Source: Pirellulales bacterium
GTDB taxonomy: Bacteria; Planctomycetota; Planctomycetia; Pirellulales; PALSA-1355
Direction of reading: 5' to 3'
NCBI GenBank assembly: GCA_022844125.1
Contig: JALHMI010000001.1
Coordinates: forward strand, 1-64,000
Length of the DNA: 64,000 nt
The notes below the pieces were generated by a model, which searched no databases, had not been told where the DNA came from, and saw nothing but the letters and a program-made list of their open reading frames with translations. Positions within the stretch are counted from its first letter, which is position 1. Each line of letters opens with the position of its first letter. Below, in pieces: positions 1-64,000 of the stretch. Both the position numbers and the translations under genes were made by a program.

Positions 1-114
1 GACCGCGAGGGATTTACGCTCCGCATCAAGCTCTGCGATGCGTTGCTCGACTTCCGAGAGCGTAAGCTCGCGAAGTGCGTTTAAGCGATCAGGCGTGGTC
101 ACCGTTGTTTCCAT
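1..114 (-). CDS. Partial CDS at left edge, N-terminus of unknown protein
   Basis: Reading leftward from an ATG at 112-114, a frame stays open to the window edge (38 codons). It starts METTVTTPDRLNALREL and is followed by a Glu/Arg/Lys-rich helix that looks like the start of a coiled coil. It lies 54 bases downstream of the unknown gene ending at 169, on the same strand, so the two are probably cotranscribed within the integrated element. Too little is visible to name a function. Confidence 0.5.
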   Translation of the reverse strand, partial: METTVTTPDRLNALRELTLSEVEQRIAELDAERKSLAV

Positions 115-168
115 AGCCCGATATTCGCCGAAGACGACGAGCGTAGCTACGGACGAGAAACGGCCTAA

Positions 169-1050
169 TTACGGCCCAATTACGGTGTCCCTAGAGAGGC
201 GGAGCCTAGAACCTCCGCCTGGGCCAGTTTTAGCATCGATTAGAAGTTCGATCTCGGGAGCACACTTGCGTAAATACTCCCTGAACTTGTCGGTTCGCGG
301 TGGGCTGCCACGAAAATACGAATCTTTAAAACTTCTCAAAGCACTATTGCTGATCCATTCCCCCGGACGGTCGCTGAGCGCCTTAAGCCAATAAAGAACT
401 GGCTCGCTTTGGATGTCATACTCATGTCCGTCAAGAATCGCGAGCTGTTTAGTGAAATCGATCTCCAGTCGGTGGCGCAGCTTCTCAGATTCGCTAGGCG
501 GGTCAGACGAGATAGCAACGATTTCCCGAGATACCCCCCTCGTCTCCGTAAATCGCGAAACAAGCTTCGCCCGTTCGCGCCGGATTCGCTCCTGAAGAAT
601 CGCTATTTCGGAACTGGACAGCGTAAGCGCCTTCCAACGAGCTGCTAGCAATTCGCGAAACGCCATCCGAGCTGCGGACTCGTCTGCAACATCAGCGATT
701 GGGTCGATGAGGGCAGTGAACATAAAGTCGTACATGCCAATCGCAGCCTCATGAGCGCTCGACCACACTTGAGGGATAACGTTGGGATCCGTCCAGATTG
801 CACATCGGCCGCGCCCTTCCCACTGCAAAGCCCCGTCGCTAACGCAAGCTAGCTCGTCTCGGTATTCCAAGACGTTTTGGGAGTGTTCTCGGTCAAAATC
901 TTCTCGTTTGAGAGCTATGACTAATCGTCGAAATGCTGCGTCGGAGGAACCATCTCGGTCGTAACTACCGAGAGTCGCGATCATCGCAACGGTGTTGGGC
1001 CAGAGTTCAATGCGCTCTGACGCCTGTGCAAACTTAGTAGGATCGAACAT
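169..1050 (-). CDS. Unknown protein of integrated element
   Basis: A 293-residue protein of no family I recognise. I chose the ATG at 1050 (protein begins MFDPTKFAQ) because AAAGGA sits six bases upstream; an in-frame ATG at 1107 lacks such a site. There is no signal peptide or membrane segment. The middle (about residues 140-200) is charged and helical, and the C-terminal 80 residues (LSDRPGEWISNSAL onward) could form a winged-helix-like fold, but that is a guess. The base composition looks less GC-rich than the chromosomal genes to the right. It lies downstream of the integrase on the same strand, so it is probably accessory cargo of the element. Confidence 0.6.
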   Translation of the reverse strand: MFDPTKFAQASERIELWPNTVAMIATLGSYDRDGSSDAAFRRLVIALKREDFDREHSQNVLEYRDELACVSDGALQWEGRGRCAIWTDPNVIPQVWSSAHEAAIGMYDFMFTALIDPIADVADESAARMAFRELLAARWKALTLSSSEIAILQERIRRERAKLVSRFTETRGVSREIVAISSDPPSESEKLRHRLEIDFTKQLAILDGHEYDIQSEPVLYWLKALSDRPGEWISNSALRSFKDSYFRGSPPRTDKFREYLRKCAPEIELLIDAKTGPGGGSRLRLSRDTVIGP

Positions 1051-1217
1051 AAACCATCCTTTAGAGAAGCGGGTGCCGCCCCCGGTCGAATGGCGATGGT
1101 ATTCCATCCGACCGGAAGCAGCGCGTCGGGAGCTACCCGACTGCCCGAGTAAGCCTTAATTCTATTAGTTGCGATAACCGGGCCAGACGGCCTAGACGGG
1201 GTTTTCGAGGGTACCCT

Positions 1218-2585
1218 CTATCCGACGATCCGGAGCCGAACTTCCGCCGTCTCGCCCGTGTTTTGAGAGCGTGCCGCCTTCTTAGTCTTGGGCTTGGCCG
1301 ATTCGGCTTTGCCCTTTGCGGTCGTCTTTGTCGGCTTCTTTTCTACGGGCCAAAGCCAAGAATGGACGTGATCGGTCACAGCCTTTAGTCGAGAGTCCTC
1401 GATGTGTTCTCGATATACATCGTCGATGGAGCCGTCAGCGTGCCCCATGATCAGCCGCACTGCGGGAATGTCGCGCGTGGCATCGGCTACGGTGCGGAAG
1501 GTATGCCGGAGAGCGTAGAACCCGAGCCCCTCTCGGTGAATCTTCAACTCATCGAGCAGCTTCCGAGTCTCCTTGGTTACCGGCGAGTCGGCAACATCAG
1601 CCTTTGTCCACGGCTCACCATACTTCGTGATGAAGACAAGATTGCCGTCGGTTTCGCGCTTCGCGTTCGGTCGATCCTCGATGGCTGCCTTGAGCGCCTC
1701 GACGGTTTCAGGCCAAAGCGGACAACGCCGGGCAATTCCGGTCTTCGGCCTTGGGAACGTGATCCACCCACCCTTGAGATCGACTGCACTCAGCGGGAGC
1801 GAGCCGCAATCGGCATTGCCGAAGCCACAGTTCACGCCAAGGTAGATCATTGCCTTGAGCTGCGAAGATGCTTTGCCCGCGAGCTTGTGAATTACCCCGG
1901 CAGTAAACAGCTTCGTGCCCTTCTCAGCACGATGCTTACGCATCACGGACTTCGAAGGCTTCTTGAATTGAGGTCCGAAGCGCACCGGCTTGTCGATCAA
2001 GCCAGCTTCGTAGCCGTACTTGAATACGGTCCTGACTCGCTGAATCTCATTGGCGAGCCGAACCGGCCCCCAGACCTTTGCCACTTCGGCGCGCAGGTGT
2101 TCGAAGTCCCCAGTAGTGAGGTTGTCGATAAGGCGATGTTTTCCGAACGCCGTGATGAGCCGATCCGTCGTAGCGCGGTACTCGGAATATGTTCGCTGAG
2201 TGATCTCTTTGGAGTCGAGAGCGCGGCTCTTGGCGGTCAGAAAGCGTTCGCGGAGCATGTTGACCGTGAGCTTGTCCGGCTCTGCCGATCTAGCCCCCGG
2301 AGTTCGACCGGCGAACCAATCGTCTTTCTCTCTGTCGTATTGATCGAGAGCTTCTTTCCATCCATCGCCGGGGAGTCTTTCCATCTTCCCGTTGACACGC
2401 CGTCCCCACTTGCCGAAGTAGCGAGTCTGCCCGCGTATCTTCTTTTGCCATGCTCCGCTGGCGTGTGGCGTGAGAGGAAAGTCCTTGTAGGGCTTAGGCG
2501 GCAGTTCAGTCTTCGACTTGCTCCGTCCGCTCCTACGTTTCCGGGGAGTAGTAGACTTAGTAGTAGAGCGTGTAGAATTGCTCAC
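1218..2585 (-). CDS. Tyrosine-type site-specific integrase
   Basis: A 455-residue phage-type integrase that would catalyse integration and excision of a mobile element. The N-terminus is basic (Ser/Thr/Lys/Arg-rich, residues 1-35), then an arm-binding-like segment (GAWQKKIRGQTRYFGKWG, about 44-61), a core-binding helical domain (about 105-215) and the catalytic domain (about 225-415). Visible catalytic residues are Lys281 (PKTG), His361 and Arg364 (LRHTFR), His382 (MGH) and the Tyr391 nucleophile (DDVYREH). At the usual first Arg position (TGLRxxE in XerD) the protein reads CGFGNADC, so Gly256 seems to replace Arg; I recall similar GFGN-type motifs in planctomycete integrases, which suggests a subfamily rather than an inactive copy. 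It is transcribed away from the tRNA-Arg gene at 2745. Confidence 0.9.
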   Translation of the reverse strand: MSNSTRSTTKSTTPRKRRSGRSKSKTELPPKPYKDFPLTPHASGAWQKKIRGQTRYFGKWGRRVNGKMERLPGDGWKEALDQYDREKDDWFAGRTPGARSAEPDKLTVNMLRERFLTAKSRALDSKEITQRTYSEYRATTDRLITAFGKHRLIDNLTTGDFEHLRAEVAKVWGPVRLANEIQRVRTVFKYGYEAGLIDKPVRFGPQFKKPSKSVMRKHRAEKGTKLFTAGVIHKLAGKASSQLKAMIYLGVNCGFGNADCGSLPLSAVDLKGGWITFPRPKTGIARRCPLWPETVEALKAAIEDRPNAKRETDGNLVFITKYGEPWTKADVADSPVTKETRKLLDELKIHREGLGFYALRHTFRTVADATRDIPAVRLIMGHADGSIDDVYREHIEDSRLKAVTDHVHSWLWPVEKKPTKTTAKGKAESAKPKTKKAARSQNTGETAEVRLRIVG

Positions 2586-2610
2586 GACGGCACCTCATTT
2601 CAAACGTGCT

Positions 2611-2655
2611 AGGTGTTGTCCGGCGTTCGCTCGTTACAGCGGGCGAACGCCACCT
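2611..2655. repeat. Hairpin between integrase and tRNA
   Basis: A perfect 9-bp inverted repeat, GGCGTTCGC at 2622-2630 and GCGAACGCC at 2643-2651. AGGTG (2611-2615) and CACCT (2651-2655) can extend it with a bulge. It sits immediately upstream of the integrase start. It could be a terminator, an integrase or excisionase binding region, or part of the element boundary; nothing in the sequence decides between these. Confidence 0.5.
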
Positions 2656-2668
2656 TAAAAGGCCGTCG

Positions 2669-2738
2669 GTAGTATACCCCGGTAGTAAACGCGGAAAAGT
2701 CGAACCCATAAGAAAGTCGTAAGGTCTTACTAGTAAAC
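2669..2738. repeat. Short GTAGTA-type direct repeats near the element boundary
   Basis: GGTAGTA occurs at 2669-2675 and again at 2681-2687, and a related CTAGTAAAC follows at 2730-2738 just before the tRNA. Repeats like these next to an integrase gene can be arm-type binding sites, but here that is only inferred from position. Confidence 0.3.
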
Positions 2739-2744
2739 ACTTAA

Positions 2745-2817
<73 letters not shown>

Positions 2818-2885
2818 CTTTTGAACTGCGTCTGCGTCGTTGGTCACCTTCGAGTCGATCCTAACCTCCCGCGACGTCAACCAAC

Positions 2886-3311
2886 ATGCTTTGTCCGCAG
2901 TGCCGCCAGCCGCTGGTGATCATCGAGTATCGAGACATCGAACTCGACGCCTGCCCCGATTGTCATGGGCTGTGGTTCGATGCGCAGGAGCTTCAGCAGA
3001 TGTTTGAGCTGGCGGGGGCGGGCGCCGCGTACCAGAAACTCGAGGATCAGCTCGATCGGTTTCCGCGTGCCCAGCCGCGGAGGCGCTGCCCGCGCTGCCG
3101 CAACCGCTTGGAGCCGGTTCGGGCCCCATCGGCCAAAGATGACCTGATTCTCGACGAATGTCCCTATGAGCACGGCATCTGGTTCGACGCCGGCGAGCTC
3201 CATGCGCTGCTAAAGGCTTCGCTTGGCAGCGAACAGGCGTTGGAAGAAGTTCGCGGCTATTTGGGATTGTTCATGGCTCCGGCTAATTCGGCAGGCGAAG
3301 CCGAACAATAG
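2886..3311 (+). CDS. Double zinc-ribbon protein (TFIIB-type zinc finger)
   Basis: A 141-residue protein with two zinc-ribbon units. The first runs from CPQC (3-6) to CPDCHGLWFDAQEL and the second from CPRC to CPYEHGIWFDAGEL. This CPxC-CPxCxGxWFDxxEL layout is typical of the zf-TFIIB family of small zinc-binding proteins, though the last knuckle reads CPYEH, so its fourth ligand may be His. The partner is unknown. It precedes lemA by under 30 bases and the M48 protease after it also ends in a zinc ribbon, so the three are probably one operon. Confidence 0.8.
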   Translation: MLCPQCRQPLVIIEYRDIELDACPDCHGLWFDAQELQQMFELAGAGAAYQKLEDQLDRFPRAQPRRRCPRCRNRLEPVRAPSAKDDLILDECPYEHGIWFDAGELHALLKASLGSEQALEEVRGYLGLFMAPANSAGEAEQ

Positions 3312-3339
3312 TCCACCAACCTACATGGGAGACGTATTC

Positions 3340-3909
3340 ATGGGACTCGGAATTGGTGAACTGGCAATCGGCGCCGCGATTGTTGTGGTGGCGATCGCTG
3401 CCATTTACTTCATCGCGATTTACAACAACCTCGTGCGGCAGCGGAACGAAGCCCGCAACGCCTGGGCCCAGATCGACGTGCAGCTGCGGCGCCGGCACGA
3501 CCTGATTCCCAACCTGGTCGAGTCGGTGAAGGGTTACGCCACGCACGAGAAGTCGACGTTGGATGCCGTGGTCCAGGCCCGCAACGCGGCCCTCAGCGCT
3601 AAGGGGCCTGCCGCCAGCGGAGAGGCCGAAGGCCTGCTGGGAGCGGCGCTCGGCAAGCTGTTTGCCCTGGCCGAAGCGTATCCCGACTTGAAGGCGAACC
3701 AGAATTTCCTTGCCCTACAGGAAGAGCTGGCCAGCACCGAGAACAAGATCGGATTTGCCCGGCAGTATTACAACGATGCCGCGACACGCTATAACAACGC
3801 CCGCGAAGTCTTCCCGGCGAACCTGATCGCCGGCAGCTTCGAACCGGCCGAGCTGTTCGAGATCACCGTCGCGGCCCAGCGCGAAGCGCCGCAAGTAAAG
3901 CTCAGTTAG
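3340..3909 (+). CDS. lemA: LemA family protein
   Basis: A 189-residue membrane-anchored protein with a single N-terminal transmembrane helix (about residues 5-27) and a helical body containing the LemA signatures YNNLVRQRNEARNAWAQIDV and RRHDLIPNLVESVKGYA, then NKIGFARQYYNDAATRYN near the C-terminus. I chose ATG 3340 because GGGAGA lies eight bases upstream; ATG 3325 is an alternative. LemA proteins are often encoded beside HtpX-like M48 proteases, as here. The exact role is unknown; envelope stress or quality control is the usual proposal. Confidence 0.93.
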   Translation: MGLGIGELAIGAAIVVVAIAAIYFIAIYNNLVRQRNEARNAWAQIDVQLRRRHDLIPNLVESVKGYATHEKSTLDAVVQARNAALSAKGPAASGEAEGLLGAALGKLFALAEAYPDLKANQNFLALQEELASTENKIGFARQYYNDAATRYNNAREVFPANLIAGSFEPAELFEITVAAQREAPQVKLS

Positions 3910-3945
3910 TTCATTGGCACAGTATGGACCTCGGGATAGCCTGCC

Positions 3946-5184
3946 GTGCTTGAGCAAATTGAAAGTAATCGCCGCCGCAGCGCACTGATTGTCGTGGTAA
4001 TGGGCGTGCTGCTGGTGGCCGTCGGCCTGTCGCTCGGCATGTTCCTGACGAACGACCAGGGGGGCGCAATCCTGGGCGGGGCTGCCGCGCTCGGCGTCTG
4101 GATGGTGATGTGGCTGTTCGCGCGGTTTCAGGGGGACAACGCCCTGCTGCAAATGGCCGGCGCTCGCGAGATCGCCAAGGGAGATCATCCGCAGCTCTTC
4201 AACATCGTCGAGGAGATGACGATCGCCGCTGGTTTGTCGCATATGCCGCGGGTGTTCATCGTCGACGACCCCGCGCCGAACGCCTTCGCCGTCGGCCGCG
4301 ATCCGACAAAAGCCGCGGTGGCTGTGACGATCGGGCTTTTGCAGATTTTGGATCGCGACGAACTGCAAGGCGTCGTAGCGCACGAGATCGCCCACATCAA
4401 GAATCGCGACGTCGCGCTCATGACCACGGCCGGCATCATGCTGGGCGCAATCGTGCTGCTGGCCGATATCGGCACCCGGGCGATGTGGTTCGGGGGCGGA
4501 GCGCGGCGTTCGCGCGACGACAACAGCCAGGGAGGTGGGCAGGCGATTTTGGCGCTGGTCGCGATCGTGCTGCTGGTCCTCTCTCCGATCCTCGCGCAGC
4601 TCGTCTACTTCGCGCTCTCGCGCCGGCGCGAGTATCTGGCCGATGCCTCGGGCGCGGCTTTCACGCGCTGGCCCGAGGGGCTCGCCTCGGCACTGCAGAA
4701 GCTCGGCTCGTCGCGCATTTCGCAGGCGGATCAGAGCCGCGTGACGGCGCCGATGTATATCGTCCGTCCGCTCGCCCCGGGTCAGCATCGGAACTTTACG
4801 GCAGCCCTTTCCACGCATCCGCCGCTCGAAGAGCGAATTCGCATTCTGCGCGCGATGGGCAAGACGGCCGACTTCGCCGCGTACGATCGGGCTTATCAGC
4901 AAGTGGCCGGCGGGCACGTCATCGGCCGCCGCACGCTCGCCCAGTCGAAGCCGGTCGAGGCGCATGCGCCCGAGCCTGTCGCTGCGGCGGAAGCGATTCC
5001 GGCCCAGCCGACGGCTCGACTGCGCGAGGCCTCGGACGCATACCTGGCCGGCGCAGGCTACGTTCGCGTGCGCTGCCCCAGTTGCGAGGCGCTTCTCAAA
5101 ATTCCACCAGCGCGGCAGGGTCGCTTGAACCACTGTCCACGCTGCGGCGGGCAACTGCCGAGCACCTCGCGAGCCGCTGGTTAG
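3946..5184 (+). CDS. M48 family metalloprotease (HtpX-like) with C-terminal zinc ribbon
   Basis: A 412-residue membrane zinc protease. Two N-terminal transmembrane helices lie at about residues 13-60. The catalytic motif HEIAH is at 146-150 (zinc ligands His146 and His150, base Glu147) and the third ligand is Glu229 in REYLADASG; a further hydrophobic pair lies between them (about 163-175 and 198-222). The C-terminus adds a linker and a zinc ribbon, CPSC to CPRCGG, which standard HtpX lacks. The start is GTG; the nearby ATG at 3923 runs into a stop after nine codons. It is 36 bases after lemA. By family it should degrade misfolded membrane proteins. Confidence 0.9.
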   Translation: MLEQIESNRRRSALIVVVMGVLLVAVGLSLGMFLTNDQGGAILGGAAALGVWMVMWLFARFQGDNALLQMAGAREIAKGDHPQLFNIVEEMTIAAGLSHMPRVFIVDDPAPNAFAVGRDPTKAAVAVTIGLLQILDRDELQGVVAHEIAHIKNRDVALMTTAGIMLGAIVLLADIGTRAMWFGGGARRSRDDNSQGGGQAILALVAIVLLVLSPILAQLVYFALSRRREYLADASGAAFTRWPEGLASALQKLGSSRISQADQSRVTAPMYIVRPLAPGQHRNFTAALSTHPPLEERIRILRAMGKTADFAAYDRAYQQVAGGHVIGRRTLAQSKPVEAHAPEPVAAAEAIPAQPTARLREASDAYLAGAGYVRVRCPSCEALLKIPPARQGRLNHCPRCGGQLPSTSRAAG

Positions 5185-5321
5185 GTCCCTTGCTGGCGGC
5201 AGGCGACACTTTCTGCGCCGGGCGGACCGGATTTTCCTTATCCCCTGACCTAGCGGTCTGTTAATATGGCCGCACGTCGCGGACTCCGGCCCACTCCCCC
5301 TCAGTAAAGGCCACTACACCG

Positions 5322-7688
5322 ATGAAATCGACCACGCGCAACAGGCGGCATGCGCGGCGCTCAGCTCGCGACAAGGCATCCTCATTCAAACGCAGGTTAC
5401 AGCTCCTCGCGGAACTTCTCGAGCCGCGGATGCTGCTTGCGCAGACGACGGGCCTATTCTTCAACGAGCCCGAGGCGGCGGATGGCTATGTGCTATTCGC
5501 GCCGAATACGTCGGACACGACCTTCCTGATCGACAAACAAGGAACGGTAGTCAACACCTGGGAGTCCGAGCATCTGCCGGGGCTTTTGGGTCACCTGCTT
5601 CCAGATGGCAGTTTAATCCGCGACGCGGCGCCGCATGGTCAGAGCGGCAACGGGTTTATCAACGCGGCCGGGGCCGGCGGGTTGTTCGAACGTTTCGACT
5701 GGGAAGGGAACAAGATTTGGGAATTCGCTTACGACAGTTCGCAGTATCTTGCGCATCACGATTTCGAGATCATGCCGAACGGCAACCTGTTGATCATTGC
5801 CTGGGAGCTTCGCAGCGAAGCGGAAGCCACACAGGCTGGTCGCGATCCGAGCCTGCCCGGCGCGGGATATCTGTACCCAGACAAGATCGTCGAAGTCGAG
5901 CCCGACTACGAAAACGGCGGCGGCACCGTCGTCTGGGAATGGAAGGTCTGGGATCACTTGGTTCAAGAATTCGATCCGAGTAAGAGCAATTACTACGGTG
6001 CGACAGGCGTCGAAACGAACCCGCAGCTCATTGACATCAACTACGTTTCAACGTTCAGCCCGGGCGGCGGTCAGGCAGAAGATTGGACCCACGCCAACGG
6101 CATCGACTACAACGCTGAGCTCGATCAGATCGTCCTCTCCGTCCGCGAGTTCAGTGAAATCTGGATCATCGACCACAGCACGACCACCGCGCAAGCCGCG
6201 GGACACACGGGCGGCACTTACGGTCGCGGCGGCGACTTGCTCTACCGCTGGGGAAACCCGCAGGCTTACGACCGCGGCATTGAGGCCGATCGCAAGCTCT
6301 TCTACCAGCACGATCCGCGCTGGATTCCCGAGGGCGAAGCTGGGGCCGGTAACATCACGATCTTGAACAACGGTCTGGCCCGGCCGGGTACGGACTTCAC
6401 GAGCGTCGAAGAGATCACACCGCCGATTCTGCCCAACGGCACGTACTCGCTGTCGCCGGGCGTCGCCTATGGCCCGGCAACCACCGCTTGGACCTATAAC
6501 GGCCCGGTGGCAAACTTCGCCGCCATCATCTCGGGCGCCGTTCGCTTGTCGAATGGAAACACGCTGATCACCTATGGCACCAAGGGAAACATGACCGAGG
6601 TCACGCCTAGCGGTGAGGAAGTGTGGAAGTACGTGAACCCCTTCGCGGGCGACCAGATGCTGGGCCTCGAAGATCCGATTCCGCCCCTGGGCGTCAACGA
6701 TCCCCTGATCGGAACACTGTTCGTGAACTTCGTGTTTCAGGCGCAGCATTACGGGCTGAATGAAATCGAGCCGCTCATTCCGCATGTGGTTGGCCGACAG
6801 TTGTTCTACAACAACTCGAAGTTCGATGGCAACAACGTCGCGATCAACACGCAAGATGACGCCGCGATCGCCACCGACAAGTCGGCCTACTTGACGAATG
6901 ACGGGCTCTCCACGTTCGCGAACGTCTCGGCCTACTCGCGCGGTATCAATGGCATCATGATCGACGTCAACCACGTGCCGGGAACGATCTCAGTGGATGA
7001 TTTCACGTTTCGCATTGGCGGGAATAATCATCTTGCGAGTTGGACAGCGGCGCCGGCGCCGGCGGCAATCTCGCTACGCGCCGGAGCGGGTGCGGGCGGC
7101 GCCGATCGGATCGTTATCACCTGGACCGATGAAGCTATCAAGAACACCTGGCTCGAAGTCTCGCTGCTGGCTACCGAAGACACGGGACTTACCAACCCCG
7201 ACACGTTCTACTTCAGCAGTCGCGTGGGCGACTCGGGGGTCAATTCGCCACCGCTGGTCGCTGTAACCAGCGCGTTCGATGATCTTGGCCCGCGCAATAA
7301 CCCCGCGTTCTCGCAGCCGGCAACCAACGTGTACGACTACGACAAGAACGGCACCGTGAGCGCCGGCGATAGCCTGATCGCGCGAACCAACGGAGGATTT
7401 CTAAACATGCTCAACCTGGGCGTGCTTGCCGGTCCACTGGCGGACGACTCGGAGCTCGATGCCGTGGCGCTAGCGCTGGAGATCCATTCGTCGCCTTCGG
7501 TAGTGTTCGCGACCGCTGATGTGCCCGTCGTCCGGCGCGGACCTGAGATCCGCCCGCGGCAACTCCCCGTTGCCCAGCTTGTCGATGCGGCACTGGGGGA
7601 CGAGCCGCTTGGAAGCGCGGGTACAACATTCCAGGAATCGTCTGACGGCAGTTCGCTCTTGAGCAGGCTCTTGGACGAACTGACCTGA
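5322..7688 (+). CDS. Secreted arylsulfotransferase-like protein with LEPR sorting motif and dockerin-like segment
   Basis: A 788-residue extracellular protein. The basic N-terminus leads to LLEPRMLLAQT (residues 32-42), the planctomycete LEPR motif found near the start of many giant secreted proteins. Residues about 45-490 resemble the arylsulfotransferase (ASST) beta-propeller family: repeated WEW/WEF strands and HHDFEIMPNGNLL (about 145-157), which carries candidate catalytic histidines. A beta-sandwich-like region follows (about 500-650). Residues 670-700 (YDYDKNGTVSAGDSLIARTN) resemble one calcium-binding dockerin repeat. True ASST enzymes transfer sulfate between phenolic compounds; activity here is inferred. 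AAGG ten bases upstream supports the start. Confidence 0.8.
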   Translation: MKSTTRNRRHARRSARDKASSFKRRLQLLAELLEPRMLLAQTTGLFFNEPEAADGYVLFAPNTSDTTFLIDKQGTVVNTWESEHLPGLLGHLLPDGSLIRDAAPHGQSGNGFINAAGAGGLFERFDWEGNKIWEFAYDSSQYLAHHDFEIMPNGNLLIIAWELRSEAEATQAGRDPSLPGAGYLYPDKIVEVEPDYENGGGTVVWEWKVWDHLVQEFDPSKSNYYGATGVETNPQLIDINYVSTFSPGGGQAEDWTHANGIDYNAELDQIVLSVREFSEIWIIDHSTTTAQAAGHTGGTYGRGGDLLYRWGNPQAYDRGIEADRKLFYQHDPRWIPEGEAGAGNITILNNGLARPGTDFTSVEEITPPILPNGTYSLSPGVAYGPATTAWTYNGPVANFAAIISGAVRLSNGNTLITYGTKGNMTEVTPSGEEVWKYVNPFAGDQMLGLEDPIPPLGVNDPLIGTLFVNFVFQAQHYGLNEIEPLIPHVVGRQLFYNNSKFDGNNVAINTQDDAAIATDKSAYLTNDGLSTFANVSAYSRGINGIMIDVNHVPGTISVDDFTFRIGGNNHLASWTAAPAPAAISLRAGAGAGGADRIVITWTDEAIKNTWLEVSLLATEDTGLTNPDTFYFSSRVGDSGVNSPPLVAVTSAFDDLGPRNNPAFSQPATNVYDYDKNGTVSAGDSLIARTNGGFLNMLNLGVLAGPLADDSELDAVALALEIHSSPSVVFATADVPVVRRGPEIRPRQLPVAQLVDAALGDEPLGSAGTTFQESSDGSSLLSRLLDELT

Positions 7689-7835
7689 ATGCTTCACCAA
7701 ACGGCATAACCGGTCCACGCCCCGCCTGTGGCCCACCTGGATGGACCTGCGCGCCTGCATCTCGCAGGCGCAAACCGTCGAACGACTCTTGTAGCGGAGT
7801 TGCCAGTTCGCTTGACGGTTACTGCCAGGTGGGCC

Positions 7836-8246
7836 ATGTCTCGGAAACGCAATTGCGGCATATTCGGCGCGATCTGTTGCGCGATGACGGCGTGGGCAGC
7901 CACCGCTCCGGCCATCGAGACCACCTACGGCGAAGACCCGGTGCCGAACTCGAAGTGTTATGACGGCTTTATCAATCTGGGCTACGGGATCGATCCCATT
8001 CCAGCCAAGTCGCCTTACGTTCGCTGGCAAGAGTGGCGCGCCAGTCGAGGCTTGCCGGCCACCGTTAGCCCGTTCAAGCGGCAGGTCGGCGAAAGTCGCT
8101 TAAGGCCCGTCGGGCCGCGACTGGTCGCACCACCGCAAGCTCTCCCCGCGCCGGAACCGCGTACTGCGCGGCAAGCTGGTCCGGCGCCGGCATGGCGGAG
8201 AGATATCAAAGCCCGGAACCTTCCAAGCGACTCGAGTGTCAGGTAG
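7836..8246 (+). CDS. Small secreted protein, unknown
   Basis: A 136-residue protein starting MSRKRNCGIF with a signal peptide (about residues 1-29, ending near AATAPA). I chose ATG 7836 because AGGTGG lies just upstream and the signal peptide then sits at the N-terminus; the frame is open back to 7728. The mature part begins TTYGEDPVPNSKCYDGFINLGYG and ends in a Pro/Arg-rich tail. No family recognised. Confidence 0.6.
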   Translation: MSRKRNCGIFGAICCAMTAWAATAPAIETTYGEDPVPNSKCYDGFINLGYGIDPIPAKSPYVRWQEWRASRGLPATVSPFKRQVGESRLRPVGPRLVAPPQALPAPEPRTARQAGPAPAWRRDIKARNLPSDSSVR

Positions 8247-8289
8247 TCTGATTTCAACACCTGCCAACCGAGTGCGCGAGACGGTTCCC

Positions 8290-8865
8290 ATGGACATCCG
8301 GCCCATTACGCTTACCGGACGCTTTGTTACGCTGCTTCCGCTCGGCGAAGATCACGCCGCTGCGGTTGCAGCCTGCAGTCCGCCCGAATTGTTTACCTAT
8401 CACTTTCCGCCGCCCGAGTTCACGCCGGCCGGTTTCGCGGCGCTCATTCACTGGCTGAACTCAGCGCCCGGTTACCTGCCGTTCGCGATTCGCGAGAACG
8501 CCTCGAACCAGATCATTGGTGTAACGGCGTATTTGGACATTCGCCCGGAACATCGCGGACTCGAGGTTGGCTTTACCTGGGTTGCGCCGTCGCACCAGGG
8601 CACGAAGGTAAATCCCGACTGCAAGTACTTGCTGTTCAAGCATGCCTTCGAAGCTCAGCAGGCGCTGCGAGTCCAACTCAAGACCGACCTGCGCAACATG
8701 CAGAGCCAACGGGCGATCGAGAAGCTAGGGGCGGTGCGCGAGGGTGTCTTGCGCAAACACATCATTCGCCCGGACGGCTACGTGCGCGACAGCGTGATGT
8801 ACAGCGTCACGTGCGATGAGTGGCCGGATGTGCGCGAGCGACTCGAACGTCGACTCGCCACGTAG
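8290..8865 (+). CDS. GNAT family N-acetyltransferase (RimJ/RimL-like)
   Basis: A 191-residue acetyltransferase. It opens with ITLTGRFVTLLPLGEDH, typical of RimJ/RimL-type GNATs, and ends with NMQSQRAIEKLGAVREGVLRKH, the conserved acetyl-CoA-proximal segment of that subgroup. HRGLEVGFTWVAPSHQGTKVN lacks the clear R/QxxGxG/A motif, as is common in this branch. The frame is open to 8236, but ATG 8290 matches the family N-terminus. The substrate, protein N-terminus or small amine, cannot be told. Confidence 0.85.
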   Translation: MDIRPITLTGRFVTLLPLGEDHAAAVAACSPPELFTYHFPPPEFTPAGFAALIHWLNSAPGYLPFAIRENASNQIIGVTAYLDIRPEHRGLEVGFTWVAPSHQGTKVNPDCKYLLFKHAFEAQQALRVQLKTDLRNMQSQRAIEKLGAVREGVLRKHIIRPDGYVRDSVMYSVTCDEWPDVRERLERRLAT

Positions 8866-8884
8866 CTCTTCCAACAGTCGAACC

Positions 8885-9670
8885 TTAGGACTTCTTCTTG
8901 CCTGGTCCAACAAGTTCGATCAGCACTCCGCTGGGGTCGAGCACGAACGCAATCATGCCGGAACCGAAGTTCGTCGGCTCCATCGTGAACTTCACGTCCT
9001 GCGATTTGAGCCGCGACGACTCGGCTTCCAAATCCTTGAACCCCCAACTGATGTGATCGATCGAGCGGCCCTTGGTAGCTGCGGGCGCTGCGTCGACCTT
9101 CTTTACCAGTAACCACACATCGCCGTAGCGAACGCCCGCGACCTCGCCGAAGCGGCTCACTTCGCCGCCGAAGGCTGCCGTGTACCAGGCCAGCGTCTTG
9201 TCCGGATCGACCGCTGCCAGGTGCACGTGATGGAAGCCTTCGACGGTTGGATCCTCAAGGATCTCGATCAGCGTCCCCCAGGGATCCTTGGCGTACGCAT
9301 AGCGAATCGAGCCTTCTTTTTCGATGCCTGAAAGGACCTCGACGCCCGCTTCTTTAAGCTGCTTTAGCTTCGCTTCAAGATCCTTTACCGAGAAACCGAT
9401 GTGGTCGACGACGCTGCCTTTGCTCCCCTCAAAGCCCGGCTTGGCTTTGAAGTAGATGAACACCACGTCGCCGAAGTCGGTCGTCTGAAAGATCCCTGAC
9501 TTCTTGGCTTCGCCTCCCCAGTTGTCGGCATACCACTTTGCAGCGGCGATCGGATCGGTGGAGTTGAGATGCACATGGTGAAACCGCGACTCCACCGCCG
9601 GGGCCGTTGAAGGCGCGAAAAGACAAGTCGCCATCAACAACAATAAGGTAAGCCGGCGAGGACAAATCAT
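8885..9670 (-). CDS. Secreted two-domain VOC (glyoxalase/dioxygenase fold) protein
   Basis: A 261-residue protein with a signal peptide (residues 1-25) and two vicinal-oxygen-chelate domains: one from FHHVHLNSTDP to LIEILEDP (about 30-140) and one from FHHVHLAAVDP to LIELVGPG (about 145-257). Each carries a candidate metal-binding His near its start and a Glu in the last strand (LIEIL, LIELV), so both metal sites may be intact. The internal duplication is the normal VOC architecture. TGGAG upstream supports the start. Convergent with the GNAT gene. Substrate unknown. Confidence 0.85.
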   Translation of the reverse strand: MICPRRLTLLLLMATCLFAPSTAPAVESRFHHVHLNSTDPIAAAKWYADNWGGEAKKSGIFQTTDFGDVVFIYFKAKPGFEGSKGSVVDHIGFSVKDLEAKLKQLKEAGVEVLSGIEKEGSIRYAYAKDPWGTLIEILEDPTVEGFHHVHLAAVDPDKTLAWYTAAFGGEVSRFGEVAGVRYGDVWLLVKKVDAAPAATKGRSIDHISWGFKDLEAESSRLKSQDVKFTMEPTNFGSGMIAFVLDPSGVLIELVGPGKKKS

Positions 9671-9727
9671 GACTGCAACTCCAGGTGGAAGTCGACGGTG
9701 GTCGTGAAAGAACTGATTGCCGAAAGT

Positions 9728-10315
9728 TTAACGCATGGCAGCCGTCTCGTCAGTGCCGGGCGAGCCGGATAATTCACTCGACAGGATGTTAAGTTTCTCG
9801 GTCAGCCACTCCCGCAGATTCTGGGAGCCGACGTGCACAAATCTGACCTTGCCCTGGCGGTCAATCAGTACGGTCTGAGGAATCCCATCGGCGCCGTACG
9901 CCTTGGAAATCAGCCCCTCGGGATCCATTACGACTGTCAGTTCCAGACCCGATTGCTCAACAAAGTCCTTCACCTCCTCAGGCTGTTCCGCGCAATTCAC
10001 GGCAAACAGCCGGACGCCTCGGTCGCTAAACTCGTTGGTGACTTCGCTCAGCGTGGGCATCGAAGCCACGCAGGGACCGCACCAGGTTGCCCAGAAGTCG
10101 AGCACGACAACATCCTTGCCGAGGTGCTGGCTAAGCTCAAATGGCGCACCATCCAAGAAGTTGGTGTTGAAGAGCGGAGCAGGCTTACCAACCAGCGCGT
10201 GCTCAGGTTCGGCCCCTGGCTGAGACTCAGAAGCCGGACGGCAGCCGCTGGCGGTGACTAGCACGCCTCCCAGTAGGACGATAAGAACAAGCACGGTCAC
10301 AGCAGAGCGGGACAT
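9728..10315 (-). CDS. TlpA-like thioredoxin lipoprotein
   Basis: A 195-residue envelope thiol-disulfide oxidoreductase. The N-terminus has a transmembrane or signal segment ending in a lipobox-like TASGC, then a Ser/Pro-rich linker and a thioredoxin fold with the active site WCGPC within DFWATWCGPCVASMPTL, and the cis-Pro region GIPQTVLIDRQG. I chose ATG 10315 because GGAGAG lies just upstream; the frame is open to 10351. TlpA/ResA-type proteins usually reduce disulfides in cytochrome c maturation or other envelope substrates; the partner is not visible here. Confidence 0.88.
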   Translation of the reverse strand: MSRSAVTVLVLIVLLGGVLVTASGCRPASESQPGAEPEHALVGKPAPLFNTNFLDGAPFELSQHLGKDVVVLDFWATWCGPCVASMPTLSEVTNEFSDRGVRLFAVNCAEQPEEVKDFVEQSGLELTVVMDPEGLISKAYGADGIPQTVLIDRQGKVRFVHVGSQNLREWLTEKLNILSSELSGSPGTDETAAMR

Positions 10316-10489
10316 GGGAGCTCTCCAGAAGGTTTGAAGGACGACGCCCACCAGCCATCAGACCCGATGCGACGCCGCGCGAGCAAGCCCAAGATGTGCC
10401 CTGAGGCGTAGCTGCTTTCCGCTTCCCGTGCGCAGCCCGAATGGCTGATTCACGCGGGGCCTTCAGGCTTGAGCGCAGGCTGCCCCGCC

Positions 10490-10846
10490 TCAGCGTTGTG
10501 CTGGAGCCTGATAGTAGTGCGAGTAGTTCATAAAGAACGTCACATGTCCCGTCGCCGACGAGTTATAACCGCCCCCGCCAGCTCGCTGCGAAGTGACCTG
10601 CTGCTGAAGGCGGTTCAGCTCACTTCCTTGGCGGTTGATCGCGTTACCCTGTTGGACGAGCGGGCGGACCAGCGACTGGTAGTTGGTCGCGCCAAACTGA
10701 TTGCTGTTCAGCAGATTGAGATAGGGGCTCACCGTCGGACCGACCGGATTATCCGAAGTACCGCGATAACTCTGCGCTTCCGCCAGCCGGGATCCGGCCG
10801 CGAAGCAGGCAAGCACCAACAGTGAGAACAGCAATCGGCGAATCAT
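10490..10846 (-). CDS. Small secreted protein, unknown
   Basis: A 118-residue protein with a clear signal peptide (MIRRLLFSLLVLACFAAGSR, cleavage near AEA-Q). The mature part is Asn/Gln/Ser-rich: a conserved-looking NPVGPTVSPYLNLLN, then NRQGSELNRLQQQVTSQ, which may be a short coiled coil, and a Tyr-rich end. GGGAG upstream of the ATG supports the start. The style is common in Planctomycetes, but I cannot give a function. Confidence 0.7.
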   Translation of the reverse strand: MIRRLLFSLLVLACFAAGSRLAEAQSYRGTSDNPVGPTVSPYLNLLNSNQFGATNYQSLVRPLVQQGNAINRQGSELNRLQQQVTSQRAGGGGYNSSATGHVTFFMNYSHYYQAPAQR

Positions 10847-11002
10847 GGCAGAGGCTCCCTTAACGGTTGAATTCGACCGAATCCGGACGACTCTATTGTA
10901 CGATACCTATGCGGCGCGGCAAACCGGCGCGATCGTGTTGCCTTTGCGGCCTGGCCCGCTCGGGTCGTGCCGGCCGGGCAAGCTGAGCAGGCCCAGAATA
11001 GC

Positions 11003-11752
11003 TCAGGTCGCCCCCGCCACCGGCAGATTCAAGAGAAGCGAAGTCAGTTCCCCTAAAAAGGTTCCGATCACACCGACATATAGAATGCCAGTCGCGCTTT
11101 GAGTGTTGGGGATCTTCAGCGTCTTGTAGGTCATCACCGCCAGGACCAAGGGACCGACGATTCCGGACAGCCAGCGAAGCGCAATGAACAGAAGTTGCCC
11201 CGAACTGGGGGTCAACTGGGCAAAGTAATTCGCCAGGATGCCGGCCTCGACCAGTCCCCGAATCGCGGCGGCGCCGCCCATCATCACCACCAGACGCTCG
11301 AGCGGCGCTATCGCCATGGTGGGCGAGTTCAAATACCAATGCCCCAGAAACATCGCCGCCATCGTGATCCCTAGCAGCAGTCCGCTGGAGAGCACATCAG
11401 CGGCCATCAACATGCCGCGCAAAAGCGTATCGACATGCTGCCAGTTCGTGGCTGCCCAGGCGCCCCACAAGCAAACGGCCGAAAGGATCGCCAGCACGGC
11501 GATGCCCGCACGCGGTTTCTCATACAGCCAAAGCACGGCGCCTGCATAGCTGAGCACGGCCGCGACGCTTGCCGGTGCGACCTGAAATTGTCCGCTGGTG
11601 ATCGCCACCATCGCCGCCAGGACGTTCAAGCCCAACAGCACGTACAGGTGATTGCGATAGTAACCGCTGGTGACGGCGCGCGGCGAAGTCAGCGCCATGC
11701 CAAGCGCGAGACCGAACGAGAGCCGAAAGATAAACTGCGTCAGAATCGCCAC
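11003..11752 (-). CDS. Integral membrane protein, unknown
   Basis: A 249-residue protein made almost entirely of hydrophobic helices, about seven or eight transmembrane segments. Conserved-looking polar spots inside the membrane region are GHWYLNSPT (about residue 137) and RLVVMMGGAAAIRGLVEAG; the GHWYL motif is seen in conserved uncharacterised membrane proteins. The start codon is GTG. It lies upstream of no obvious partner; folE follows on the same strand in the upstream direction. No transport or enzyme family is recognised. Confidence 0.7.
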   Translation of the reverse strand: MAILTQFIFRLSFGLALGMALTSPRAVTSGYYRNHLYVLLGLNVLAAMVAITSGQFQVAPASVAAVLSYAGAVLWLYEKPRAGIAVLAILSAVCLWGAWAATNWQHVDTLLRGMLMAADVLSSGLLLGITMAAMFLGHWYLNSPTMAIAPLERLVVMMGGAAAIRGLVEAGILANYFAQLTPSSGQLLFIALRWLSGIVGPLVLAVMTYKTLKIPNTQSATGILYVGVIGTFLGELTSLLLNLPVAGAT

Positions 11753-11841
11753 GAACGACTACACCCCTCAAGTCCCGCGAAGGAACCGCAAAAGAAGATC
11801 TTCGTTGAAGGGGCCGCCGATGGAAAGGGGGCAACCAGCAC

Positions 11842-12516
11842 CTACGGCCGCCGGCCGCCGTAGATCAGGTTCATCATTTCGGAACGACTCGACAAATTCG
11901 AACGGAATATGCCTTTCATCGCCGAGGTGACGCACAGGCTGCCCGGCTTGCGGATGCCGCGAATCGTCATGCAGGTGTGCGTAGCTTCGATAATCACCGC
12001 CACGCCCTTGGCTTCGAGTTCCTCGAGAAGCAGGTTGGCGATCGTCTCGGTCATCCGTTCCTGCACCTGGGGACGGCGGGCGACGACTTCAACCACGCGG
12101 GCAAGTTTGCTGAGCCCGATGACGCGGCCGTTGGGCATGTAGCCGATATGCGCCAGCCCCATGAACGGCAGCATGTGATGCTCACACATGCTGTTGAAGC
12201 TGATATCGCGCACCAGCACGACTTCGTCGTATTGCTCGGTGAAAAATTTCTGCAAGTGAATGCGAGGATCTTCGTGCAGGCCGCTGAACATCTCGGCATA
12301 CATCCGCGCTACTCGAGCCGGCGTTTCCTTGAGGCCTTCTCGGTCGGGGTTCTCTCCAACGGCCGAAAGAATCTCCCGCACGGCGCGTTCAATCCGCGCT
12401 TCGTCAACAAAATTCTTCACATTCGAGGTGGGCAACGGATCCTGCTCCCCCGCGAGGCTGCCCAGGTCAGTTGCAGAGGAGGAAGTCGCGCGATTATTGG
12501 CGGCAGGTTGCATCAC
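11842..12516 (-). CDS. folE: GTP cyclohydrolase I
   Basis: A 224-residue enzyme converting GTP to 7,8-dihydroneopterin triphosphate, the first step of folate (and tetrahydrobiopterin or queuosine) synthesis. Signatures are SMCEHHMLPFMGLAHIGY (a zinc-ligand Cys followed by catalytic His), VIGLSKLARVVEVVARRPQ, and HTCMTIRGIRKPG with the second zinc Cys. Start is GTG at 12516 or the adjacent ATG at 12513. The N-terminal 35 residues are a low-complexity extension. The folate-pathway partner folP is at 35.4 kb, not in this operon. Confidence 0.96.
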   Translation of the reverse strand: MMQPAANNRATSSSATDLGSLAGEQDPLPTSNVKNFVDEARIERAVREILSAVGENPDREGLKETPARVARMYAEMFSGLHEDPRIHLQKFFTEQYDEVVLVRDISFNSMCEHHMLPFMGLAHIGYMPNGRVIGLSKLARVVEVVARRPQVQERMTETIANLLLEELEAKGVAVIIEATHTCMTIRGIRKPGSLCVTSAMKGIFRSNLSSRSEMMNLIYGGRRP

Positions 12517-12571
12517 TCGATCTTAAGAATGGCCGCCCACGGAGACAAGCCGCGATTGTGCGCACGGCCCG

Positions 12572-13282
12572 TCAATTGTCGCTGAAACCCGGCGGAAATG
12601 CCCCCGCGCCCACCGCGGATGGCTCGCCCTTTGTCTGATCCAGGTGAGAAATCAGCGCCGTGGCCCGGCGGTCAACACACGCCTCGCTGAGCAGCTTCTG
12701 CTTGAGCGGCAAGCCCAGATCGAGCGCATAACTGATCACATCGGTCAGCGTTCCCAGCGTCACGTTCTCCAGCGACAACTGGCTGAACAGTTCCTCGGCG
12801 TCTTTCAAGTTGGGCATCAGACGCTGAAACGTGTCGAGCAGCTTCGTGTGCAACGCCACACGCAGCGTTTCCGTCTCGGGTGGATAGCAGTCGGCCAGCA
12901 GTTCCACCTCAGCCTCGCGAAAGGAGCGATCCGGCGGAAGTTCACGCACGATCTTCACCCGCTGGATGCCCAACAGCAACAAGTTGTAACTCGAGCTGCC
13001 TTGAGCCTGCCAGGTAATGACGCGCCCCAGACAGGCCACCGGTGCGATCGGCGGCCGGCCTTCGTAGTCGCTCTCCCAGCCGGGCTGGAGCAGCGACATC
13101 GCGATTAAACGATCATCTTCGACCGAATCCAGAAACATCTCCACATAACGCCGCTCGAAAACATGCAGCGGCTGGATCACGTGTGGAAACAGCACGAGGT
13201 TCGGCAGCGGAAACAGCCGAGCCCGCCCGGAGAAATGTTCAGGCACGAAAGTCAGATCGTCTTCCGAGGGAGACATGGCCAT
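12572..13282 (-). CDS. Lon N-terminal (substrate-binding) domain protein
   Basis: A 236-residue stand-alone LON-N domain protein, without the AAA+ or protease parts of Lon. The signature ARLFPLPNLVLFPHVIQPLHVFERRYVEMF is characteristic (residues about 21-50), followed by VACLGRVITW and a helical C-terminal half (LHTKLLDTFQRLM onward). Such short proteins are widespread and are proposed to bind unfolded protein, but their role is not established. Start at 13282; an ATG two codons later is equally possible. Confidence 0.88.
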   Translation of the reverse strand: MAMSPSEDDLTFVPEHFSGRARLFPLPNLVLFPHVIQPLHVFERRYVEMFLDSVEDDRLIAMSLLQPGWESDYEGRPPIAPVACLGRVITWQAQGSSSYNLLLLGIQRVKIVRELPPDRSFREAEVELLADCYPPETETLRVALHTKLLDTFQRLMPNLKDAEELFSQLSLENVTLGTLTDVISYALDLGLPLKQKLLSEACVDRRATALISHLDQTKGEPSAVGAGAFPPGFSDN

Positions 13283-13350
13283 TCCACGTTACGCTGACGC
13301 TTGATCGGGTCGCCCGGTAACCGGTAATCAGACGATGGGCATAGATACAG

Positions 13351-13743
13351 CTAGGCCGGCGGAGGGTTCAAATGGATCTCTGGAATCAAGTCCGGCACGA
13401 TCTCGATGCTGGGGAATTCTTCCTGACTGGCAAGTACTTCGCTAAAGCACTGCTGGAATTCTTGCAGGAACTTTTCCAGGTCAAGACCTATGTGCTGTGG
13501 CCGGTACGGTTCCAAGTAGCTGCGGGTGCTGTGGTACAATTTTCGCGCGCCGCGGATATTGCCATTACCAAAATGATGCAGGGCAACGGCCGCTTGAATC
13601 AGCCCCTGATAAAACTTGCGCGAAGGCCCCTGATAATCCGACCAAAGCTCTTCCCAGACCTCGTGACTCTCGAAAAAGTCGCAGGCGTTGAAGTATTCGA
13701 TGCCCCGCAAGTACAGCGGAGAGTAGTCGTCGGGGTCGGACAT
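13351..13743 (-). CDS. DUF309 domain protein
   Basis: A 130-residue helical protein of the DUF309 family. The signature YLRGIEYFNACDFFESHEVWEELW (about residues 10-33) with YQGLIQAAVALHHFGNGNIRGARKLY is the family core; the paired His/Glu residues may bind metal. I chose ATG 13743, with GGA nine bases upstream; ATG 13752 is an alternative and the frame opens at 13830. Function unknown. Same strand as, and just downstream of, rhamnulokinase. Confidence 0.85.
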   Translation of the reverse strand: MSDPDDYSPLYLRGIEYFNACDFFESHEVWEELWSDYQGPSRKFYQGLIQAAVALHHFGNGNIRGARKLYHSTRSYLEPYRPQHIGLDLEKFLQEFQQCFSEVLASQEEFPSIEIVPDLIPEIHLNPPPA

Positions 13744-13846
13744 CGGGTTCATTCCGCTGGGAGAGCTCAACCGGCACGGCGACTCGCCCAGCCACCGCGG
13801 ATTATAGGATGCCGGGCCCAGTAAGGCCAATCGGCGCGAAGGCCGC

Positions 13847-15340
13847 TTACTTCCGCGTTAGCTGGTGAAATCGGCCAAACGCCTCGTCCCAGGCGGCCGT
13901 ATCGCGCGGCTCGTATCGATCGGGAGGAAAACTCGCGGCGACGACTTTTCGGGCCTCGGCGATGGAAGACAGTTGGCCATCGGCAATCGCCTGGACCATA
14001 ACGTTGCCGATCGCGGTTGCCTCGACCGGGCCGGCCAGCACCAGCCGCTGGCAGGCATCGGCCGTCGCCTGGCAGAGTTCGCGGTTCTGTGTGCCTCCGC
14101 CGACGATGTGAATCGTTTCGATTCGGCCGCCGGTCAGCTCATCAAGCCACAATAGAACCTGCCGATAGCGCAGTGCAAGGCTCTCGAGCGCGCAGCGAAT
14201 CACCGCCCCTTCGCTTTCCGGAACGACCTGCCCGGTGCGGCGACAATAGTCGCGAATTGCCTGCGGCATGTCCTGCGGTGCGAGGAAGGCCGAATCATCA
14301 GGATCGATCAGCGAAACGAGCCGGGGACTTTTCGCAGACATGCGCGTCAAATCGTCCCAGCTCAGATTCTTGCCTTCCTGGTTCCAGATTCTCCGGCATT
14401 CCTGGACCAGCCATAGTCCGGCGATGTTCTTCAGCAGTCTCGTGGTGCCGCTGATGCCCCCTTCGTTCGTAAAGTTAAGCGCCTGGCACTTGTCATTGAT
14501 CACCGGCTCGGGGACTTCCGCGCCCATCAGCGACCAGGTGCCGCTGCTGATGTAGCACCAGGTTGGCTGCACGCTTGGTGGACTGGCCGCCGGCACCGCG
14601 GCCACGGCACTTGCCGTGTCGTGCGTGCCCGGCAGCACGACCTGCACACCGGCCAGTCCTGACTGTTCAGCGACTTCGCGCAGCAGCGGACCAAGCTTCG
14701 TGCCCGGCGATGAGAGCGGTCCCAAAATGTGCGCGGGTAAATCGAACTGAGTGAGCAATTCGCTCGACCATTGCCGCGCCTGCGGGTCATAGAATTGCGT
14801 CGTGGTCGCGTTCGTCATCTCATTCGAGCGTACGCCGGTGAGCAACCAATGAAACAGGTCCGGCATCATCAGCAGCGATTCGGCCACATCCAAGAGCGGC
14901 GAACCGACGCGACGCATCGCCCATAATTGATACAGCGTATTGAACTGCATGAACTGCAAACCCGTTCGGGCGAAGATCTCTTTCCGCGGTACCAGCTTGA
15001 AGGCCTCTTCCATCAACCCATCCGTCCGGCTGTCGCGATAGGCGACCGGATTGCCGAGTAACTCTCCGCCACGTCCGAGGAGACCGAAATCGACTCCCCA
15101 GGTGTCGACGCCGACGCTGGCGATCTCGCCGAGTTTGGCCTGTGAGGCTGCCCGCAGGCCGCGACAGATGTCCTGCCATTGGGCCAGCAGGTTCCAATAG
15201 AGGTGGCCCGCCGCTCGGATCGGGCCATTTTCGAACCGGTAAATCTCGCTAAGCGATAGCGCTTGGCCGTTGAAACTGCCTGCGACGTGCCTGCCGCCGG
15301 AAGCGCCGATGTCGATCGCCAGATAGGTACGCTGGGCCAT
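13847..15340 (-). CDS. rhaB: Rhamnulokinase (FGGY carbohydrate kinase)
   Basis: A 497-residue FGGY-family sugar kinase that phosphorylates L-rhamnulose by the closest resemblance. The N-terminal ATPase fold has YLAIDIGASGGR (phosphate loop) and GVDTWGVDFGLL with the catalytic-region Asp; the second domain has SSGTWSLMG and IHIVGGGTQNRELCQATAD (adenosine motif). FRFENGP near residue 37 and the TQFYDP segment fit RhaB rather than xylulokinase. No rhaA, rhaD or regulator lies nearby, so the gene may be isolated from its pathway. ATG 15340 is preferred to 15346. Confidence 0.9.
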   Translation of the reverse strand: MAQRTYLAIDIGASGGRHVAGSFNGQALSLSEIYRFENGPIRAAGHLYWNLLAQWQDICRGLRAASQAKLGEIASVGVDTWGVDFGLLGRGGELLGNPVAYRDSRTDGLMEEAFKLVPRKEIFARTGLQFMQFNTLYQLWAMRRVGSPLLDVAESLLMMPDLFHWLLTGVRSNEMTNATTTQFYDPQARQWSSELLTQFDLPAHILGPLSSPGTKLGPLLREVAEQSGLAGVQVVLPGTHDTASAVAAVPAASPPSVQPTWCYISSGTWSLMGAEVPEPVINDKCQALNFTNEGGISGTTRLLKNIAGLWLVQECRRIWNQEGKNLSWDDLTRMSAKSPRLVSLIDPDDSAFLAPQDMPQAIRDYCRRTGQVVPESEGAVIRCALESLALRYRQVLLWLDELTGGRIETIHIVGGGTQNRELCQATADACQRLVLAGPVEATAIGNVMVQAIADGQLSSIAEARKVVAASFPPDRYEPRDTAAWDEAFGRFHQLTRK

Positions 15341-15541
15341 GAACAATCCGTTTGCGAAGTTGCGCGAGGGATGGGGAGAGCGTTCGCCGCCGCCGTAAAA
15401 TGCCCAGAATGGCGCGCTAGCTGGCAGGCGTCAAGTCTCTAGGAAGTAACGACTTGTGGATCCATTGCCAGGCCTTCAGCCAGGGCTGTTCAGACCGCCA
15501 GAATCGCTACAGGTTGAAGAATCATACTGGAAACCGCCGAT

Positions 15542-15554
15542 ACCATACTATGGT
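15542..15554. promoter_or_regulatory. Palindrome upstream of cysH promoter, candidate operator
   Basis: ACCATA-C-TATGGT, a perfect 6-bp inverted repeat with one central base, lies seven bases before the -35 hexamer of the cysH promoter. Position and symmetry fit a binding site for a dimeric regulator, plausibly the Rrf2 protein encoded downstream. That link is inference. Confidence 0.45.
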
Positions 15555-15561
15555 GCCTTAG

Positions 15562-15590
15562 TTGACTTTGATTACTAACATAAGTATCAT
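15562..15590 (+). promoter_or_regulatory. Sigma-70-type promoter of cysH
   Basis: TTGACT at 15562-15567 and TATCAT at 15585-15590 each match the consensus at five of six positions and are exactly 17 bases apart. Transcription would start near 15597, about 20 bases before the first cysH ATG. Confidence 0.6.
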
Positions 15591-15616
15591 TCCCTCCAAG
15601 TTGGCACTTCCATCGC

Positions 15617-16453
15617 ATGGCAACTGTAATTTCGCTGACCATGACCCCGCCTGTCGTGACACCTGAGCAACCATTCGTCATCATGTCGCAACCGGTTAGG
15701 CCGACGGGACCTGTGACAGGGCCCGATGGCGGCAGTCACAACGGGCTGGAGCCGACGCCGGAGCTGTTGGCCGAGCTGGCCGAACACAGCCGCAGACTGG
15801 AATCCGCCACACCGCAGGAAATCATTGCCTGGGCGGTCGAGAATTACGCTCCCAAGCTGACCATGGCCACGGCCTTCGGGCCCGAGGGCTGTGTGATCAT
15901 GCACATGCTGGCGGCCATCGATCCCAGCACGTATGTCTTCAACCTCGACACCGGCTACCAGTTCAAGGAGACCTTGGACCTGGCTGACCGGATCGAGAAG
16001 CGCTATGGCCTGAAGATCGACTTTAAGCGGGCGGATACGACCGTTGAGCAGTACGAAGCCCTGCACGGCGGACCGCTATACAAAACCAACTCCGATCAGT
16101 GCTGCTTCGACCGCAAGGTGAAAGTCCTCCGGCAATCGGTCCTGGGCTGGCAAGCCTGGATGAGCGGCATCCGCCGCGACCAGGGAACCGGCGATCGGGC
16201 CGGCATACCGATCGTGGGCTGGGACAAGAAGTTCGCCCTGGTGAAGATCAGCCCCTTGGCCAATTGGACCAAGAAAGACGTCTGGAAGCTGATCACCGAG
16301 GAAAACGTTCCGTATAATCCGCTGCACGATCAAGGCTACACAAGCATCGGCTGCTGGCCATGCACGCGGGCCGTGATGTTTGGCGAAGACGAGCGGGCAG
16401 GCCGCTGGAGCGGATCGGCCAAAAAGGAATGCGGTCTGCACACCTCCGACTAG
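15617..16453 (+). CDS. cysH: Adenylyl-sulfate (APS/PAPS) reductase
   Basis: A 278-residue reductase turning activated sulfate into sulfite in assimilation. The core of the PP-loop fold (AFGPEGCVIMHML) is followed by the iron-sulfur Cys pairs CC at 162-163 and CxxC at 246-249 (GCWPCTR), and by the catalytic Cys272 in KKECGLH. The CC...CxxC set marks the 4Fe-4S type that usually accepts APS directly, which fits the absence of an APS kinase gene here. The first 45 residues are extra; starts at 15617, 15641 or 15683 are all possible and none has a good ribosome-binding site. Followed after 56 bases by the Rrf2 regulator. Confidence 0.94.
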   Translation: MATVISLTMTPPVVTPEQPFVIMSQPVRPTGPVTGPDGGSHNGLEPTPELLAELAEHSRRLESATPQEIIAWAVENYAPKLTMATAFGPEGCVIMHMLAAIDPSTYVFNLDTGYQFKETLDLADRIEKRYGLKIDFKRADTTVEQYEALHGGPLYKTNSDQCCFDRKVKVLRQSVLGWQAWMSGIRRDQGTGDRAGIPIVGWDKKFALVKISPLANWTKKDVWKLITEENVPYNPLHDQGYTSIGCWPCTRAVMFGEDERAGRWSGSAKKECGLHTSD

Positions 16454-16509
16454 CGATAGTCGGCACACCCTACCGCGGCCCCGCTCTCGATGCGGAATAG
16501 GGAAAGCGC

Positions 16510-16935
16510 ATGAAGGTCTCGGCGAAAACGGAATACGCTTGCCTGGCCATGCTCGAGCTGGCCGCTCACTACGGTTCGAACGAACCGGTGCGCATCCGCA
16601 CAATCGCCGACGAGCACGGGATTCCTTCGCGTTTCCTGGTACAGATTCTCTTGCAGCTCAAGGGCGCCGGCTACGTGGCCAGCACGCGCGGCGCCAGCGG
16701 CGGCTATCAGCTCGTCAAACCGCCGGACGAAGTCTCGCTCGGCGAAGTCATGACCGTCATCGAAGGCCAGGACGCCGAAGTGAGCAACACCTCATCGAAC
16801 AGTCCGACTGCCCGGGTACTCAAAGAAACCTGGCGCGAAGTAGCGCAGGTCGAGTACGACACGCTCCGCTCAATCACCTTTGCCGAGCTTGTCGGACGCA
16901 TTCACCGGCAAAGCGAGAATATGTTCTATATCTAG
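16510..16935 (+). CDS. Rrf2 family transcriptional regulator
   Basis: A 141-residue winged-helix regulator. MKVSAKTEYACLAMLELA and RIRTIADEHGIPSRFLVQILLQLKGAGYVASTRGASGGYQL are the family hallmarks (recognition helix and wing). Unlike IscR or NsrR, it has no cysteines in the C-terminal half (only Cys11), so it should not bind an iron-sulfur cluster and is closer in type to CymR, which senses sulfur status through cysteine synthase. Sitting behind cysH and before a shared terminator, it probably controls sulfate assimilation, including itself. GGGAAAG upstream supports the start. Confidence 0.9.
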   Translation: MKVSAKTEYACLAMLELAAHYGSNEPVRIRTIADEHGIPSRFLVQILLQLKGAGYVASTRGASGGYQLVKPPDEVSLGEVMTVIEGQDAEVSNTSSNSPTARVLKETWREVAQVEYDTLRSITFAELVGRIHRQSENMFYI

Positions 16936-16981
16936 GGCGATAGCCGGTCTGTTGATCGTGCTTCGCGCGATGAGCGCAAAA

Positions 16982-17011
16982 AAAGCCCAGGGAACGGCTT
17001 CCCTGGGCTTT
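16982..17011. terminator. Bidirectional terminator between rrf2 and sat
   Basis: A perfect 13-bp stem (AAAGCCCAGGGAA / TTCCCTGGGCTTT) around a CGGC loop, with an A-run on the left and T-rich ends, lies between the convergent rrf2 and sat genes and would terminate both. Confidence 0.9.
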
Positions 17012-17041
17012 CGATTTGAATTCTCAGTTCAGCAACGCAAT

Positions 17042-18298
17042 TTAACCGGCCATTGCAGCGCTCAGAATCTGAGCTGTGCTCTCGCGCATGATGCGGGGAT
17101 CGACGCCGGTGCCTTCGATCAGGGCCTTGCGGACGTCCTTACCGGAGATGAACACCGGCTTCTCGTCCTTGTGGTTTTCCATCAGGTCCACGCGGCCGAG
17201 CGAGTCGTAGTAGGCGGCGAAGCCAACTTTCACGGGCTGAATCTTCAGATCGCCGTGCAGGTTCGAGAAGATCTCCTGCGCGTCGAAGTCGCCCCAGATC
17301 GCCGTCCCATCGGCATACGGCGCATCAGCGTGCTTGCGGCCGATGATGATGTCGGTGTAACCGAAGTTCTGGCGATAGATGCCGTGCATCACTGCTTCCT
17401 TCGGACCGCCGTAGAACATCTTGATGTCGCAGCCCAGCAGCAATACCCGATCGGGCACCGATTCCTTGCGCGGGCCCCACAGTGAAGCATCGCTGTCGCC
17501 CTCGCCCAGCACGCGGGTGTCGATCAGCGCTTCGTAGGTCTTCATCCGCACGTCGGCCTGCACGTCGTCGCCCTTGGTCTCTCCGACCAGCGGGTTCAGT
17601 ACTGCGCCGGCGTTATGACCGGCCTTGAGCAGCGTCTCCAGGCCATAGACCAGGGCATACTCATGCGCCCGGTGCAGCGGGTTGCGGGTCTGAAATGCGA
17701 CGACGCGGTTCCAACCCTTCTCGGCGAACAGCTTGCGAACTTCGCGCGGCGAAAGGACGTATTTGCCGAACGCGGGATGCTTCGGCTGCGGCAGGACGCG
17801 AATCTTGCCGCCGATGAGGTGCGTCTTGTCGGCGTCACCCTTGAGTACCATGTCGGCGCCGGGGTGATCGGTCCGCTCGGTGAGGTACACGCTCTTCAAG
17901 TAGCGCGGCTTGTCCCACTCGAACACGTCGGAGAGTTCGAGCGTGGCGACGATCTCGCCGGCCGAGTTGGTCAGGGCGACGGTCTGCCCCTTCTTCAGCG
18001 TGGCGGCCAGGTCCTTCGTTACCGGCAGCGAGAGCGGAATTGTCCAGGCGTAGAGCTTGCCATCGTGTTCGATGACCGACTCATCGAGCACGCGATCGAA
18101 CGTGGCCTTGTCCATCGGACCGGTCAGCGGGCTCAGCACGCCGTCGCCAAAGCGGTAGACCGTCGACAGGTCGGCGTCGGACACCGGCACTTTCGGCAGC
18201 GCGGCAGCAGCCTTCTTAAACGCCTCGACTTCGCCGGCCGCGACAGTGCAGCAAACCGGTTCCTTCAAACCTCCGTGCGGTGCAATCAAATCCGACAT
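17042..18298 (-). CDS. sat: Sulfate adenylyltransferase (ATP sulfurylase)
   Basis: A 418-residue homo-oligomeric ATP sulfurylase making APS from ATP and sulfate. The nucleotide-binding signature [12 protein letters not shown] is present, followed by [28 protein letters not shown], with the PUA-like N-terminal domain before it (about residues 1-165). No fused APS kinase domain, which fits the APS-type CysH next door. ATG 18298 has AAGGA ten bases upstream; the frame runs on to 18451. It is convergent with cysH-rrf2 rather than in one operon. Confidence 0.95.
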
Positions 18299-18537
18299 GT
18301 GTGCCAATCCTTCCCTAAAATCTTGGTGAAAACAGTGTTTGCGCAATTGGAAATATGAGGGCCGGCAGGGCCCAGAAGTCCCGCCGAGGCCAGGGGGCAG
18401 CTCAGGCGGACGACTTTGCGGTGTGGGAAAGACAACCAGTATAGGGAGCATCCCGAAAGGTCACAAGGCAAGCTGGGCGGGGGTCGCAACGGATTCGTGC
18501 CGCTCAAATAGCCCTCTTCCCCTGCTAGAATTCCCCC

Positions 18538-18903
18538 ATGAGCGACCAACGAGTAACGCCGCAGCTTCGCATGACCAGTTGGGACCGGACCCGGGCCTTC
18601 TACGTGGAAGGGCTTGAATTCACGGTCCAATGGACCCATCAGTTCGAGCCGCACTTTCCGGTCTTTGCGGAAATCACTCGCGATGGCATTGCCTTGTTCC
18701 TTACGGAACACACCGGCGACTGCAAACCCGGCGGTGCCTGTTACATCGTCCTGGACGACGTGGACGCCTACTACCGGGAAATTTCTGGTCGCGGTATCAC
18801 GCCGGCAGAAGTGCCGGAGGACGCGCCGTGGGGTACTCGAGAGATGCTGGTAGTCGATCCTGACGACAACCGGCTGCGGTTCGCAACTCGCCAGGCAAAG
18901 TAA
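18538..18903 (+). CDS. VOC family protein (bleomycin-resistance-like)
   Basis: A 121-residue single VOC domain. The opening PQLRMTSWDRTRAFYVEGLEFTV and the ending GTREMLVVDPDDNRLRFA are typical of the bleomycin-resistance-like branch, but the first usual metal His is absent (PQLRM), so metal binding is doubtful. ITRDGIALFLTEH and VDDVDAYYREISGRGI complete the fold. It may be a binding protein or an enzyme; substrate unknown. Confidence 0.85.
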   Translation: MSDQRVTPQLRMTSWDRTRAFYVEGLEFTVQWTHQFEPHFPVFAEITRDGIALFLTEHTGDCKPGGACYIVLDDVDAYYREISGRGITPAEVPEDAPWGTREMLVVDPDDNRLRFATRQAK

Positions 18904-18951
18904 CTCCGTACCGGTGCGCGCAAATCACCCACCCATTAAGCCCGTCGATGC

Positions 18952-19599
18952 TTAGTGGTCTTTGCGGCGAATCGAAAGCACGACACTTTCCGACTCGGTT
19001 CCGACCAGCGGATAGCCCGCCAGCTTCCGCAGCTCAAGGTGGCGGAATAGTCCCTCGTGCCGAGCCTCCTGCCGCTCTTCAACCCACGCCGGGCCCTTGA
19101 TCAGCAACAACCGATCGAAGGATTCCCAGTGGGGGGACAGCCAGCGGAGAATCTTGGTCATCGGCGCCACAGCCCGGGCGACCAGCGAATTGTAAGTGTG
19201 CGAATGTAAGACTTCCTGCACCGGCTGATGATGCACCGGCAGGTCGAGGCCCGTCTCGCGGACGATCTCGGCCACGGCCTTGGCCTTCTTGGCCACCGAG
19301 TCGCAGAGAGAGACTTTCAGATCGGGGCGAACAATTGCCAGGATCATGCCCGGCACTCCGCCGCCGGTCCCCACGTCGAGGACGTGGTCGCCCGCTTCGA
19401 GAAACGGCTCGAGTTGCATCGCATCGACGACGTCGCGAGTCACGAACTTCTCGTAGTCTGTGTGCCGCGTGAGATTCAACTTCTCGTTCCACGCCCACAG
19501 AGAACGGCAATACTTATCGAGCAACTCGATCTGCTCGGTCGGAAGGTCGATGTCGTGCCGCTCAAGCGCGGCGACCAGAGTGTCTGGAGTGTCGTTCAA
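18952..19599 (-). CDS. rsmG: 16S rRNA m7G527 methyltransferase
   Basis: A 215-residue SAM-dependent methyltransferase of the RsmG (GidB) family, modifying G527 of 16S rRNA. The SAM site is HVLDVGTGGGVPGMILAI, preceded by the family segment WNEKLNLTRHTD; ARAVAPMTKILRW is the next conserved block. The start codon appears to be TTG. The gene is often near gid/par genes at the origin, which is not the case here. Confidence 0.94.
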   Translation of the reverse strand: MNDTPDTLVAALERHDIDLPTEQIELLDKYCRSLWAWNEKLNLTRHTDYEKFVTRDVVDAMQLEPFLEAGDHVLDVGTGGGVPGMILAIVRPDLKVSLCDSVAKKAKAVAEIVRETGLDLPVHHQPVQEVLHSHTYNSLVARAVAPMTKILRWLSPHWESFDRLLLIKGPAWVEERQEARHEGLFRHLELRKLAGYPLVGTESESVVLSIRRKDH

Positions 19600-19699
19600 G
19601 AATGGCTCGATAGCGGGCTAGAGGTTGTCCCACGAGTGGATACGAGCGATTGTCGCCTCCCCCACTCAAAGCACAACCCCTAGCCTAATTCCCCGGGAA

Positions 19700-20611
<912 letters not shown>

Positions 20612-20624
20612 GGTGGTGCTCCTG

Positions 20625-21083
20625 TTATGAAGGGTCATTCTTGAGTCGGTTGAGTTGCTCGGGCAGCGCTTCCACGAAGGCGCGGATCTCGTCGCGCACG
20701 CGGCGATAGGGGCTCAGCGCCTCCTCTTCATTCGTAGCGCTGTCGGCCAGGCGTGGCGGATCATCGAAGCTTTGATGCAGTACGCGCGTGCGGCCGGGCA
20801 GCACGGGGCAGCTCTCATGAGCGTGATCGCAGACGGTCACGACCCAATCGAGTCGCGCAACTTGAAAATCGGCGATGTGCTGCGACTTCTGCCCACGGAT
20901 GTCGACGCCCACTTCTGCCATCACCTGCACTGCGCGAGGATTCATCCCGTGCGGATCGACGCCCGCCGAATGAGCCTCGATCGCGTCACCCAGCAGATGC
21001 CGAGCCCAGCCTTCGGCCATCTGGCTGCGACAGGAATTTCCCGTGCAAAGAAAGAGGACGGACGTTCTATGCTCCGAATTCAT
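20625..21083 (-). CDS. arsC: Arsenate reductase, thioredoxin-coupled type
   Basis: A 152-residue enzyme of the low-molecular-weight tyrosine phosphatase fold that reduces arsenate to arsenite. The phosphatase loop is LCTGNSCRS with nucleophile Cys13 and Cys18; the redox pair Cys85 and Cys92 ([12 protein letters not shown]) has the seven-residue spacing of the staphylococcal pI258 enzyme, so reduction by thioredoxin is expected. Its product is the substrate of the downstream arsM; no arsenite pump gene is in the cluster. Confidence 0.94.
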
Positions 21084-21122
21084 ACGCGTACACGAATATA
21101 GTTGGGTAAAAAAAGTCTAGCC

Positions 21123-21464
21123 TCAACACGGGCGTCGCGCGGCAAGTTGCTTCGCATCGGCCGCGAGCTCCGGCACTTCACTAAAGCAACAGCCCAGGCA
21201 ATCGAGCAGCTTTTTATGAAAGGCATCGCGCGCCGGAGCGAGCTCGTAGTAAGACCACAGGCCTTCCTTGCGCGCGGTGACGAGCCCCGCGCGACGAAGA
21301 TACGCCAGGTGCCGCGAAGCCTTCGGCTGCGGCACCCGCAGCACCGCGACGATGTCGCACACGCAAAGCTCGCCCCCGGTGAGCATATGCAAGATGCGCA
21401 GCCGGGTGCGATCGGAGAACGCCCGGAACATCAGGTCGACGGTGGGTTTGGCGCGGGTTTTCAT
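21123..21464 (-). CDS. arsR: ArsR family arsenic-responsive repressor
   Basis: A 113-residue winged-helix repressor. ELCVCDI (residues 32-38) gives the vicinal Cys34/Cys36 that bind As(III), and QPKASRHLAYLRRAGLV is the recognition helix. Extra cysteines LDCLGCC and a terminal Cys may add to metal binding. The gene heads the arsR-arsC-arsM operon; the operator overlaps its own start codon, so it is autoregulated. Confidence 0.95.
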   Translation of the reverse strand: MKTRAKPTVDLMFRAFSDRTRLRILHMLTGGELCVCDIVAVLRVPQPKASRHLAYLRRAGLVTARKEGLWSYYELAPARDAFHKKLLDCLGCCFSEVPELAADAKQLAARRPC

Positions 21465-21482
21465 ATTCGCTTAGGCAAATAT
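21463..21482. promoter_or_regulatory. ArsR operator overlapping arsR start
   Basis: An imperfect palindrome, ATATTCGC (21463-21470), TTAG, GCAAATAT (21475-21482), with arms matching at seven of eight positions, covers the last bases of the arsR start codon. ATAT...ATAT palindromes of this size are the usual ArsR operators. With it on the start codon, the transcript would be nearly leaderless or the operator would also block initiation. Confidence 0.65.
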
Positions 21483-21534
21483 AACCTTGGCTACCAGATT
21501 GGTCAAGCGAACTGTCCGGCCAGCGGGAGAATCG

Positions 21535-22515
21535 CTAAGTCACCGTCTGACCGCGATATTGCTCCAGCATTCGCTCCGCCCGCCGGGCGATCAGCTCACG
21601 CAAAGGCTCGGGCTCGAGTGCCTCGGCCTGGTCGCCGTAGCCCATGACCCACCACGAGATCTCGCCGATGCCCGAGACTCGGACCTGAAAGTCGAGCGTG
21701 CCATCGTCGTGCCAGGTGAGTTGCTGCGTGTGATGCCACATCACTTCGCCGACGTTGCGAGCCACCAGCGGCGAGAAGCGCACGACGACGTCCACGTCCC
21801 GCCCATCAGGAATCAGATGCCACGCATTGCCCAGATAGCGGCGAATGCTGAAATTGCGCGGAATCATGAATTCGTCGTCGATCATCTCGAGCGAGCGAAT
21901 GCGGCCGACGTTGAACGTCCGCACTTCGCGGTGCATCGCCGAGCGGCCGATCACATACCAACTGCGGCGACTGAACAGCATCCGATAGGGACTAAGCTTG
22001 AGTCTCAGAATTGCGCGATCGCTGAGGCTGTCGTACTCGATCCGCACCGGCCGCCGGCTAGCGATCGAGGCCAATAGTTGCCGATAGACGGGCGAATGAT
22101 CTGCCAGCGGATTTGCCGGTTCCAGCTTGATCTGCACCGCGTCGGTGAGTTCTTGCAATTGCTCACGCACGCAGCCCGGCAGGCTGGCTTCGAGCTTGAG
22201 CGCCGCGTTCTGGGCCGCCTCGTAGAATGGCAGCCGGCGACTTTGCCCCAGTTCGTAACAGAGTACGATCACCGCCAGGGCTTCTTCGGTCGTGAAGTTC
22301 GTGGGCGGCAGGTAGTAGGTGCCCGGTATCCGATAGACGTTGTGATCGTCGTCGAACAAGAGGGGCACGCCCGCGTCGCGGAGCACGTCGAGATCGCGAA
22401 AGATCGTGCGACGGCTGACCTCGCAGCACTCGGCCAGCTCGCCGGCGTTGTGCCCCTTAGTAGTTTGCAGCAGACCGAGTATTTGAATCAGGCGACTGAT
22501 GCGAGTTAGGTTCAT
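21535..22515 (-). CDS. WYL-domain transcriptional regulator (YafY-like)
   Basis: A 326-residue regulator: an N-terminal winged helix (residues about 1-60, SRRTIFRDLDVLRDAGVPLLFDD) and a WYL ligand-sensing domain (LKLSPYRMLFSRRSWYVIGRSAMHREVRTFNVGRI, about 175-210), then a C-terminal WCX-like region. WYL domains are thought to sense nucleic acid or other ligands. Its start codon lies inside the end of the TolC-like gene (59-base overlap, different frame), so translation may be coupled. Target genes unknown; it is next to, not divergent from, the efflux gene. Confidence 0.9.
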   Translation of the reverse strand: MNLTRISRLIQILGLLQTTKGHNAGELAECCEVSRRTIFRDLDVLRDAGVPLLFDDDHNVYRIPGTYYLPPTNFTTEEALAVIVLCYELGQSRRLPFYEAAQNAALKLEASLPGCVREQLQELTDAVQIKLEPANPLADHSPVYRQLLASIASRRPVRIEYDSLSDRAILRLKLSPYRMLFSRRSWYVIGRSAMHREVRTFNVGRIRSLEMIDDEFMIPRNFSIRRYLGNAWHLIPDGRDVDVVVRFSPLVARNVGEVMWHHTQQLTWHDDGTLDFQVRVSGIGEISWWVMGYGDQAEALEPEPLRELIARRAERMLEQYRGQTVT

Positions 22516-24928
22516 AGGACTTCACGGAGCGCGGCTGCTGCAAATTGGCTCGCGATGCGCGATCGACAGGCGCAGCAGCGGCAGGCTGTCCACTCATAGC
22601 GGCAGCGGGCTGTACCGCGGCTCCGCTGGTGGGAGTTCCACCGGCCGGCACTTTCGCGGCGGCACGCGGCGGCGGCACTTCTTCGGGCATGCCGGCCAGT
22701 CGCGACCAGGTATCATTCTGACTTGCCTGAGACTGGGAACCTAGACCCAGCGGACCCCAGGAAAACTTACTTTGCAGCGGAGCCGCCGGCTCGCCGCCGT
22801 ACGAGGCGCCCAGTGTCGGCTCGGGCAGCATTTCGCTGCTCGGGCCCAGCGGCAGTTCTTCCGGCATGCCGTCAGTCGGCATGCCATCGGGCAGAAACCC
22901 CGGTTCTCCGATCATCGGCGGGCGGCCTTCCGGATTCTGGCGGACGCCACCTTCGCTGACCACGCTCGGGCGAGTGTAGCCGTAGTTCAGGTAGACACCC
23001 GCGTCACGCTGGCGAGCCAGACGATGGGCGTCGAACTGGGCCTTGTCCGGCCACGGTCCTTCCTGCAGGTAGACGTTGTTGTATTCAAGCAGCGAACCCT
23101 TGCGGTAATGCACCGTGATGATCGCCCGTTGATAGTCGAGCAGGGTGCGGAAGAAGCTCGCCTGAGCTTCAGCACGACGACGCTGCGCTTCGAGCAACTG
23201 GTCGAGCGTAACGGTGCCGGCGTTGTAGGCCGCGGTCTGGGCTTCGACTTGCTTGTCGGCAGCCAGCGTGCGGTTGAAGTTCGTCTGCGTGATCGCATAG
23301 TTATATTCGAGCTGGCGCACAGCGTCGGCCAACTGGTGCGAGATTTCCAACTCGCCATCCTGCAACTTGGCCCGTTCGCGAGCGAGCTGCAACTGGAAGT
23401 GCCGGACCTGCACCAGCTCCTTGCGGAAGCCGATGGTCATGGTCGACTGCAAGCCCAGCTGCCATTCCTGGAATTGACCGCTGGCCACCGTCTGCAAGGC
23501 GCTCGAGCCGGTCAGGCTGAACGGGTCCGCCGGATCAAACTCGTTGTCGCGGGTACCGAACAAGTCGTCACCCAGGCCGAGCCAGCGGTAGGTCCCGTTG
23601 AAGTCCAAGCGTGGCATCAACAGGTTCTTCGAGGCGATGAGTTCCAGCTCACGCTGCTTGATTCGCCACTTTTGACGACGCAAGTTCAGGTTTCGCGCCA
23701 GGGCCTCTTCGGTGATCTCGCGCCAGTCGAACTCGACCTTGGCGATCGTCGGCCGGTCGGTCGGGCGGACCAGGCGGCCGTCCGTCGTGGACAGGCCCAT
23801 GATCCACCTCAGCCGATTCTCGGCTCGGAAGAGTTCATTGAGCTGCGTCTGAGCCTGGCTCTTGAACTGATAGAACTGTTCGCGAGCCTGGGCTTCCGCG
23901 TTGGCTTCACCACCGCGGCTGCCAGTGCGATACAGGGCATAGATCTTCGTCCAGGTCTGGCGAGCGCTGTCCAAAGCAGTGTTCGCCGTTTCCAGGTTGC
24001 GGTAGGCGAACGAGAGTTCCCAATAGGCCTGCTCCGTCTCGTTGACGATGTCGCGCACACTTCCTTCGAAGTCGGCCAGGGCAATGTCCACGTTGATCCG
24101 GGCCAGCACGACACCATCAAACTGCTGCGATAGCGGAGCACCGCCGGGAATGTTCTGGAAAGGATTGAAAGGACCGGCGATGCGGTTGAACTCGGCGCCG
24201 GCACCAGCGAGCAAGGGCTGGTTGAAGGCCACTTCGTAGTTGACGTTCCAGTCCTTGGGCACTTGGCGCGTGGGGTTGTTGTTCAGGTCGTACACGATGT
24301 TGTTGCGAACCGAGAACACACCACCCTGTGCGGTGTACTTGGTCAACGCCGTGTTGAACGTGCTCGTGTTCTGTATGAAGACCTGACGGAAAAAGTCGGT
24401 CACCACGCCCTGCGGCAGCACGTTTTGCTGACGGTCGTTGTGCTGATAGAAGAAGTTACTCGTCCACTGCGTGTCGAATGCTGACAAGGCACTCTCCACA
24501 CCAGAGAACGGAGTCGTCTCCACGATCGCCGGATCGTAGATCGTGCGGGCTGCGTCCGGGGCCTGGGTGATCGCATCTGGAGCTTCGCCGACTTGCGCCC
24601 GGTTGTTGAAAGCGGAGCTCACGAACCGGCCGCCAAGCGAACGGAAGGTTTTTGAGTTCTGCAGCGAGGTTTGCAGCGCATCCTCGAGCGACAGGTCCCA
24701 ATAGTTGGCGAACTGAAGGTTTTCCAGCGTATAGGGAGCCAATGACTCGGTGACTTCCGCGAGCGTCGAAGTTTCGACGTCCGGGTACTCCAGGTCCGTG
24801 GCCTTGTCCAGATAGTGCGACAGATCGCCGTCTTCGCGCAGGTAGTACGGCTGCTGCGGGCGACAGCCCGTGAAGGCGAGCATCGCGGACGTCAGAACCG
24901 CCCAGATGGTGTGGACACGCCGTTTCAT
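22457..24928 (-). CDS. TolC-like outer membrane efflux lipoprotein
   Basis: An 823-residue outer membrane protein. It begins MKRRVHTIWAVLTSAMLAFTGC, a lipobox, then an extension (about 20-200) unlike classic TolC. Two outer-membrane-efflux helical-barrel halves follow: one around SVRDIVNETEQAYWELSFAYRNLETAN, the other around AYNAGTVTLDQLLEAQRRRAEAQASFF. The C-terminal 180 residues are Pro/Gly/Ala-rich and disordered, ending in SAANY. The frame is open to 25024 but AAGG nine bases before ATG 24928 fits. No RND or ABC partner is adjacent, so the efflux partner is unknown. Confidence 0.88.
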   Translation of the reverse strand: MKRRVHTIWAVLTSAMLAFTGCRPQQPYYLREDGDLSHYLDKATDLEYPDVETSTLAEVTESLAPYTLENLQFANYWDLSLEDALQTSLQNSKTFRSLGGRFVSSAFNNRAQVGEAPDAITQAPDAARTIYDPAIVETTPFSGVESALSAFDTQWTSNFFYQHNDRQQNVLPQGVVTDFFRQVFIQNTSTFNTALTKYTAQGGVFSVRNNIVYDLNNNPTRQVPKDWNVNYEVAFNQPLLAGAGAEFNRIAGPFNPFQNIPGGAPLSQQFDGVVLARINVDIALADFEGSVRDIVNETEQAYWELSFAYRNLETANTALDSARQTWTKIYALYRTGSRGGEANAEAQAREQFYQFKSQAQTQLNELFRAENRLRWIMGLSTTDGRLVRPTDRPTIAKVEFDWREITEEALARNLNLRRQKWRIKQRELELIASKNLLMPRLDFNGTYRWLGLGDDLFGTRDNEFDPADPFSLTGSSALQTVASGQFQEWQLGLQSTMTIGFRKELVQVRHFQLQLARERAKLQDGELEISHQLADAVRQLEYNYAITQTNFNRTLAADKQVEAQTAAYNAGTVTLDQLLEAQRRRAEAQASFFRTLLDYQRAIITVHYRKGSLLEYNNVYLQEGPWPDKAQFDAHRLARQRDAGVYLNYGYTRPSVVSEGGVRQNPEGRPPMIGEPGFLPDGMPTDGMPEELPLGPSSEMLPEPTLGASYGGEPAAPLQSKFSWGPLGLGSQSQASQNDTWSRLAGMPEEVPPPRAAAKVPAGGTPTSGAAVQPAAAMSGQPAAAAPVDRASRANLQQPRSVKSYEPNSHQSPDSNTRSAANY

Positions 24929-25302
24929 CGAATCGACCTTAAGGGGTTTCTGGCTCATGCTGGGCCAACGCCGTCCGCGCAGTGCTGTCGCTCTGACAGC
25001 AGCGCTCCTACGTAAACTCAGCAACAGTAACCGGACGCCCCCCGTCCATGCCGCTTCCTCGACTCACGCAGCGACATGCGCGAAGCGCGTGCAGCCCGAG
25101 CGAGGGTTCGGCAGAGCCAAGTATCGACGCACCGCGCGTTAAACTTGGACGAATCTTCCCAACAGATAAATAACCCGCAATGCGCAAGGTTTGCGCAGAA
25201 CTCGCATTCCACGTGGTGCCGCGCGCGCATGCTGACAGCTAGCAGATGGCAGCTTGGCCGTGCGCGAAGTTACGCGAGATGGCGAGCCGGGGTTTTCCCG
25301 CG
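24929..25302. promoter_or_regulatory. Intergenic region upstream of the TolC-like gene
   Basis: No gene is seen in this stretch. A perfect inverted repeat TGCGCAA-GGT-TTGCGCA lies at 25181-25197, about 250 bases upstream of the TolC-like start; a dimeric regulator could bind it, although nothing proves this. GCG-rich short palindromes (around 25078-25098) are also present. Confidence 0.4.
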
Positions 25303-25779
25303 CTACAGATACATGCCAACGAAGCCGCCGCGGTCTTCCATTTCCGCTTGCAGCTTGGCAATCCTCTGGCGAGTCTGCTCCAGATCGCCCGCTTCGATAA
25401 AACGATCGAATTCGACCTGCACCGCCTGACTTACGCTGCCCGCCAGCCAATCGGTCGCGGGCGCGGTAAGCCAGTCGCACGTCTCTCGCACCAACTCGAC
25501 CTTTAGATCTGATCGGACGGTGCGGCGGTCGCCCTCGTCGGTCATGACCGTTCCTGCAAAGCGGAACTCAATCATTCCCAGCTCGGGTGCGTTCGTCAGA
25601 TGAAACGTGCACGAGGCGTTATAGAGATAATACGTGTTGTGCGAACCGTGGGCTTCAAGTGCTGCTTTGACCCGTTCGCAACGCTCGCGAAACGCCGGCG
25701 ACGCATCCAGCGGGATGTCCATGCGGCCGACGGAGCGCAGCGGCAGGCAATCAAACTCGATATCGACGTACTCGCTCAT
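25303..25779 (-). CDS. Hypothetical cytoplasmic protein
   Basis: A 158-residue protein starting MSEYVDIEFDCLPLRSVGR. It has an alternating alpha/beta look: SPAFRERCERVKAALEAHG, then NTYYLYNASCTFHLTNAPELGMIEFRF, and a long helix near the C-terminus (EFDRFIEAGDLEQTRQRIAKL). No signal peptide or membrane helix. The family is not recognised. It lies upstream of the TolC-like gene on the same strand. Confidence 0.65.
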   Translation of the reverse strand: MSEYVDIEFDCLPLRSVGRMDIPLDASPAFRERCERVKAALEAHGSHNTYYLYNASCTFHLTNAPELGMIEFRFAGTVMTDEGDRRTVRSDLKVELVRETCDWLTAPATDWLAGSVSQAVQVEFDRFIEAGDLEQTRQRIAKLQAEMEDRGGFVGMYL

Positions 25780-25881
25780 GTCTGGAACTCGCTACTCCGA
25801 TTCGCCCAGTCGCCTCGGCTGCGACGGCACGCCAAAAGCGAGCCTCGCATCAGCGGTGTCATGCTGGCGACCTACCATCAC

Positions 25882-28059
25882 TTATCGGCTGCTGGCCTGG
25901 GCCGCTGCCGCGGGTTTTTCAGCAGTCGAATCAACCTGGGCGGGCGGCTTCTCTTCCTCCGGAGGAGCAGGCACGCCGCTCTCCGTCAACGAAGTGACCA
26001 GCCAACCGTCCTTGATGTCGAGCTGCCGCGGATCGAGCAGGCCCGCCTGACGCCAGCGACCTGGAAGCACGAGTTCATCATATACGATCTCTGGCTCAAA
26101 CAGCTTGCCGAACCGCTTCTCGAGCAGCGTCCGGAGCGTGATTTCACGGCCGGACAAGCGCCGCGGTTCGCCCGGCGGCACGATCTCCAAATCACCTTGC
26201 CGAGTGAGCTTGATCGCGTGAATCCCAAGTTCGTTAGGCTCGGCCAGCTCGAACTTGTAGCGTGCGGTGACGTTCATGGCGCGGAAGTCCTGGTCGCCGG
26301 ACGTATACCGCTGGCCGCGTACTGTGATCTCAATCGTGCCGTCTTTAAGTTTGACTGTGACGGGCTGGTTGCGGGCGAACGTGATCGACCAGGGATCGCG
26401 GTCCTCATCGCTCTTGAGCGAATCGGGGAGCGAGCCGCGGATATCGATCACCTTCTTCTGTAGTTCCTCCTCTTCGAGGGTGACGCCTCCCACCAGGATG
26501 GTCGCCAGATTATTGATCGCAGACTCGTGAACCTGTGCGCCCAAGTCGCCGCCGCTGGCCAACTCGGGCGGCGCGATGGGCGCCGCGATCTGATCTCGAT
26601 TGGCCGCAAGTACCTTCACGAGTAACTCTTCGGCCGTAGTGCGAAACGCCAGTTCCGGCAGCGCCCGACGGCGAATCATCGGCTGGCGGAACTTTGACTG
26701 GAAGTTCTGATTAGCTTCGGCCAATTGCTCGCCGACCTGCTTATCGAGCCGCCCGCGCACACGATCGGCCGCATGATCGGCGGCAATGCGTTCGGCCTGC
26801 CCCTTCTGCTCGCCGACACGGCGCGAGGCCACACGCTGGACGATGCCCGATCCGCCAATTCCCGTAACCCGAGTGCTGGTGTTGGCCGCGGCAGTCGAGG
26901 GGTACACCAGGAAACCATCAGCATTCAGCACGATCCGCTTGCGACCGGCTAACGCGGTCGTTCCGTTGGAATGGATCGTGGCCGGGCCATTGAGTCCGAC
27001 CGTACGGCTGTAGACTTTGCCCCTGAGTAGTGTGTCGAACATCGCGCTGGTCTCGCTCGGCACCAATTCGGCGGTGACGTTGCCGACCATGTGCCCTGTG
27101 CCGGAAATGCTGGTCCCCAGGATGTAGTCTCGCACTGGCGTGATTTCGTCGACGGGTTGTGCGATGCCCGCGCCGACCAGGCGTTCCGAAGCGACGACGA
27201 ACAGATTTGGCCGCGAGAGTTCCTGGCGGATCACGCCTATTAGCACCGGAACCTGCCGACGATTCTCAAGCCAACCCAAGCGGCCACCAATGTCGTTTGC
27301 TAGATCCGAGGTCGGCGCCTTGGCATACTCGTCAAGCGCTGCCGCAAGGCCCTTGAGTTGCTCGTTGAACTGGTCCTGCAGTTTTTCGTCCTGTGCCGCG
27401 ACATCGTTCACATAGCGTTCGAGTGCGTCGGCCACGTTCGCGAAGACCGGCAGCTCAAGGCCCACCTGGTTTGCGGTGAACAGGTAGTACACGTCCGCCA
27501 GCACGGCGAGGTCGGGCTTGTCGGACTTGAGCTGCGTCTGCAGTTCGTCGAACCGAAGATACTTCTTCCAGTTTTCGCTATTCGCGCCACTGCTGAGATA
27601 CTGGGCCAGTTTCGCGGTCGCTGTTTCGAGTGCGGACTTCGAGGCGGCGACTTCTTCCGCGGTGATTGGCCTGAATTTGGACTGCGCGTCAAGCGTTGCT
27701 TGCGAAAGGCTTGCAGCCTGCTGAATCGCCAGTTGATCGGTCCAGGCCGTCACTGCGTCGCTCAGCGCGCGGAATCGGGCGAGTTCAAGCCCGGCGGCGC
27801 CACTATTGAGTTTCGCTCGCGCGGCTTCGATCGTCGCCAGATTAGCGTCTTTGCCCTTGTCGAGTTCCGCCCGCAGCGCCGGCAGGTTCAAGTAGTCGGA
27901 CCAACCCTGAGCCGCAGTTCCGCTTCCGAGCCAAGCATCCAAGTCGGCTAGTGCCTTTTTGACGGCTACGGGGGATTCAGCGGCGAGAAGGGGAGCAGAG
28001 CTTACGTAGGCTGCGGAAACAATCGCCGCGAATGCGACCAAGCGGATATGGGTTCGCAT
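25882..28059 (-). CDS. Large secreted protein with internal duplication, unknown
   Basis: A 725-residue exported protein with a signal peptide (about residues 1-27, ending LLAAE). Two similar helical units follow, about 34-107 (ALADLDAWLGSGTAAQGWSD) and about 141-217 (LETATAKLAQYLSSGANSEN), each continuing with a WxxYL, a DLA-like and a GLEL motif. The C-terminal half (about 340-700) is beta-rich and includes EPNELGIHAIKLTRQGDLEI, ending in a Pro/Ala-rich tail. A strong AAGGAGG precedes ATG 28059, which replaces the upstream start at 28113. No family recognised. Confidence 0.7.
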   Translation of the reverse strand: MRTHIRLVAFAAIVSAAYVSSAPLLAAESPVAVKKALADLDAWLGSGTAAQGWSDYLNLPALRAELDKGKDANLATIEAARAKLNSGAAGLELARFRALSDAVTAWTDQLAIQQAASLSQATLDAQSKFRPITAEEVAASKSALETATAKLAQYLSSGANSENWKKYLRFDELQTQLKSDKPDLAVLADVYYLFTANQVGLELPVFANVADALERYVNDVAAQDEKLQDQFNEQLKGLAAALDEYAKAPTSDLANDIGGRLGWLENRRQVPVLIGVIRQELSRPNLFVVASERLVGAGIAQPVDEITPVRDYILGTSISGTGHMVGNVTAELVPSETSAMFDTLLRGKVYSRTVGLNGPATIHSNGTTALAGRKRIVLNADGFLVYPSTAAANTSTRVTGIGGSGIVQRVASRRVGEQKGQAERIAADHAADRVRGRLDKQVGEQLAEANQNFQSKFRQPMIRRRALPELAFRTTAEELLVKVLAANRDQIAAPIAPPELASGGDLGAQVHESAINNLATILVGGVTLEEEELQKKVIDIRGSLPDSLKSDEDRDPWSITFARNQPVTVKLKDGTIEITVRGQRYTSGDQDFRAMNVTARYKFELAEPNELGIHAIKLTRQGDLEIVPPGEPRRLSGREITLRTLLEKRFGKLFEPEIVYDELVLPGRWRQAGLLDPRQLDIKDGWLVTSLTESGVPAPPEEEKPPAQVDSTAEKPAAAAQASSR

Positions 28060-28487
28060 GGCAAACCTCCTTGACTGTGGACTCCGTGTGGCTCGCATTC
28101 TGTGATAACACAAAAAACCTTAGATGACCACAGCTTAAGTGCGGTCGGTGTACGACTCATCGAGGCTCGTGGATACCTAGTTATCGGAGATCGCATCGCA
28201 ACTACCAAGGTTATTTATTTAGTTTTTTCGATAAATTCCGCGCAATCGGAAAGATCGACCTATTCAGCCGGTTGCCGCTAGCTTGCCGCTTCCCGACAAT
28301 GGCGGCTTCCACGAGCGGGCTCCCGAAGGGTGAGCCTCGCGAGCCAACCCACCTGAACCATCAACCCAGGACGCCGCGAACCATCGGGCGTCAACTCCGA
28401 GCAGATTGAGCCGGCCGCCCATCGGTCGTGCCGCCGGAGTGAAGGTTGAAACCCTGATGCACCGCACCCGTGAGGAGGACCCTAGAC
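28060..28487. promoter_or_regulatory. Divergent promoter region
   Basis: No gene is seen here. The region separates two divergent genes. An AT-rich stretch around 28200-28260 (TTATTTATTTAGTTTTTTCG) stands out from the GC-rich surroundings and is a likely promoter area for one or both genes; I could not place clear -35/-10 pairs. Confidence 0.4.
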
Positions 28488-29537
28488 ATGCTACGAGGAT
28501 CGTCGCTGATGGTTGCCCTCTTGGCAGCCTTGTTGTCGGCTAATTATTCGCTTGCTCGCCAGGCTGATCAGCCTGCGGCTTCTACGCAACTGGACATCAA
28601 TGCCCGGCCGGACATTCCCGCGGGCTTGGCAGCTAGCTTGCTAGCACCCGTGGTCGAGGTCAAAACGGCCACGGGCGATTCGCCCGACGGCCAAGTGTCC
28701 GTCGCCTCGAACATCGCTCCCGCGCCGGTCAAAGCGGTCGAGCCCACGGCCCGCCGCATCCACACGAACTATCAGGAAGCAATGAAAGAGGCGGCCGAAA
28801 GCCGCAAGATGCTGTTCATCTACTTCCACGAACCGAGCATGACGGCCGCCCGCCGCGCGTTTGAAACCATCACGCTGCCGGCGCTGGAGATCCAGGAGAA
28901 GCTCAAGGGCTACGTATATCTCGAACTGCCGACCAACGCAGAGATCACCAGTGGGGGCAAGACCTCGCGACTGCTCTCCAACCGCGCCTTCGCCGAGATG
29001 CTTGGCCGGTCCGGCGTCGCTGTCGTCGACCTGTGCCATGTCCGGGCCAATTACTACGGCCATGTCGTGAGCACGTTCCCGTTCACGCCTGGCAAGTACT
29101 ATCGCAAGGAAGCCCTGTCGATCATTCTCGATCTGCCGCCGGGAACACTTACGCAGCGGACGATGATCTATGCCGTGCGGATTCACCCGGAGGCTCCCAA
29201 GAGCACCCAGGGACAGTTTCACCTGGCCCTGGCCGAGGAAGCCAACCTGCACTCGAACCACCAGGCTTCGATCCAAGTGCAGGGGCATCACGCGTGGGAT
29301 TCTCGCTTCCACCGAATTAATTCCAAACTCCCTGGCAATGCGCTTGCACAGGAAGTGGTTGCCGAGAGTTGGCCCAACGAGACGCTGGTCGAAGCCTGCG
29401 TCGAGTGCGTCAACAGCTGGCGGCAGAGCCCCGGCCATTGGGCCGCCGTCCGTTCGCGTCACCCGCTGTTTGGTTATGACATCAAGCGTGGCGGCAATGG
29501 CATTTGGTACGCGACCGGAATCTTCGGCCGCCGATAG
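28488..29537 (+). CDS. Exported protein joining thioredoxin-like and CAP-like domains
   Basis: A 349-residue exported protein: signal peptide (about 1-24), Ala/Pro linker, a thioredoxin-like segment (about 94-215, NYQEAMKEAAESRKMLFIYF) and a C-terminal segment (about 225-349) that resembles the CAP/SCP superfamily: HHAWDSRFHRIN, AESWPNETLVEACVECVNSW, RQSPGHWAAVRSRHPLFGYD and GIWYATGIFG. At the place of CxxC, the thioredoxin part reads FHEPSM, so it is not a redox enzyme. GAGGAGGA precedes ATG 28488; the frame opens with GTG 28470. The combination is unusual; CAP assignment is by motif likeness only. Confidence 0.65.
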   Translation: MLRGSSLMVALLAALLSANYSLARQADQPAASTQLDINARPDIPAGLAASLLAPVVEVKTATGDSPDGQVSVASNIAPAPVKAVEPTARRIHTNYQEAMKEAAESRKMLFIYFHEPSMTAARRAFETITLPALEIQEKLKGYVYLELPTNAEITSGGKTSRLLSNRAFAEMLGRSGVAVVDLCHVRANYYGHVVSTFPFTPGKYYRKEALSIILDLPPGTLTQRTMIYAVRIHPEAPKSTQGQFHLALAEEANLHSNHQASIQVQGHHAWDSRFHRINSKLPGNALAQEVVAESWPNETLVEACVECVNSWRQSPGHWAAVRSRHPLFGYDIKRGGNGIWYATGIFGRR

Positions 29538-29966
29538 TCGCCCATCATCCGGGGCGGCAGCAAGACATCGGCCGGATCACAGAACGATGGCGCTGACGGG
29601 CGCCCGGTGGATTCACCTGCGGCGTTCGGGTAACGCGGCGATTGGTGCGGTAAAGGAACCGAACTCGCTCCGTTTGGAGCGGGGGGAGTTGCTCACGAAA
29701 TCCCATCCAACCCGGATCGCCTGGATTGCGATTCGGGATTGGCGGACTCCCAAGAGCGGTGATTCGCGGGCCTGTCAAACGCTGCGCGCCGCTCCAGTGT
29801 GCATGGCAAAAGCGGCACCTCATTAGGCTCCTGACGATTGTGCCGATCCTTCTTCCGGCGAAGACCTCTCCGTGTGGTGAAAAGGCAGCATGTGGCGAAA
29901 AGTGCATGGTAGGGTTCCTATGACGTCGGATTGTTTCATCACCGCACCGCCCGCCCCCTGGGGGCC
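29538..29966. other. Intergenic region, nothing recognised
   Basis: Several frames stay open by chance in this GC-rich stretch, but none shows a start site with protein-like composition. No hairpin with a T-run was found. The DUF11 lipoprotein begins at 29967. Confidence 0.4.
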
Positions 29967-32531
29967 ATGTTCGCACTCCGCATCAGCGCCGCTCGGCTCG
30001 CGCTCGCCAGACTTCTTGTCTGGCTCGTGCCATGCTTTGCGCTTTCGCTGCCGGGCTGTGCCAACTGTCGGTTGCCGCGTATCGATCCCACCGGCGAGCG
30101 CGTGTTTACCTGGAGTGATCCCGCCGCGCCGCCGCCCATGGTGGCCACGGCGCCAACTTTCTCTCCGCCACCAACCTCGCCCGTGCTGCCCGGTACAGCC
30201 ACGATCCCGTTTCCGGGCGCCGAGGCGACCACCGCGACGCCAATCCCCAATCTGGCGATTCCCGCCGTGCCAGTGGCCGGCGTTCCGCTGCCGGGCACGC
30301 CAATCCCGGCGTTAGCGGTCGGTCCGCCCGCCCCTGGCATCACGGTCAGCCCCAGCCAGGTCGTCGCTCCCATCGGCAGCGAAGTCGTGATGATCGCTTC
30401 GATCATGGGGGACCAGGGCTACCCGCTGACGCGCGAGAAAGTCGAGTGGATGCTCGAGCCGAACGGACCGGGGCAGTTTGTCAGCCCCGGTAAGCGGCGT
30501 CCTTGGGAGTTCCTCGACTGCCTGCATCGTTACCCTAAAAAGGTAACGCCGGTTTACGTAATCAACCGCACCATGACCGGCCCGATGACAATCGATCGCG
30601 GAACGCCCACGCCGATCGATGACATTCGCGTGGAGGATGGCCAGTCGTGGGTCAGCGTCACCAGCGCGACTGAAGGCACCACTCACGTCACCGTTTTTGC
30701 ACCGAACGTTACGGGTTGGGACCGCCGCCAGCAATCGGCCACCATTTATTGGGTCGACGCCCAGTGGCGTTTCCCGCCGCCGGCCATCACGCCAATCGGC
30801 GGCCGCAGCACGCTCACCACGCTTGTCTCGCGGCAGTCCGACGGCTCTCCGCTGGCCGGCTGGATCGTGCGCTACGAAGTCGTCGGCGGTCCTACTGCCG
30901 GCTTCTCGCCATCCGGTTCGACAACGATTGAAGTCGTAAGCAACGCCTCGGGCGAAGCGCCGGCCGAGATCTTCCAGCAGTCGGCCGCGCCCGGAACGAA
31001 CCAGATCGCAATCTCGATCCTGCGGCCCGCCACGGCCGACGTGCAGGGGCAACAAGTGCCCGTAGGCTCGGGCTCGACTCTGCAGTCCTGGACGACCGGC
31101 GATGCAAGCGCGCCTTACAGTCCGCCCGCGCAAGGGTCTTCGCCGTTCGTGCCCGTGACGCCGACAATGCCTCCGCCGTCGCTGCCTCCGACGACCATCC
31201 CACCGATCACGTCGCCGCCCATCACTTCCGCGCCGTCCGAACAACCTATGCCTATGCCGCCACCGCCGGTGGCCGAACCGCAAACCACCACGCCCGTTCC
31301 TGCCGGGCAACCGGAGCTTTCGGTGACGGTGAATGCTCCGCCGATGGCCGTGGTCGGCAGCGATGTGCAATTCGAGATCGTCGTCAGAAACAACGGTACT
31401 ACCACCGCCACCGGGCTGTTAATCAAAGACAAGTTCGACGCAGGGCTCGAACATTCGTCGGGCACCGCCGCACGATCGATCGAGCGCAACCTTACCGACC
31501 TGCTTCCCCGCGAAGAGACTCGGATCGCGGTGGGCTTCCGAATCACAAAGGAAGGCGAGCTGTGCCAGGAAGTCACGCTCACTTCAACAAACCACGCGAC
31601 CGTCACGACCAAGTCGTGCGTCACGGCAAGCACTTCGCCGCTGCCACCTGCGACCGACCCGTTGCCGGCCGAACCCGCGCCAGTGCCGGTGCCGCCGCCT
31701 GCTGAGCCAGCCCCCGCACAACCACAACCCACCGAGCCGCAGCCCACGTTGCCGGCCGAACCCGCGCCCACGCCAGCCACGGCGAAGCTCACCGTCGTCA
31801 AACGCGGACCGCAGCAGGGACGCGTCGGCGATACGGTTCTGTTCGAGATCGAAGTCACGAACAACACGAGCCAAACGTTTACCGACATCGCGATCGCCGA
31901 CAATCACGAGATCAGTCTGGAACCGGTCCGTGCGACGGGCGGCTCTGAATGGCTCGAAGGCAATGCGCTCGGTTGGCGCGTCGCCGCGCTCGAGCCCGGC
32001 CGGACGATTCGCCGGCAAATCGAACTGCGCTGTTTGCGGGAGACTCCGCGTGCGTGCAACCGCGTGACGGTTAGCGCCCGAGGCATGGAGTCTGTCGCCG
32101 ATGAGGCGTGCCTGGAGATTGCCGGCGACGGCACGCCCCCACCGGCCGCCGCGCCGGAAGAACCTGTCGGCGCCGCGAAGATCACGGTGAGCGTGGTCGA
32201 AACGGCCGATCCGATCCGCGTCGGCGGACAGACGGGCTATCAGATCATCGTCACTAACGGCGGCGATGCCTCGGCTTTCGACGTGGTCGTGTCCGTGACT
32301 TTCGACGAGGGATTACAACTTCTACAGCATGGCGGACCGACGATCGCTTCGGCTTCGAGAACGGGGCTTCGCTACCCGGCGCTGCGCGAGCTGCGGGCCG
32401 GCGAAACGCAAACGTTCGATCTACGGTTTAAAGGCGTTGCGACCGGAAATGCCCGAGTGCAGGCCGAAATCACGGCCCGCGGCCAGGCTCAGCCGATTCG
32501 CGCCGAGCAGACGACGGAAGTTCTGCAATAG
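29967..32531 (+). CDS. Lipoprotein with three DUF11-type repeats and Pro-rich linkers
   Basis: An 854-residue surface lipoprotein. The N-terminus has a hydrophobic segment and the lipobox LSLPGC (about 22-27), then a Pro-rich linker, a large unassigned domain with Ig-like traits (about 115-380), another Pro-rich linker and three DUF11-type domains: from ELSVTVNAPPMAVVGSDVQF, from KLTVVKRGPQQGRVGDTVLF and from KITVSVVETADPIRVGGQTG, separated by PAEPAPVP-type linkers. DUF11 units are beta-sandwiches used in bacterial cell-surface proteins. The frame opens at 29931 with TTG; GGGGG precedes ATG 29967. It does not look like an enzyme. Confidence 0.85.
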   Translation: MFALRISAARLALARLLVWLVPCFALSLPGCANCRLPRIDPTGERVFTWSDPAAPPPMVATAPTFSPPPTSPVLPGTATIPFPGAEATTATPIPNLAIPAVPVAGVPLPGTPIPALAVGPPAPGITVSPSQVVAPIGSEVVMIASIMGDQGYPLTREKVEWMLEPNGPGQFVSPGKRRPWEFLDCLHRYPKKVTPVYVINRTMTGPMTIDRGTPTPIDDIRVEDGQSWVSVTSATEGTTHVTVFAPNVTGWDRRQQSATIYWVDAQWRFPPPAITPIGGRSTLTTLVSRQSDGSPLAGWIVRYEVVGGPTAGFSPSGSTTIEVVSNASGEAPAEIFQQSAAPGTNQIAISILRPATADVQGQQVPVGSGSTLQSWTTGDASAPYSPPAQGSSPFVPVTPTMPPPSLPPTTIPPITSPPITSAPSEQPMPMPPPPVAEPQTTTPVPAGQPELSVTVNAPPMAVVGSDVQFEIVVRNNGTTTATGLLIKDKFDAGLEHSSGTAARSIERNLTDLLPREETRIAVGFRITKEGELCQEVTLTSTNHATVTTKSCVTASTSPLPPATDPLPAEPAPVPVPPPAEPAPAQPQPTEPQPTLPAEPAPTPATAKLTVVKRGPQQGRVGDTVLFEIEVTNNTSQTFTDIAIADNHEISLEPVRATGGSEWLEGNALGWRVAALEPGRTIRRQIELRCLRETPRACNRVTVSARGMESVADEACLEIAGDGTPPPAAAPEEPVGAAKITVSVVETADPIRVGGQTGYQIIVTNGGDASAFDVVVSVTFDEGLQLLQHGGPTIASASRTGLRYPALRELRAGETQTFDLRFKGVATGNARVQAEITARGQAQPIRAEQTTEVLQ

Positions 32532-32692
32532 GCCGAGGGCCCCACCTCTGGACGACTCGTCCGCCGACCCTTGCCCTGGGGCTGCAAGGCGCGATGATCT
32601 AAGATGAGGCAGCGATTCTTTGGCTGTCTCCCTGGCAGCGGCGCGCTGCCAGCATCCCATTTCTCGCGCAACCCCCGCGACCGTCACCTGCC

Positions 32693-33439
32693 ATGTCGAG
32701 CGAAAAGGCCACGGCGATCGTCTTGCGGGTCGTCGAGTTCAGCGAAACCAGCAGCGTGGTGACGCTATTCACCCGCGAATTCGGCAAAGTGCGGGGCCTG
32801 GCCAAGGGTGCTCGGCGTCCCAAAGGTCCGTTCGAGTCTGCTCTTGACCTGCTGAGCCTGATTCGCGTAGTGTTCCTCCGCAAATCGTCCGATTCCCTGG
32901 ACCTGTTAACGGAAGCCAAGCTTGAGCGACGGTTTCGACCAGCGGGCGGCAGCCTGTCCAATCTTTATGCCGCCTACTACGTCGCCGAGCTGTTAAACGA
33001 ACTCATCGACGACTACGACGCGCACGAACACCTGTTCGACGCGGCCGACGCGACCTTGCTCGCGCTCGCCCGCGGAGAACGCGTGGCCGACGCGCTCGTG
33101 CAGTTTGAGATCGTGGCGCTCCGGGAAGTCGGGCATTTGCCAACGCTCGAAGCGTGTGCCAACTGCGGCGGCGACTTAGACCCCTCGGGGCGTGTGTCGT
33201 TCAGCCAGCTGGCAGGCGGAGCGTTGTGCAAGAACTGTCGAGCGGGTCAAAGACAAGTCATATCCCTGAGTTCTCCCGTCTATCACGCACTTGCGCGGTT
33301 ATCTTCCGGCGAAGCGCCGGTGGCGCCGCTTGAGGCGAAGACGTACGGCGAGTTGCGGAGCGTATTGAATCATTACTGGACGCACCTTCTCGGTCGTCCC
33401 CCCAAACTGCAACGCTGGTTACCGACGACAATTTCGTGA
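32693..33439 (+). CDS. recO: DNA repair protein RecO
   Basis: A 248-residue recombination mediator that loads RecA with RecR at gaps. The N-terminal OB-fold opens KATAIVLRVVEFSETSSVVTLFTREFGKV, followed by the basic loop KGARRPKG; zinc-finger cysteines are CANC (about 162-165) and CKNC. Its TGA overlaps the GTG start of the next gene, so the two are translationally coupled. Confidence 0.95.
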   Translation: MSSEKATAIVLRVVEFSETSSVVTLFTREFGKVRGLAKGARRPKGPFESALDLLSLIRVVFLRKSSDSLDLLTEAKLERRFRPAGGSLSNLYAAYYVAELLNELIDDYDAHEHLFDAADATLLALARGERVADALVQFEIVALREVGHLPTLEACANCGGDLDPSGRVSFSQLAGGALCKNCRAGQRQVISLSSPVYHALARLSSGEAPVAPLEAKTYGELRSVLNHYWTHLLGRPPKLQRWLPTTIS

Positions 33440-34791
33440 ATTCCTCCTCACCGAACAATCTGTTGCCAGGCAGACAATCGCCAGCAAGCTGTGCGTTTCT
33501 CGTCGCGCTGGCGCTGCTACTGGCCGGCGGCTGCGCGATCTTTAATCCCGGCCCGGAGGTCGAGTACCCGCCGCTCACGGCCGAACAGTCGGAGTGGTGG
33601 CAGGCTAATCGCCAGCATGCGAGATATGTTAAAGGCAAGGGCTACTACGTCGAAGGCACCAGCGGCTTTTTCGACCACGAGGGGCATCGGATTACGAGCG
33701 ACCTGGGGATCGGGGCCGAAGAGGACAAGCGAGGGCTGCTGGCTCGCCTGGCGCCGAAGGAAGTCGTTGCCAGCGCGAAGAAAGCGGTCGGCCAGGGCCC
33801 GAACGAAGGTGTTGCCAAGAACGCCTTGGCCGAAGGCGACTCGCTGTTCCGCCAGAAGAAATATGACGACGCGCTAAAGGCCTATCGCACGGCGTACAAA
33901 CGCTGGCCCGATTCGCCGCTGGAGGAAGAGTCGATTTTCAAAGCCGGCGAGTGTGCGTTCTTTGCCGACGACTATGTCAACGCCGAGGACGAATACGAAC
34001 TCCTGATCAAGAAGTTCCAGTCCACGCAGTTCCTCTCGCAAGTCACGGAGCGGCGATTCTCGATCGGCCGCTATTGGGAAGCCAAGGACCGTGCTCATCC
34101 GAAGTTCGTCCTGATTCCCAACCTGACCGATGGCACGCTGCCACGCTTCGATACGGGCGGACATGCACTGAAGATTTATGAGCGAATTCGCCTCGACGAC
34201 CCGATTGGTCCCCGCGCGGACGATGCCGTGATGGCCACGGCAAACTCCTACTTCTTGAAAGGGCGTTGGGACGACGCCGACTACTATTACGGTCTGTTGC
34301 GCAGTGAATTTCCCAAGAGCGAACATCAGTACCAGGCTCACCTGCTCGGCCTGCGCTGCAAGCTGATCCGCTATCAGGGCCCCGGCTATGATGGCAGTCA
34401 GCTCGATGAGGCCGAGGATATTGCCACGCAACTACTCACCCAGTTCCCCCAGGACTTAGGGGATGAGCGCGAGCGCGTCGTGCAGGTCCGCGCCGAGGTG
34501 CGCACGCAGCGGGCGCTGCGCGAGTACGACATGGCCGAATTCTATGCCAAGAACGAATACTACGGTGCGGCGCGGCACTATTACACCAAAGTCGTCGAAG
34601 ACTATCCGGACACGAAGCTGGCCGAGCAGTCGCGCACGAAGATGACCGGTTTTGCGGCCGAGCCGGCCAATCCAACGCCGACTTTCCAGTGGCTCGTCGA
34701 TATCCTGCCGGCCTCGAAAAAGTCGGGCCCGCAGATCAGCATTCCGACAGAAAACGTTGCTTCATCGGCCGACGGCAAGAACCTCAAATAG
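33436..34791 (+). CDS. bamD: BamD-like outer membrane assembly lipoprotein (TPR)
   Basis: A 451-residue lipoprotein with a lipobox (LLLAGGCAIF, about 28-37) and TPR-like helical repeats typical of BamD/YfiO: NALAEGDSLFRQKKYDDALKAYRTAYKRWPDSP, ECAFFADDYVNAEDEYELLIKKF and NEYYGAARHYYTKVVEDYPDTKLAEQSR. BamD is a partner in beta-barrel assembly. It is longer than the enterobacterial protein because of an N-terminal region before the repeats. GTG start overlaps the recO stop (GTGA). Followed closely by lptE. Confidence 0.85.
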   Translation: MNSSSPNNLLPGRQSPASCAFLVALALLLAGGCAIFNPGPEVEYPPLTAEQSEWWQANRQHARYVKGKGYYVEGTSGFFDHEGHRITSDLGIGAEEDKRGLLARLAPKEVVASAKKAVGQGPNEGVAKNALAEGDSLFRQKKYDDALKAYRTAYKRWPDSPLEEESIFKAGECAFFADDYVNAEDEYELLIKKFQSTQFLSQVTERRFSIGRYWEAKDRAHPKFVLIPNLTDGTLPRFDTGGHALKIYERIRLDDPIGPRADDAVMATANSYFLKGRWDDADYYYGLLRSEFPKSEHQYQAHLLGLRCKLIRYQGPGYDGSQLDEAEDIATQLLTQFPQDLGDERERVVQVRAEVRTQRALREYDMAEFYAKNEYYGAARHYYTKVVEDYPDTKLAEQSRTKMTGFAAEPANPTPTFQWLVDILPASKKSGPQISIPTENVASSADGKNLK

Positions 34792-34815
34792 CGTTCGCCA
34801 AGGGAGTCAGCCGCC

Positions 34816-35394
34816 GTGAACGCGCGACCGCTTAGTCTCGAAGCTGCCGCCCCGCAGCCAATCTCGCGCAGACGCTGGCTCGGCTGCGCGCTGGCGCTCG
34901 CTGGCCTGGTCGCCGTTGAAGGCTGCGCCGCCTACCGCTTCGGCAACCGTTCGCTGTATCCGCAGGACATTCAAACCGTCTACGTCCCGATTTTCGAGTC
35001 CGACAGCTTTCGGCGGAACCTGGCCGAGTTTCTGACCGAGGCAATCGCCAAGGAGATCGAACTCAAAACGCCGTACAAGGTCGTCGGCTCGCCCGAGGCC
35101 GACAGCGTGCTGACCGGCAAGATCACGACCGACACCAAGCGCGTTGTGATCGAAGATCCGTACGACTATCCGCGCGAGACGCAAATCAACATGTCGGTCG
35201 AAGTTCGCTGGGTCGATCGCCGCGGCGCCGTTATGGGGCAGCCGTTGTCCATCCCCGTGCCCGAAGAACTCGTCATCCTCTCGAATACCGGCATGCTCGT
35301 GCCGGAATACGGCCAGTCGGTTGCGACGGCGCAGCTTCAGGCGATACAGCGGCTGGCGACGCAGATCGTGTCGCTCATGGAATCGCCGTGGTAA
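34816..35394 (+). CDS. lptE: LptE-like LPS-assembly lipoprotein
   Basis: A 192-residue lipoprotein with an SRRRWLG stretch before a hydrophobic segment ending in VEGC (lipidated Cys about 36). The body has the LptE-type core YRFGNRSLYPQDIQTVYVPIFESDSFRRNL, SVLTGKITTDTKRVVIED and the helix SVATAQLQAIQRLATQIVSLM. LptE plugs the LptD barrel that inserts lipopolysaccharide. GGGAG precedes the GTG start. SRRR is twin-arginine-like, so export by Tat is possible but unproven. Next to bamD, it suggests an outer-membrane assembly cluster. Confidence 0.85.
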   Translation: MNARPLSLEAAAPQPISRRRWLGCALALAGLVAVEGCAAYRFGNRSLYPQDIQTVYVPIFESDSFRRNLAEFLTEAIAKEIELKTPYKVVGSPEADSVLTGKITTDTKRVVIEDPYDYPRETQINMSVEVRWVDRRGAVMGQPLSIPVPEELVILSNTGMLVPEYGQSVATAQLQAIQRLATQIVSLMESPW

Positions 35395-35403
35395 GCTGAG
35401 GCA

Positions 35404-36315
35404 ATGACTCACGCCGCGAACCAGCCTACTTCCATCGAAGCGCGCTTTCCAACGCGTGCCCGCTGCTGGCAACTTAAGTCGCGCCGAATCGACTTCCCGC
35501 AGCGGCCGCTTCTAATGGGCATACTGAACGTCACACCGGATAGTTTCTCCGATGGCGGCCTCTACGCAGGTGCTCAGCCCGCAATCGACCGCGCGCTGGA
35601 ATTGGTGGCCGCCGGGGCGGACATTCTGGACATCGGCGGCGAAAGCACCCGGCCGTACTCGACCGCTGTCGAAGCCCGCGAGGAACTTGCTCGCGTGCTG
35701 CCCGTGATTCAGGCGATCCTGCCGCACGTGCTGGTGCCCGTGTCGATCGATACATCCAAGGCGCTCGTCGCCCGTGAGGCGCTGGCCGCGGGCGCCGAGA
35801 TTATCAACGACATTACGGCGCTCGCCGGCGACGAGGGGATGGTTGAAGTGGCGCTTTCCTCAGACGCGGCCGTCTGCGCGATGCACATGCAAGGCACCCC
35901 GCAGACGATGCAAGACAATCCAACATACGACGACGTCGTGGGCGAGGTGATCGAGTTCCTGCACAGGCGTCGAAATCATCTGGTTCAGTCCGGTATCGCC
36001 CCCGAGCGGATCGCCCTGGATCCAGGCATCGGCTTCGGTAAGACGCATCAGCACAATGTAACGCTGGCGGCGCACGCCTGGCGGCTGCATGAGCTGGGTT
36101 GCCCGGTCCTGGTCGGACACTCGCGCAAGGCGTTCATCGGCAAGGTGATCGGCGATAAGGGGGCTGACCGCACCGCGGGCACGATCGGCGTTGCGCTGTC
36201 GCTGGCGACTCAAGGCGTGCAGATCATCCGCGTACACGATGCGGCAGCCGTCCGGCAGGCGCTCTTGCTTTTTGAAGCAACCGGCGGAATCGATGGTCAG
36301 GCGATTCAACTCTAA
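35404..36315 (+). CDS. folP: Dihydropteroate synthase
   Basis: A 303-residue TIM-barrel enzyme joining p-aminobenzoate to the pterin pyrophosphate in folate synthesis. The two signatures are LMGILNVTPDSFSDGG and AAGADILDIGGESTRP, with ALDPGIGFGKT and GCPVLVGHSRKAFIG further on. It starts nine bases after lptE (GAGG upstream). The folate gene folE is elsewhere in the window (11.8 kb). Ends at 36315, convergent with the next gene. Confidence 0.95.
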   Translation: MTHAANQPTSIEARFPTRARCWQLKSRRIDFPQRPLLMGILNVTPDSFSDGGLYAGAQPAIDRALELVAAGADILDIGGESTRPYSTAVEAREELARVLPVIQAILPHVLVPVSIDTSKALVAREALAAGAEIINDITALAGDEGMVEVALSSDAAVCAMHMQGTPQTMQDNPTYDDVVGEVIEFLHRRRNHLVQSGIAPERIALDPGIGFGKTHQHNVTLAAHAWRLHELGCPVLVGHSRKAFIGKVIGDKGADRTAGTIGVALSLATQGVQIIRVHDAAAVRQALLLFEATGGIDGQAIQL

Positions 36316-36340
36316 CGCGCCGATTTTACGTCGCGATCGC

Positions 36341-36625
36341 TCAATGCTTGTAGACCTTGTGTTGCGGCCGACCGGCGAGGATCGATTCTTTGCCCCAATT
36401 GGTTACATCGCGGAACGCCTGGCTTTGAATGAACTCGGCGAACGCTTGTTCGTCGGACCATTCGCTCGTAATCATATACGAGGCGTCCTCGGCCACGTCG
36501 CGCCACAACGTGGAATGCGTGTGTCCCGGCGCGGCATTTAGCGCGGCGAGCACCGCGGCAAACTTGCCTTCGAAATCAGCCTGTTTGCCCGGTAGCACTC
36601 GATAGTTCATCCCGACGGTGATCAT
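36341..36625 (-). CDS. Antibiotic biosynthesis monooxygenase (ABM) domain protein
   Basis: A 94-residue dimeric ferredoxin-like protein. MITVGMNYRVLPGKQADFEGKFAAVLAALNAAPGHTHSTL followed by YMITSEWSDEQAFAEFIQSQAF is typical of the ABM family, whose members oxidise or bind small aromatics or heme. ATG 36625 has AAGGAG upstream; the frame opens at 36667. Substrate unknown. Confidence 0.88.
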   Translation of the reverse strand: MITVGMNYRVLPGKQADFEGKFAAVLAALNAAPGHTHSTLWRDVAEDASYMITSEWSDEQAFAEFIQSQAFRDVTNWGKESILAGRPQHKVYKH

Positions 36626-36716
36626 GCAGGCTCCTTGGTTGAGGCACTTGGATGTTGGCCACCGCATTCTACCTCAGAACGCACGATCATCGCAGGCTAA
36701 AAACGGCCACCACGAT

Positions 36717-37262
36717 TTAGCGAGAGGCACGATCATCAATCTCGCGCGAGTCGTCTCCGGTTCGCATGTGCATGTCGACGCTTTCGGCATCGGTCAGCCG
36801 CAGAAGTTGCTCAGCGCGCGAGACGTCGGTCGTGCTTCCCGAGACGACGACCAGCGTCTTGCCGTCTTCGACGTATTGTTCGTACTTGGCCAGAGCCTTG
36901 TCATGCACGCCCCACCCGCGCATCGCGCCAAGTAGTGCGCCGACGATCGCTCCAGTCAGCACGGCGAGAGGCCCCGTCATCAGAACCATGCCGATGCCGG
37001 CGGAGATCAGTGTCGCGGCCCCCGCCGCGCCCGCTACGCCACCGATTGCGCTTCCCACGGCAGCGTCCTTCATCGAGTCGTCGCCCAAGCGCATCTCGGC
37101 AGCCGTCTTCGGATCGGGGTCAAACTGGCGGCGGATCACGGACACCTGTTCGCCGCTGAGCCCGACGCTTTCCAGATCGCGAACGGCTGTCTCGGCATTG
37201 GCCAGATCGCCGTAAGTGGCGACAACGCACTGATCCGGTGGTTTATATTGGATGGCACTCAT
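36717..37262 (-). CDS. General-stress-like protein with glycine-rich membrane-like segment
   Basis: A 181-residue protein beginning MSAIQYKPPDQCVVATYGDLANAETAVRDLESVGLSGEQVSVIRR, the ferredoxin-like fold of general stress protein 17M/YflT relatives, then a Gly/Ala-rich hydrophobic segment (about 75-125) that may insert in membranes, and a second small domain with LAKYEQYVEDGKTLVVVSG. ATG 37262 has GGGAGA upstream; the frame continues to 37595 without a better start. Function unknown. Confidence 0.72.
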   Translation of the reverse strand: MSAIQYKPPDQCVVATYGDLANAETAVRDLESVGLSGEQVSVIRRQFDPDPKTAAEMRLGDDSMKDAAVGSAIGGVAGAAGAATLISAGIGMVLMTGPLAVLTGAIVGALLGAMRGWGVHDKALAKYEQYVEDGKTLVVVSGSTTDVSRAEQLLRLTDAESVDMHMRTGDDSREIDDRASR

Positions 37263-37434
37263 GGCGATCTCCCTATTTCTTGGTTGCGACACACAACCGG
37301 CTGCGTTCAGCGGTACAGCAGAAAGTTTAAAGCAAACCGTGTACCGACTGCGGAGCGGGTACGCGGGCGGGTGTTGCTTGCGACTTCTCCGCTGCTCATA
37401 CTTGGCTGTCCCACAAAGTTGTGCCCGACTTACG

Positions 37435-39063
37435 ATGAGCGAGATCGCACGAATGGCCGCCAAGCTTTCACCATGGATGATTGTTGCACTTCTCTTTAGT
37501 TGGGCGATTGCCGGGCAACTGCGAGCACACGCGGCAGCAGCCGATCGGCCCAACGTCGTGATCCTGCTGGCCGACGATCTAGGCTTTTCGGACATCGGCT
37601 GCTACGGCGGCGAGATCAGCACGCCAAACCTCGATCGGCTGGCAGCCGGGGGCGTGCGATTCACGCAATTCTACAATACGGCCCGTTGCTGGCCTTCGCG
37701 GGCCGCACTGCTCACCGGGTATTACGCCCAGCAGGTGCGGCGAGATTCTCTGCCGGGCGATCGCGGAGGTGCCCGAGGTGAACGACCGGCCTGGGCGCCG
37801 CTGCTGCCAGAATTGCTCAAGCCGCTCGGCTATCGCTCATATCACTCGGGTAAATGGCACGTCGATGGCAAGGTGCTGGCCGGCGGATTCGATCGATCGT
37901 ATTCGCTGGAAGATCACAACCGGTTATTCACCCCGCAGAACCATACGCGTGACGACAAGCCTCTTGAGCCTGCCACGGCCGATGCCAATTACTACGCTAC
38001 GACCGCGATCGCCGAGCATGCCATCGACTGTCTGCGCGAGCACGCGGCGCAGCACGCAAATCAGCCGTTTTTCTCGTATGTGGCGTTCACGGCGCCGCAC
38101 TTTCCGCTGCACGCTCTTCAGAAAGACATCGACCGCTACCGCCAAAAGTACCTGGCCGGCTGGAACGAGATGCAAGCGGCTCGGGGAAAGCGGCTCGTCG
38201 AACTCGGGATTGTCAATCAATCACCGGCGGCGATGGAGCCGGAAGTCGGACCACCTTACGCCTTTCCCGATGTGCTCGAAAAGCTTGGTTCCGGCGAAGT
38301 CAATCGGCCGGTTGCCTGGAGTTCGCTGACCGATCAGCAACGCGCGTTTCAGGCAGAGAAGATGGCCATTCACGCCGCGATGGTCGATCGGATGGACCAG
38401 GAGATCGGCCGGATCATCGCCCAGCTCGAGGCGATGGGCCAGCTCGAAAACACGCTCGTCCTGTTCGCCTCGGACAACGGAGCGAGCGCCGAGATGATGG
38501 TTCGCGGCGATGGTCACGACCGCTCGGCGCCGGCCGGCTCGGCAGCGACGTTCCTATGCCTGGGACCAGGGTGGTCGAGTGTCGCGAATACTCCGTTCCG
38601 GCGGCACAAAACCTGGACCCACGAAGGCGGCATCGCCACACCGCTGGTGGTTTACTGGCCGCGCGGCATCCAAGCGAAAAACGAACTGCGGCACGATCCG
38701 GGCCATCTAATCGATATCGTGCCGACCCTCATGGACGTGGCCGGCGGGAAGCTGCCGGTAGAATGGAACAGAGCAATGGTGCCGACCAGGCCGGGAACGA
38801 GTCTCGTGCCGGCACTATCGCGTGATGGCGCCCTGGGCGAACGCTCGTTGTGGTGGCTGCACGAGGAGAACCGCGCCATGCGGATCGGCGACTGGAAACT
38901 TGTGAGCGAGAAACGACGCGGTGCCTGGGAGCTTTACGATCTGGCAAAGGATCGAAGCGAGTCGGTCGACCTGGCCGCCGAGCACCCGGACAAGGTCAGC
39001 GAGTTGGAAGCCGCCTGGCAAGCACGGCTTGAAGAGGCTCAGCGTCTGGCTGGCGCCGAGTAA
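37435..39063 (+). CDS. Sulfatase (formylglycine-dependent, arylsulfatase family)
   Basis: A 542-residue type I sulfatase. The N-terminal signal segment (about 12-36) is followed by PNVVILLADDLGFSDIGCYGG with the metal-binding Asp47/Asp48. The catalytic motif is CWPSRAALLTG: Cys85 in CxPSR would become formylglycine. GKWH (about 140-143) and LFASDNGA (second metal site) are also visible. The frame opens at 37252 but ATG 37435 gives a proper signal peptide; 37453 is an alternative. It should hydrolyse sulfate esters outside the cytoplasm; no sulfated-polysaccharide locus surrounds it. Confidence 0.94.
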   Translation: MSEIARMAAKLSPWMIVALLFSWAIAGQLRAHAAAADRPNVVILLADDLGFSDIGCYGGEISTPNLDRLAAGGVRFTQFYNTARCWPSRAALLTGYYAQQVRRDSLPGDRGGARGERPAWAPLLPELLKPLGYRSYHSGKWHVDGKVLAGGFDRSYSLEDHNRLFTPQNHTRDDKPLEPATADANYYATTAIAEHAIDCLREHAAQHANQPFFSYVAFTAPHFPLHALQKDIDRYRQKYLAGWNEMQAARGKRLVELGIVNQSPAAMEPEVGPPYAFPDVLEKLGSGEVNRPVAWSSLTDQQRAFQAEKMAIHAAMVDRMDQEIGRIIAQLEAMGQLENTLVLFASDNGASAEMMVRGDGHDRSAPAGSAATFLCLGPGWSSVANTPFRRHKTWTHEGGIATPLVVYWPRGIQAKNELRHDPGHLIDIVPTLMDVAGGKLPVEWNRAMVPTRPGTSLVPALSRDGALGERSLWWLHEENRAMRIGDWKLVSEKRRGAWELYDLAKDRSESVDLAAEHPDKVSELEAAWQARLEEAQRLAGAE

Positions 39064-39349
39064 TCGCGTCGCTCCACACGCCCGCAGCGCCACTGGAACG
39101 CGAAGCACCGCCCGAAAAAGTGTGCCGGCCTGTTTTCACACCGGGCACTTGCCCGCGCGCATTCACACCGCAAAGATTGAAAGTGCACGACTTTCGGCCT
39201 GTTCCGCGGGTGACGATTAGCACCAAGTCGAGCCGGCCATCAAAGAGTTTGCTGCGCGCTGGTCGATTCAGGCAATGCGTCCGCGAGGTGCGCGGCAGCG
39301 AGATAAGTCAATGAGGTGTTCGGCGGAATTGGCCGATACCTACACGATC

Positions 39350-40375
39350 ATGGCGAGAGTTCTGGTCACAGGCGCCAGTGGCTTCATTGGCGCAAAGCTT
39401 TCTGAACGACTCGTCGCCCGCGGCGACGAGGTAACGTGCCTGGTGCGGCCGAAATCGCACCGCGGGGCACTCGATCCCCTCGGCGTGCGCTATGCCTGGG
39501 GGGATGTGCGCGACGCGGACGCCATGCACGCCGCAGTTGCCGAGGCCAATGTGGTATATCACCTGGCCGGTCTGGCCTCGGCTTTCTGCGCGCAAGATCT
39601 AATGCAGGTTAACTGCGGCGGCTTCCGCAATGTGGCATCCGCCTGTGCCCAGTGCGACCAGCCACCGGTCCTCGTTTCGGTTTCTTCACTGGCCGCCGCA
39701 GGTCCTTCTCCCCCAGGACGCGAGCGGACTGAGAGCGATCCGGCCGAGCCGGTTTCGAACTACGGCCGGGCGAAGCGCGCGGCCGAACTCGTGGCCGAGG
39801 AGTTCGCCGACCGAGTGCCGATCACAATTGTTCGCCCGCCAATCGTATTTGGCGAAGGCGACACGCAAATGCGAAACGTGTTTCGCTCGATCTTTCGCTA
39901 TGGTGTGCATGTGGCGCTGGGCGTGGCCGGCAGTCGCTACTCACTGATCCACGTCGACGATCTGTGTGATGCGCTGATCGCCTGCGCCGATAATGGCAAA
40001 CGGCTCGCACCGGCCGGCGCCGCGCAGACGACTAGCCCGCCGCAAGGCTACTATTTCGTGGCGGCCGACGAACGGCCGACGTTCGCCGAGTTGGGGATTA
40101 TGATCGGCAAGAGCCTGGGCCGGCAGAGCGTGCACGTGTTGAAGAGCAGAAGCACCGCGGGCATCTGGACCGCGGCCGCGGTCGCTGAAGGCATCTCGCG
40201 TTTGCGAGGCCAGCCGTACATTCTTAGTTTCGACAAGGCTCGCGAAGCCAGCGCCGGCAACTGGGTCTGCTCGCCGCTGAACATTCGCCGCGACCTGCAC
40301 GTCGCCCCACGCGTCTCGGTGCTGGACCGCCTGCGGCAGACATCGAACTGGTACCTGCAGAAAAAGTGGCTCTAA
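39350..40375 (+). CDS. NAD-dependent epimerase/dehydratase (extended SDR)
   Basis: A 341-residue extended short-chain dehydrogenase. MARVLVTGASGFIGAKLSERLVARG is the Rossmann motif, YHLAGLAS the second block, SVSSLAAAG precedes the catalytic SNYGRAKRAAELVAEE (Tyr and Lys of YxxxK), and RPPIVFGEGD follows. It resembles nucleoside-sugar epimerases and 3-beta-HSD-like enzymes. The preferred ATG begins the Rossmann strand; ATG 39311 and the open frame to 39275 are alternatives. Substrate unknown. Confidence 0.9.
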   Translation: MARVLVTGASGFIGAKLSERLVARGDEVTCLVRPKSHRGALDPLGVRYAWGDVRDADAMHAAVAEANVVYHLAGLASAFCAQDLMQVNCGGFRNVASACAQCDQPPVLVSVSSLAAAGPSPPGRERTESDPAEPVSNYGRAKRAAELVAEEFADRVPITIVRPPIVFGEGDTQMRNVFRSIFRYGVHVALGVAGSRYSLIHVDDLCDALIACADNGKRLAPAGAAQTTSPPQGYYFVAADERPTFAELGIMIGKSLGRQSVHVLKSRSTAGIWTAAAVAEGISRLRGQPYILSFDKAREASAGNWVCSPLNIRRDLHVAPRVSVLDRLRQTSNWYLQKKWL

Positions 40376-40416
40376 AAAACGGTGCCAGAAACCGTTCTTC
40401 GCCCCAGCAAAGAAAG

Positions 40417-40451
40417 GAGCCGGGCGTTCCGATTCAGGGAACACCCGGCTC
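40417..40451 (-). terminator. Terminator of the fixL-fixJ-like operon
   Basis: A stem GAGCCGGG-C-GTTCC (40417-40430) pairs with GGAAC-A-CCCGGCTC (40438-40451) around a short loop, with a T-rich tract (CTTTCTTTG) after it on the minus strand. It lies between two convergent genes and may also act on the epimerase transcript. Confidence 0.7.
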
Positions 40452-40484
40452 TGATAATCCGCGTGACTCAGCAGGGCGTGCGCC

Positions 40485-41111
40485 CTAGCTGTTCGCCGGA
40501 ACGCCACGATCGATGCGGTGAGCCAGGCCGATCAGTTCGGCCCGAGAGTGCGCGTGCATCTTCCGCATCACGCTGGCGCGGCGAAGCTGAATCGTCCGCA
40601 GGCTCAGGTCGAGCTTGAGGGCGATTGCCTTGTCGGGCTTGCCAGCCACGGTAAGTTCGAGCACTTGCCGCTCGTCCGGAGTCAGCGTTTCGTAGCGATC
40701 GAGCAGCAACTGCTTTTCGGAACTGCTTTCGCGCTGTTCGGCGTCACGAGCAATCGCCCGGCGAACGCTGTCCATCAAGGCCGAACCAGGATAGGGCTTC
40801 TCGAGGAAGTCGATCGCGCCGCTCTTGATTGCCGCCACGGCCGCCGGAATGTCGCCATGGCCGCTGATCATAATCACCGGGGTATTAATCTGGCGGGCGA
40901 CCAGCTCATCGATGACTTCCTGTCCGCTGAGCTGCGGCATTCGCAAGTCGAGCACGATGCAGCCGGGCTGGCCTGGGTTGTAGTGATCGAGGAACTCGCG
41001 ACCTGAGGCATATGCTTCCACCTCGACATCCATCGACTGGATCAGCGCGGCCAAAGACTCACGAACTTGTTCGTCATCGTCGACGACTGATACAACAGGG
41101 GTGCTACTCAT
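40485..41111 (-). CDS. FixJ-like response regulator
   Basis: A 208-residue regulator: receiver domain (Asp11/Asp12 acidic pair, Asp55 phosphoacceptor in CIVLDLRMP, Lys105 in FLEKPY), then a LuxR-type helix-turn-helix (about 142-205, ETLTPDERQVLELTVAGKPDKAIALKL). The architecture and SGHGDIPAAVAAIKSGA match FixJ/TtrR regulators. It overlaps the kinase stop codon by an ATGA junction, so the pair is one operon. Targets unknown. Confidence 0.92.
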   Translation of the reverse strand: MSSTPVVSVVDDDEQVRESLAALIQSMDVEVEAYASGREFLDHYNPGQPGCIVLDLRMPQLSGQEVIDELVARQINTPVIMISGHGDIPAAVAAIKSGAIDFLEKPYPGSALMDSVRRAIARDAEQRESSSEKQLLLDRYETLTPDERQVLELTVAGKPDKAIALKLDLSLRTIQLRRASVMRKMHAHSRAELIGLAHRIDRGVPANS

Positions 41112-43843
41112 TCTCTGTCTCCGGACAACGGCAACGTAAATCGGAAGGTGACGCCACGATCGGAGTTAGGTTCGACCCACAATCGCCCGCCGTGATCCTC
41201 GACGATCGAGCGGCTGATGGCCAGGCCGATACCCACTCCGTTAGCTTTACTGGTAAAGAACGCATCAAATACGCGTTCGAGGTTGTCAAGCGGGATGCCT
41301 TCGCCGAGATCGGTTACGGAGATCTGCACGCGATCTCCCTGCCGCTCGAGCGCCAGCGAAACATACCGGTCTTCGCCTTGATTGGCATTCATCGCTTCGT
41401 ACGCATTGCGAATCAGGTTCACGAGCACCTGCTCGATCTGGATGCGATCCACGCGAACCGGCAGCGGTGCCTGGGGCTGCCAACGAACGCGAAAACTCTT
41501 GAGCCGCGTCTCGGCTTCCAGCAAATCGATCGTCTCGGTGACGATCTCATTCGCGTCCAGCGTTGATTTCTTAGGTTCGCTTTTTCGCGTAAACGAACGC
41601 AATCTGCGAATCATCTCGGCGGCGCGATGCGTATTGTGGGCGATCTTGCCGATCCATTCCAGCAACTTCGGATCGCCAGCGTTCTCCCGCGTGCCAATCG
41701 CTCGCACGCAGCTCTCGGCGTAATTGCTGATTGCGGTCAGGGGCTGGTTGAGCTCGTGGGCGATGCCGGTAGCGATCTCGCCCATCGTGCTGATTCGCGA
41801 ACGATGAGCCAGCTCGGCCTGATGCATGTGCGCCAGGGTTTCGGCCCGGCGACGCTCGGAAACGTCCATAATCGAACCGACCATCCGCACCGGATGCCCC
41901 TCGGCATTGAGCATCACAAAGCCGCGATCGATCACGTCGGCATAGGTCCCGTCCGCACGGCGGAAGCGGTACTCAAATGAGCACTGTGGCGAAGAACCAC
42001 GTTCCAGATCCGGCAACTGGGCCGCAATCCGGTCGCGATCGTCAGGATGAATGCGTTCGGTCCACCAGGCGAATGTCGGCTCGATGTCGTCAGATTCGTA
42101 GCCAAACAGGCTCTGAAAGCCCTTGCTGCGCCACACATAGTCGCGCGAGCGGTCCCAATCCCAGATGGCGTCGCGGGTGGCCCTGGCCGCCAGACGGAAT
42201 CGCTCCTCGCTCTCGCGCAGCTTTTCTTCCGTCGTCTTCAGCTCGGTAATGTCGATGATCGATCCGACCATGCGTACCGGACGCTGCTCGGCATCGAAGA
42301 TTACGAAACCCCGGTCGTACACATAGGCATAGCTGCCATCGAGCCGCTCCAGGCGATATTCGAGCACCCACTGGTGCTTGCCGTCAACGCTCGCGCGGGG
42401 AATGATGTCCATGATCCGTTCGCGGTCATCGGGGTGGATGCGGCGGCGCCACCATTCGACGGGCGTTTCGGTCGTGGGATCGAATCTGCCGAAAATCTCC
42501 AGGTACGATTCGTTCTGCCAGAGGCGATTTTCGCGCAGATCCCAGTCCCAGATCGATTCACGCGTGGCACTGGCAATCAACTGAAAACGCTGGTGACTCT
42601 CGCGAAGCTGCTGCTCCATCACCTTGCGATCGGTAATGTCCTGCCCCGTCGCAAAGAACAGATCCTGCTCCAGGCATGGCACGGCGTCCCACAGAATCCA
42701 GCGATAAGAGCCGTCTTTGGAGCGAACCCGCATCTCGGTCGTCGTGACCATTTCTCCCGAGCGGAGCTGCTGCCCCATCTGCAGGGCCAACTCGCGATCG
42801 TCCGGATGCAGGAGCGACCACAGCGAAAGCTTGGGGAGTTCGGCGGGTGTGTAACCGAGCACTTTGACCGAGCGGCTCCAGCGCCGCATCAGGCCGTCGA
42901 ACCCGCCGATGCAGAGCAGGCTCAAGGATTGTTCGAAGATCTGATCGCGCTCAAGTTCGGCCTGCTTGCGATCGGTAATGTCAACGTGAGCGATGATCGC
43001 CCCGCGATGCTTCTCGTCCTGCAGCGGGCTGGCGGCAAACTTGAACCAGCGCTGCACCCCCTCGTACAGGCACGGATACTCGCAGGCGAAGGTCGAGCAG
43101 CGGCCGGCCAGCACGCGCCGCAGGCCATCGGCGATGTCCTTGGCCTTCTCCATGCCGGCGTCGACAGCCGCATCGCATACCGACAGATACTCCGTCCCCA
43201 AGACGTGCTGACTTTGCTGGTAGTGGCAATCCAGCGCGTACTTGCGCCAGGCGTCGTTGACGGCGCGGATCTGACCACGCTCGTCGAGCATCGCGATATG
43301 TACCGGCAGCGCATTGAGAATGCTCGTATAAACCTGAATGTCGTCCGTAGCTCGGGAGTGGCCATTGCCATTGCTGCTCCCGAGCCCGTTGCCGTTATGG
43401 CCATGGTTGGCATGAGCCACACCGTGGCCGCTGGAGTTGACAGCTTGCGCGGCGGTGAGGAGTGTTTCGGACAGGCGCTGCAGATAGCCGGGTTGTTTGG
43501 AAATGTAGTCGGCGGCACCCCGTTTGATGGCTTCAGCAGCCCAATACTCATTCCCACGGCCGGTGAGGATGATGACGGGGATTTTCGAACCTGCGGTGCG
43601 ACGCTCGTCCAGCACGGCGAGTTCGTCGCCCGGCGAGAGCTCGCAGATTACGACGTCAGCCGCGTCGAACCAGGTTGCCGGCGCGTGCGGGTCGCCGGAC
43701 TCGCTGACGATCAGCCGCTTGTCGGTCGCCAAATGCGCCAGGATCTCGGCCCGCTGGGGCGTGTCATCGACCAGCCGCACTCGAAGCGCCTGGACCGGTA
43801 ACGTCCTGGTATCCGGCTGGCTGTCGAGTGTCGAAGCGCGCAT
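41108..43843 (-). CDS. Multi-PAS sensor histidine kinase with N-terminal pseudo-receiver
   Basis: A 911-residue kinase. Domain order: receiver-like domain (about 20-130), Gly/His/Asn-rich linker (about 135-168), four PAS domains (about 168-300, 300-420, 430-550, 555-680), HisKA with GIAHELNQPLTAISNYAES (phospho-His), and HATPase (VNLIRNAYEAM N-box; DLGEGIP and GVGIGLAIS G-boxes). In the receiver-like domain the acidic pair Asp26/Asp27, Thr94 and Lys116 are kept, but the phosphoacceptor is Glu68 (VVICEL). FixL-like partner of the downstream regulator; the PAS ligand is not evident. ATG 43843 is preferred to 43963. Confidence 0.9.
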   Translation of the reverse strand: MRASTLDSQPDTRTLPVQALRVRLVDDTPQRAEILAHLATDKRLIVSESGDPHAPATWFDAADVVICELSPGDELAVLDERRTAGSKIPVIILTGRGNEYWAAEAIKRGAADYISKQPGYLQRLSETLLTAAQAVNSSGHGVAHANHGHNGNGLGSSNGNGHSRATDDIQVYTSILNALPVHIAMLDERGQIRAVNDAWRKYALDCHYQQSQHVLGTEYLSVCDAAVDAGMEKAKDIADGLRRVLAGRCSTFACEYPCLYEGVQRWFKFAASPLQDEKHRGAIIAHVDITDRKQAELERDQIFEQSLSLLCIGGFDGLMRRWSRSVKVLGYTPAELPKLSLWSLLHPDDRELALQMGQQLRSGEMVTTTEMRVRSKDGSYRWILWDAVPCLEQDLFFATGQDITDRKVMEQQLRESHQRFQLIASATRESIWDWDLRENRLWQNESYLEIFGRFDPTTETPVEWWRRRIHPDDRERIMDIIPRASVDGKHQWVLEYRLERLDGSYAYVYDRGFVIFDAEQRPVRMVGSIIDITELKTTEEKLRESEERFRLAARATRDAIWDWDRSRDYVWRSKGFQSLFGYESDDIEPTFAWWTERIHPDDRDRIAAQLPDLERGSSPQCSFEYRFRRADGTYADVIDRGFVMLNAEGHPVRMVGSIMDVSERRRAETLAHMHQAELAHRSRISTMGEIATGIAHELNQPLTAISNYAESCVRAIGTRENAGDPKLLEWIGKIAHNTHRAAEMIRRLRSFTRKSEPKKSTLDANEIVTETIDLLEAETRLKSFRVRWQPQAPLPVRVDRIQIEQVLVNLIRNAYEAMNANQGEDRYVSLALERQGDRVQISVTDLGEGIPLDNLERVFDAFFTSKANGVGIGLAISRSIVEDHGGRLWVEPNSDRGVTFRFTLPLSGDRE

Positions 43844-44232
43844 GTGCTGCCTCGCAGTTGCAGATTGGTTTAGCGGAAAGATGCGACGGAACTCCGGCAG
43901 GCGCTTGGTCGGAGAGAAGTGCCTTGGTCCGCCCCCGCGCCCCGCGACGGACTCTTCTGGCACGTAACTGCGAGTCCGGGGGGCCTATGCAATCGCGCCC
44001 CTCACTATTTAATGTCATCCAGTCCAGCCCAAACGTCAACCCCGCGGCTATGCGATTGGGGGGTGGCATGGCTTGATTCGCCCGTGAAAATGCGCGAAAA
44101 TGGCAGCTTACGTTTCGCCCAAACTTTCCGCTTCCCTGCTGGCCTCCTGGGCCGGTTCAGGTGGCCTATGGTCTGGCACACTCGGCAATCGCAATTCTAG
44201 GCAACTGCAACTTAAGTAATCTCGGGACTTCC
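43844..44232. promoter_or_regulatory. Divergent promoter region, kinase and repeat protein
   Basis: No gene is recognised between the two divergent start codons. The sequence is moderately AT-rich around 44010-44120 but I see no convincing promoter boxes. Confidence 0.35.
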
Positions 44233-44916
44233 ATGCTCGATTCGATCGAAAACCTGCAGCGCCAGTTCACCGACAAGTACGTCGTCGTCGATGAGGCCAT
44301 TCCCGAGCTCGCTCGCTTTGGCGGGCACGTAGGACAGGTGAAGACCATCAACATGAATGGCCGTGCCTTGGTGCAGTTCGACGCCTGGAACAACATTGGC
44401 TGGTACGACATCGAGGTCGATTGCCTGAAAGTGGTGGACCCCGCCGAGTTCGAAGCCAAGAAGGCCGAGGCCAAGAAAGAAGCAGCCAAGCCCGCCGCGA
44501 AAGCAGCTCCGGCGGCAGCCGCCAAGCCCGCCGCAGCGGCGGGCGGCGGAGCCAAGAAGTCGACGGCTGACATTCTGGCAGCCGCTCGTGCCAACAAGTC
44601 TGGTGCTGCAGCGCCCGCCCCCAAACCCGCTGGTGACAAGCCAGCGGCCGCGAAGCCCGCCGGTGGCAAGATGAGCACCGCCGACATCCTGGCCGCGGCC
44701 CGGGCCAAGAAAGCCGCCGAAGGCGCACCGGCTGCTGAAGCTTCCAGCGTGGCCGTGGAAGAGGCCGAAGCCGAGCCGGCTTCGACGCCGGAAGCCACGC
44801 TACCTGAAGGGACTGGCAAGCCGGCCAAGGCCGGGGGCGGAACCTCGCTGCCGACGGGCCGCCGGCCCACCGTGCCAGAGATTCTCGCTTGGTGCCGCGC
44901 GCACGACGCGAAGTAA
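44233..44916 (+). CDS. Ala/Lys/Pro-rich protein with STADILAAAR repeats
   Basis: A 227-residue protein in three parts. Residues about 1-70 form a small beta-rich domain (FGGHVGQVKTINMNGRALVQ, then WYDIEVDCLKVV) resembling an SH3/KOW-like barrel. A disordered Ala/Lys/Pro/Glu-rich tether (70-210) follows, carrying near-identical motifs KSTADILAAARANK (109-122) and MSTADILAAARAKK (147-160). A diverged third copy, RPTVPEILAWCRAHDAK (211-227), forms the end. The three copies look like docking helices on a flexible arm. I do not recognise a known function; no membrane segment. Confidence 0.7.
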   Translation: MLDSIENLQRQFTDKYVVVDEAIPELARFGGHVGQVKTINMNGRALVQFDAWNNIGWYDIEVDCLKVVDPAEFEAKKAEAKKEAAKPAAKAAPAAAAKPAAAAGGGAKKSTADILAAARANKSGAAAPAPKPAGDKPAAAKPAGGKMSTADILAAARAKKAAEGAPAAEASSVAVEEAEAEPASTPEATLPEGTGKPAKAGGGTSLPTGRRPTVPEILAWCRAHDAK

Positions 44917-45033
44917 TCTTGCCCGCCGCCGCGTTACCCGCGTAAAGTGCATGTCCGATTGCCGCCGCACATGGAGCGCGCACATCAGGGCACCGTTCCA
45001 GCAACAGCGTACCTCACGCGCACGGAGGCGAGC

Positions 45034-45981
45034 ATGCTCAGCGACGAGATTCGCGCACGCCTTGCACAGCTCTCCGCGGCGCCACAGATCGCTCCTCTTG
45101 GCCGGCTGCCGCGCGACCGGCGGGTTCAACAACATCTCTGGCTTGCGCCGGCGCTGCCGGCGGAATCCACGACGATCGGCTTGAATCTGCACGCGGCGGA
45201 AGTTCAATCGACCGCCTCGGGCGAGCATCTGCGAATTCGTCGACCGCTCGCCGAGCTATGGCCCGCCGCAGAGGCTATCGTGCCGCAGTCGATCGCCCGA
45301 CTGACGTCGAGGACCCACCGTTCTCCGGCTGGCCCGGATCAGCCTGAGTTGCATCCCGAACTGGCAGCCGTGGCCGAGCATTTTCCGGCTGCCACGATGT
45401 TTCTCGATCTGGAGACCTGCGGCTTCGCCGGCGCGCCGGTCTTCCTTGCGGGAGTCGTGTGGCGCGACGGCGAGCTGCTCGTCGTCGATCAGCTCTTTGC
45501 CCGCGACTACACCCAGGAACGGGCGCTACTGGAGACGCTGGGCAGGATTGCCGCCGCGCAGCGCGTGCTGGCGACGTTCAACGGCAAGAGTTTTGACTGG
45601 CCCATGGTTTGTGATCGCAGTATCCGGCACAGGCTGCGTCCGAGGCCGGCCATTCCACTGCGAAAGCCGAATGCGGTCGCCGAGGAGACGCTCGTGCACT
45701 GCGACTTGCTGCATCATGCCCGCAGGCGGTGGAAACGCGTGCTGCCGAACTGCAAGCTACAGACGCTGGAGCGGCTGGTCTGCCGGCGCGTGCGACACGA
45801 TGATCTCGGCGGCGCCGAAGTGCCCACGGCGTATCACCAATTCGTGCGCACGGGCGACAGCACGCCAATTGAAAAGATCCTGCTGCACAATGCGCTCGAT
45901 CTGGTGACGCTGGTCGAGATCACGCTGAGGCTCTTGCAGCCGGCCGCGGAAAGCCAAGCGCCGCGTGCTGCTGCCGGCTGA
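45034..45981 (+). CDS. RNase H-like exonuclease (YprB-like)
   Basis: A 315-residue DEDD-type nuclease. FLDLETCG gives Asp125/Glu127, FNGKSFDWP gives Asp188, and HNALDLVTL gives Asp289, consistent with the catalytic acidic set of the YprB/RNase H-like exonuclease family. The N-terminal 115 residues are an unassigned extension. ATG 45034 has GGAGG five bases upstream; the frame opens at 44947. Role is likely nucleic acid processing; the substrate is not known. Confidence 0.85.
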   Translation: MLSDEIRARLAQLSAAPQIAPLGRLPRDRRVQQHLWLAPALPAESTTIGLNLHAAEVQSTASGEHLRIRRPLAELWPAAEAIVPQSIARLTSRTHRSPAGPDQPELHPELAAVAEHFPAATMFLDLETCGFAGAPVFLAGVVWRDGELLVVDQLFARDYTQERALLETLGRIAAAQRVLATFNGKSFDWPMVCDRSIRHRLRPRPAIPLRKPNAVAEETLVHCDLLHHARRRWKRVLPNCKLQTLERLVCRRVRHDDLGGAEVPTAYHQFVRTGDSTPIEKILLHNALDLVTLVEITLRLLQPAAESQAPRAAAG

Positions 45982-46491
45982 ATCGCGAAAACTGCGGCAG
46001 TGAAATAAAACCAGGCCACGGCCCGTCGGTTGGACGTGGCCGTGGCCCGTTGTAATCAAACCTCAAGCCCAATGCGACGGAGGAGTCGCTGCGAGAAGAG
46101 CGGGGTCTGGCTGTGCTAGGCACTAGCCGTTTGTGACCCAAGCCCACGCATTTAGTAGGTCCTCCCGGCGGATGTAAAGGCGTTTACGAGGTTTGAAGTT
46201 CGAAGTTGTATTTAATTTGTTCGCGGCACTCGACGTCGGGCGAACAGCACGTTAAATCGGCACTCGGCGGCTGCGGCTTTGGGCCGATTTCAGAAATCGT
46301 CCCGCTAGCAAGATTCGCTGAGCAACGTCAACGGCTGAATTATAGCTCGACGCCGGGGCGAAAGAAGGCCGAAATCCAGCCGCGCGCGGCGCGAATTTCA
46401 ATCACTCGCCCGGGCACAAGATTTGCCCGCGACGATTTCCCGCGAGGTTTTGGCAAGTCCCCCGGCGTCGACGACGCACACGCCTGTGAAA
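45982..46491. other. Intergenic region with one hairpin
   Basis: No gene recognised. A hairpin lies at 46014-46047 (listed separately), followed by lower-GC sequence (around 46180-46220) and GC-rich sequence before the small gene on the minus strand. Confidence 0.4.
46014..46047 (+). terminator. Hairpin after the RNase H-like gene
   Basis: GGCCACGGCC (46014-46023) and its complement GGCCGTGGCC (46038-46047) form a 10-bp stem; CGTC (46024-46027) and GACG (46033-46036) extend it inward with a one-base bulge. No T-run follows, so it could be a weak terminator or mRNA-stabilising hairpin. Confidence 0.45.
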
Positions 46492-46662
46492 TTAGCGCGG
46501 CAACCGCGACGACTCGCTCTGACTCTGGTCGTGCTCGCTCCACAGAAACGCGTCGACCGCCTCTTCCAGCATCTCGAGCGTTTCGTAGGTGCGACTCGTG
46601 ATCAGCCGCTTCAGTTCGGCGATCGTCTCCTCGCGAGCCATCACTTCAGTGCTCTGCATCAT
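46492..46662 (-). CDS. Small FlgM-like protein
   Basis: A 56-residue protein starting MMQSTEVMAREETIAELKRL, with a core ITSRTYETLEMLEEAVDAFL. That core resembles the sigma-binding C-terminus of FlgM-type anti-sigma factors (helix, then xGTYxxxxxLxxAVDxx). GGGAGG lies eight bases before the ATG at 46662. No flagellar gene is near, so the label is tentative; it could equally be an unrelated helical microprotein. Confidence 0.45.
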   Translation of the reverse strand: MMQSTEVMAREETIAELKRLITSRTYETLEMLEEAVDAFLWSEHDQSQSESSRLPR

Positions 46663-46964
46663 CGGCTCATCCTCCCTCTTGAGCAGCCGCCGCCTGCGGT
46701 GCAATGGCGACCCCGAATCGGGCGTTTCCACCAGTTCGACGAGCACCATGCTAGCACATCAGCCGGGAAAGAAAATCCACCGCCCGGAGGAAGTTTCGGG
46801 GGCGGCTCGCGAACGCGCAAAAACGGTAAAACCTGCCCCGACTTACGTGCTGGTCGGGGCAGGTTCGGTGACGTTTGGGTTGTGGATAAGTTGTCGGCAA
46901 GCTGGAGGGACTCGCCGAGCGTCTGCCACCCGATTCGAGGGTGACGATTCGGCCGGCCGGCTCC
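46663..46964. other. Intergenic region with terminator and a DnaA-box-like site
   Basis: No gene is seen. It holds the DUF1080 gene terminator (46831-46864) and a single perfect DnaA-box-like sequence TGTGGATAA (46881-46889). A lone box is not evidence of a replication origin. Confidence 0.5.
46831..46864 (-). terminator. Terminator of the DUF1080 gene
   Basis: A perfect 12-bp stem, ACCTGCCCCGAC (46831-46842) and GTCGGGGCAGGT (46853-46864), around a 10-base loop. On the minus strand it is followed by TTTTACCGTTTTT. It is about 100 bases downstream of the stop. Confidence 0.75.
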
Positions 46965-47945
46965 CTACTTCTCGACCACCCAGATGTTGCGGAACTCGAC
47001 CGGGTTGCCGTGGAACTGCAACATGAAGGGTCCGCGGCCGGGCGCTTCATTCGGCGCGCCGCCGGGGGTCAGGTTCGGCAGCTCGAAGTTGTCGTGGATC
47101 ACAACGCCGTTGTGCTTGATCGTCACCTTGGCGTTTGACGTCTTCTTGTCGCCCTCGAACTTGGCTGCCGTGAAGTCGACGTCGTAGGTCTGCCATGAGA
47201 GCGGTGGCAGGCACATGTTCACGGCCGGCTCTTTAAGCTGATAGAAGCCGCCGCACTCATTGTCCTTCCCCTCGAGACCGAATGAATCGAGGATCTGGCA
47301 CTCATAGCGGTTCTGCAAATACAGTCCGCTGTTGCCTCGCGCCTGACCCGTGGCCTGAGGCATGAACGGCGTCTTGAACTCGATGTGGAATGTGAAGTCG
47401 CCGAACTCGTCCTTGGTCATCGCGCCGGCTTGCAGCAGTTCGTTCTTCACGCGGCCGACTTTCCAGGCGTCGGTGTTCTTGCCGTCGAACAGCACCTTCG
47501 CGCCCTCGGGCGGAGCGGCGCCGAGCGTGGGGCTCTTGCGCTCGACCTTCGAGAGCTCGGCGAGTTCCATGCCCGAGGGATCCATAACCTTCATTTTGCC
47601 GTCCGCGATGACGGCCGAGCCGGTATCGCCCATGAACGTGACTTTGCCGTCTTCAGTCGTGGCGTCGACTTCGATCTGGGGCATGCCGCGTTCCCAGCCG
47701 TCGCCCGGCAGACCGCCGAAGAAGAACACACCATGGAATTTACCGTCTCCCTGGGCGATCACTTGCGCGCCGACCTTCATCGGTTCCGGCTGATCGGGAG
47801 CTTTGAGCTCGCCCTGATACTCACCCTGGATGGCAAAGTCGGGGCCGGCTTCGGCCGGGTCAATAAACGAGGGACCATCGGCCGCAAAGCCGTCGGCGGC
47901 AAACGCGAGACCAATGACGGTGGCAAACATCAAACGCCCGAGCAT
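46965..47945 (-). CDS. DUF1080 (3-keto-disaccharide hydrolase-like) secreted protein
   Basis: A 326-residue exported protein with a signal peptide (MLGRLMFATVIGLAFAADGF, cleavage near AFAADG). The DUF1080 domain covers the C-terminal 200 residues: VLFDGKNTDAWKVG, DFTFHIEFKTPF, GNSGLYLQNRYECQILDSFG and FMLQFHGNPVEFRNIWV are its landmarks. The N-terminal 120 residues are a separate beta-rich region. ATG 47945 has AGGAG seven bases upstream; the frame opens at 48074. The family hydrolyses or binds sugars, and activity here is inferred. Confidence 0.92.
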   Translation of the reverse strand: MLGRLMFATVIGLAFAADGFAADGPSFIDPAEAGPDFAIQGEYQGELKAPDQPEPMKVGAQVIAQGDGKFHGVFFFGGLPGDGWERGMPQIEVDATTEDGKVTFMGDTGSAVIADGKMKVMDPSGMELAELSKVERKSPTLGAAPPEGAKVLFDGKNTDAWKVGRVKNELLQAGAMTKDEFGDFTFHIEFKTPFMPQATGQARGNSGLYLQNRYECQILDSFGLEGKDNECGGFYQLKEPAVNMCLPPLSWQTYDVDFTAAKFEGDKKTSNAKVTIKHNGVVIHDNFELPNLTPGGAPNEAPGRGPFMLQFHGNPVEFRNIWVVEK

Positions 47946-48092
47946 GACAAACTCCTGAAGACGCAGAGTAGGTAGGTCAAAGAATGCGGAAGCCGCTATT
48001 TTGGCCTGCCGCCGCGAGCGGAGCAAGCGGCCCGGCAATCCTTGGGAAAATCGGCGTTTGGGGCCTACGATCACGGAGGGAGTAGGTCAGGA

Positions 48093-48461
48093 ATGATTTA
48101 CCGCGGAGGTACGCAGAGGGAAGAAGAGAACCACAGATGGACACAGATAAACACAGATGAGGAAGGCAGGGGACAGATCCACAGAATGCACCGTTTGGAA
48201 GAATGGGATTTTTGTCTGGCGTGGTGTCGTCGTGTCGTCGTGGTTGGTTTGCTTTTGACGGATGGAAGAGGGGTGAGGGCAACCACAACGACACCACGGC
48301 ACGACGCAGGAGCAGATTGGAAGCCGGCGGTGCGGCGGGTCTGTGGAATCCTTTACTATCTTCTCCTCCCCTCCCTCATCTGTGTTGATCTGAGTCCATC
48401 TGTGGTTCTCTTTTGCCTGCTTTCTCCTCTGCGAACCTCCGCGAACTCTGCGGTGAATCAC
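48093..48461. repeat. Long imperfect palindrome, nested inverted repeat element
   Basis: A 370-base imperfect palindrome. The left arm (48093-48170) contains ACCACAGATGGACACAGAT and the right arm (48361-48461) carries its complement with a few mismatches; both ends also match the GCGGAGGTACGCAGAGG-type sequence in opposite orientation. Inner arms (48215-48255 against 48277-48307, GTGGTGTCGTCGTG-like) and intermediate arms also pair, with the centre near 48262. Spurious frames translate as NHRWTQINTDE, an artefact I have seen as a recurring translation in intergenic repeats of PVC and other genomes. It may fold into a long hairpin. Confidence 0.75.
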
Positions 48462-49137
48462 TCGTCGGTGTCTTCTCGGTCGGCGCGCGGAAGGAGACAG
48501 AACACTCCATGAAAGAGGTTTGGCGCCGCAGCCTTCGGTCGAGCCGGGAGTTCAGTTTTTGGTGAGCTCTTTCGAGCTCGGTTAGACAAGTGATAGAATC
48601 CGACGGCCATCGACCGAAGGCTGCCACACGCGGGGCGCTACCGACTGCAGGGACGTTTCTTGGTACAAGGCGTCTCATCCTTGCCCGCACCGCCGAGCGA
48701 TTTCGAGTCCGCTTACTTTCCGATCACACGCGCCCGCCATGCGTTCAATGCGCGAAGGCATCGTTTCCAAATGCGCTGGCGTTTTTCCGCGCTTTGAAGA
48801 CCGCGGCTCATGCCCGAAGGGGTTGCCGTAGCTTTTCAAAACGCTTCACATTTATCGGGCGGTCCCTCGAACAAATCGGTGTTTCAGCAACGACGGCACA
48901 GCTCCCCTTTCACCCCAGACTCGAGTCTCTGGTGCAGTCGGAGAGACGTTTGCGACGGGACATAAGCGGCGCTGTACGTTGCAGGCCGCTTGCTCCGTCC
49001 TGGCGAGGCCAAAACTACAAATGTCTCGCAGGATGGCATTCACATCGAGTCGCATCAGTCAGATCGTCGTGCCAAGGTTGAGTCTGCCAGAAAGGGTGGC
49101 AAGATTTCAAGCGCGCAAACAGGCCAGGGGACAAAAT
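48462..49137. other. Gene-free tract with one structured inverted repeat
   Basis: No protein-like frame stands out between the two repeat elements. The one clear structure is the nested hairpin at 48528-48624. The rest is of ordinary GC-rich composition without tandem repeats. Confidence 0.45.
48528..48624. repeat. Nested hairpin, candidate structured element
   Basis: GCAGCCTTCGGTCGA (48528-48542) and its exact complement TCGACCGAAGGCTGC (48610-48624) form a 15-bp outer stem, which can be extended inward by GCC/GGC with a bulge. Inside, GAGCTC-TTTC-GAGCTC (48564-48579) forms a second hairpin. Could be a structured RNA, a recombination remnant or a repeat fold; none is proven. Confidence 0.5.
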
Positions 49138-49540
49138 GCTGCACCGCAGAGGTCGCGGAGGTGCGCCGAGGGAAGACAGAGGATCCACACTCGCGAAGCG
49201 CGAACATCAAAGATTCTTCGAGGAAGACGCAGGTTGCGGGCCGGAGAAGTGTGGTTCTTGTGTGCGCGCGGAGCGTGCGCGGGAGAGCTCAAAAAAGTTT
49301 GGGGCGGGGGCAGCGACGACGCGAATTCGAACGCCGTGGGCACCACAAAGGCACGAAGGTCACGAAACAAAAAGGGATGAGGATTAAGAGAAGCACAGAC
49401 GGACGCAGCAAAGTTCGTCCGCAGAGCAAATCGACTTTCTGCTGTTCATCCTTCGTGCCCTTGGTGGCTTTGCGGTTCCTGCTTCCCATTCGTGTCCTAT
49501 GTGCCCTCAGTGGTTCGATTCGGCCGACTTCTGCTTTTGC
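49138..49540. repeat. Second composite inverted-repeat tract
   Basis: The left part holds GCAGAGGTCGCGGAGGTGC-like sequence (from 49143), resembling the ends of the element at 48093. Further right, CACCACAAAGGCACGAAGG (49341-49359) is the near-complement of CCTTCGTGCCCTTGGTGG (49450-49467), giving an imperfect stem of about 19 bases with a 90-base loop. It belongs to the same class of intergenic repeats as the first element, though it is less complete. Confidence 0.6.
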
Positions 49541-49563
49541 ATAGGATAAAGGCAACGATAGCA

Positions 49564-49592
49564 AAGCCCGGGTCACTCGGTGACCCGGGCTT
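49564..49592 (-). terminator. Terminator of the DUF1501 gene
   Basis: A perfect 13-bp stem AAGCCCGGGTCAC / GTGACCCGGGCTT with a TCG loop, followed on the minus strand by a short T-run. It begins about 30 bases beyond the DUF1501 stop codon. Confidence 0.8.
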
Positions 49593-49623
49593 CGCGTTCT
49601 TTTAAACTGGACGGCCTGCTTGC

Positions 49624-51108
<1,485 letters not shown>

Positions 51109-51408
51109 GACTCACTTACCTCCGCGGGACGGATGTTCGGTGGGAGTATGTTGGGGGCGGGCGGGCAGCGGCCGGTTTGTGAGGTCAGCCGCTCGCGCGG
51201 GGCATCCAGCCTCCGGCTGTGTTCCGCCGTGGAGAGGAGGCGCGCCAATCAGCGCGCACTGGACCCCGCCGGAGAACCGTCCGCAGTATAGCGGCGGGCG
51301 TTGATGGGTGTCAAATTTCCGGCTGTTAAATGGTGGCCCGCGCCCGCGGAGACGGAGTTACGCCGAGTGACGACCCCGGAAATGCCGGCCTACATGACCT
51401 GCCCCCAT
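51109..51408. other. Intergenic region, nothing recognised
   Basis: GC-rich spacer between the DUF1501 start and the barstar gene on the same strand. No frame with a credible start or family was seen, and no clear promoter. Confidence 0.35.
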
Positions 51409-51735
51409 TCATAGCGGCACAATCTCGATCCGCGCTCGTCCTTCAGTTTGATCAAGTCGTTCGTTCACGCAGTTTGTCCAGTCAGTCAAAGCCGCCAGGA
51501 TTTCAGGCTGCGACTGCCGCAGTAGCTCCGAGTCTGCTTCTTCAATCCAAAGCACCTCACCCGGCTCCAATGCAAATCGGGACATACCGTCCCCGGTATC
51601 GATGTAGGACAGGCAATCGATCCAGGCATTGCCATTACGACCATAGAAGTCAGGGAATCCGAATTCTTTTGCACAGACAGTATGGAAGCTATCCCAATCC
51701 ACAATCGCCGAACCGTCGATACGAACTCGCGCCAT
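51409..51735 (-). CDS. Barstar-family ribonuclease inhibitor-like protein
   Basis: A 108-residue barstar-like protein: FHTVCAKEFGFPDFYGRNGNAWIDCLSYI (about 17-45) matches the conserved helix-loop of barstar, where the inhibitor contacts the barnase active site. ATG 51735 (MARVRIDGSA) has AAGGC eight bases upstream; a GTG at 51750 opens the frame. No barnase-like nuclease gene is adjacent, so its partner is unknown and it may be an orphan immunity protein. Confidence 0.82.
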   Translation of the reverse strand: MARVRIDGSAIVDWDSFHTVCAKEFGFPDFYGRNGNAWIDCLSYIDTGDGMSRFALEPGEVLWIEEADSELLRQSQPEILAALTDWTNCVNERLDQTEGRARIEIVPL

Positions 51736-51803
51736 TTGAGATGCCTTCACTGTCCTTATGTGTCCGCAAGCACATCATCGAAATCGGGTGAGGGCATTGT
51801 CGT

Positions 51804-52073
51804 CTACTTGCCCCAGCGATGCTTCTTCAGAAACTCGAGGAGCACGTCGTACTTTGACGTTTCGGCGACCGCGTTGATTTTAGCATCGAGTCGCGCGATC
51901 TTCTCGCGCAGTGCGGGAACATCCGCGGGAGAAACCTGGGCTTGCTTTGCCCGCAAGGCTCGAATCCGGGCCAGCCTTACCTCCTCGGCCGCTGCCAGCA
52001 GCTTTTTCTCACAGTCGGAGAGCAGGCGCCGGAGGTCATATTCCCTCCGCTCGAGTATGGCCTGCTTCTTGGT
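51804..52073 (-). pseudogene. Startless coiled-coil frame upstream of barstar
   Basis: An open frame of 89 codons without any usable start codon near its beginning: it follows a TAA directly (52074-52076) and the first ATG, GTG or TTG in frame lies well inside. Its product is strongly helical and charged (TKKQAILERREYDLRRLLSD, EKIARLDAKINAVAETSKYD) and ends LEFLKKHRWGK. Codon and residue composition look protein-like. It runs in the same direction as barstar and ends 68 bases before it. A GGAGGGAATATG in the neighbouring frame gives only 20 codons. It may be a degraded gene or one with a frame error near its start. Confidence 0.45.
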
Positions 52074-52098
52074 TTAGTGCGGAACGTAGTTGCTCAAC

Positions 52099-52632
52099 TC
52101 AACGCCCCCGATGCTGCGATGCCGGTTCGAGCTTCCACTTGAAGTGTAGTATTTGCCCGAACGCACCGGGGCTGGTGTGGGTTTGCTCAAAGCCGAGCTT
52201 TTCCAGCACCCGGCAGGAGGCGACGTTCGGCTCGTCGACGGCAGAGATAATTTCACGAGCGGTGGTGTGCACGCGAACATAGTCCACCAGCGCGGTAGCC
52301 ATTTCGGTGGCGTAGCCCTGGCCGGTGAAGGCCGGGAGCAGGGCATACAAGAGCTGTGGCTCGGGGCCGGTCTCGGGGAAGCGGATGAACCCGCAGAAGC
52401 CGAGCGGCTCGTCGGACGTGGCGGCTGGCGCGGCGAGCCAGATGCCGACGCTTCGCTCGACGAACAACGAGTCGCTGGCCGCGAGCTGTTCGTCGCACCA
52501 CGCGAAGTCAACGAGCTCGCCGTCGAGCAGGTAGCGGCGAATGTGCTCGTCGATGGCCAGCGCGTGGAATGCGGCGACGTTCGTTGCCGAGAGCCGTGCG
52601 TAAGTCAGACGTGGGGAAGTAAGCGTGCTCAT
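52099..52632 (-). CDS. GNAT family N-acetyltransferase
   Basis: A 177-residue acetyltransferase beginning MSTLTSPRLTYARLSATN, a RimJ/RimL-like opening. LPAFTGQGYATEMATALVDYV carries the acetyl-CoA site (QGYAxE), and NVASCRVLEKLGFEQT is the conserved C-terminal block. The frame opens at 52740 but the family N-terminus is at ATG 52632, with no clear ribosome site. Substrate unknown. Confidence 0.85.
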   Translation of the reverse strand: MSTLTSPRLTYARLSATNVAAFHALAIDEHIRRYLLDGELVDFAWCDEQLAASDSLFVERSVGIWLAAPAATSDEPLGFCGFIRFPETGPEPQLLYALLPAFTGQGYATEMATALVDYVRVHTTAREIISAVDEPNVASCRVLEKLGFEQTHTSPGAFGQILHFKWKLEPASQHRGR

Positions 52633-52650
52633 GGGGAACGAGTCAGTTTC

Positions 52651-52694
52651 ACCACGTGGGTCACGGAGGAACACAGAGGGTGAAGAGGAGAAAA
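52651..52694. repeat. Fragment of the GGAGGNACACAGAGG repeat family
   Basis: GTCACGGAGGAACACAGAGGGTGAAGAGGAG-like sequence (52659-52690) resembles the left end of the palindrome at 48093 (GCGGAGGTACGCAGAGGGAAGAAGAG). Only one arm is present here, so it may be a half element. Confidence 0.45.
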
Positions 52695-52792
52695 GCTGGA
52701 ACCAGGTTCGCGCGATGCACGGGCACGGGTGAGCCGCCACGCGGCCACCCGTGGCACCAATATCGAGGGCGATTCACTCGACCGAGAGTCCC

Positions 52793-54622
52793 CTACGGGC
52801 GCTCGGGCTCGGCGGCGGCGGGCTGAGGCGTGGGGTTCATCGCCTGCTGCTTCTGCCACCAGCGCTTCACGCTCTGGCGGTCGGCATCGGGAGCGAAGCG
52901 GAACCCAAAGAATTGATAGATATCGCCCAGCGCTTCGCCCGCCGGAAGAATGCCGAACGGCTGCACCGACACGTCGTGCCGGTCGAGCAGCAAGCCCGCG
53001 GCGCTGGCGCCCAGCTCGGGGGGCGACTGCGGATCGGTCGTGAGCGGAACCTTTTCGTCGATCAGCCCGGCCAGCCAGGAATCGACCTCGGGCCAGGGAT
53101 CGCGATTGGCGATCGCCAGGAGCGCGACCCAGGCGACTTCGATGCGATTGGGATACTTCGGCTTGCCGAGCGCGCCAGAGCGGGCGAGCTTCTCGATCGC
53201 GGGCACGGCTTCCTGGGTTCCGATGCGGCTCATCATCAGGCAGATACCGCCGTGTACGGAGTTGAGGCCATTCAGTCCGTTGGGGGTCGAGACCAGGTTT
53301 GCATCCGGGACCGCGGTGAAGTAGCGGCCGACGAACTTCGACACGGCGCGCGGCTCGAGCTGCGCGAGCATCAGGATCTCGACTTCGCTGAGCGGCGTCT
53401 GCCGGGTGATGAAGTACTCGAGCGTACGCTGGGTGATCTCGGCCACGCGCGACCCCTCGTCGCGCTTGAGCCAGTACTCGTAGGCCAGGCGACTGCGCGG
53501 CGTGGGCAGATTCGTCAGGTAGAAGAGTGAATCGCGGCCGGGCTCGGGATGAGGAATGCCGACTCGCACGGGATAGTCGCCCGGCGTGAGCGAGTTGCCA
53601 CTGACGCAATGGGCCGTTTGGCTGTCGATGCGGTCGAAGTGCGTGGCTCGGGGCGGCGAGATGGCGTCGTTGTATTGCGGGACGTCGATCAGCAGGAACT
53701 GAACGACCTGGTTCAAATGATTCTGCCAGCCCTCGGCGGCCATGCCGGGCCGGGCGAAGTCGAGCAGGTAGTTCAGCTTTTGGATGACCGCCTCATCGGT
53801 CTCGCGTTCGACGCGCTCGCGGAGCATGGCGAGCGTGGCCTCGCGTGTGTCGTCGCGCGCGATCAGATCGAGCAGCTCGGATTCCGACGGCTTGCGCCGG
53901 GCCGACTCGACGTCTTCGGCCGACTCGATCCGCACGGCGTCGTCGATCCAGGCGTTAATCTGTTCAGCCGAAGGCACAGGAAGTCCGTCGCCGCTGAGGT
54001 CGGAACGAAGGAATGCTTCGTGTGCGCGCTGGATCACGGGCGCCAGCAACCGGCGGACCGAGGCGGACGACTTCGGATCGGCAGCACCGGCCTTCGCGGT
54101 CGCGAGCACGGGAATGATTAAAGGTTTGTGCTGGATGAGCGCTAGCAGTCGCTGCTGGGCGCCGTCGCGCTCGGCGTGCAGATCGCTATTGAGCTGAGCG
54201 ATGAGCGGCGCGATGGTGTCGACGCTGGGGGCGGCGGCGTCTTCGTTGGCGTCGGAACTCGGCAGCTTGCGAAGCAGCTCGGTCAGTCGGGCACGCACTT
54301 CAAACGAAGTGCCCTCGGAGACCAACGCCTGGCGGAAGCGTTCGGCCAGTATCGCGGCCAGCTCCTTGTCCGCGGTGAGCTTCGCCAGCTCAGAGGCGGC
54401 CCGCTCTCGAGTTTCGTACTCCGGCTGGTCGAGCTGGGTGAGCAGCTTATCGACGCGTTGGGGGATCGGCGGCTCTTCGGCACCGGCAGTCGACGGCGCC
54501 GGCGCCGTGAGAAAAACAAGTGCCAGCAGGACCAGCCCTGCGCGGGGGCGGATAAGAAGGTGGGCGCTGCCGGCGTGCGGCGCGGATCCTGTCGACAGCC
54601 ATCGAAGTCGGGTGCGAGTCAT
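52793..54622 (-). CDS. Exported helical-repeat protein, unknown
   Basis: A 609-residue exported protein with a signal segment (about 25-48, ending STAGA) and HEAT-like helical repeats in the N-terminal half: VDKLLTQLDQPEYETRERAASELAKLT, then APLIAQLNSDLHAERDGAQQRLL. The C-terminal half has another helical set (EAVPAIEKLARSGALGKPKY) and ends in a Pro/Ala/Glu tail. ATG 54622 is one choice; the frame opens at 54661. No enzyme motif. Family not named. Confidence 0.7.
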   Translation of the reverse strand: MTRTRLRWLSTGSAPHAGSAHLLIRPRAGLVLLALVFLTAPAPSTAGAEEPPIPQRVDKLLTQLDQPEYETRERAASELAKLTADKELAAILAERFRQALVSEGTSFEVRARLTELLRKLPSSDANEDAAAPSVDTIAPLIAQLNSDLHAERDGAQQRLLALIQHKPLIIPVLATAKAGAADPKSSASVRRLLAPVIQRAHEAFLRSDLSGDGLPVPSAEQINAWIDDAVRIESAEDVESARRKPSESELLDLIARDDTREATLAMLRERVERETDEAVIQKLNYLLDFARPGMAAEGWQNHLNQVVQFLLIDVPQYNDAISPPRATHFDRIDSQTAHCVSGNSLTPGDYPVRVGIPHPEPGRDSLFYLTNLPTPRSRLAYEYWLKRDEGSRVAEITQRTLEYFITRQTPLSEVEILMLAQLEPRAVSKFVGRYFTAVPDANLVSTPNGLNGLNSVHGGICLMMSRIGTQEAVPAIEKLARSGALGKPKYPNRIEVAWVALLAIANRDPWPEVDSWLAGLIDEKVPLTTDPQSPPELGASAAGLLLDRHDVSVQPFGILPAGEALGDIYQFFGFRFAPDADRQSVKRWWQKQQAMNPTPQPAAAEPERP

Positions 54623-54775
54623 TAAGCATCCATGATAGTTGACTGACGGCCGCTCGGCCAAGCTCTCGCCGCGATCGCTAGCGCCGGCAGCAGTGGCAAT
54701 TTCGCTCTGGGGAGGGGGACGCGGTTCCGGTTACACTCCCCGCACCGAATGTCTCGATTCTAAGGAGCGGCCGAA

Positions 54776-56344
54776 ATGTTGAACGTACTGGTGAGCCTGG
54801 TGCTGGCGGCGATGCCGGCCCCGGATACGGCGGTAGTCTGTCCGGCGGAGTTTCGCTCGGCGTTGGCCCCCTGGATCGAGCATCGGCAGGCTCAGGGGCA
54901 CCAGATCGCCATGCTCTCGAACCTGGGTTCGCCCGGTGCGATTCGCGAACAGATTTACGAGCTCTCGAAAGGCGGGCGACTCAAATACCTGGTCATCGTT
55001 GGCGACGCCGATCCGCGGATGTATCGCGACAAGCTGGTTCGCCAGCGGACTGTGCCCGTGCACTACAGCCGGGCCGTGGTGAATGTGAAGTTCGGCAGCT
55101 CGCCGGAGATCGCCACGGACAATTGGTACGCCGACCTGGATGACGATCGCGTGCCGGACCTGGCCGTCGGGCGGCTGGCGTGCGACTCGCCCGAGGAAGT
55201 GTCGCTGGTCGTGGGAAAGATTTTGGCGTACGAGCGTTCGCGCGATTTTGGGGCCTGGCGGCGGCAGGTGCATTTCGTGGCCGGGCTGGGGGGCTTTGGG
55301 GCCGTGGCAGACACGGTGATGGAAGCCGCGGCGAAAAGCCTGATCAACAACGGCGTGCCGAGCGCCTTCTGCACGACGATGACCTACGGCAGTTGGCAGA
55401 GCCCCTACTGCCCCGACCCGCGCGACTTTCGCCGCGTGACGCTGGAGCGGCTGAACGAGGGGAGTTTGTTCTGGGTCTACCTGGGGCACGGGCAGCAGCG
55501 CAGCGTCGACGAAGTGCACGTGCCGGGGGGCAGCTTTCCGATTTTGGCCGCCGAAGACGTGAGCGAGCTGGCCAGCCGGCATGGAGCGACCATTGCCTGT
55601 TTTCTGGCCTGTTACAGCGGCGCGTTCGACATGCCTTCAGACTGCCTGGGCGAAGAACTGCTGCGTACCGCGGGCGGTCCGGTCGCGATTCTGTGCGGCT
55701 CGCGGGTGACGATGCCGTATGCCATGACCGTGATGGGAAGTGAGCTTTTGTCGCAGGTCTTCACGCATCAGGCGCCCACGCTGGGCGAGGCGCTGCTGGG
55801 AGCCAAGCGGCGGATGATGGCGACCGAAAACTTGGGCGCGCATCGGATGGCGATGGATGCGCTCGCGCGGTTACTCAGTCCCACGGCGGACGAGCTCGTG
55901 GCCGAACGGGCTGAGCATCTCGACCTGTTCAATTTGCTGGGCGATCCGCTGCTCAGACTACCGTATCCGCAGGTCGTGGAACTGCAAGTGGACTCGCAAA
56001 CGACAGCGGGAAACACGCTGCTTGTGCGCGGGAAGTCGCCGCTTGCAGGACGCGGCGTGGTGGAACTGGCCGTGCGGCGCGATCGGCTTTCCTTCCGTCC
56101 GCCGCGTCGCAACACGCTCGACGAAGCGACGCTGGCCACGTTCGCCGACGTGTACGCCAAAGCCAATGAGCCGCGACTGCATATGGCCGAACTCGATTGT
56201 TCGGCAGGCGAGTTCACCGCCGAGCTGATGGTGCCGGCCGATGCCCGGGGCCCGTGCCAGGTGCGCGTGTTTGTGGAAGGCGTCGAGGCCTGCGCGGCCG
56301 GTGGAGCGGACGTGCTGGTGGCTGCGCCTGAGCGGTCCAAGTAG
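54776..56344 (+). CDS. Gingipain-like (C25 family) cysteine peptidase
   Basis: A 522-residue protein with a hydrophobic N-terminus (about 1-15) but a weak signal. The C25 layout is clear: YLVIVGDADP (about 71-80), DNWYADLDDDRVPDLAVGRL (115-134), the catalytic His238 in VYLGHGQQ and the catalytic Cys279 in ACFLACYSGAFD. C25 peptidases are clan CD enzymes, like caspases. The C-terminal 130 residues look like an Ig-like beta domain. TAAGGAG precedes ATG 54776. Specificity and processing are unknown. Confidence 0.85.
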   Translation: MLNVLVSLVLAAMPAPDTAVVCPAEFRSALAPWIEHRQAQGHQIAMLSNLGSPGAIREQIYELSKGGRLKYLVIVGDADPRMYRDKLVRQRTVPVHYSRAVVNVKFGSSPEIATDNWYADLDDDRVPDLAVGRLACDSPEEVSLVVGKILAYERSRDFGAWRRQVHFVAGLGGFGAVADTVMEAAAKSLINNGVPSAFCTTMTYGSWQSPYCPDPRDFRRVTLERLNEGSLFWVYLGHGQQRSVDEVHVPGGSFPILAAEDVSELASRHGATIACFLACYSGAFDMPSDCLGEELLRTAGGPVAILCGSRVTMPYAMTVMGSELLSQVFTHQAPTLGEALLGAKRRMMATENLGAHRMAMDALARLLSPTADELVAERAEHLDLFNLLGDPLLRLPYPQVVELQVDSQTTAGNTLLVRGKSPLAGRGVVELAVRRDRLSFRPPRRNTLDEATLATFADVYAKANEPRLHMAELDCSAGEFTAELMVPADARGPCQVRVFVEGVEACAAGGADVLVAAPERSK

Positions 56345-57217
56345 CGGGGGTTCCGCGGCATTCCGTGGCGTTTCCCTGTTTTGCGGGCAGTTCCTCAAAG
56401 TGGTGAGGAGACCGCGATATCTGCCGGCAACATCCATCGCCGAGGTGGAGTATGCCGCCTCTCGTTCGAACAGCGGGGGATTACCGCCGCCGCGCCGCAA
56501 GCGACGGTTCCGCGACAAACCGAGCGAATCTGCCGTCGTGCTAGCAGGCGCTGACACCTTCACCAGAGCGGTGAGGATTCCTCAGCCTGGTGAGACTCTC
56601 TGTAAGCACGCATGGTTGCTGAAGGTTGCGCGGAGAATCGCGAGATTCGTTCCCTGAAGTGGTGAAACTCGCGTTGTCTGCGCGCGATGATCGCAACCAC
56701 TTGGAGCGTAAAAAAGTTCGCGCGATTTCTGGGGGAATAAGCGCGCTTTCTGCAGATTTTCTTTGGTTCCGCGCTGAACGCGCCACTCGTGGCACCGTGC
56801 TTGCTTTACGGCCCGAGCGAGTTGGTCCCGGCGCATACCACACTCGAAGCAGTGCGCGGCATGCTCTGCGAATGCGATCCCCTCGACATTCGCGAGACGG
56901 TCCGTGTTCGGCTGAATGGCCGGTATGTGCCCGGCCGCAACGTGACGACGCAAGTCAGACACCTCGAGAGCGGACAGCGATAGAGCAGTCGGCCACGAAG
57001 CGGTTCTTGGGTGAGACGTTTTTTCGCGGGGAGTCGCGGCAGATGAGTTGCCGCGGCGGGGCGAGCACGTTTGTCCAGATGCGCGGGATGCGGAGCACTC
57101 GGCGCGCGGGCATGCGGATTGAGTCGGAAGGATTCGGCAAGCAGTAGACACCAAGACCCGACAACCACTGAACACGCAAACCATTCCTTTCCGAACAATC
57201 TGATTGCGAAACAACCT
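56345..57217. other. Long gene-poor stretch with degenerate direct repeats
   Basis: No convincing gene across about 870 bases, apart from one weak small frame at 56789-56983. Three related copies of a TTCCyTnAAGTGGTGAgaCt-like repeat lie at 56391, 56578 and 56650 (see findings). The tract is otherwise plain GC-rich sequence. Confidence 0.45.
56789..56983 (+). CDS. Weak small frame, possible remnant
   Basis: A 64-codon frame from a GTG, product including DIRETVRVRLNGRYVPGRNV. Third-position G/C is high, as in real genes here, but the opposite strand also looks plausible and no ribosome site, neighbour or family supports it. Listed so that it can be tested. Confidence 0.2.
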   Translation: MAPCLLYGPSELVPAHTTLEAVRGMLCECDPLDIRETVRVRLNGRYVPGRNVTTQVRHLESGQR

Positions 57218-57718
57218 ATGGCGTACCGCGATCTCAACACGCTGAGCGTGCGGGAGCAGGTTCAACACAAGTATGCCCGCCGCGCAGCCAAGCTCGTCAA
57301 CGTGTTTCAATGCCTGATCGTATCAGCCAATCCCGAACGGCGGCGGACGCTGGACCGGGCCGCGAGCGAGAGCGGCTGGAAGACCCACGTGTGTGCGGAC
57401 CCGCAAGCTGCGCTGGCGCACGTGAATCGCTGGCTGGTGCAGCTGGCGGTCGTCGATCTGGATACGCCGTCTTCCGCGACTTTCCGCCCGCTGGTCGAAC
57501 AGCTTGCCGCGCAGAGTGGACTGTTGTCGATCGTGTGCGGTCATGACGGAGATGTGCAGGAGGAAATTTGGGTTCGCCAGCAAGGCGCCTGGATGTATCT
57601 GCCGGGCGTGGCGGACTCGAGCAACGTCGGCCTGTTGTGCAGTGAGGCGAAGCAAATCGTCGAGCGAATCAGCCAGGCAGGCGACAACCAACGCGAGCCG
57701 GTCAAGCCGGTCGCATGA
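57218..57718 (+). CDS. Degenerate receiver-domain protein
   Basis: A 166-residue protein with a receiver-like fold at about 28-140. Asp80 (LAVVDLDTP) sits where the phosphoacceptor would be, but the usual acidic pair is replaced by SANPERR (about 35-42) and the conserved Lys by WMYLPG, so phosphotransfer is doubtful. The N-terminus has SVREQVQHKYARRAAKLVN, a basic helix. ATG 57218 opens MAYRDLNTL; the frame extends to 57071. Its neighbour is the small basic protein at 57778, 59 bases on. Confidence 0.6.
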   Translation: MAYRDLNTLSVREQVQHKYARRAAKLVNVFQCLIVSANPERRRTLDRAASESGWKTHVCADPQAALAHVNRWLVQLAVVDLDTPSSATFRPLVEQLAAQSGLLSIVCGHDGDVQEEIWVRQQGAWMYLPGVADSSNVGLLCSEAKQIVERISQAGDNQREPVKPVA

Positions 57719-57777
57719 GAAAGAGTGAGACCTAGTGAGTCAGTGTTTCGGAGCCCCCAAAAAAGCGAGGAACAATC

Positions 57778-57978
57778 ATGAACATGGCCAACTCCCAGCC
57801 TGAAGATGCCGACTTCGAATACGGCAGCGAGCAGGAATTCGACTATCGCGCGGACTTTTCGCGTACGGCAAAGAAGACGCCCGCCAAGGCTCGCAAGATC
57901 CAATACGCGCGGCGTGGCAGCGCTCCGGTGAGCCACAACGGCATCCATCGCCGCCGCAACAAGCGCTTTAGCTGGTAA
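57778..57978 (+). CDS. Small basic protein with GIHRRRNKRFSW terminus
   Basis: A 66-residue protein: acidic N-terminal half (MNMANSQPEDADFEYGSEQE) and very basic C-terminal half ending NGIHRRRNKRFSW. AGGA lies six bases before the ATG. The charge split suggests nucleic acid or ribosome binding, but this is inferred. I believe the RRRNKRFxW ending recurs in small planctomycete proteins, but cannot confirm this here. Confidence 0.6.
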   Translation: MNMANSQPEDADFEYGSEQEFDYRADFSRTAKKTPAKARKIQYARRGSAPVSHNGIHRRRNKRFSW

Positions 57979-58307
57979 GTCGCCCGCAGCGACCGACCCT
58001 CAGCGCCCACAGATCACTCGCGCATCGGCAACGCTTCGCCGGAACTGATGTGCAGGGCTGAGAAGATGGCCGACTCGCCCAGCGAGTCGGCAAGAGATAA
58101 CGTCAACTTTGATTTGACACCTGAGACAACCCGAGCGTTCTTTCCACCAACCGCACTGCGTCGCGCCTCGAAATCCACCCTCATAGGATTGAGGCCACCC
58201 AAAACCGTTTTGGGGCGCAAAGCAATGCGGTTGGTTTTTGTTTGCGCGGTGGTCAAGCCGCCGGGGCAATTTTTGCCCGCGGGCGACGCGCGGCTTGGGA
58301 AACTCAG
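57979..58307. other. Intergenic region, nothing recognised
   Basis: No protein-like frame with a start site. It ends at the remnant antitoxin start 58308. Confidence 0.4.
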
Positions 58308-58785
58308 ATGGCCTCAAATCCGTTGCACTTTGAACTGCCCGAGTCTCTGCTTCAGCAGTTGGAGGCGTTTGTGCGCGCCACCGGAAAGTCTGAAGGCGAG
58401 GGCATTGCTTCGGCACAACGACATCCATCACCGCGCTTGCTCGGCCGTCCTACAAAAAAGTCGCTCCTCCGCTTATCACAACCTGGGCAGTCGTGACGGA
58501 AGCTGCGTGGCTGTTGCGAGATCGTCCGGCGGCGCTGGCAAGTTGTACGCTGGCGAGGAAGCCGGCGTTTTTCAACTCGCCTCACTCGGGCCGAGTTGCT
58601 TAAGTGAAATCCGGCGGCTTGCTGACAAATACCAATCGCTACGGCCGCAACTGGCGGATTTGACTCTACTGTATCTGGCAGAGCGAGATGGCCTGGAGAC
58701 AATATTCACTCTCGACCGACGAAACTTCAAGGTGTTTCGTCTGGCCAACGGCAAAGAGCTGCAACTGCTGCCTGCAGACCTATAG
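58308..58785 (+). pseudogene. VapBC-like toxin-antitoxin remnant (PIN domain)
   Basis: Four pieces in different frames. An antitoxin N-terminus MASNPLHFELPESLLQQLEA (58308 on) is joined to a PIN-domain fragment ALLRHNDIHHRACSAVLQK, missing the usual first catalytic Asp segment. At the A6 run 58454-58459 the frame shifts by one base to give VAPPLITTWAVVTEAAWLLRD, then shifts back to the original frame for VFQLASLGPSCLSEIRRLAD, LADLTLLYLAERDGLETIFT and LDRRNFKVFRL, the PIN C-terminus. A continuous frame across 58048-58785 exists but is not the toxin. GGGA precedes the start. Confidence 0.65.
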
Positions 58786-59446
58786 CATCACGATCGGCGC
58801 ATCGAAGCTGGCAGCCACGACAGATTGAAGCGTATGCGATGCGATCTGCTCGTCGAGCCAGGGAACCAGCGAGGGTGAGAGCCCGTTTAGCGGGATCTCG
58901 ATCGTGAACGTTAGTTTGCGATTCTGAGCGCGGGCCGCCACAAATTGCAAGCGGCGACCGTTCACGTTCCAGCGGCGAATCGTATCCCATGGATAGGCTT
59001 GATTCTGATACCGAATCCCTCGCTCATCTAGTCGGCAGAGAATCGGAATGAAGGCTGCGAACACGGCACTCGCAAAACTCAGCAACAGGGAAAACATTAA
59101 AACGCCAAACTGGCCATTGCCGAAGAGTAAATCTGCGGCACCCATGAAGAAGTAAGGAGCGAAGCCAGCGACCTGGGCGACGCGCGCGAATCGGGCCAGC
59201 CTCGGCCAGGTAGTAGTCGAGCGTGTAGACTGAGAACTCAAAGGGCCAGAAGGGCTCGGCGAGTTTCGCCTCGTACCGACTACGATACGCTCGAATTGCG
59301 ATCCAGATGCTGAGACAACCGGCCACTAGCAAGGCGATCGACAGGGGGATGCGGGCCAGAGCAGAACCCATGCGGTATTTCCGCTGGCGATCGTAACGGC
59401 GAGGACGCTCGCCATAGATTAGAACAGCGCCCCCGCCACTCGCCAA
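58780..59446 (-). pseudogene. Frameshifted membrane protein with PH-like domain
   Basis: Two overlapping frames read as one protein. The N-terminal part (59446 leftward) has GERPRRYDRQRKYRMGSALA, a transmembrane helix (IPLSIALLVAGCLSIWIAI) and FEFSVYTLDYYLAEAG. The second frame (to 58780) continues with RFARVAQVAGFAPYFFMGAADLL, two more hydrophobic helices and GIRYQNQAYPWDTIRRWNVN, a PH-like (DUF5673-type) domain. The join lies near 59190-59220, where a one-base shift reconciles them. No function known; it lies tail-to-tail with the toxin remnant. Confidence 0.6.
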
Positions 59447-59543
59447 ATCCAGCCGCCGCTTCGCTCTTGTTCACGCTGGTGGCGCGGCCTAGACTTTCTG
59501 AGGTTATCCATCACTATCGTCTCGATTCTTTGGTGGTCTTTCC

Positions 59544-60125
59544 GTGGTTCAGCACGAACAGCTCTGGGCGCCCTGGCGATTGGCTTACGTCAGTGGCGAA
59601 GCGGCGGCCGAAGAGGCCCGGCAACAAGCCACCGACGCCGCGAAATTGCCGCTCTTGCCGGGCGCCGATCCCGAGTGCTTCATCTGCCGTTACGTGGCCG
59701 ACTCGGACGACCAGAAAAACCTGGTCGTGGGGCGAACCGAACTCTCGATCATGATTCTCAACCGCTTTCCTTATAACAACGGCCACCTGCTGGTCGCGCC
59801 GCGCTTGCACAAGGGGCGGCTCGATGAGCTCACGAGCCACGAACTGCTCGACCTGCAACAGCAGATTGTCATTCACGTCGAGAAGTACGAACGGATGATG
59901 GCCGCCCAGGGGTTTAACGTCGGTCTGAACCTGGGACGCGTGGCCGGCGCGGGACTGCCCGGCCATTTGCATTGGCACATCGTGCCGCGCTGGAATGGCG
60001 ACACCAACTTCATGCCGACCATGGCCGGTATTCGCGTCATCCCCCAGGCGCTGGATGCTTTGTGGGAAATGCTCCAGCCGGATGTATTGCCCGCAGAGGA
60101 AGACTTTCCGGACGAGGATGCGTGA
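59544..60125 (+). CDS. HIT family hydrolase
   Basis: A 193-residue HIT protein. The catalytic triad is GHLHWHIVPRW (HxHxH), with the phosphate-binding region PYNNGHLLVAPRLHKGRL before it; the Cys pair ECFICRYV at about 45-48 may bind zinc, as in AP4A phosphorylase-like HIT proteins. GTG start. Five bases after its stop the dGTPase gene begins, so the two are cotranscribed. Likely nucleotide hydrolase. Confidence 0.9.
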   Translation: MVQHEQLWAPWRLAYVSGEAAAEEARQQATDAAKLPLLPGADPECFICRYVADSDDQKNLVVGRTELSIMILNRFPYNNGHLLVAPRLHKGRLDELTSHELLDLQQQIVIHVEKYERMMAAQGFNVGLNLGRVAGAGLPGHLHWHIVPRWNGDTNFMPTMAGIRVIPQALDALWEMLQPDVLPAEEDFPDEDA

Positions 60126-60130
60126 GGCCG

Positions 60131-61306
60131 ATGGCTGCACCTCGCTCCCAATCTGCTGACATCCCGGGCACCGACGACCCGGGCGCCGAGTCGGGCCCCT
60201 TGCGTTCGGTGGCGCTGCGCGAGCGTGCGCTGTTGGCCAATTATGCGATGCACAGCGCCGATTCGGCGGGGCGTGAGTATCCCGAGCAGGAGCATCCGTA
60301 CCGTGGTCCGTTTCAGCGCGATCGCGACCGGATCGTACACAGCGCGGCGTTTCGGCGGTTGAGCGATAAGACGCAGGTCTTCACCGGCGTGCTAGGGGAC
60401 TACCATCGCACGCGACTGACGCACACGATGGAGGTGGCCTCGGTTTCGCGCACGATCGGGCGCGCGCTGGCGCTCAACGAGGACCTGATTGAAGCCCTGG
60501 CGTTGGTGCACGACCTGGGACATCCACCGTTTGGCCACGCCGGCGAAGACGTACTCGATGAGTTGCTGTTGGGGCAGGGGGGCTTCTCGCACAACGCCCA
60601 GGCTCTGCGAATCGTGCGCGAGCTGGAGCGCAGGTACTACGAATTCCCAGGCTTGAATCTCAGCCGCGAAGTGCTCGAAGGGCAGTCCACCCGGATCGAG
60701 CACGCGCAGGGCCCTCCGTCGCCGCTGCTCGAGGTGCAGGTCGTGGAGGCGGCCGACAGTATCACTTACGACACGCACGATGCGGACGACGCCCTGGAGC
60801 TGGAACTGCTGTCGCTCGAGGAGCTGCTCGAGCGTCCCCTGTGGGCCGCAGCCGAGCGGCGCGTGCGCTGCAGGGCGGCCGACCTGGCGGGCAGCGAGCT
60901 GCGGCGGGCCGTGCTCCATGAGCTGATCGACTGGCAGGTTTCCGATCTGCTGGAAAGAGCCAGCCGACGACTGGCAGAAGGGGATATCGACTCCCCGGCA
61001 GCGGTGCGCGGGACCGAGATCGTGGTGGCGGTCAGTTCGGAGCTGGCCGAACAAAAAGCCGACCTGGAAGGCTTTCTGCGCGAAAGAGTCTACCGCCACC
61101 CCGACGTACTGACCCATCGGCGTCAGGCGCAAAGCATGCTGGAGACGATGTTTGCCGGTTATCGCGACAACCCGCAGCTTTTGCCGCGGAGGTTTCAGGA
61201 GCGGTCCCACCAGGCCGGCCTGGCACGAACGGTGAGCGATTATCTGGCCGGGATGACCGATCGCTATGCCCGGCGGGAGTTCGAACGATTATTCCGCGAT
61301 GAATAG
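60131..61306 (+). CDS. dgt: dGTPase-like HD-domain triphosphohydrolase
   Basis: A 391-residue HD-domain enzyme resembling deoxyguanosine triphosphate triphosphohydrolase: FRRLSDKTQVFTGVLGDYHRTRLTHTMEV gives the nucleotide and first metal residues, and LALVHDLGHPPFGHAGE gives the HD pair; FSHNAQALRIV and YDTHDADDAL follow. The ATG at 60131 is used; GTG 60122 overlaps the HIT stop. It should reset dNTP pools by cutting dNTPs to nucleoside and triphosphate. Confidence 0.93.
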   Translation: MAAPRSQSADIPGTDDPGAESGPLRSVALRERALLANYAMHSADSAGREYPEQEHPYRGPFQRDRDRIVHSAAFRRLSDKTQVFTGVLGDYHRTRLTHTMEVASVSRTIGRALALNEDLIEALALVHDLGHPPFGHAGEDVLDELLLGQGGFSHNAQALRIVRELERRYYEFPGLNLSREVLEGQSTRIEHAQGPPSPLLEVQVVEAADSITYDTHDADDALELELLSLEELLERPLWAAAERRVRCRAADLAGSELRRAVLHELIDWQVSDLLERASRRLAEGDIDSPAAVRGTEIVVAVSSELAEQKADLEGFLRERVYRHPDVLTHRRQAQSMLETMFAGYRDNPQLLPRRFQERSHQAGLARTVSDYLAGMTDRYARREFERLFRDE

Positions 61307-61447
61307 CCGGGGTAACCACCAGCGAATTACCCGCTGCTGGTAAGCGGTATACCCGAAACCTAGAATAGAGGTGTGCCGTTCTGCCGTTTCAGGCCGGGCG
61401 AGCATTCCTTCGCTCCCAGCACCTCTCCCCCAGCGCAAGCAGCATTT

Positions 61448-62494
61448 ATGGGCCTTATTATCCTGCGCGTGATCTTCGTGCTAGTGACGGCCGGGGTGGG
61501 CGTGCAGCTTATCCGGTCGGGCGAGTTGTATTCTGAGAATCCCTACACGCCGGCCGCGGCGCTGGCGGGGGTACTGCTGCTGGCGGCCGGTGTGATCGCG
61601 GTCGACGCCCTGGTGCGCCGCAAACAGATCGACACGATCTCGGCCGTTTACCTGGGCCTGATCGTCGGCCTGTTTCTGACCTACGTGCTCAGGCTGGCAC
61701 TCACGCCGATGCTGCCCATCAAGAGCCCGCTCGTGCCGTATATCGAACTGCTGCTGGGCACGGTACTGTGCTATTCGTGCATCAGCCTGCTATTGCAAAC
61801 CAAAGATGATTTTCGGTTCATCATTCCTTACGTGGAATTCGTGAAGGAAGTCAAAGGCCTGAAGCCATACGTGCTGGACACGAGCGTCGTAATCGACGGC
61901 CGGATTGCCGACGTCATCGAAACGCAAGTGCTGGACAACCAGCTCATTATGCCGCGGTTTGTGATTGCCGAGTTGCAGGGTATCGCCGACAGTTCCGACA
62001 AACTGCGCCGCAGCCGCGGCCGTCGGGGGCTCGACATCCTCAACCGGTTGAGCAACAACCACGACGTTGACTTCAAAATCTACGACCGCGAGCTGCCCGA
62101 ATTCGCCGGCCAGCCGGTCGACATCAAGCTCGTCCTGCTAGCAAAGTACCTGCAGGGGAAAGTGGTCACCAACGACTACAACCTGAACAAAGTCGCTCGA
62201 CTGCACGGTGTGGGCGTGATCAACCTGAACGATATCGCCAACGCGCTCAAGCCGGTCGTCCTGCCGGGCGAAGGCCTGGAAGTCCGGATTGTGAAGGCGG
62301 GCGAAGAGCCGGGGCAGGGCGTGGGCTACCTGGATGACGGCACGATGGTCGTCATCGAGCAGGGACGCGACCACGTCAACCAGACCGTCAAGATTGCTGT
62401 CACCAGCGTGCTGCAAACCAGCGCCGGGCGGATGATCTTCGGCCGCTATGAGCAGGGTGGTAAGCCCCTGCCGGCAGGCCAACGCACGCACTAA
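61448..62494 (+). CDS. PIN and TRAM domain membrane protein (YacL-like)
   Basis: A 348-residue protein with four N-terminal transmembrane helices (about 3-115), then a PIN domain starting KPYVLDTSVVIDGRIADV (about 140-157) with a catalytic Asp, and VVTNDYNLNKVA, ending in a TRAM domain (LPGEGLEVRIVKAGEEPGQG and MVVIEQGRD, about 280-335). This is the YacL/PilT-like family of membrane-tethered nucleases. ATG 61448 (MGLIILRVIFVL) is preferred to 61373. Substrate RNA not known. Confidence 0.92.
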   Translation: MGLIILRVIFVLVTAGVGVQLIRSGELYSENPYTPAAALAGVLLLAAGVIAVDALVRRKQIDTISAVYLGLIVGLFLTYVLRLALTPMLPIKSPLVPYIELLLGTVLCYSCISLLLQTKDDFRFIIPYVEFVKEVKGLKPYVLDTSVVIDGRIADVIETQVLDNQLIMPRFVIAELQGIADSSDKLRRSRGRRGLDILNRLSNNHDVDFKIYDRELPEFAGQPVDIKLVLLAKYLQGKVVTNDYNLNKVARLHGVGVINLNDIANALKPVVLPGEGLEVRIVKAGEEPGQGVGYLDDGTMVVIEQGRDHVNQTVKIAVTSVLQTSAGRMIFGRYEQGGKPLPAGQRTH

Positions 62495-62710
62495 CGCAAC
62501 CGGTCGAAAGCCCCCCTCGGCGAAGGCCGGGGTCGTCGACGTGCTAGCACCTCGCCGCATCCGCGGGGCGAACCTCTGTTGCCCCGTTTTCCCCTGCTTT
62601 GTACTCTAAGGCCCCTTGATGGCACTGATGCGCAAGATGCGCAGCCGCACATCAAGGCGGCTCACACGGGCAGACACTCCCGCAGCAAACCAGCGAGGTT
62701 TCGACGCGCT

Positions 62711-64000
62711 ATGCGAGTTCAAGGCAGGAAGCCAGTTCAACTCTCGGCCGGTGGGCATTACTTTCCGTACATCGCAATCGGCATCTTCGCTGTCGTTGCC
62801 GCGCTCGCGCCCGCGCAGGCCGCTGCGAAAGAAGCCCAATGGATCTGGTCGCCGGCTTTCGAGAAGGAACTCGCGCCACAAGGCGAGTGTTACTTCCGCA
62901 AGACATTCGAGCTCGGGCAGCCCGAGAGTGGCACGATTCAACTTGCCTGCGACGACAACTATGAGTTGTTCGTCAACGGCCGGCAGGTCGGCACCGGCAA
63001 GAACTGGAAGGTGCTTGACTCGTACGATCTGGCCAAATATCTCGTCGCCGGCGCGAACACGATTGCCGTCAAGTGCGCGAACTCCGAGGGCGGCTCGGCC
63101 GGTCTCGTCGCGCGCCTGGTCGTGAAAGAAAAAGGTGGCACGTTCGTCGATCACTCGACGGACGACACCTGGAAGACCGCGATCAAATCGTTCCCGCAGT
63201 GGCAGCGCGCGAAGTTCGATGATGCCCGTTGGCTGGCAGCCCGCAGCTTTGGCGATTTGAACGCGACGCTCCCCTGGGGCAACGAAGTCACTTCAGCGGG
63301 CGACAACGGCCGCTATCGCATCACGCCCGAGTTCCACGTCGAGTGGGTCATCGATCCGAAGGAAACCGGTTCGCTGATCGCCATGACGTTTGACGAGTTC
63401 GGCCAGATCATTGCCGCCCGCGAAGGCGGTCCGCTGATTGTCATCCGCGATACGGATCGCGATGGACTGGTCGACGCGGTGTCGACCTATTGCGAGGAAG
63501 TTAAAGGCTGCCAGGGCATCCTGGCCATCAGCGGCAAGGTATACGCGGTGGGTGACGGCCCCGAAGGCGCCGCGCTGTACCGCCTGAGCGACGACGATCA
63601 GAACGGCCGCGCCGACAATATCGAAGCCGTGGTCAAGTTCGGCGGCGAAATGGGTGAGCACGGTCCACACGCGTTGACGCTCGGCCCGGACGGTCTGATC
63701 TACATGTTGCTGGGGAACTTCACGCAGCTCGGACAGAAGTTCGAAGCCACGAGCCCCTATCGCGATTTCTATGACGGCGACCTGATCACCCCCAAGTATG
63801 AAGACGCCAGCGGGCATGCCGTGGGCATCAAGGCGCCCGGCGGCGCGATCATTCGCACCGACACGGGCGGCTCGGCCATCGAAGCCTACGCCGGCGGTCT
63901 GCAGAATCCGTACGACCTGGTGTTCAACCAGGACGGCGAACTGTTCACCTGCGACTCGGACATGGAATGGGATTCGGGCATGCCCTGGTATCGCCCGACG
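62711..64000 (+). CDS. PVC-type beta-propeller protein, N-terminal part (cut by window end)
   Basis: A frame of 430 codons open to the edge, so the C-terminus is outside. It begins MRVQGRKPVQLSAGGHYF, has a signal segment (about 20-38) and EAQWIWSPAFEKELAPQGEC. A first beta-sandwich module (about 40-150, CDDNYELFVNGRQVGTG) is followed by propeller repeats typical of the planctomycete heme-binding family (DUF7133 and relatives): EWVIDPKETGSLIAMTFDEFG, GPLIVIRDTDRDGLVD and GEHGPHALTLGPDGLIYMLL. Full members carry a C-terminal CxxCH heme site; that part cannot be seen. Confidence 0.8.
   Translation, partial: MRVQGRKPVQLSAGGHYFPYIAIGIFAVVAALAPAQAAAKEAQWIWSPAFEKELAPQGECYFRKTFELGQPESGTIQLACDDNYELFVNGRQVGTGKNWKVLDSYDLAKYLVAGANTIAVKCANSEGGSAGLVARLVVKEKGGTFVDHSTDDTWKTAIKSFPQWQRAKFDDARWLAARSFGDLNATLPWGNEVTSAGDNGRYRITPEFHVEWVIDPKETGSLIAMTFDEFGQIIAAREGGPLIVIRDTDRDGLVDAVSTYCEEVKGCQGILAISGKVYAVGDGPEGAALYRLSDDDQNGRADNIEAVVKFGGEMGEHGPHALTLGPDGLIYMLLGNFTQLGQKFEATSPYRDFYDGDLITPKYEDASGHAVGIKAPGGAIIRTDTGGSAIEAYAGGLQNPYDLVFNQDGELFTCDSDMEWDSGMPWYRPT

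Follow-up and report, generated by a model that had tools for sequence, protein, structure and literature searches.

The 369-nt palindrome at positions 48093-48461 of the stretch of Pirellulales DNA analysed here (64,000 nucleotides, referred to below as the window) is probably a set of nested, gene-free miniature derivatives of mobile elements in which inverted arms frame a gene of the GxxExxY type, a reading to which we assign a probability of roughly 75%. Each layer of the palindrome would then be one pair of inverted arms, with each arm made of about three tandem copies of an 8-10-nt unit of the ACCRCRRAG type. The arms would mark where a mobile unit ends, copies deprived of their gene would persist as palindromes, and later elements would have lodged in the loop of earlier ones, producing the order A(B(C)).

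Nested inverted pairs in the window

The palindrome lies between a gene of the 3-keto-disaccharide hydrolase family (46968-47945, minus strand) and a DUF1501 gene (49627-51108, minus strand), and contains three inverted pairs placed one within the other:

48102-48119, plus strand: core of the family A left arm; inverted partner 48426-48443, 17 of 18 positions matching; 59 genome sites at three mismatches or fewer
48124-48166, plus strand: left arm of family B, with three tandem units each about 10 nt long; inverted partner 48370-48412, 40 of 43 positions matching; 45 genome sites at two mismatches or fewer
48219-48246, minus strand: family C arm, ACC end toward the loop; inverted partner 48280-48307, 24 of 28 positions matching; other pairs of a minus- and a plus-strand C arm in loci L064, L068 and L091
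48280-48307, plus strand: second copy of the family C arm; inverted partner 48219-48246
48370-48412, minus strand: family B right arm; inverted partner 48124-48166
48426-48443, minus strand: core of the family A right arm; inverted partner 48102-48119; by eye, its end reaches about 48461

By eye, the resemblance of the left A arm to other A copies (TNACCGC...GCAGAGG) begins at about 48094. Families A and B, like family D described below, consist of inverted arms of tandem 8-10-nt ACCRCRRAG-type units with the ACC ends pointing outward; the inner pair, C, is of the same sequence type, but is a different repeat from A and B and is oriented the opposite way, with ACC inward. Folded as RNA, the palindrome reaches -197.3 kcal/mol; 100 dinucleotide shuffles average -128.4 (sd 6.3), and none of them is equally stable (z -10.9). 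The imperfect palindrome in a gene-free tract that a sequence-only reading of this DNA had described is thus real, down to its strong predicted fold, while its treatment as one single element is not supported, as at least two, and probably three, elements are nested in it.

Two open reading frames were considered as a gene hidden in the tract (48087-48458, minus strand, and 48042-48509, plus strand), and neither has a match in Pfam. At gathering thresholds, Rfam gives no match over the palindrome tract, the sole Rfam match in the window being a tRNA at 2745-2817. A long hairpin RNA with a function of its own, another possibility raised in the sequence-only reading, gains no support from these results and is not needed to account for them.

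A second, related element follows at 49137-49479 and is composed of a lone A-type arm and a D-type pair:

49137-49171, plus strand: lone A-type arm, 86% complementary to 48426-48460
49339-49366, plus strand: left arm of family D, part of a separate palindrome; inverted partner 49452-49479, 23 of 28 positions matching
49452-49479, minus strand: family D right arm of the same separate palindrome; inverted partner 49339-49366

The surroundings are themselves repetitive. An interspersed, non-coding repeat some 0.8 kb long occupies positions 48480-49295; it shares 85-88% identity with C8:346010-346969 (locus L076; C numbers before a colon denote contigs), and 49034-49470 matches the end of contig C3 (L067) at 97.7% identity. 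The 0.8-kb repeat contains a separate inverted pair, GCAGCCTTCGGTCGA, at 48528-48542/48610-48624; a string resembling it, GTCGACCGAAGG, occurs in the palindrome of locus L285. This repeat yielded no empty site for the window palindrome, as its L076 copy is flanked by other repeats.

Distribution of the arm families in the genome

The genome (6.44 Mb in 27 contigs) holds 45 sites matching the B motif at two mismatches or fewer and 59 matching the A motif at three or fewer, and the reversed-pattern controls give 0 sites in both cases. Included in these counts are two places with two B sites 10 bp apart in one arm (C1:435309/435319 and C27:19959/19969) and, for A, a short tandem array on contig C8. 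Within 700 bp of each other, A sites form 15 head-to-head, 0 back-to-back and 3 same-strand pairs, and B sites 14 head-to-head pairs with none of the other two kinds. Copy numbers and head-to-head pairing together favour the earlier suggestion of a non-coding repeat family or miniature element, and do away with the possibility of a single copy confined to this locus.

The nesting observed in the window also recurs elsewhere. B pairs are enclosed by A pairs in six cases, and the reverse arrangement does not occur; in all 45 combinations of A and B within 400 bp, B sits inward of the A arm and never outward of it; and 27 of the 45 B sites are found within 400 bp of an A site, where random placement, a crude null, would predict 0.31. 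By eye, the spacers between A and B differ among copies in both length and sequence, so that the nested A-B arrangement is not one frozen composite. Searched with blastn against its own genome, the whole palindrome returns 107 pieces, and most copies are diverged (68-97% identity, short exact pieces aside); two near copies (93-95% over 112-122 nt) are interrupted by contig ends. Contigs C3 and C13 start within such 93-95% identical copies of the left half of the palindrome (C3:3-124, L066, and C13:3-114, L081), and the family may therefore disrupt assembly.

Searched alone, the motif of family C gives a weak signal, with 30 sites where the control has 20, in 41 stretches that had mostly been selected for matches. 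Its minus/plus pairs recur, however, in L064 (at 9127 and 9194), L068 (9551 and 9622) and L091 (1539 and 1608), and the C portion is also recovered by blastn at C1:186127 and C3:188548. One gene-bearing unit, L246, shows a tail-to-tail hairpin of the C kind at its edges, so the inward orientation of C may perhaps be explained as the terminal hairpin of an L246-like unit, or else as a junction of abutted ends.

GxxExxY genes framed by the arms

The GxxExxY family (PF13366), whose members are PD-(D/E)XK proteins, has six matches at five places in this genome. At C13:82838-83155 the gene is apparently frameshifted near its start and lies inside B-type arms (C13:82.6-83.2 kb), at C25:20511-20857 it is broken and lies inside A-type arms with 0 mismatches to the A pattern on both sides (C25:20.4-20.9 kb), and at C13:7851-8204 it is open and has A-like arms; the remaining two places (L104 and L106) carry fragments without arms. 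Since A and B frame GxxExxY genes in the same genome, they appear to be the end repeats of gene-bearing units, of which the window holds a gene-free copy. The absence of a transposase, pointed out in the sequence-only reading, accordingly holds at the palindrome, but the same arm families do frame nuclease genes elsewhere in the genome. No gene framed by C was found in this genome; C-like arms surround GxxExxY genes in other genomes only (L168 and L169, with L116 below the threshold introduced below), and those of L168 and L169 are oriented opposite to family C of the window.

In its overall anatomy the palindrome resembles REPINs, hairpins spread by the Y1 (HUH) transposases known as RAYTs: it is likewise made of inverted doublets of a short repeat that form a hairpin, exists in many gene-free copies and belongs to families tied to a particular small gene, as far as the parts of PMC3116915 consulted describe them. 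The genome also encodes 10 Y1_Tnp matches, and an origin of the palindromes from such a transposase could be envisaged. Yet the four Y1_Tnp loci examined among the 10 (one truncated by the end of a contig) all lack A and B motifs within about 1.5 kb when up to four mismatches are allowed, and the genes framed by A and B arms encode a PD-(D/E)XK protein instead of a tyrosine transposase. Arms of about three tandem 8-10-nt units and the nesting of elements are further differences from the system described in those parts of PMC3116915, and we consider a REPIN/RAYT origin improbable.

Arms at GxxExxY and IVP loci in other genomes

For a systematic comparison, arms were scored by aligning the 450-nt left flank of a gene locally with the reverse complement of its right flank and taking the best match, with a threshold of 30 that we chose ourselves; random windows of the own genome (n = 700) have a 99th percentile of 27 and a maximum of 33. 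Among the loci retrieved, at most 30 per search and fewer than the matches listed, the threshold is reached by 25 of 29 GxxExxY loci (22 of the 24 from relatives and 3 of the 5 from the genome itself; the misses are L104, L106, L116 and L131) and by 25 of 27 loci of PF05635 (23S_rRNA_IVP), but by 0 of 24 loci of the ParE family (PF05016), where the highest score is 29. Loci with cut flanks were excluded (5 of 35 GxxExxY, 3 of 30 PF05635 and 6 of 30 ParE), as was L105, the second piece of the gene of L103.

The association extends over many phyla. In named genomes, a score of 30 is attained by 62 of 75 GxxExxY loci and one of 27 by 67 of them, this set being the best 80 of at least 579 confirmed matches, less 5 with cut flanks; control flanks taken 1.0-1.5 kb out at the same loci reach 30 in 1 of 62 cases. 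When flanks are swapped between GxxExxY loci, 11.5% of 5550 pairs reach 30, because many arms have a common consensus. Two of the three archaeal loci in this set have arms, both from Methanosarcinales (L201 and L210; the third, L200, is from Methanothrix).

The PF05635 units are framed by arms of the same build, although their protein is an unrelated four-helix one. The period of the repeats differs between the two families, at 8-10 nt in GxxExxY arms (match 0.44, 0.36 and 0.36 against 0.29 when shuffled; 62 arms) and 7 nt in IVP arms (0.70 against 0.37; 25 arms). The inverted heptamer arrays that frame PF05635 genes outside rRNA (L136-L165) are in some cases telomere-like (GGTTAGGG, L150).

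Heptamers bring to mind the intervening sequence (IVS) of Coxiella, a small selfish element with inverted ends, the single small gene S23p and, upstream of it, tandem heptamers (GACAGAT), according to the sections of PMC4990558 covered. The PF05635 units found here, with their heptamer arms, therefore look like its relatives outside rRNA. That IVS sits in an rRNA gene (PMC4990558, same sections), whereas the units here lie between protein genes, and arms of the A and B families go with GxxExxY. The window palindrome is not an IVS of this kind: it is located between two protein genes, and thus is no insertion into an rRNA gene, and PF05635, the gene that the inverted ends would frame, has no match in its genome.

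Variation at orthologous sites

Species of the same genus provide sites at which units can be compared, these being the sites where a comparison existed and not a sample of all sites. Two such sites are empty in one species: the GxxExxY unit of L265 (genome G036) occupies 498 bp between flank matches that are 9 bp apart in L289 (G020), and the IVP unit of L256 (G020) has its counterpart in L284 (G036), where the stop and start codons of the same two genes are separated by 21 bp (flanks 85-86% identical). A third site carries a GxxExxY unit in L252 (G020) and, in the orthologous L285 (G036; flanks 81-85% identical), gene-free outer ACC arms with two further palindromes inside, the second of which has, by eye, the arm type of the L265 unit. 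The L252/L285 site is the closest precedent for the nesting seen in the window. For the window palindrome itself no empty counterpart came to light, and no same-genus genome was returned for it.

At other sites the units themselves vary. In L123 and L269 (G016 and G032; flank identity 88-91%) the GxxExxY units are not the same and their arms also differ, each arm pair matching itself, as if one unit had taken the place of another. A unit is present at the same site in both species in L134/L118, L132/L263, L149/L139 and L250/L262; between L134 and L118 the identical change has occurred in both arms, some 400 bp apart, and in L149/L139 another repeat unit is present in both arms. L246 and L260 have the unit and the right flank in common, but not the left flank, and L107 and L109 only the gene and the right arm (72% over 398 nt), so that the latter two represent different sites. 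The congeneric pair G037/G021 gave no match, and none of the congeneric comparisons caught a recent transposition. Locus L132 additionally contains a gene-free palindrome (L132:2299-2429) with 7-nt units of the GGCAGAA type and short matches across G020 and G036, which looks like a dispersed family in the genus.

These observations bear on three further explanations. Miniature inverted-repeat elements (MITEs) are short and gene-free, with inverted ends and dispersed copies, all of which applies to the palindromes described here, and A, B and C could accordingly be the terminal inverted repeats of classical insertion sequences with a DDE transposase. The gene found inside such arms, however, encodes a PD-(D/E)XK protein and no known transposase, and no target-site duplication is evident by eye at either of the two empty sites read (L265/L289 and L256/L284). 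We rate this origin as very unlikely.

The arms might also be stationary regulatory sites, with inverted pairs of tandem repeats bound by a DNA-bending protein or acting as RNA hairpins. A role of this kind was proposed for sequences of Geobacter metallireducens that look similar from their description, where classes 1-3 of predicted global regulator binding sites consist of tandem 7-9-nt units and classes 1 and 2 form opposite-strand pairs at variable distance (PMC2700814, in the parts covered); these parts interpret the sites as binding sites, with no link to GxxExxY or mobility. That arms remain paired while they change would suit such a role, but neither presence and absence at orthologous sites nor the framing of particular gene families is expected from it, and we give it little credence.

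Finally, the arms could owe their formation or movement to a host process, for instance template switching, or to another enzyme, with the GxxExxY and IVP genes carried along as passengers. Two unrelated gene families within arms of the same build, and the joint change of both arms at fixed sites (L134/L118 and L149/L139), speak for this. Against it, the repeat unit differs in length with the type of gene framed (8-10 nt in GxxExxY arms and 7 nt in IVP arms), and similarity among the arms is correlated with that among the proteins (Mantel r 0.235, reached in 0 of 2000 permutations, n = 61), a correlation that shared host ancestry alone could also produce. On balance we regard the passenger scenario as rather unlikely.

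The GxxExxY protein

Residues D73, E83, K85 and Q97 (numbering of L116) are invariant in 44 aligned GxxExxY sequences. The family was compared with solved structures both by sequence, which gave one weak match (E 0.075), and through a structure model with a mean pLDDT of 95.3. With this model, Foldseek finds no match at E ≤0.001 (best 3syy, 4.3e-3), while VIA-align 2 places 4ic1 (SSO0001) at the top (Z 9.2, rmsd 4.5, 100 residues aligned); the other rows shown have Z ≤7.5, including Hjc (1gef; Z 6.6, rmsd 3.1, 85 residues aligned), and possibly reflect only a common arrangement. As far as the model goes, the comparison fits a PD-(D/E)XK fold for GxxExxY, without telling which activity it has. 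One GxxExxY protein used as query had no match among 50,697 phage records and 8 matches among 72,556 plasmid records. XisH (PF08814), an idea drawn from the portion of PMC4679880 consulted, was considered as a third armed nuclease family, and is present in 1 of 199 sampled genomes of the phylum.

Proposed mechanism and implications

How nested, gene-free derivatives of GxxExxY elements might arise can be outlined tentatively. The small PD-(D/E)XK protein would recognise the hairpin or cruciform into which the arms fold and cut there, repair or template switching would then move or copy the unit, and gene-free arm pairs would be mobilised in trans, as proposed for REPINs and RAYTs. We rate such nuclease-driven movement somewhat below even odds; since an unrelated four-helix protein is encoded within similarly built arms, mobilisation may be the work of a third party.

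More generally, GxxExxY genes of bacteria and archaea, together with many S23p/IVP genes, could be the coding parts of minimal mobile elements without a recognised transposase, each with one small protein between inverted arms of tandem units, and the dispersed palindromes could be their gene-free, nested remains. Because the arms change in step at both ends, the signal in such elements would be structural or self-templating rather than a fixed sequence. We hold this generalisation to be nearly, though not quite, an even bet. Our searches of the open-licence PMC literature brought up no paper connecting GxxExxY with flanking repeats, preprints and other licences lying outside this scope, so that absence from print is not implied; six chosen arm strings and the peptide HRWTQINTD likewise do not occur in open-licence PMC papers (preprints again outside the scope).

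If true, this would provide a likely role and a natural substrate for GxxExxY, a family that is widespread but hardly known beyond its name, and would connect dispersed palindromes with rRNA intervening sequences and with paired tandem-repeat sites that have elsewhere been read as regulatory. The occurrence of gene-bearing, gene-free and empty states at comparable sites would make the mechanism testable.
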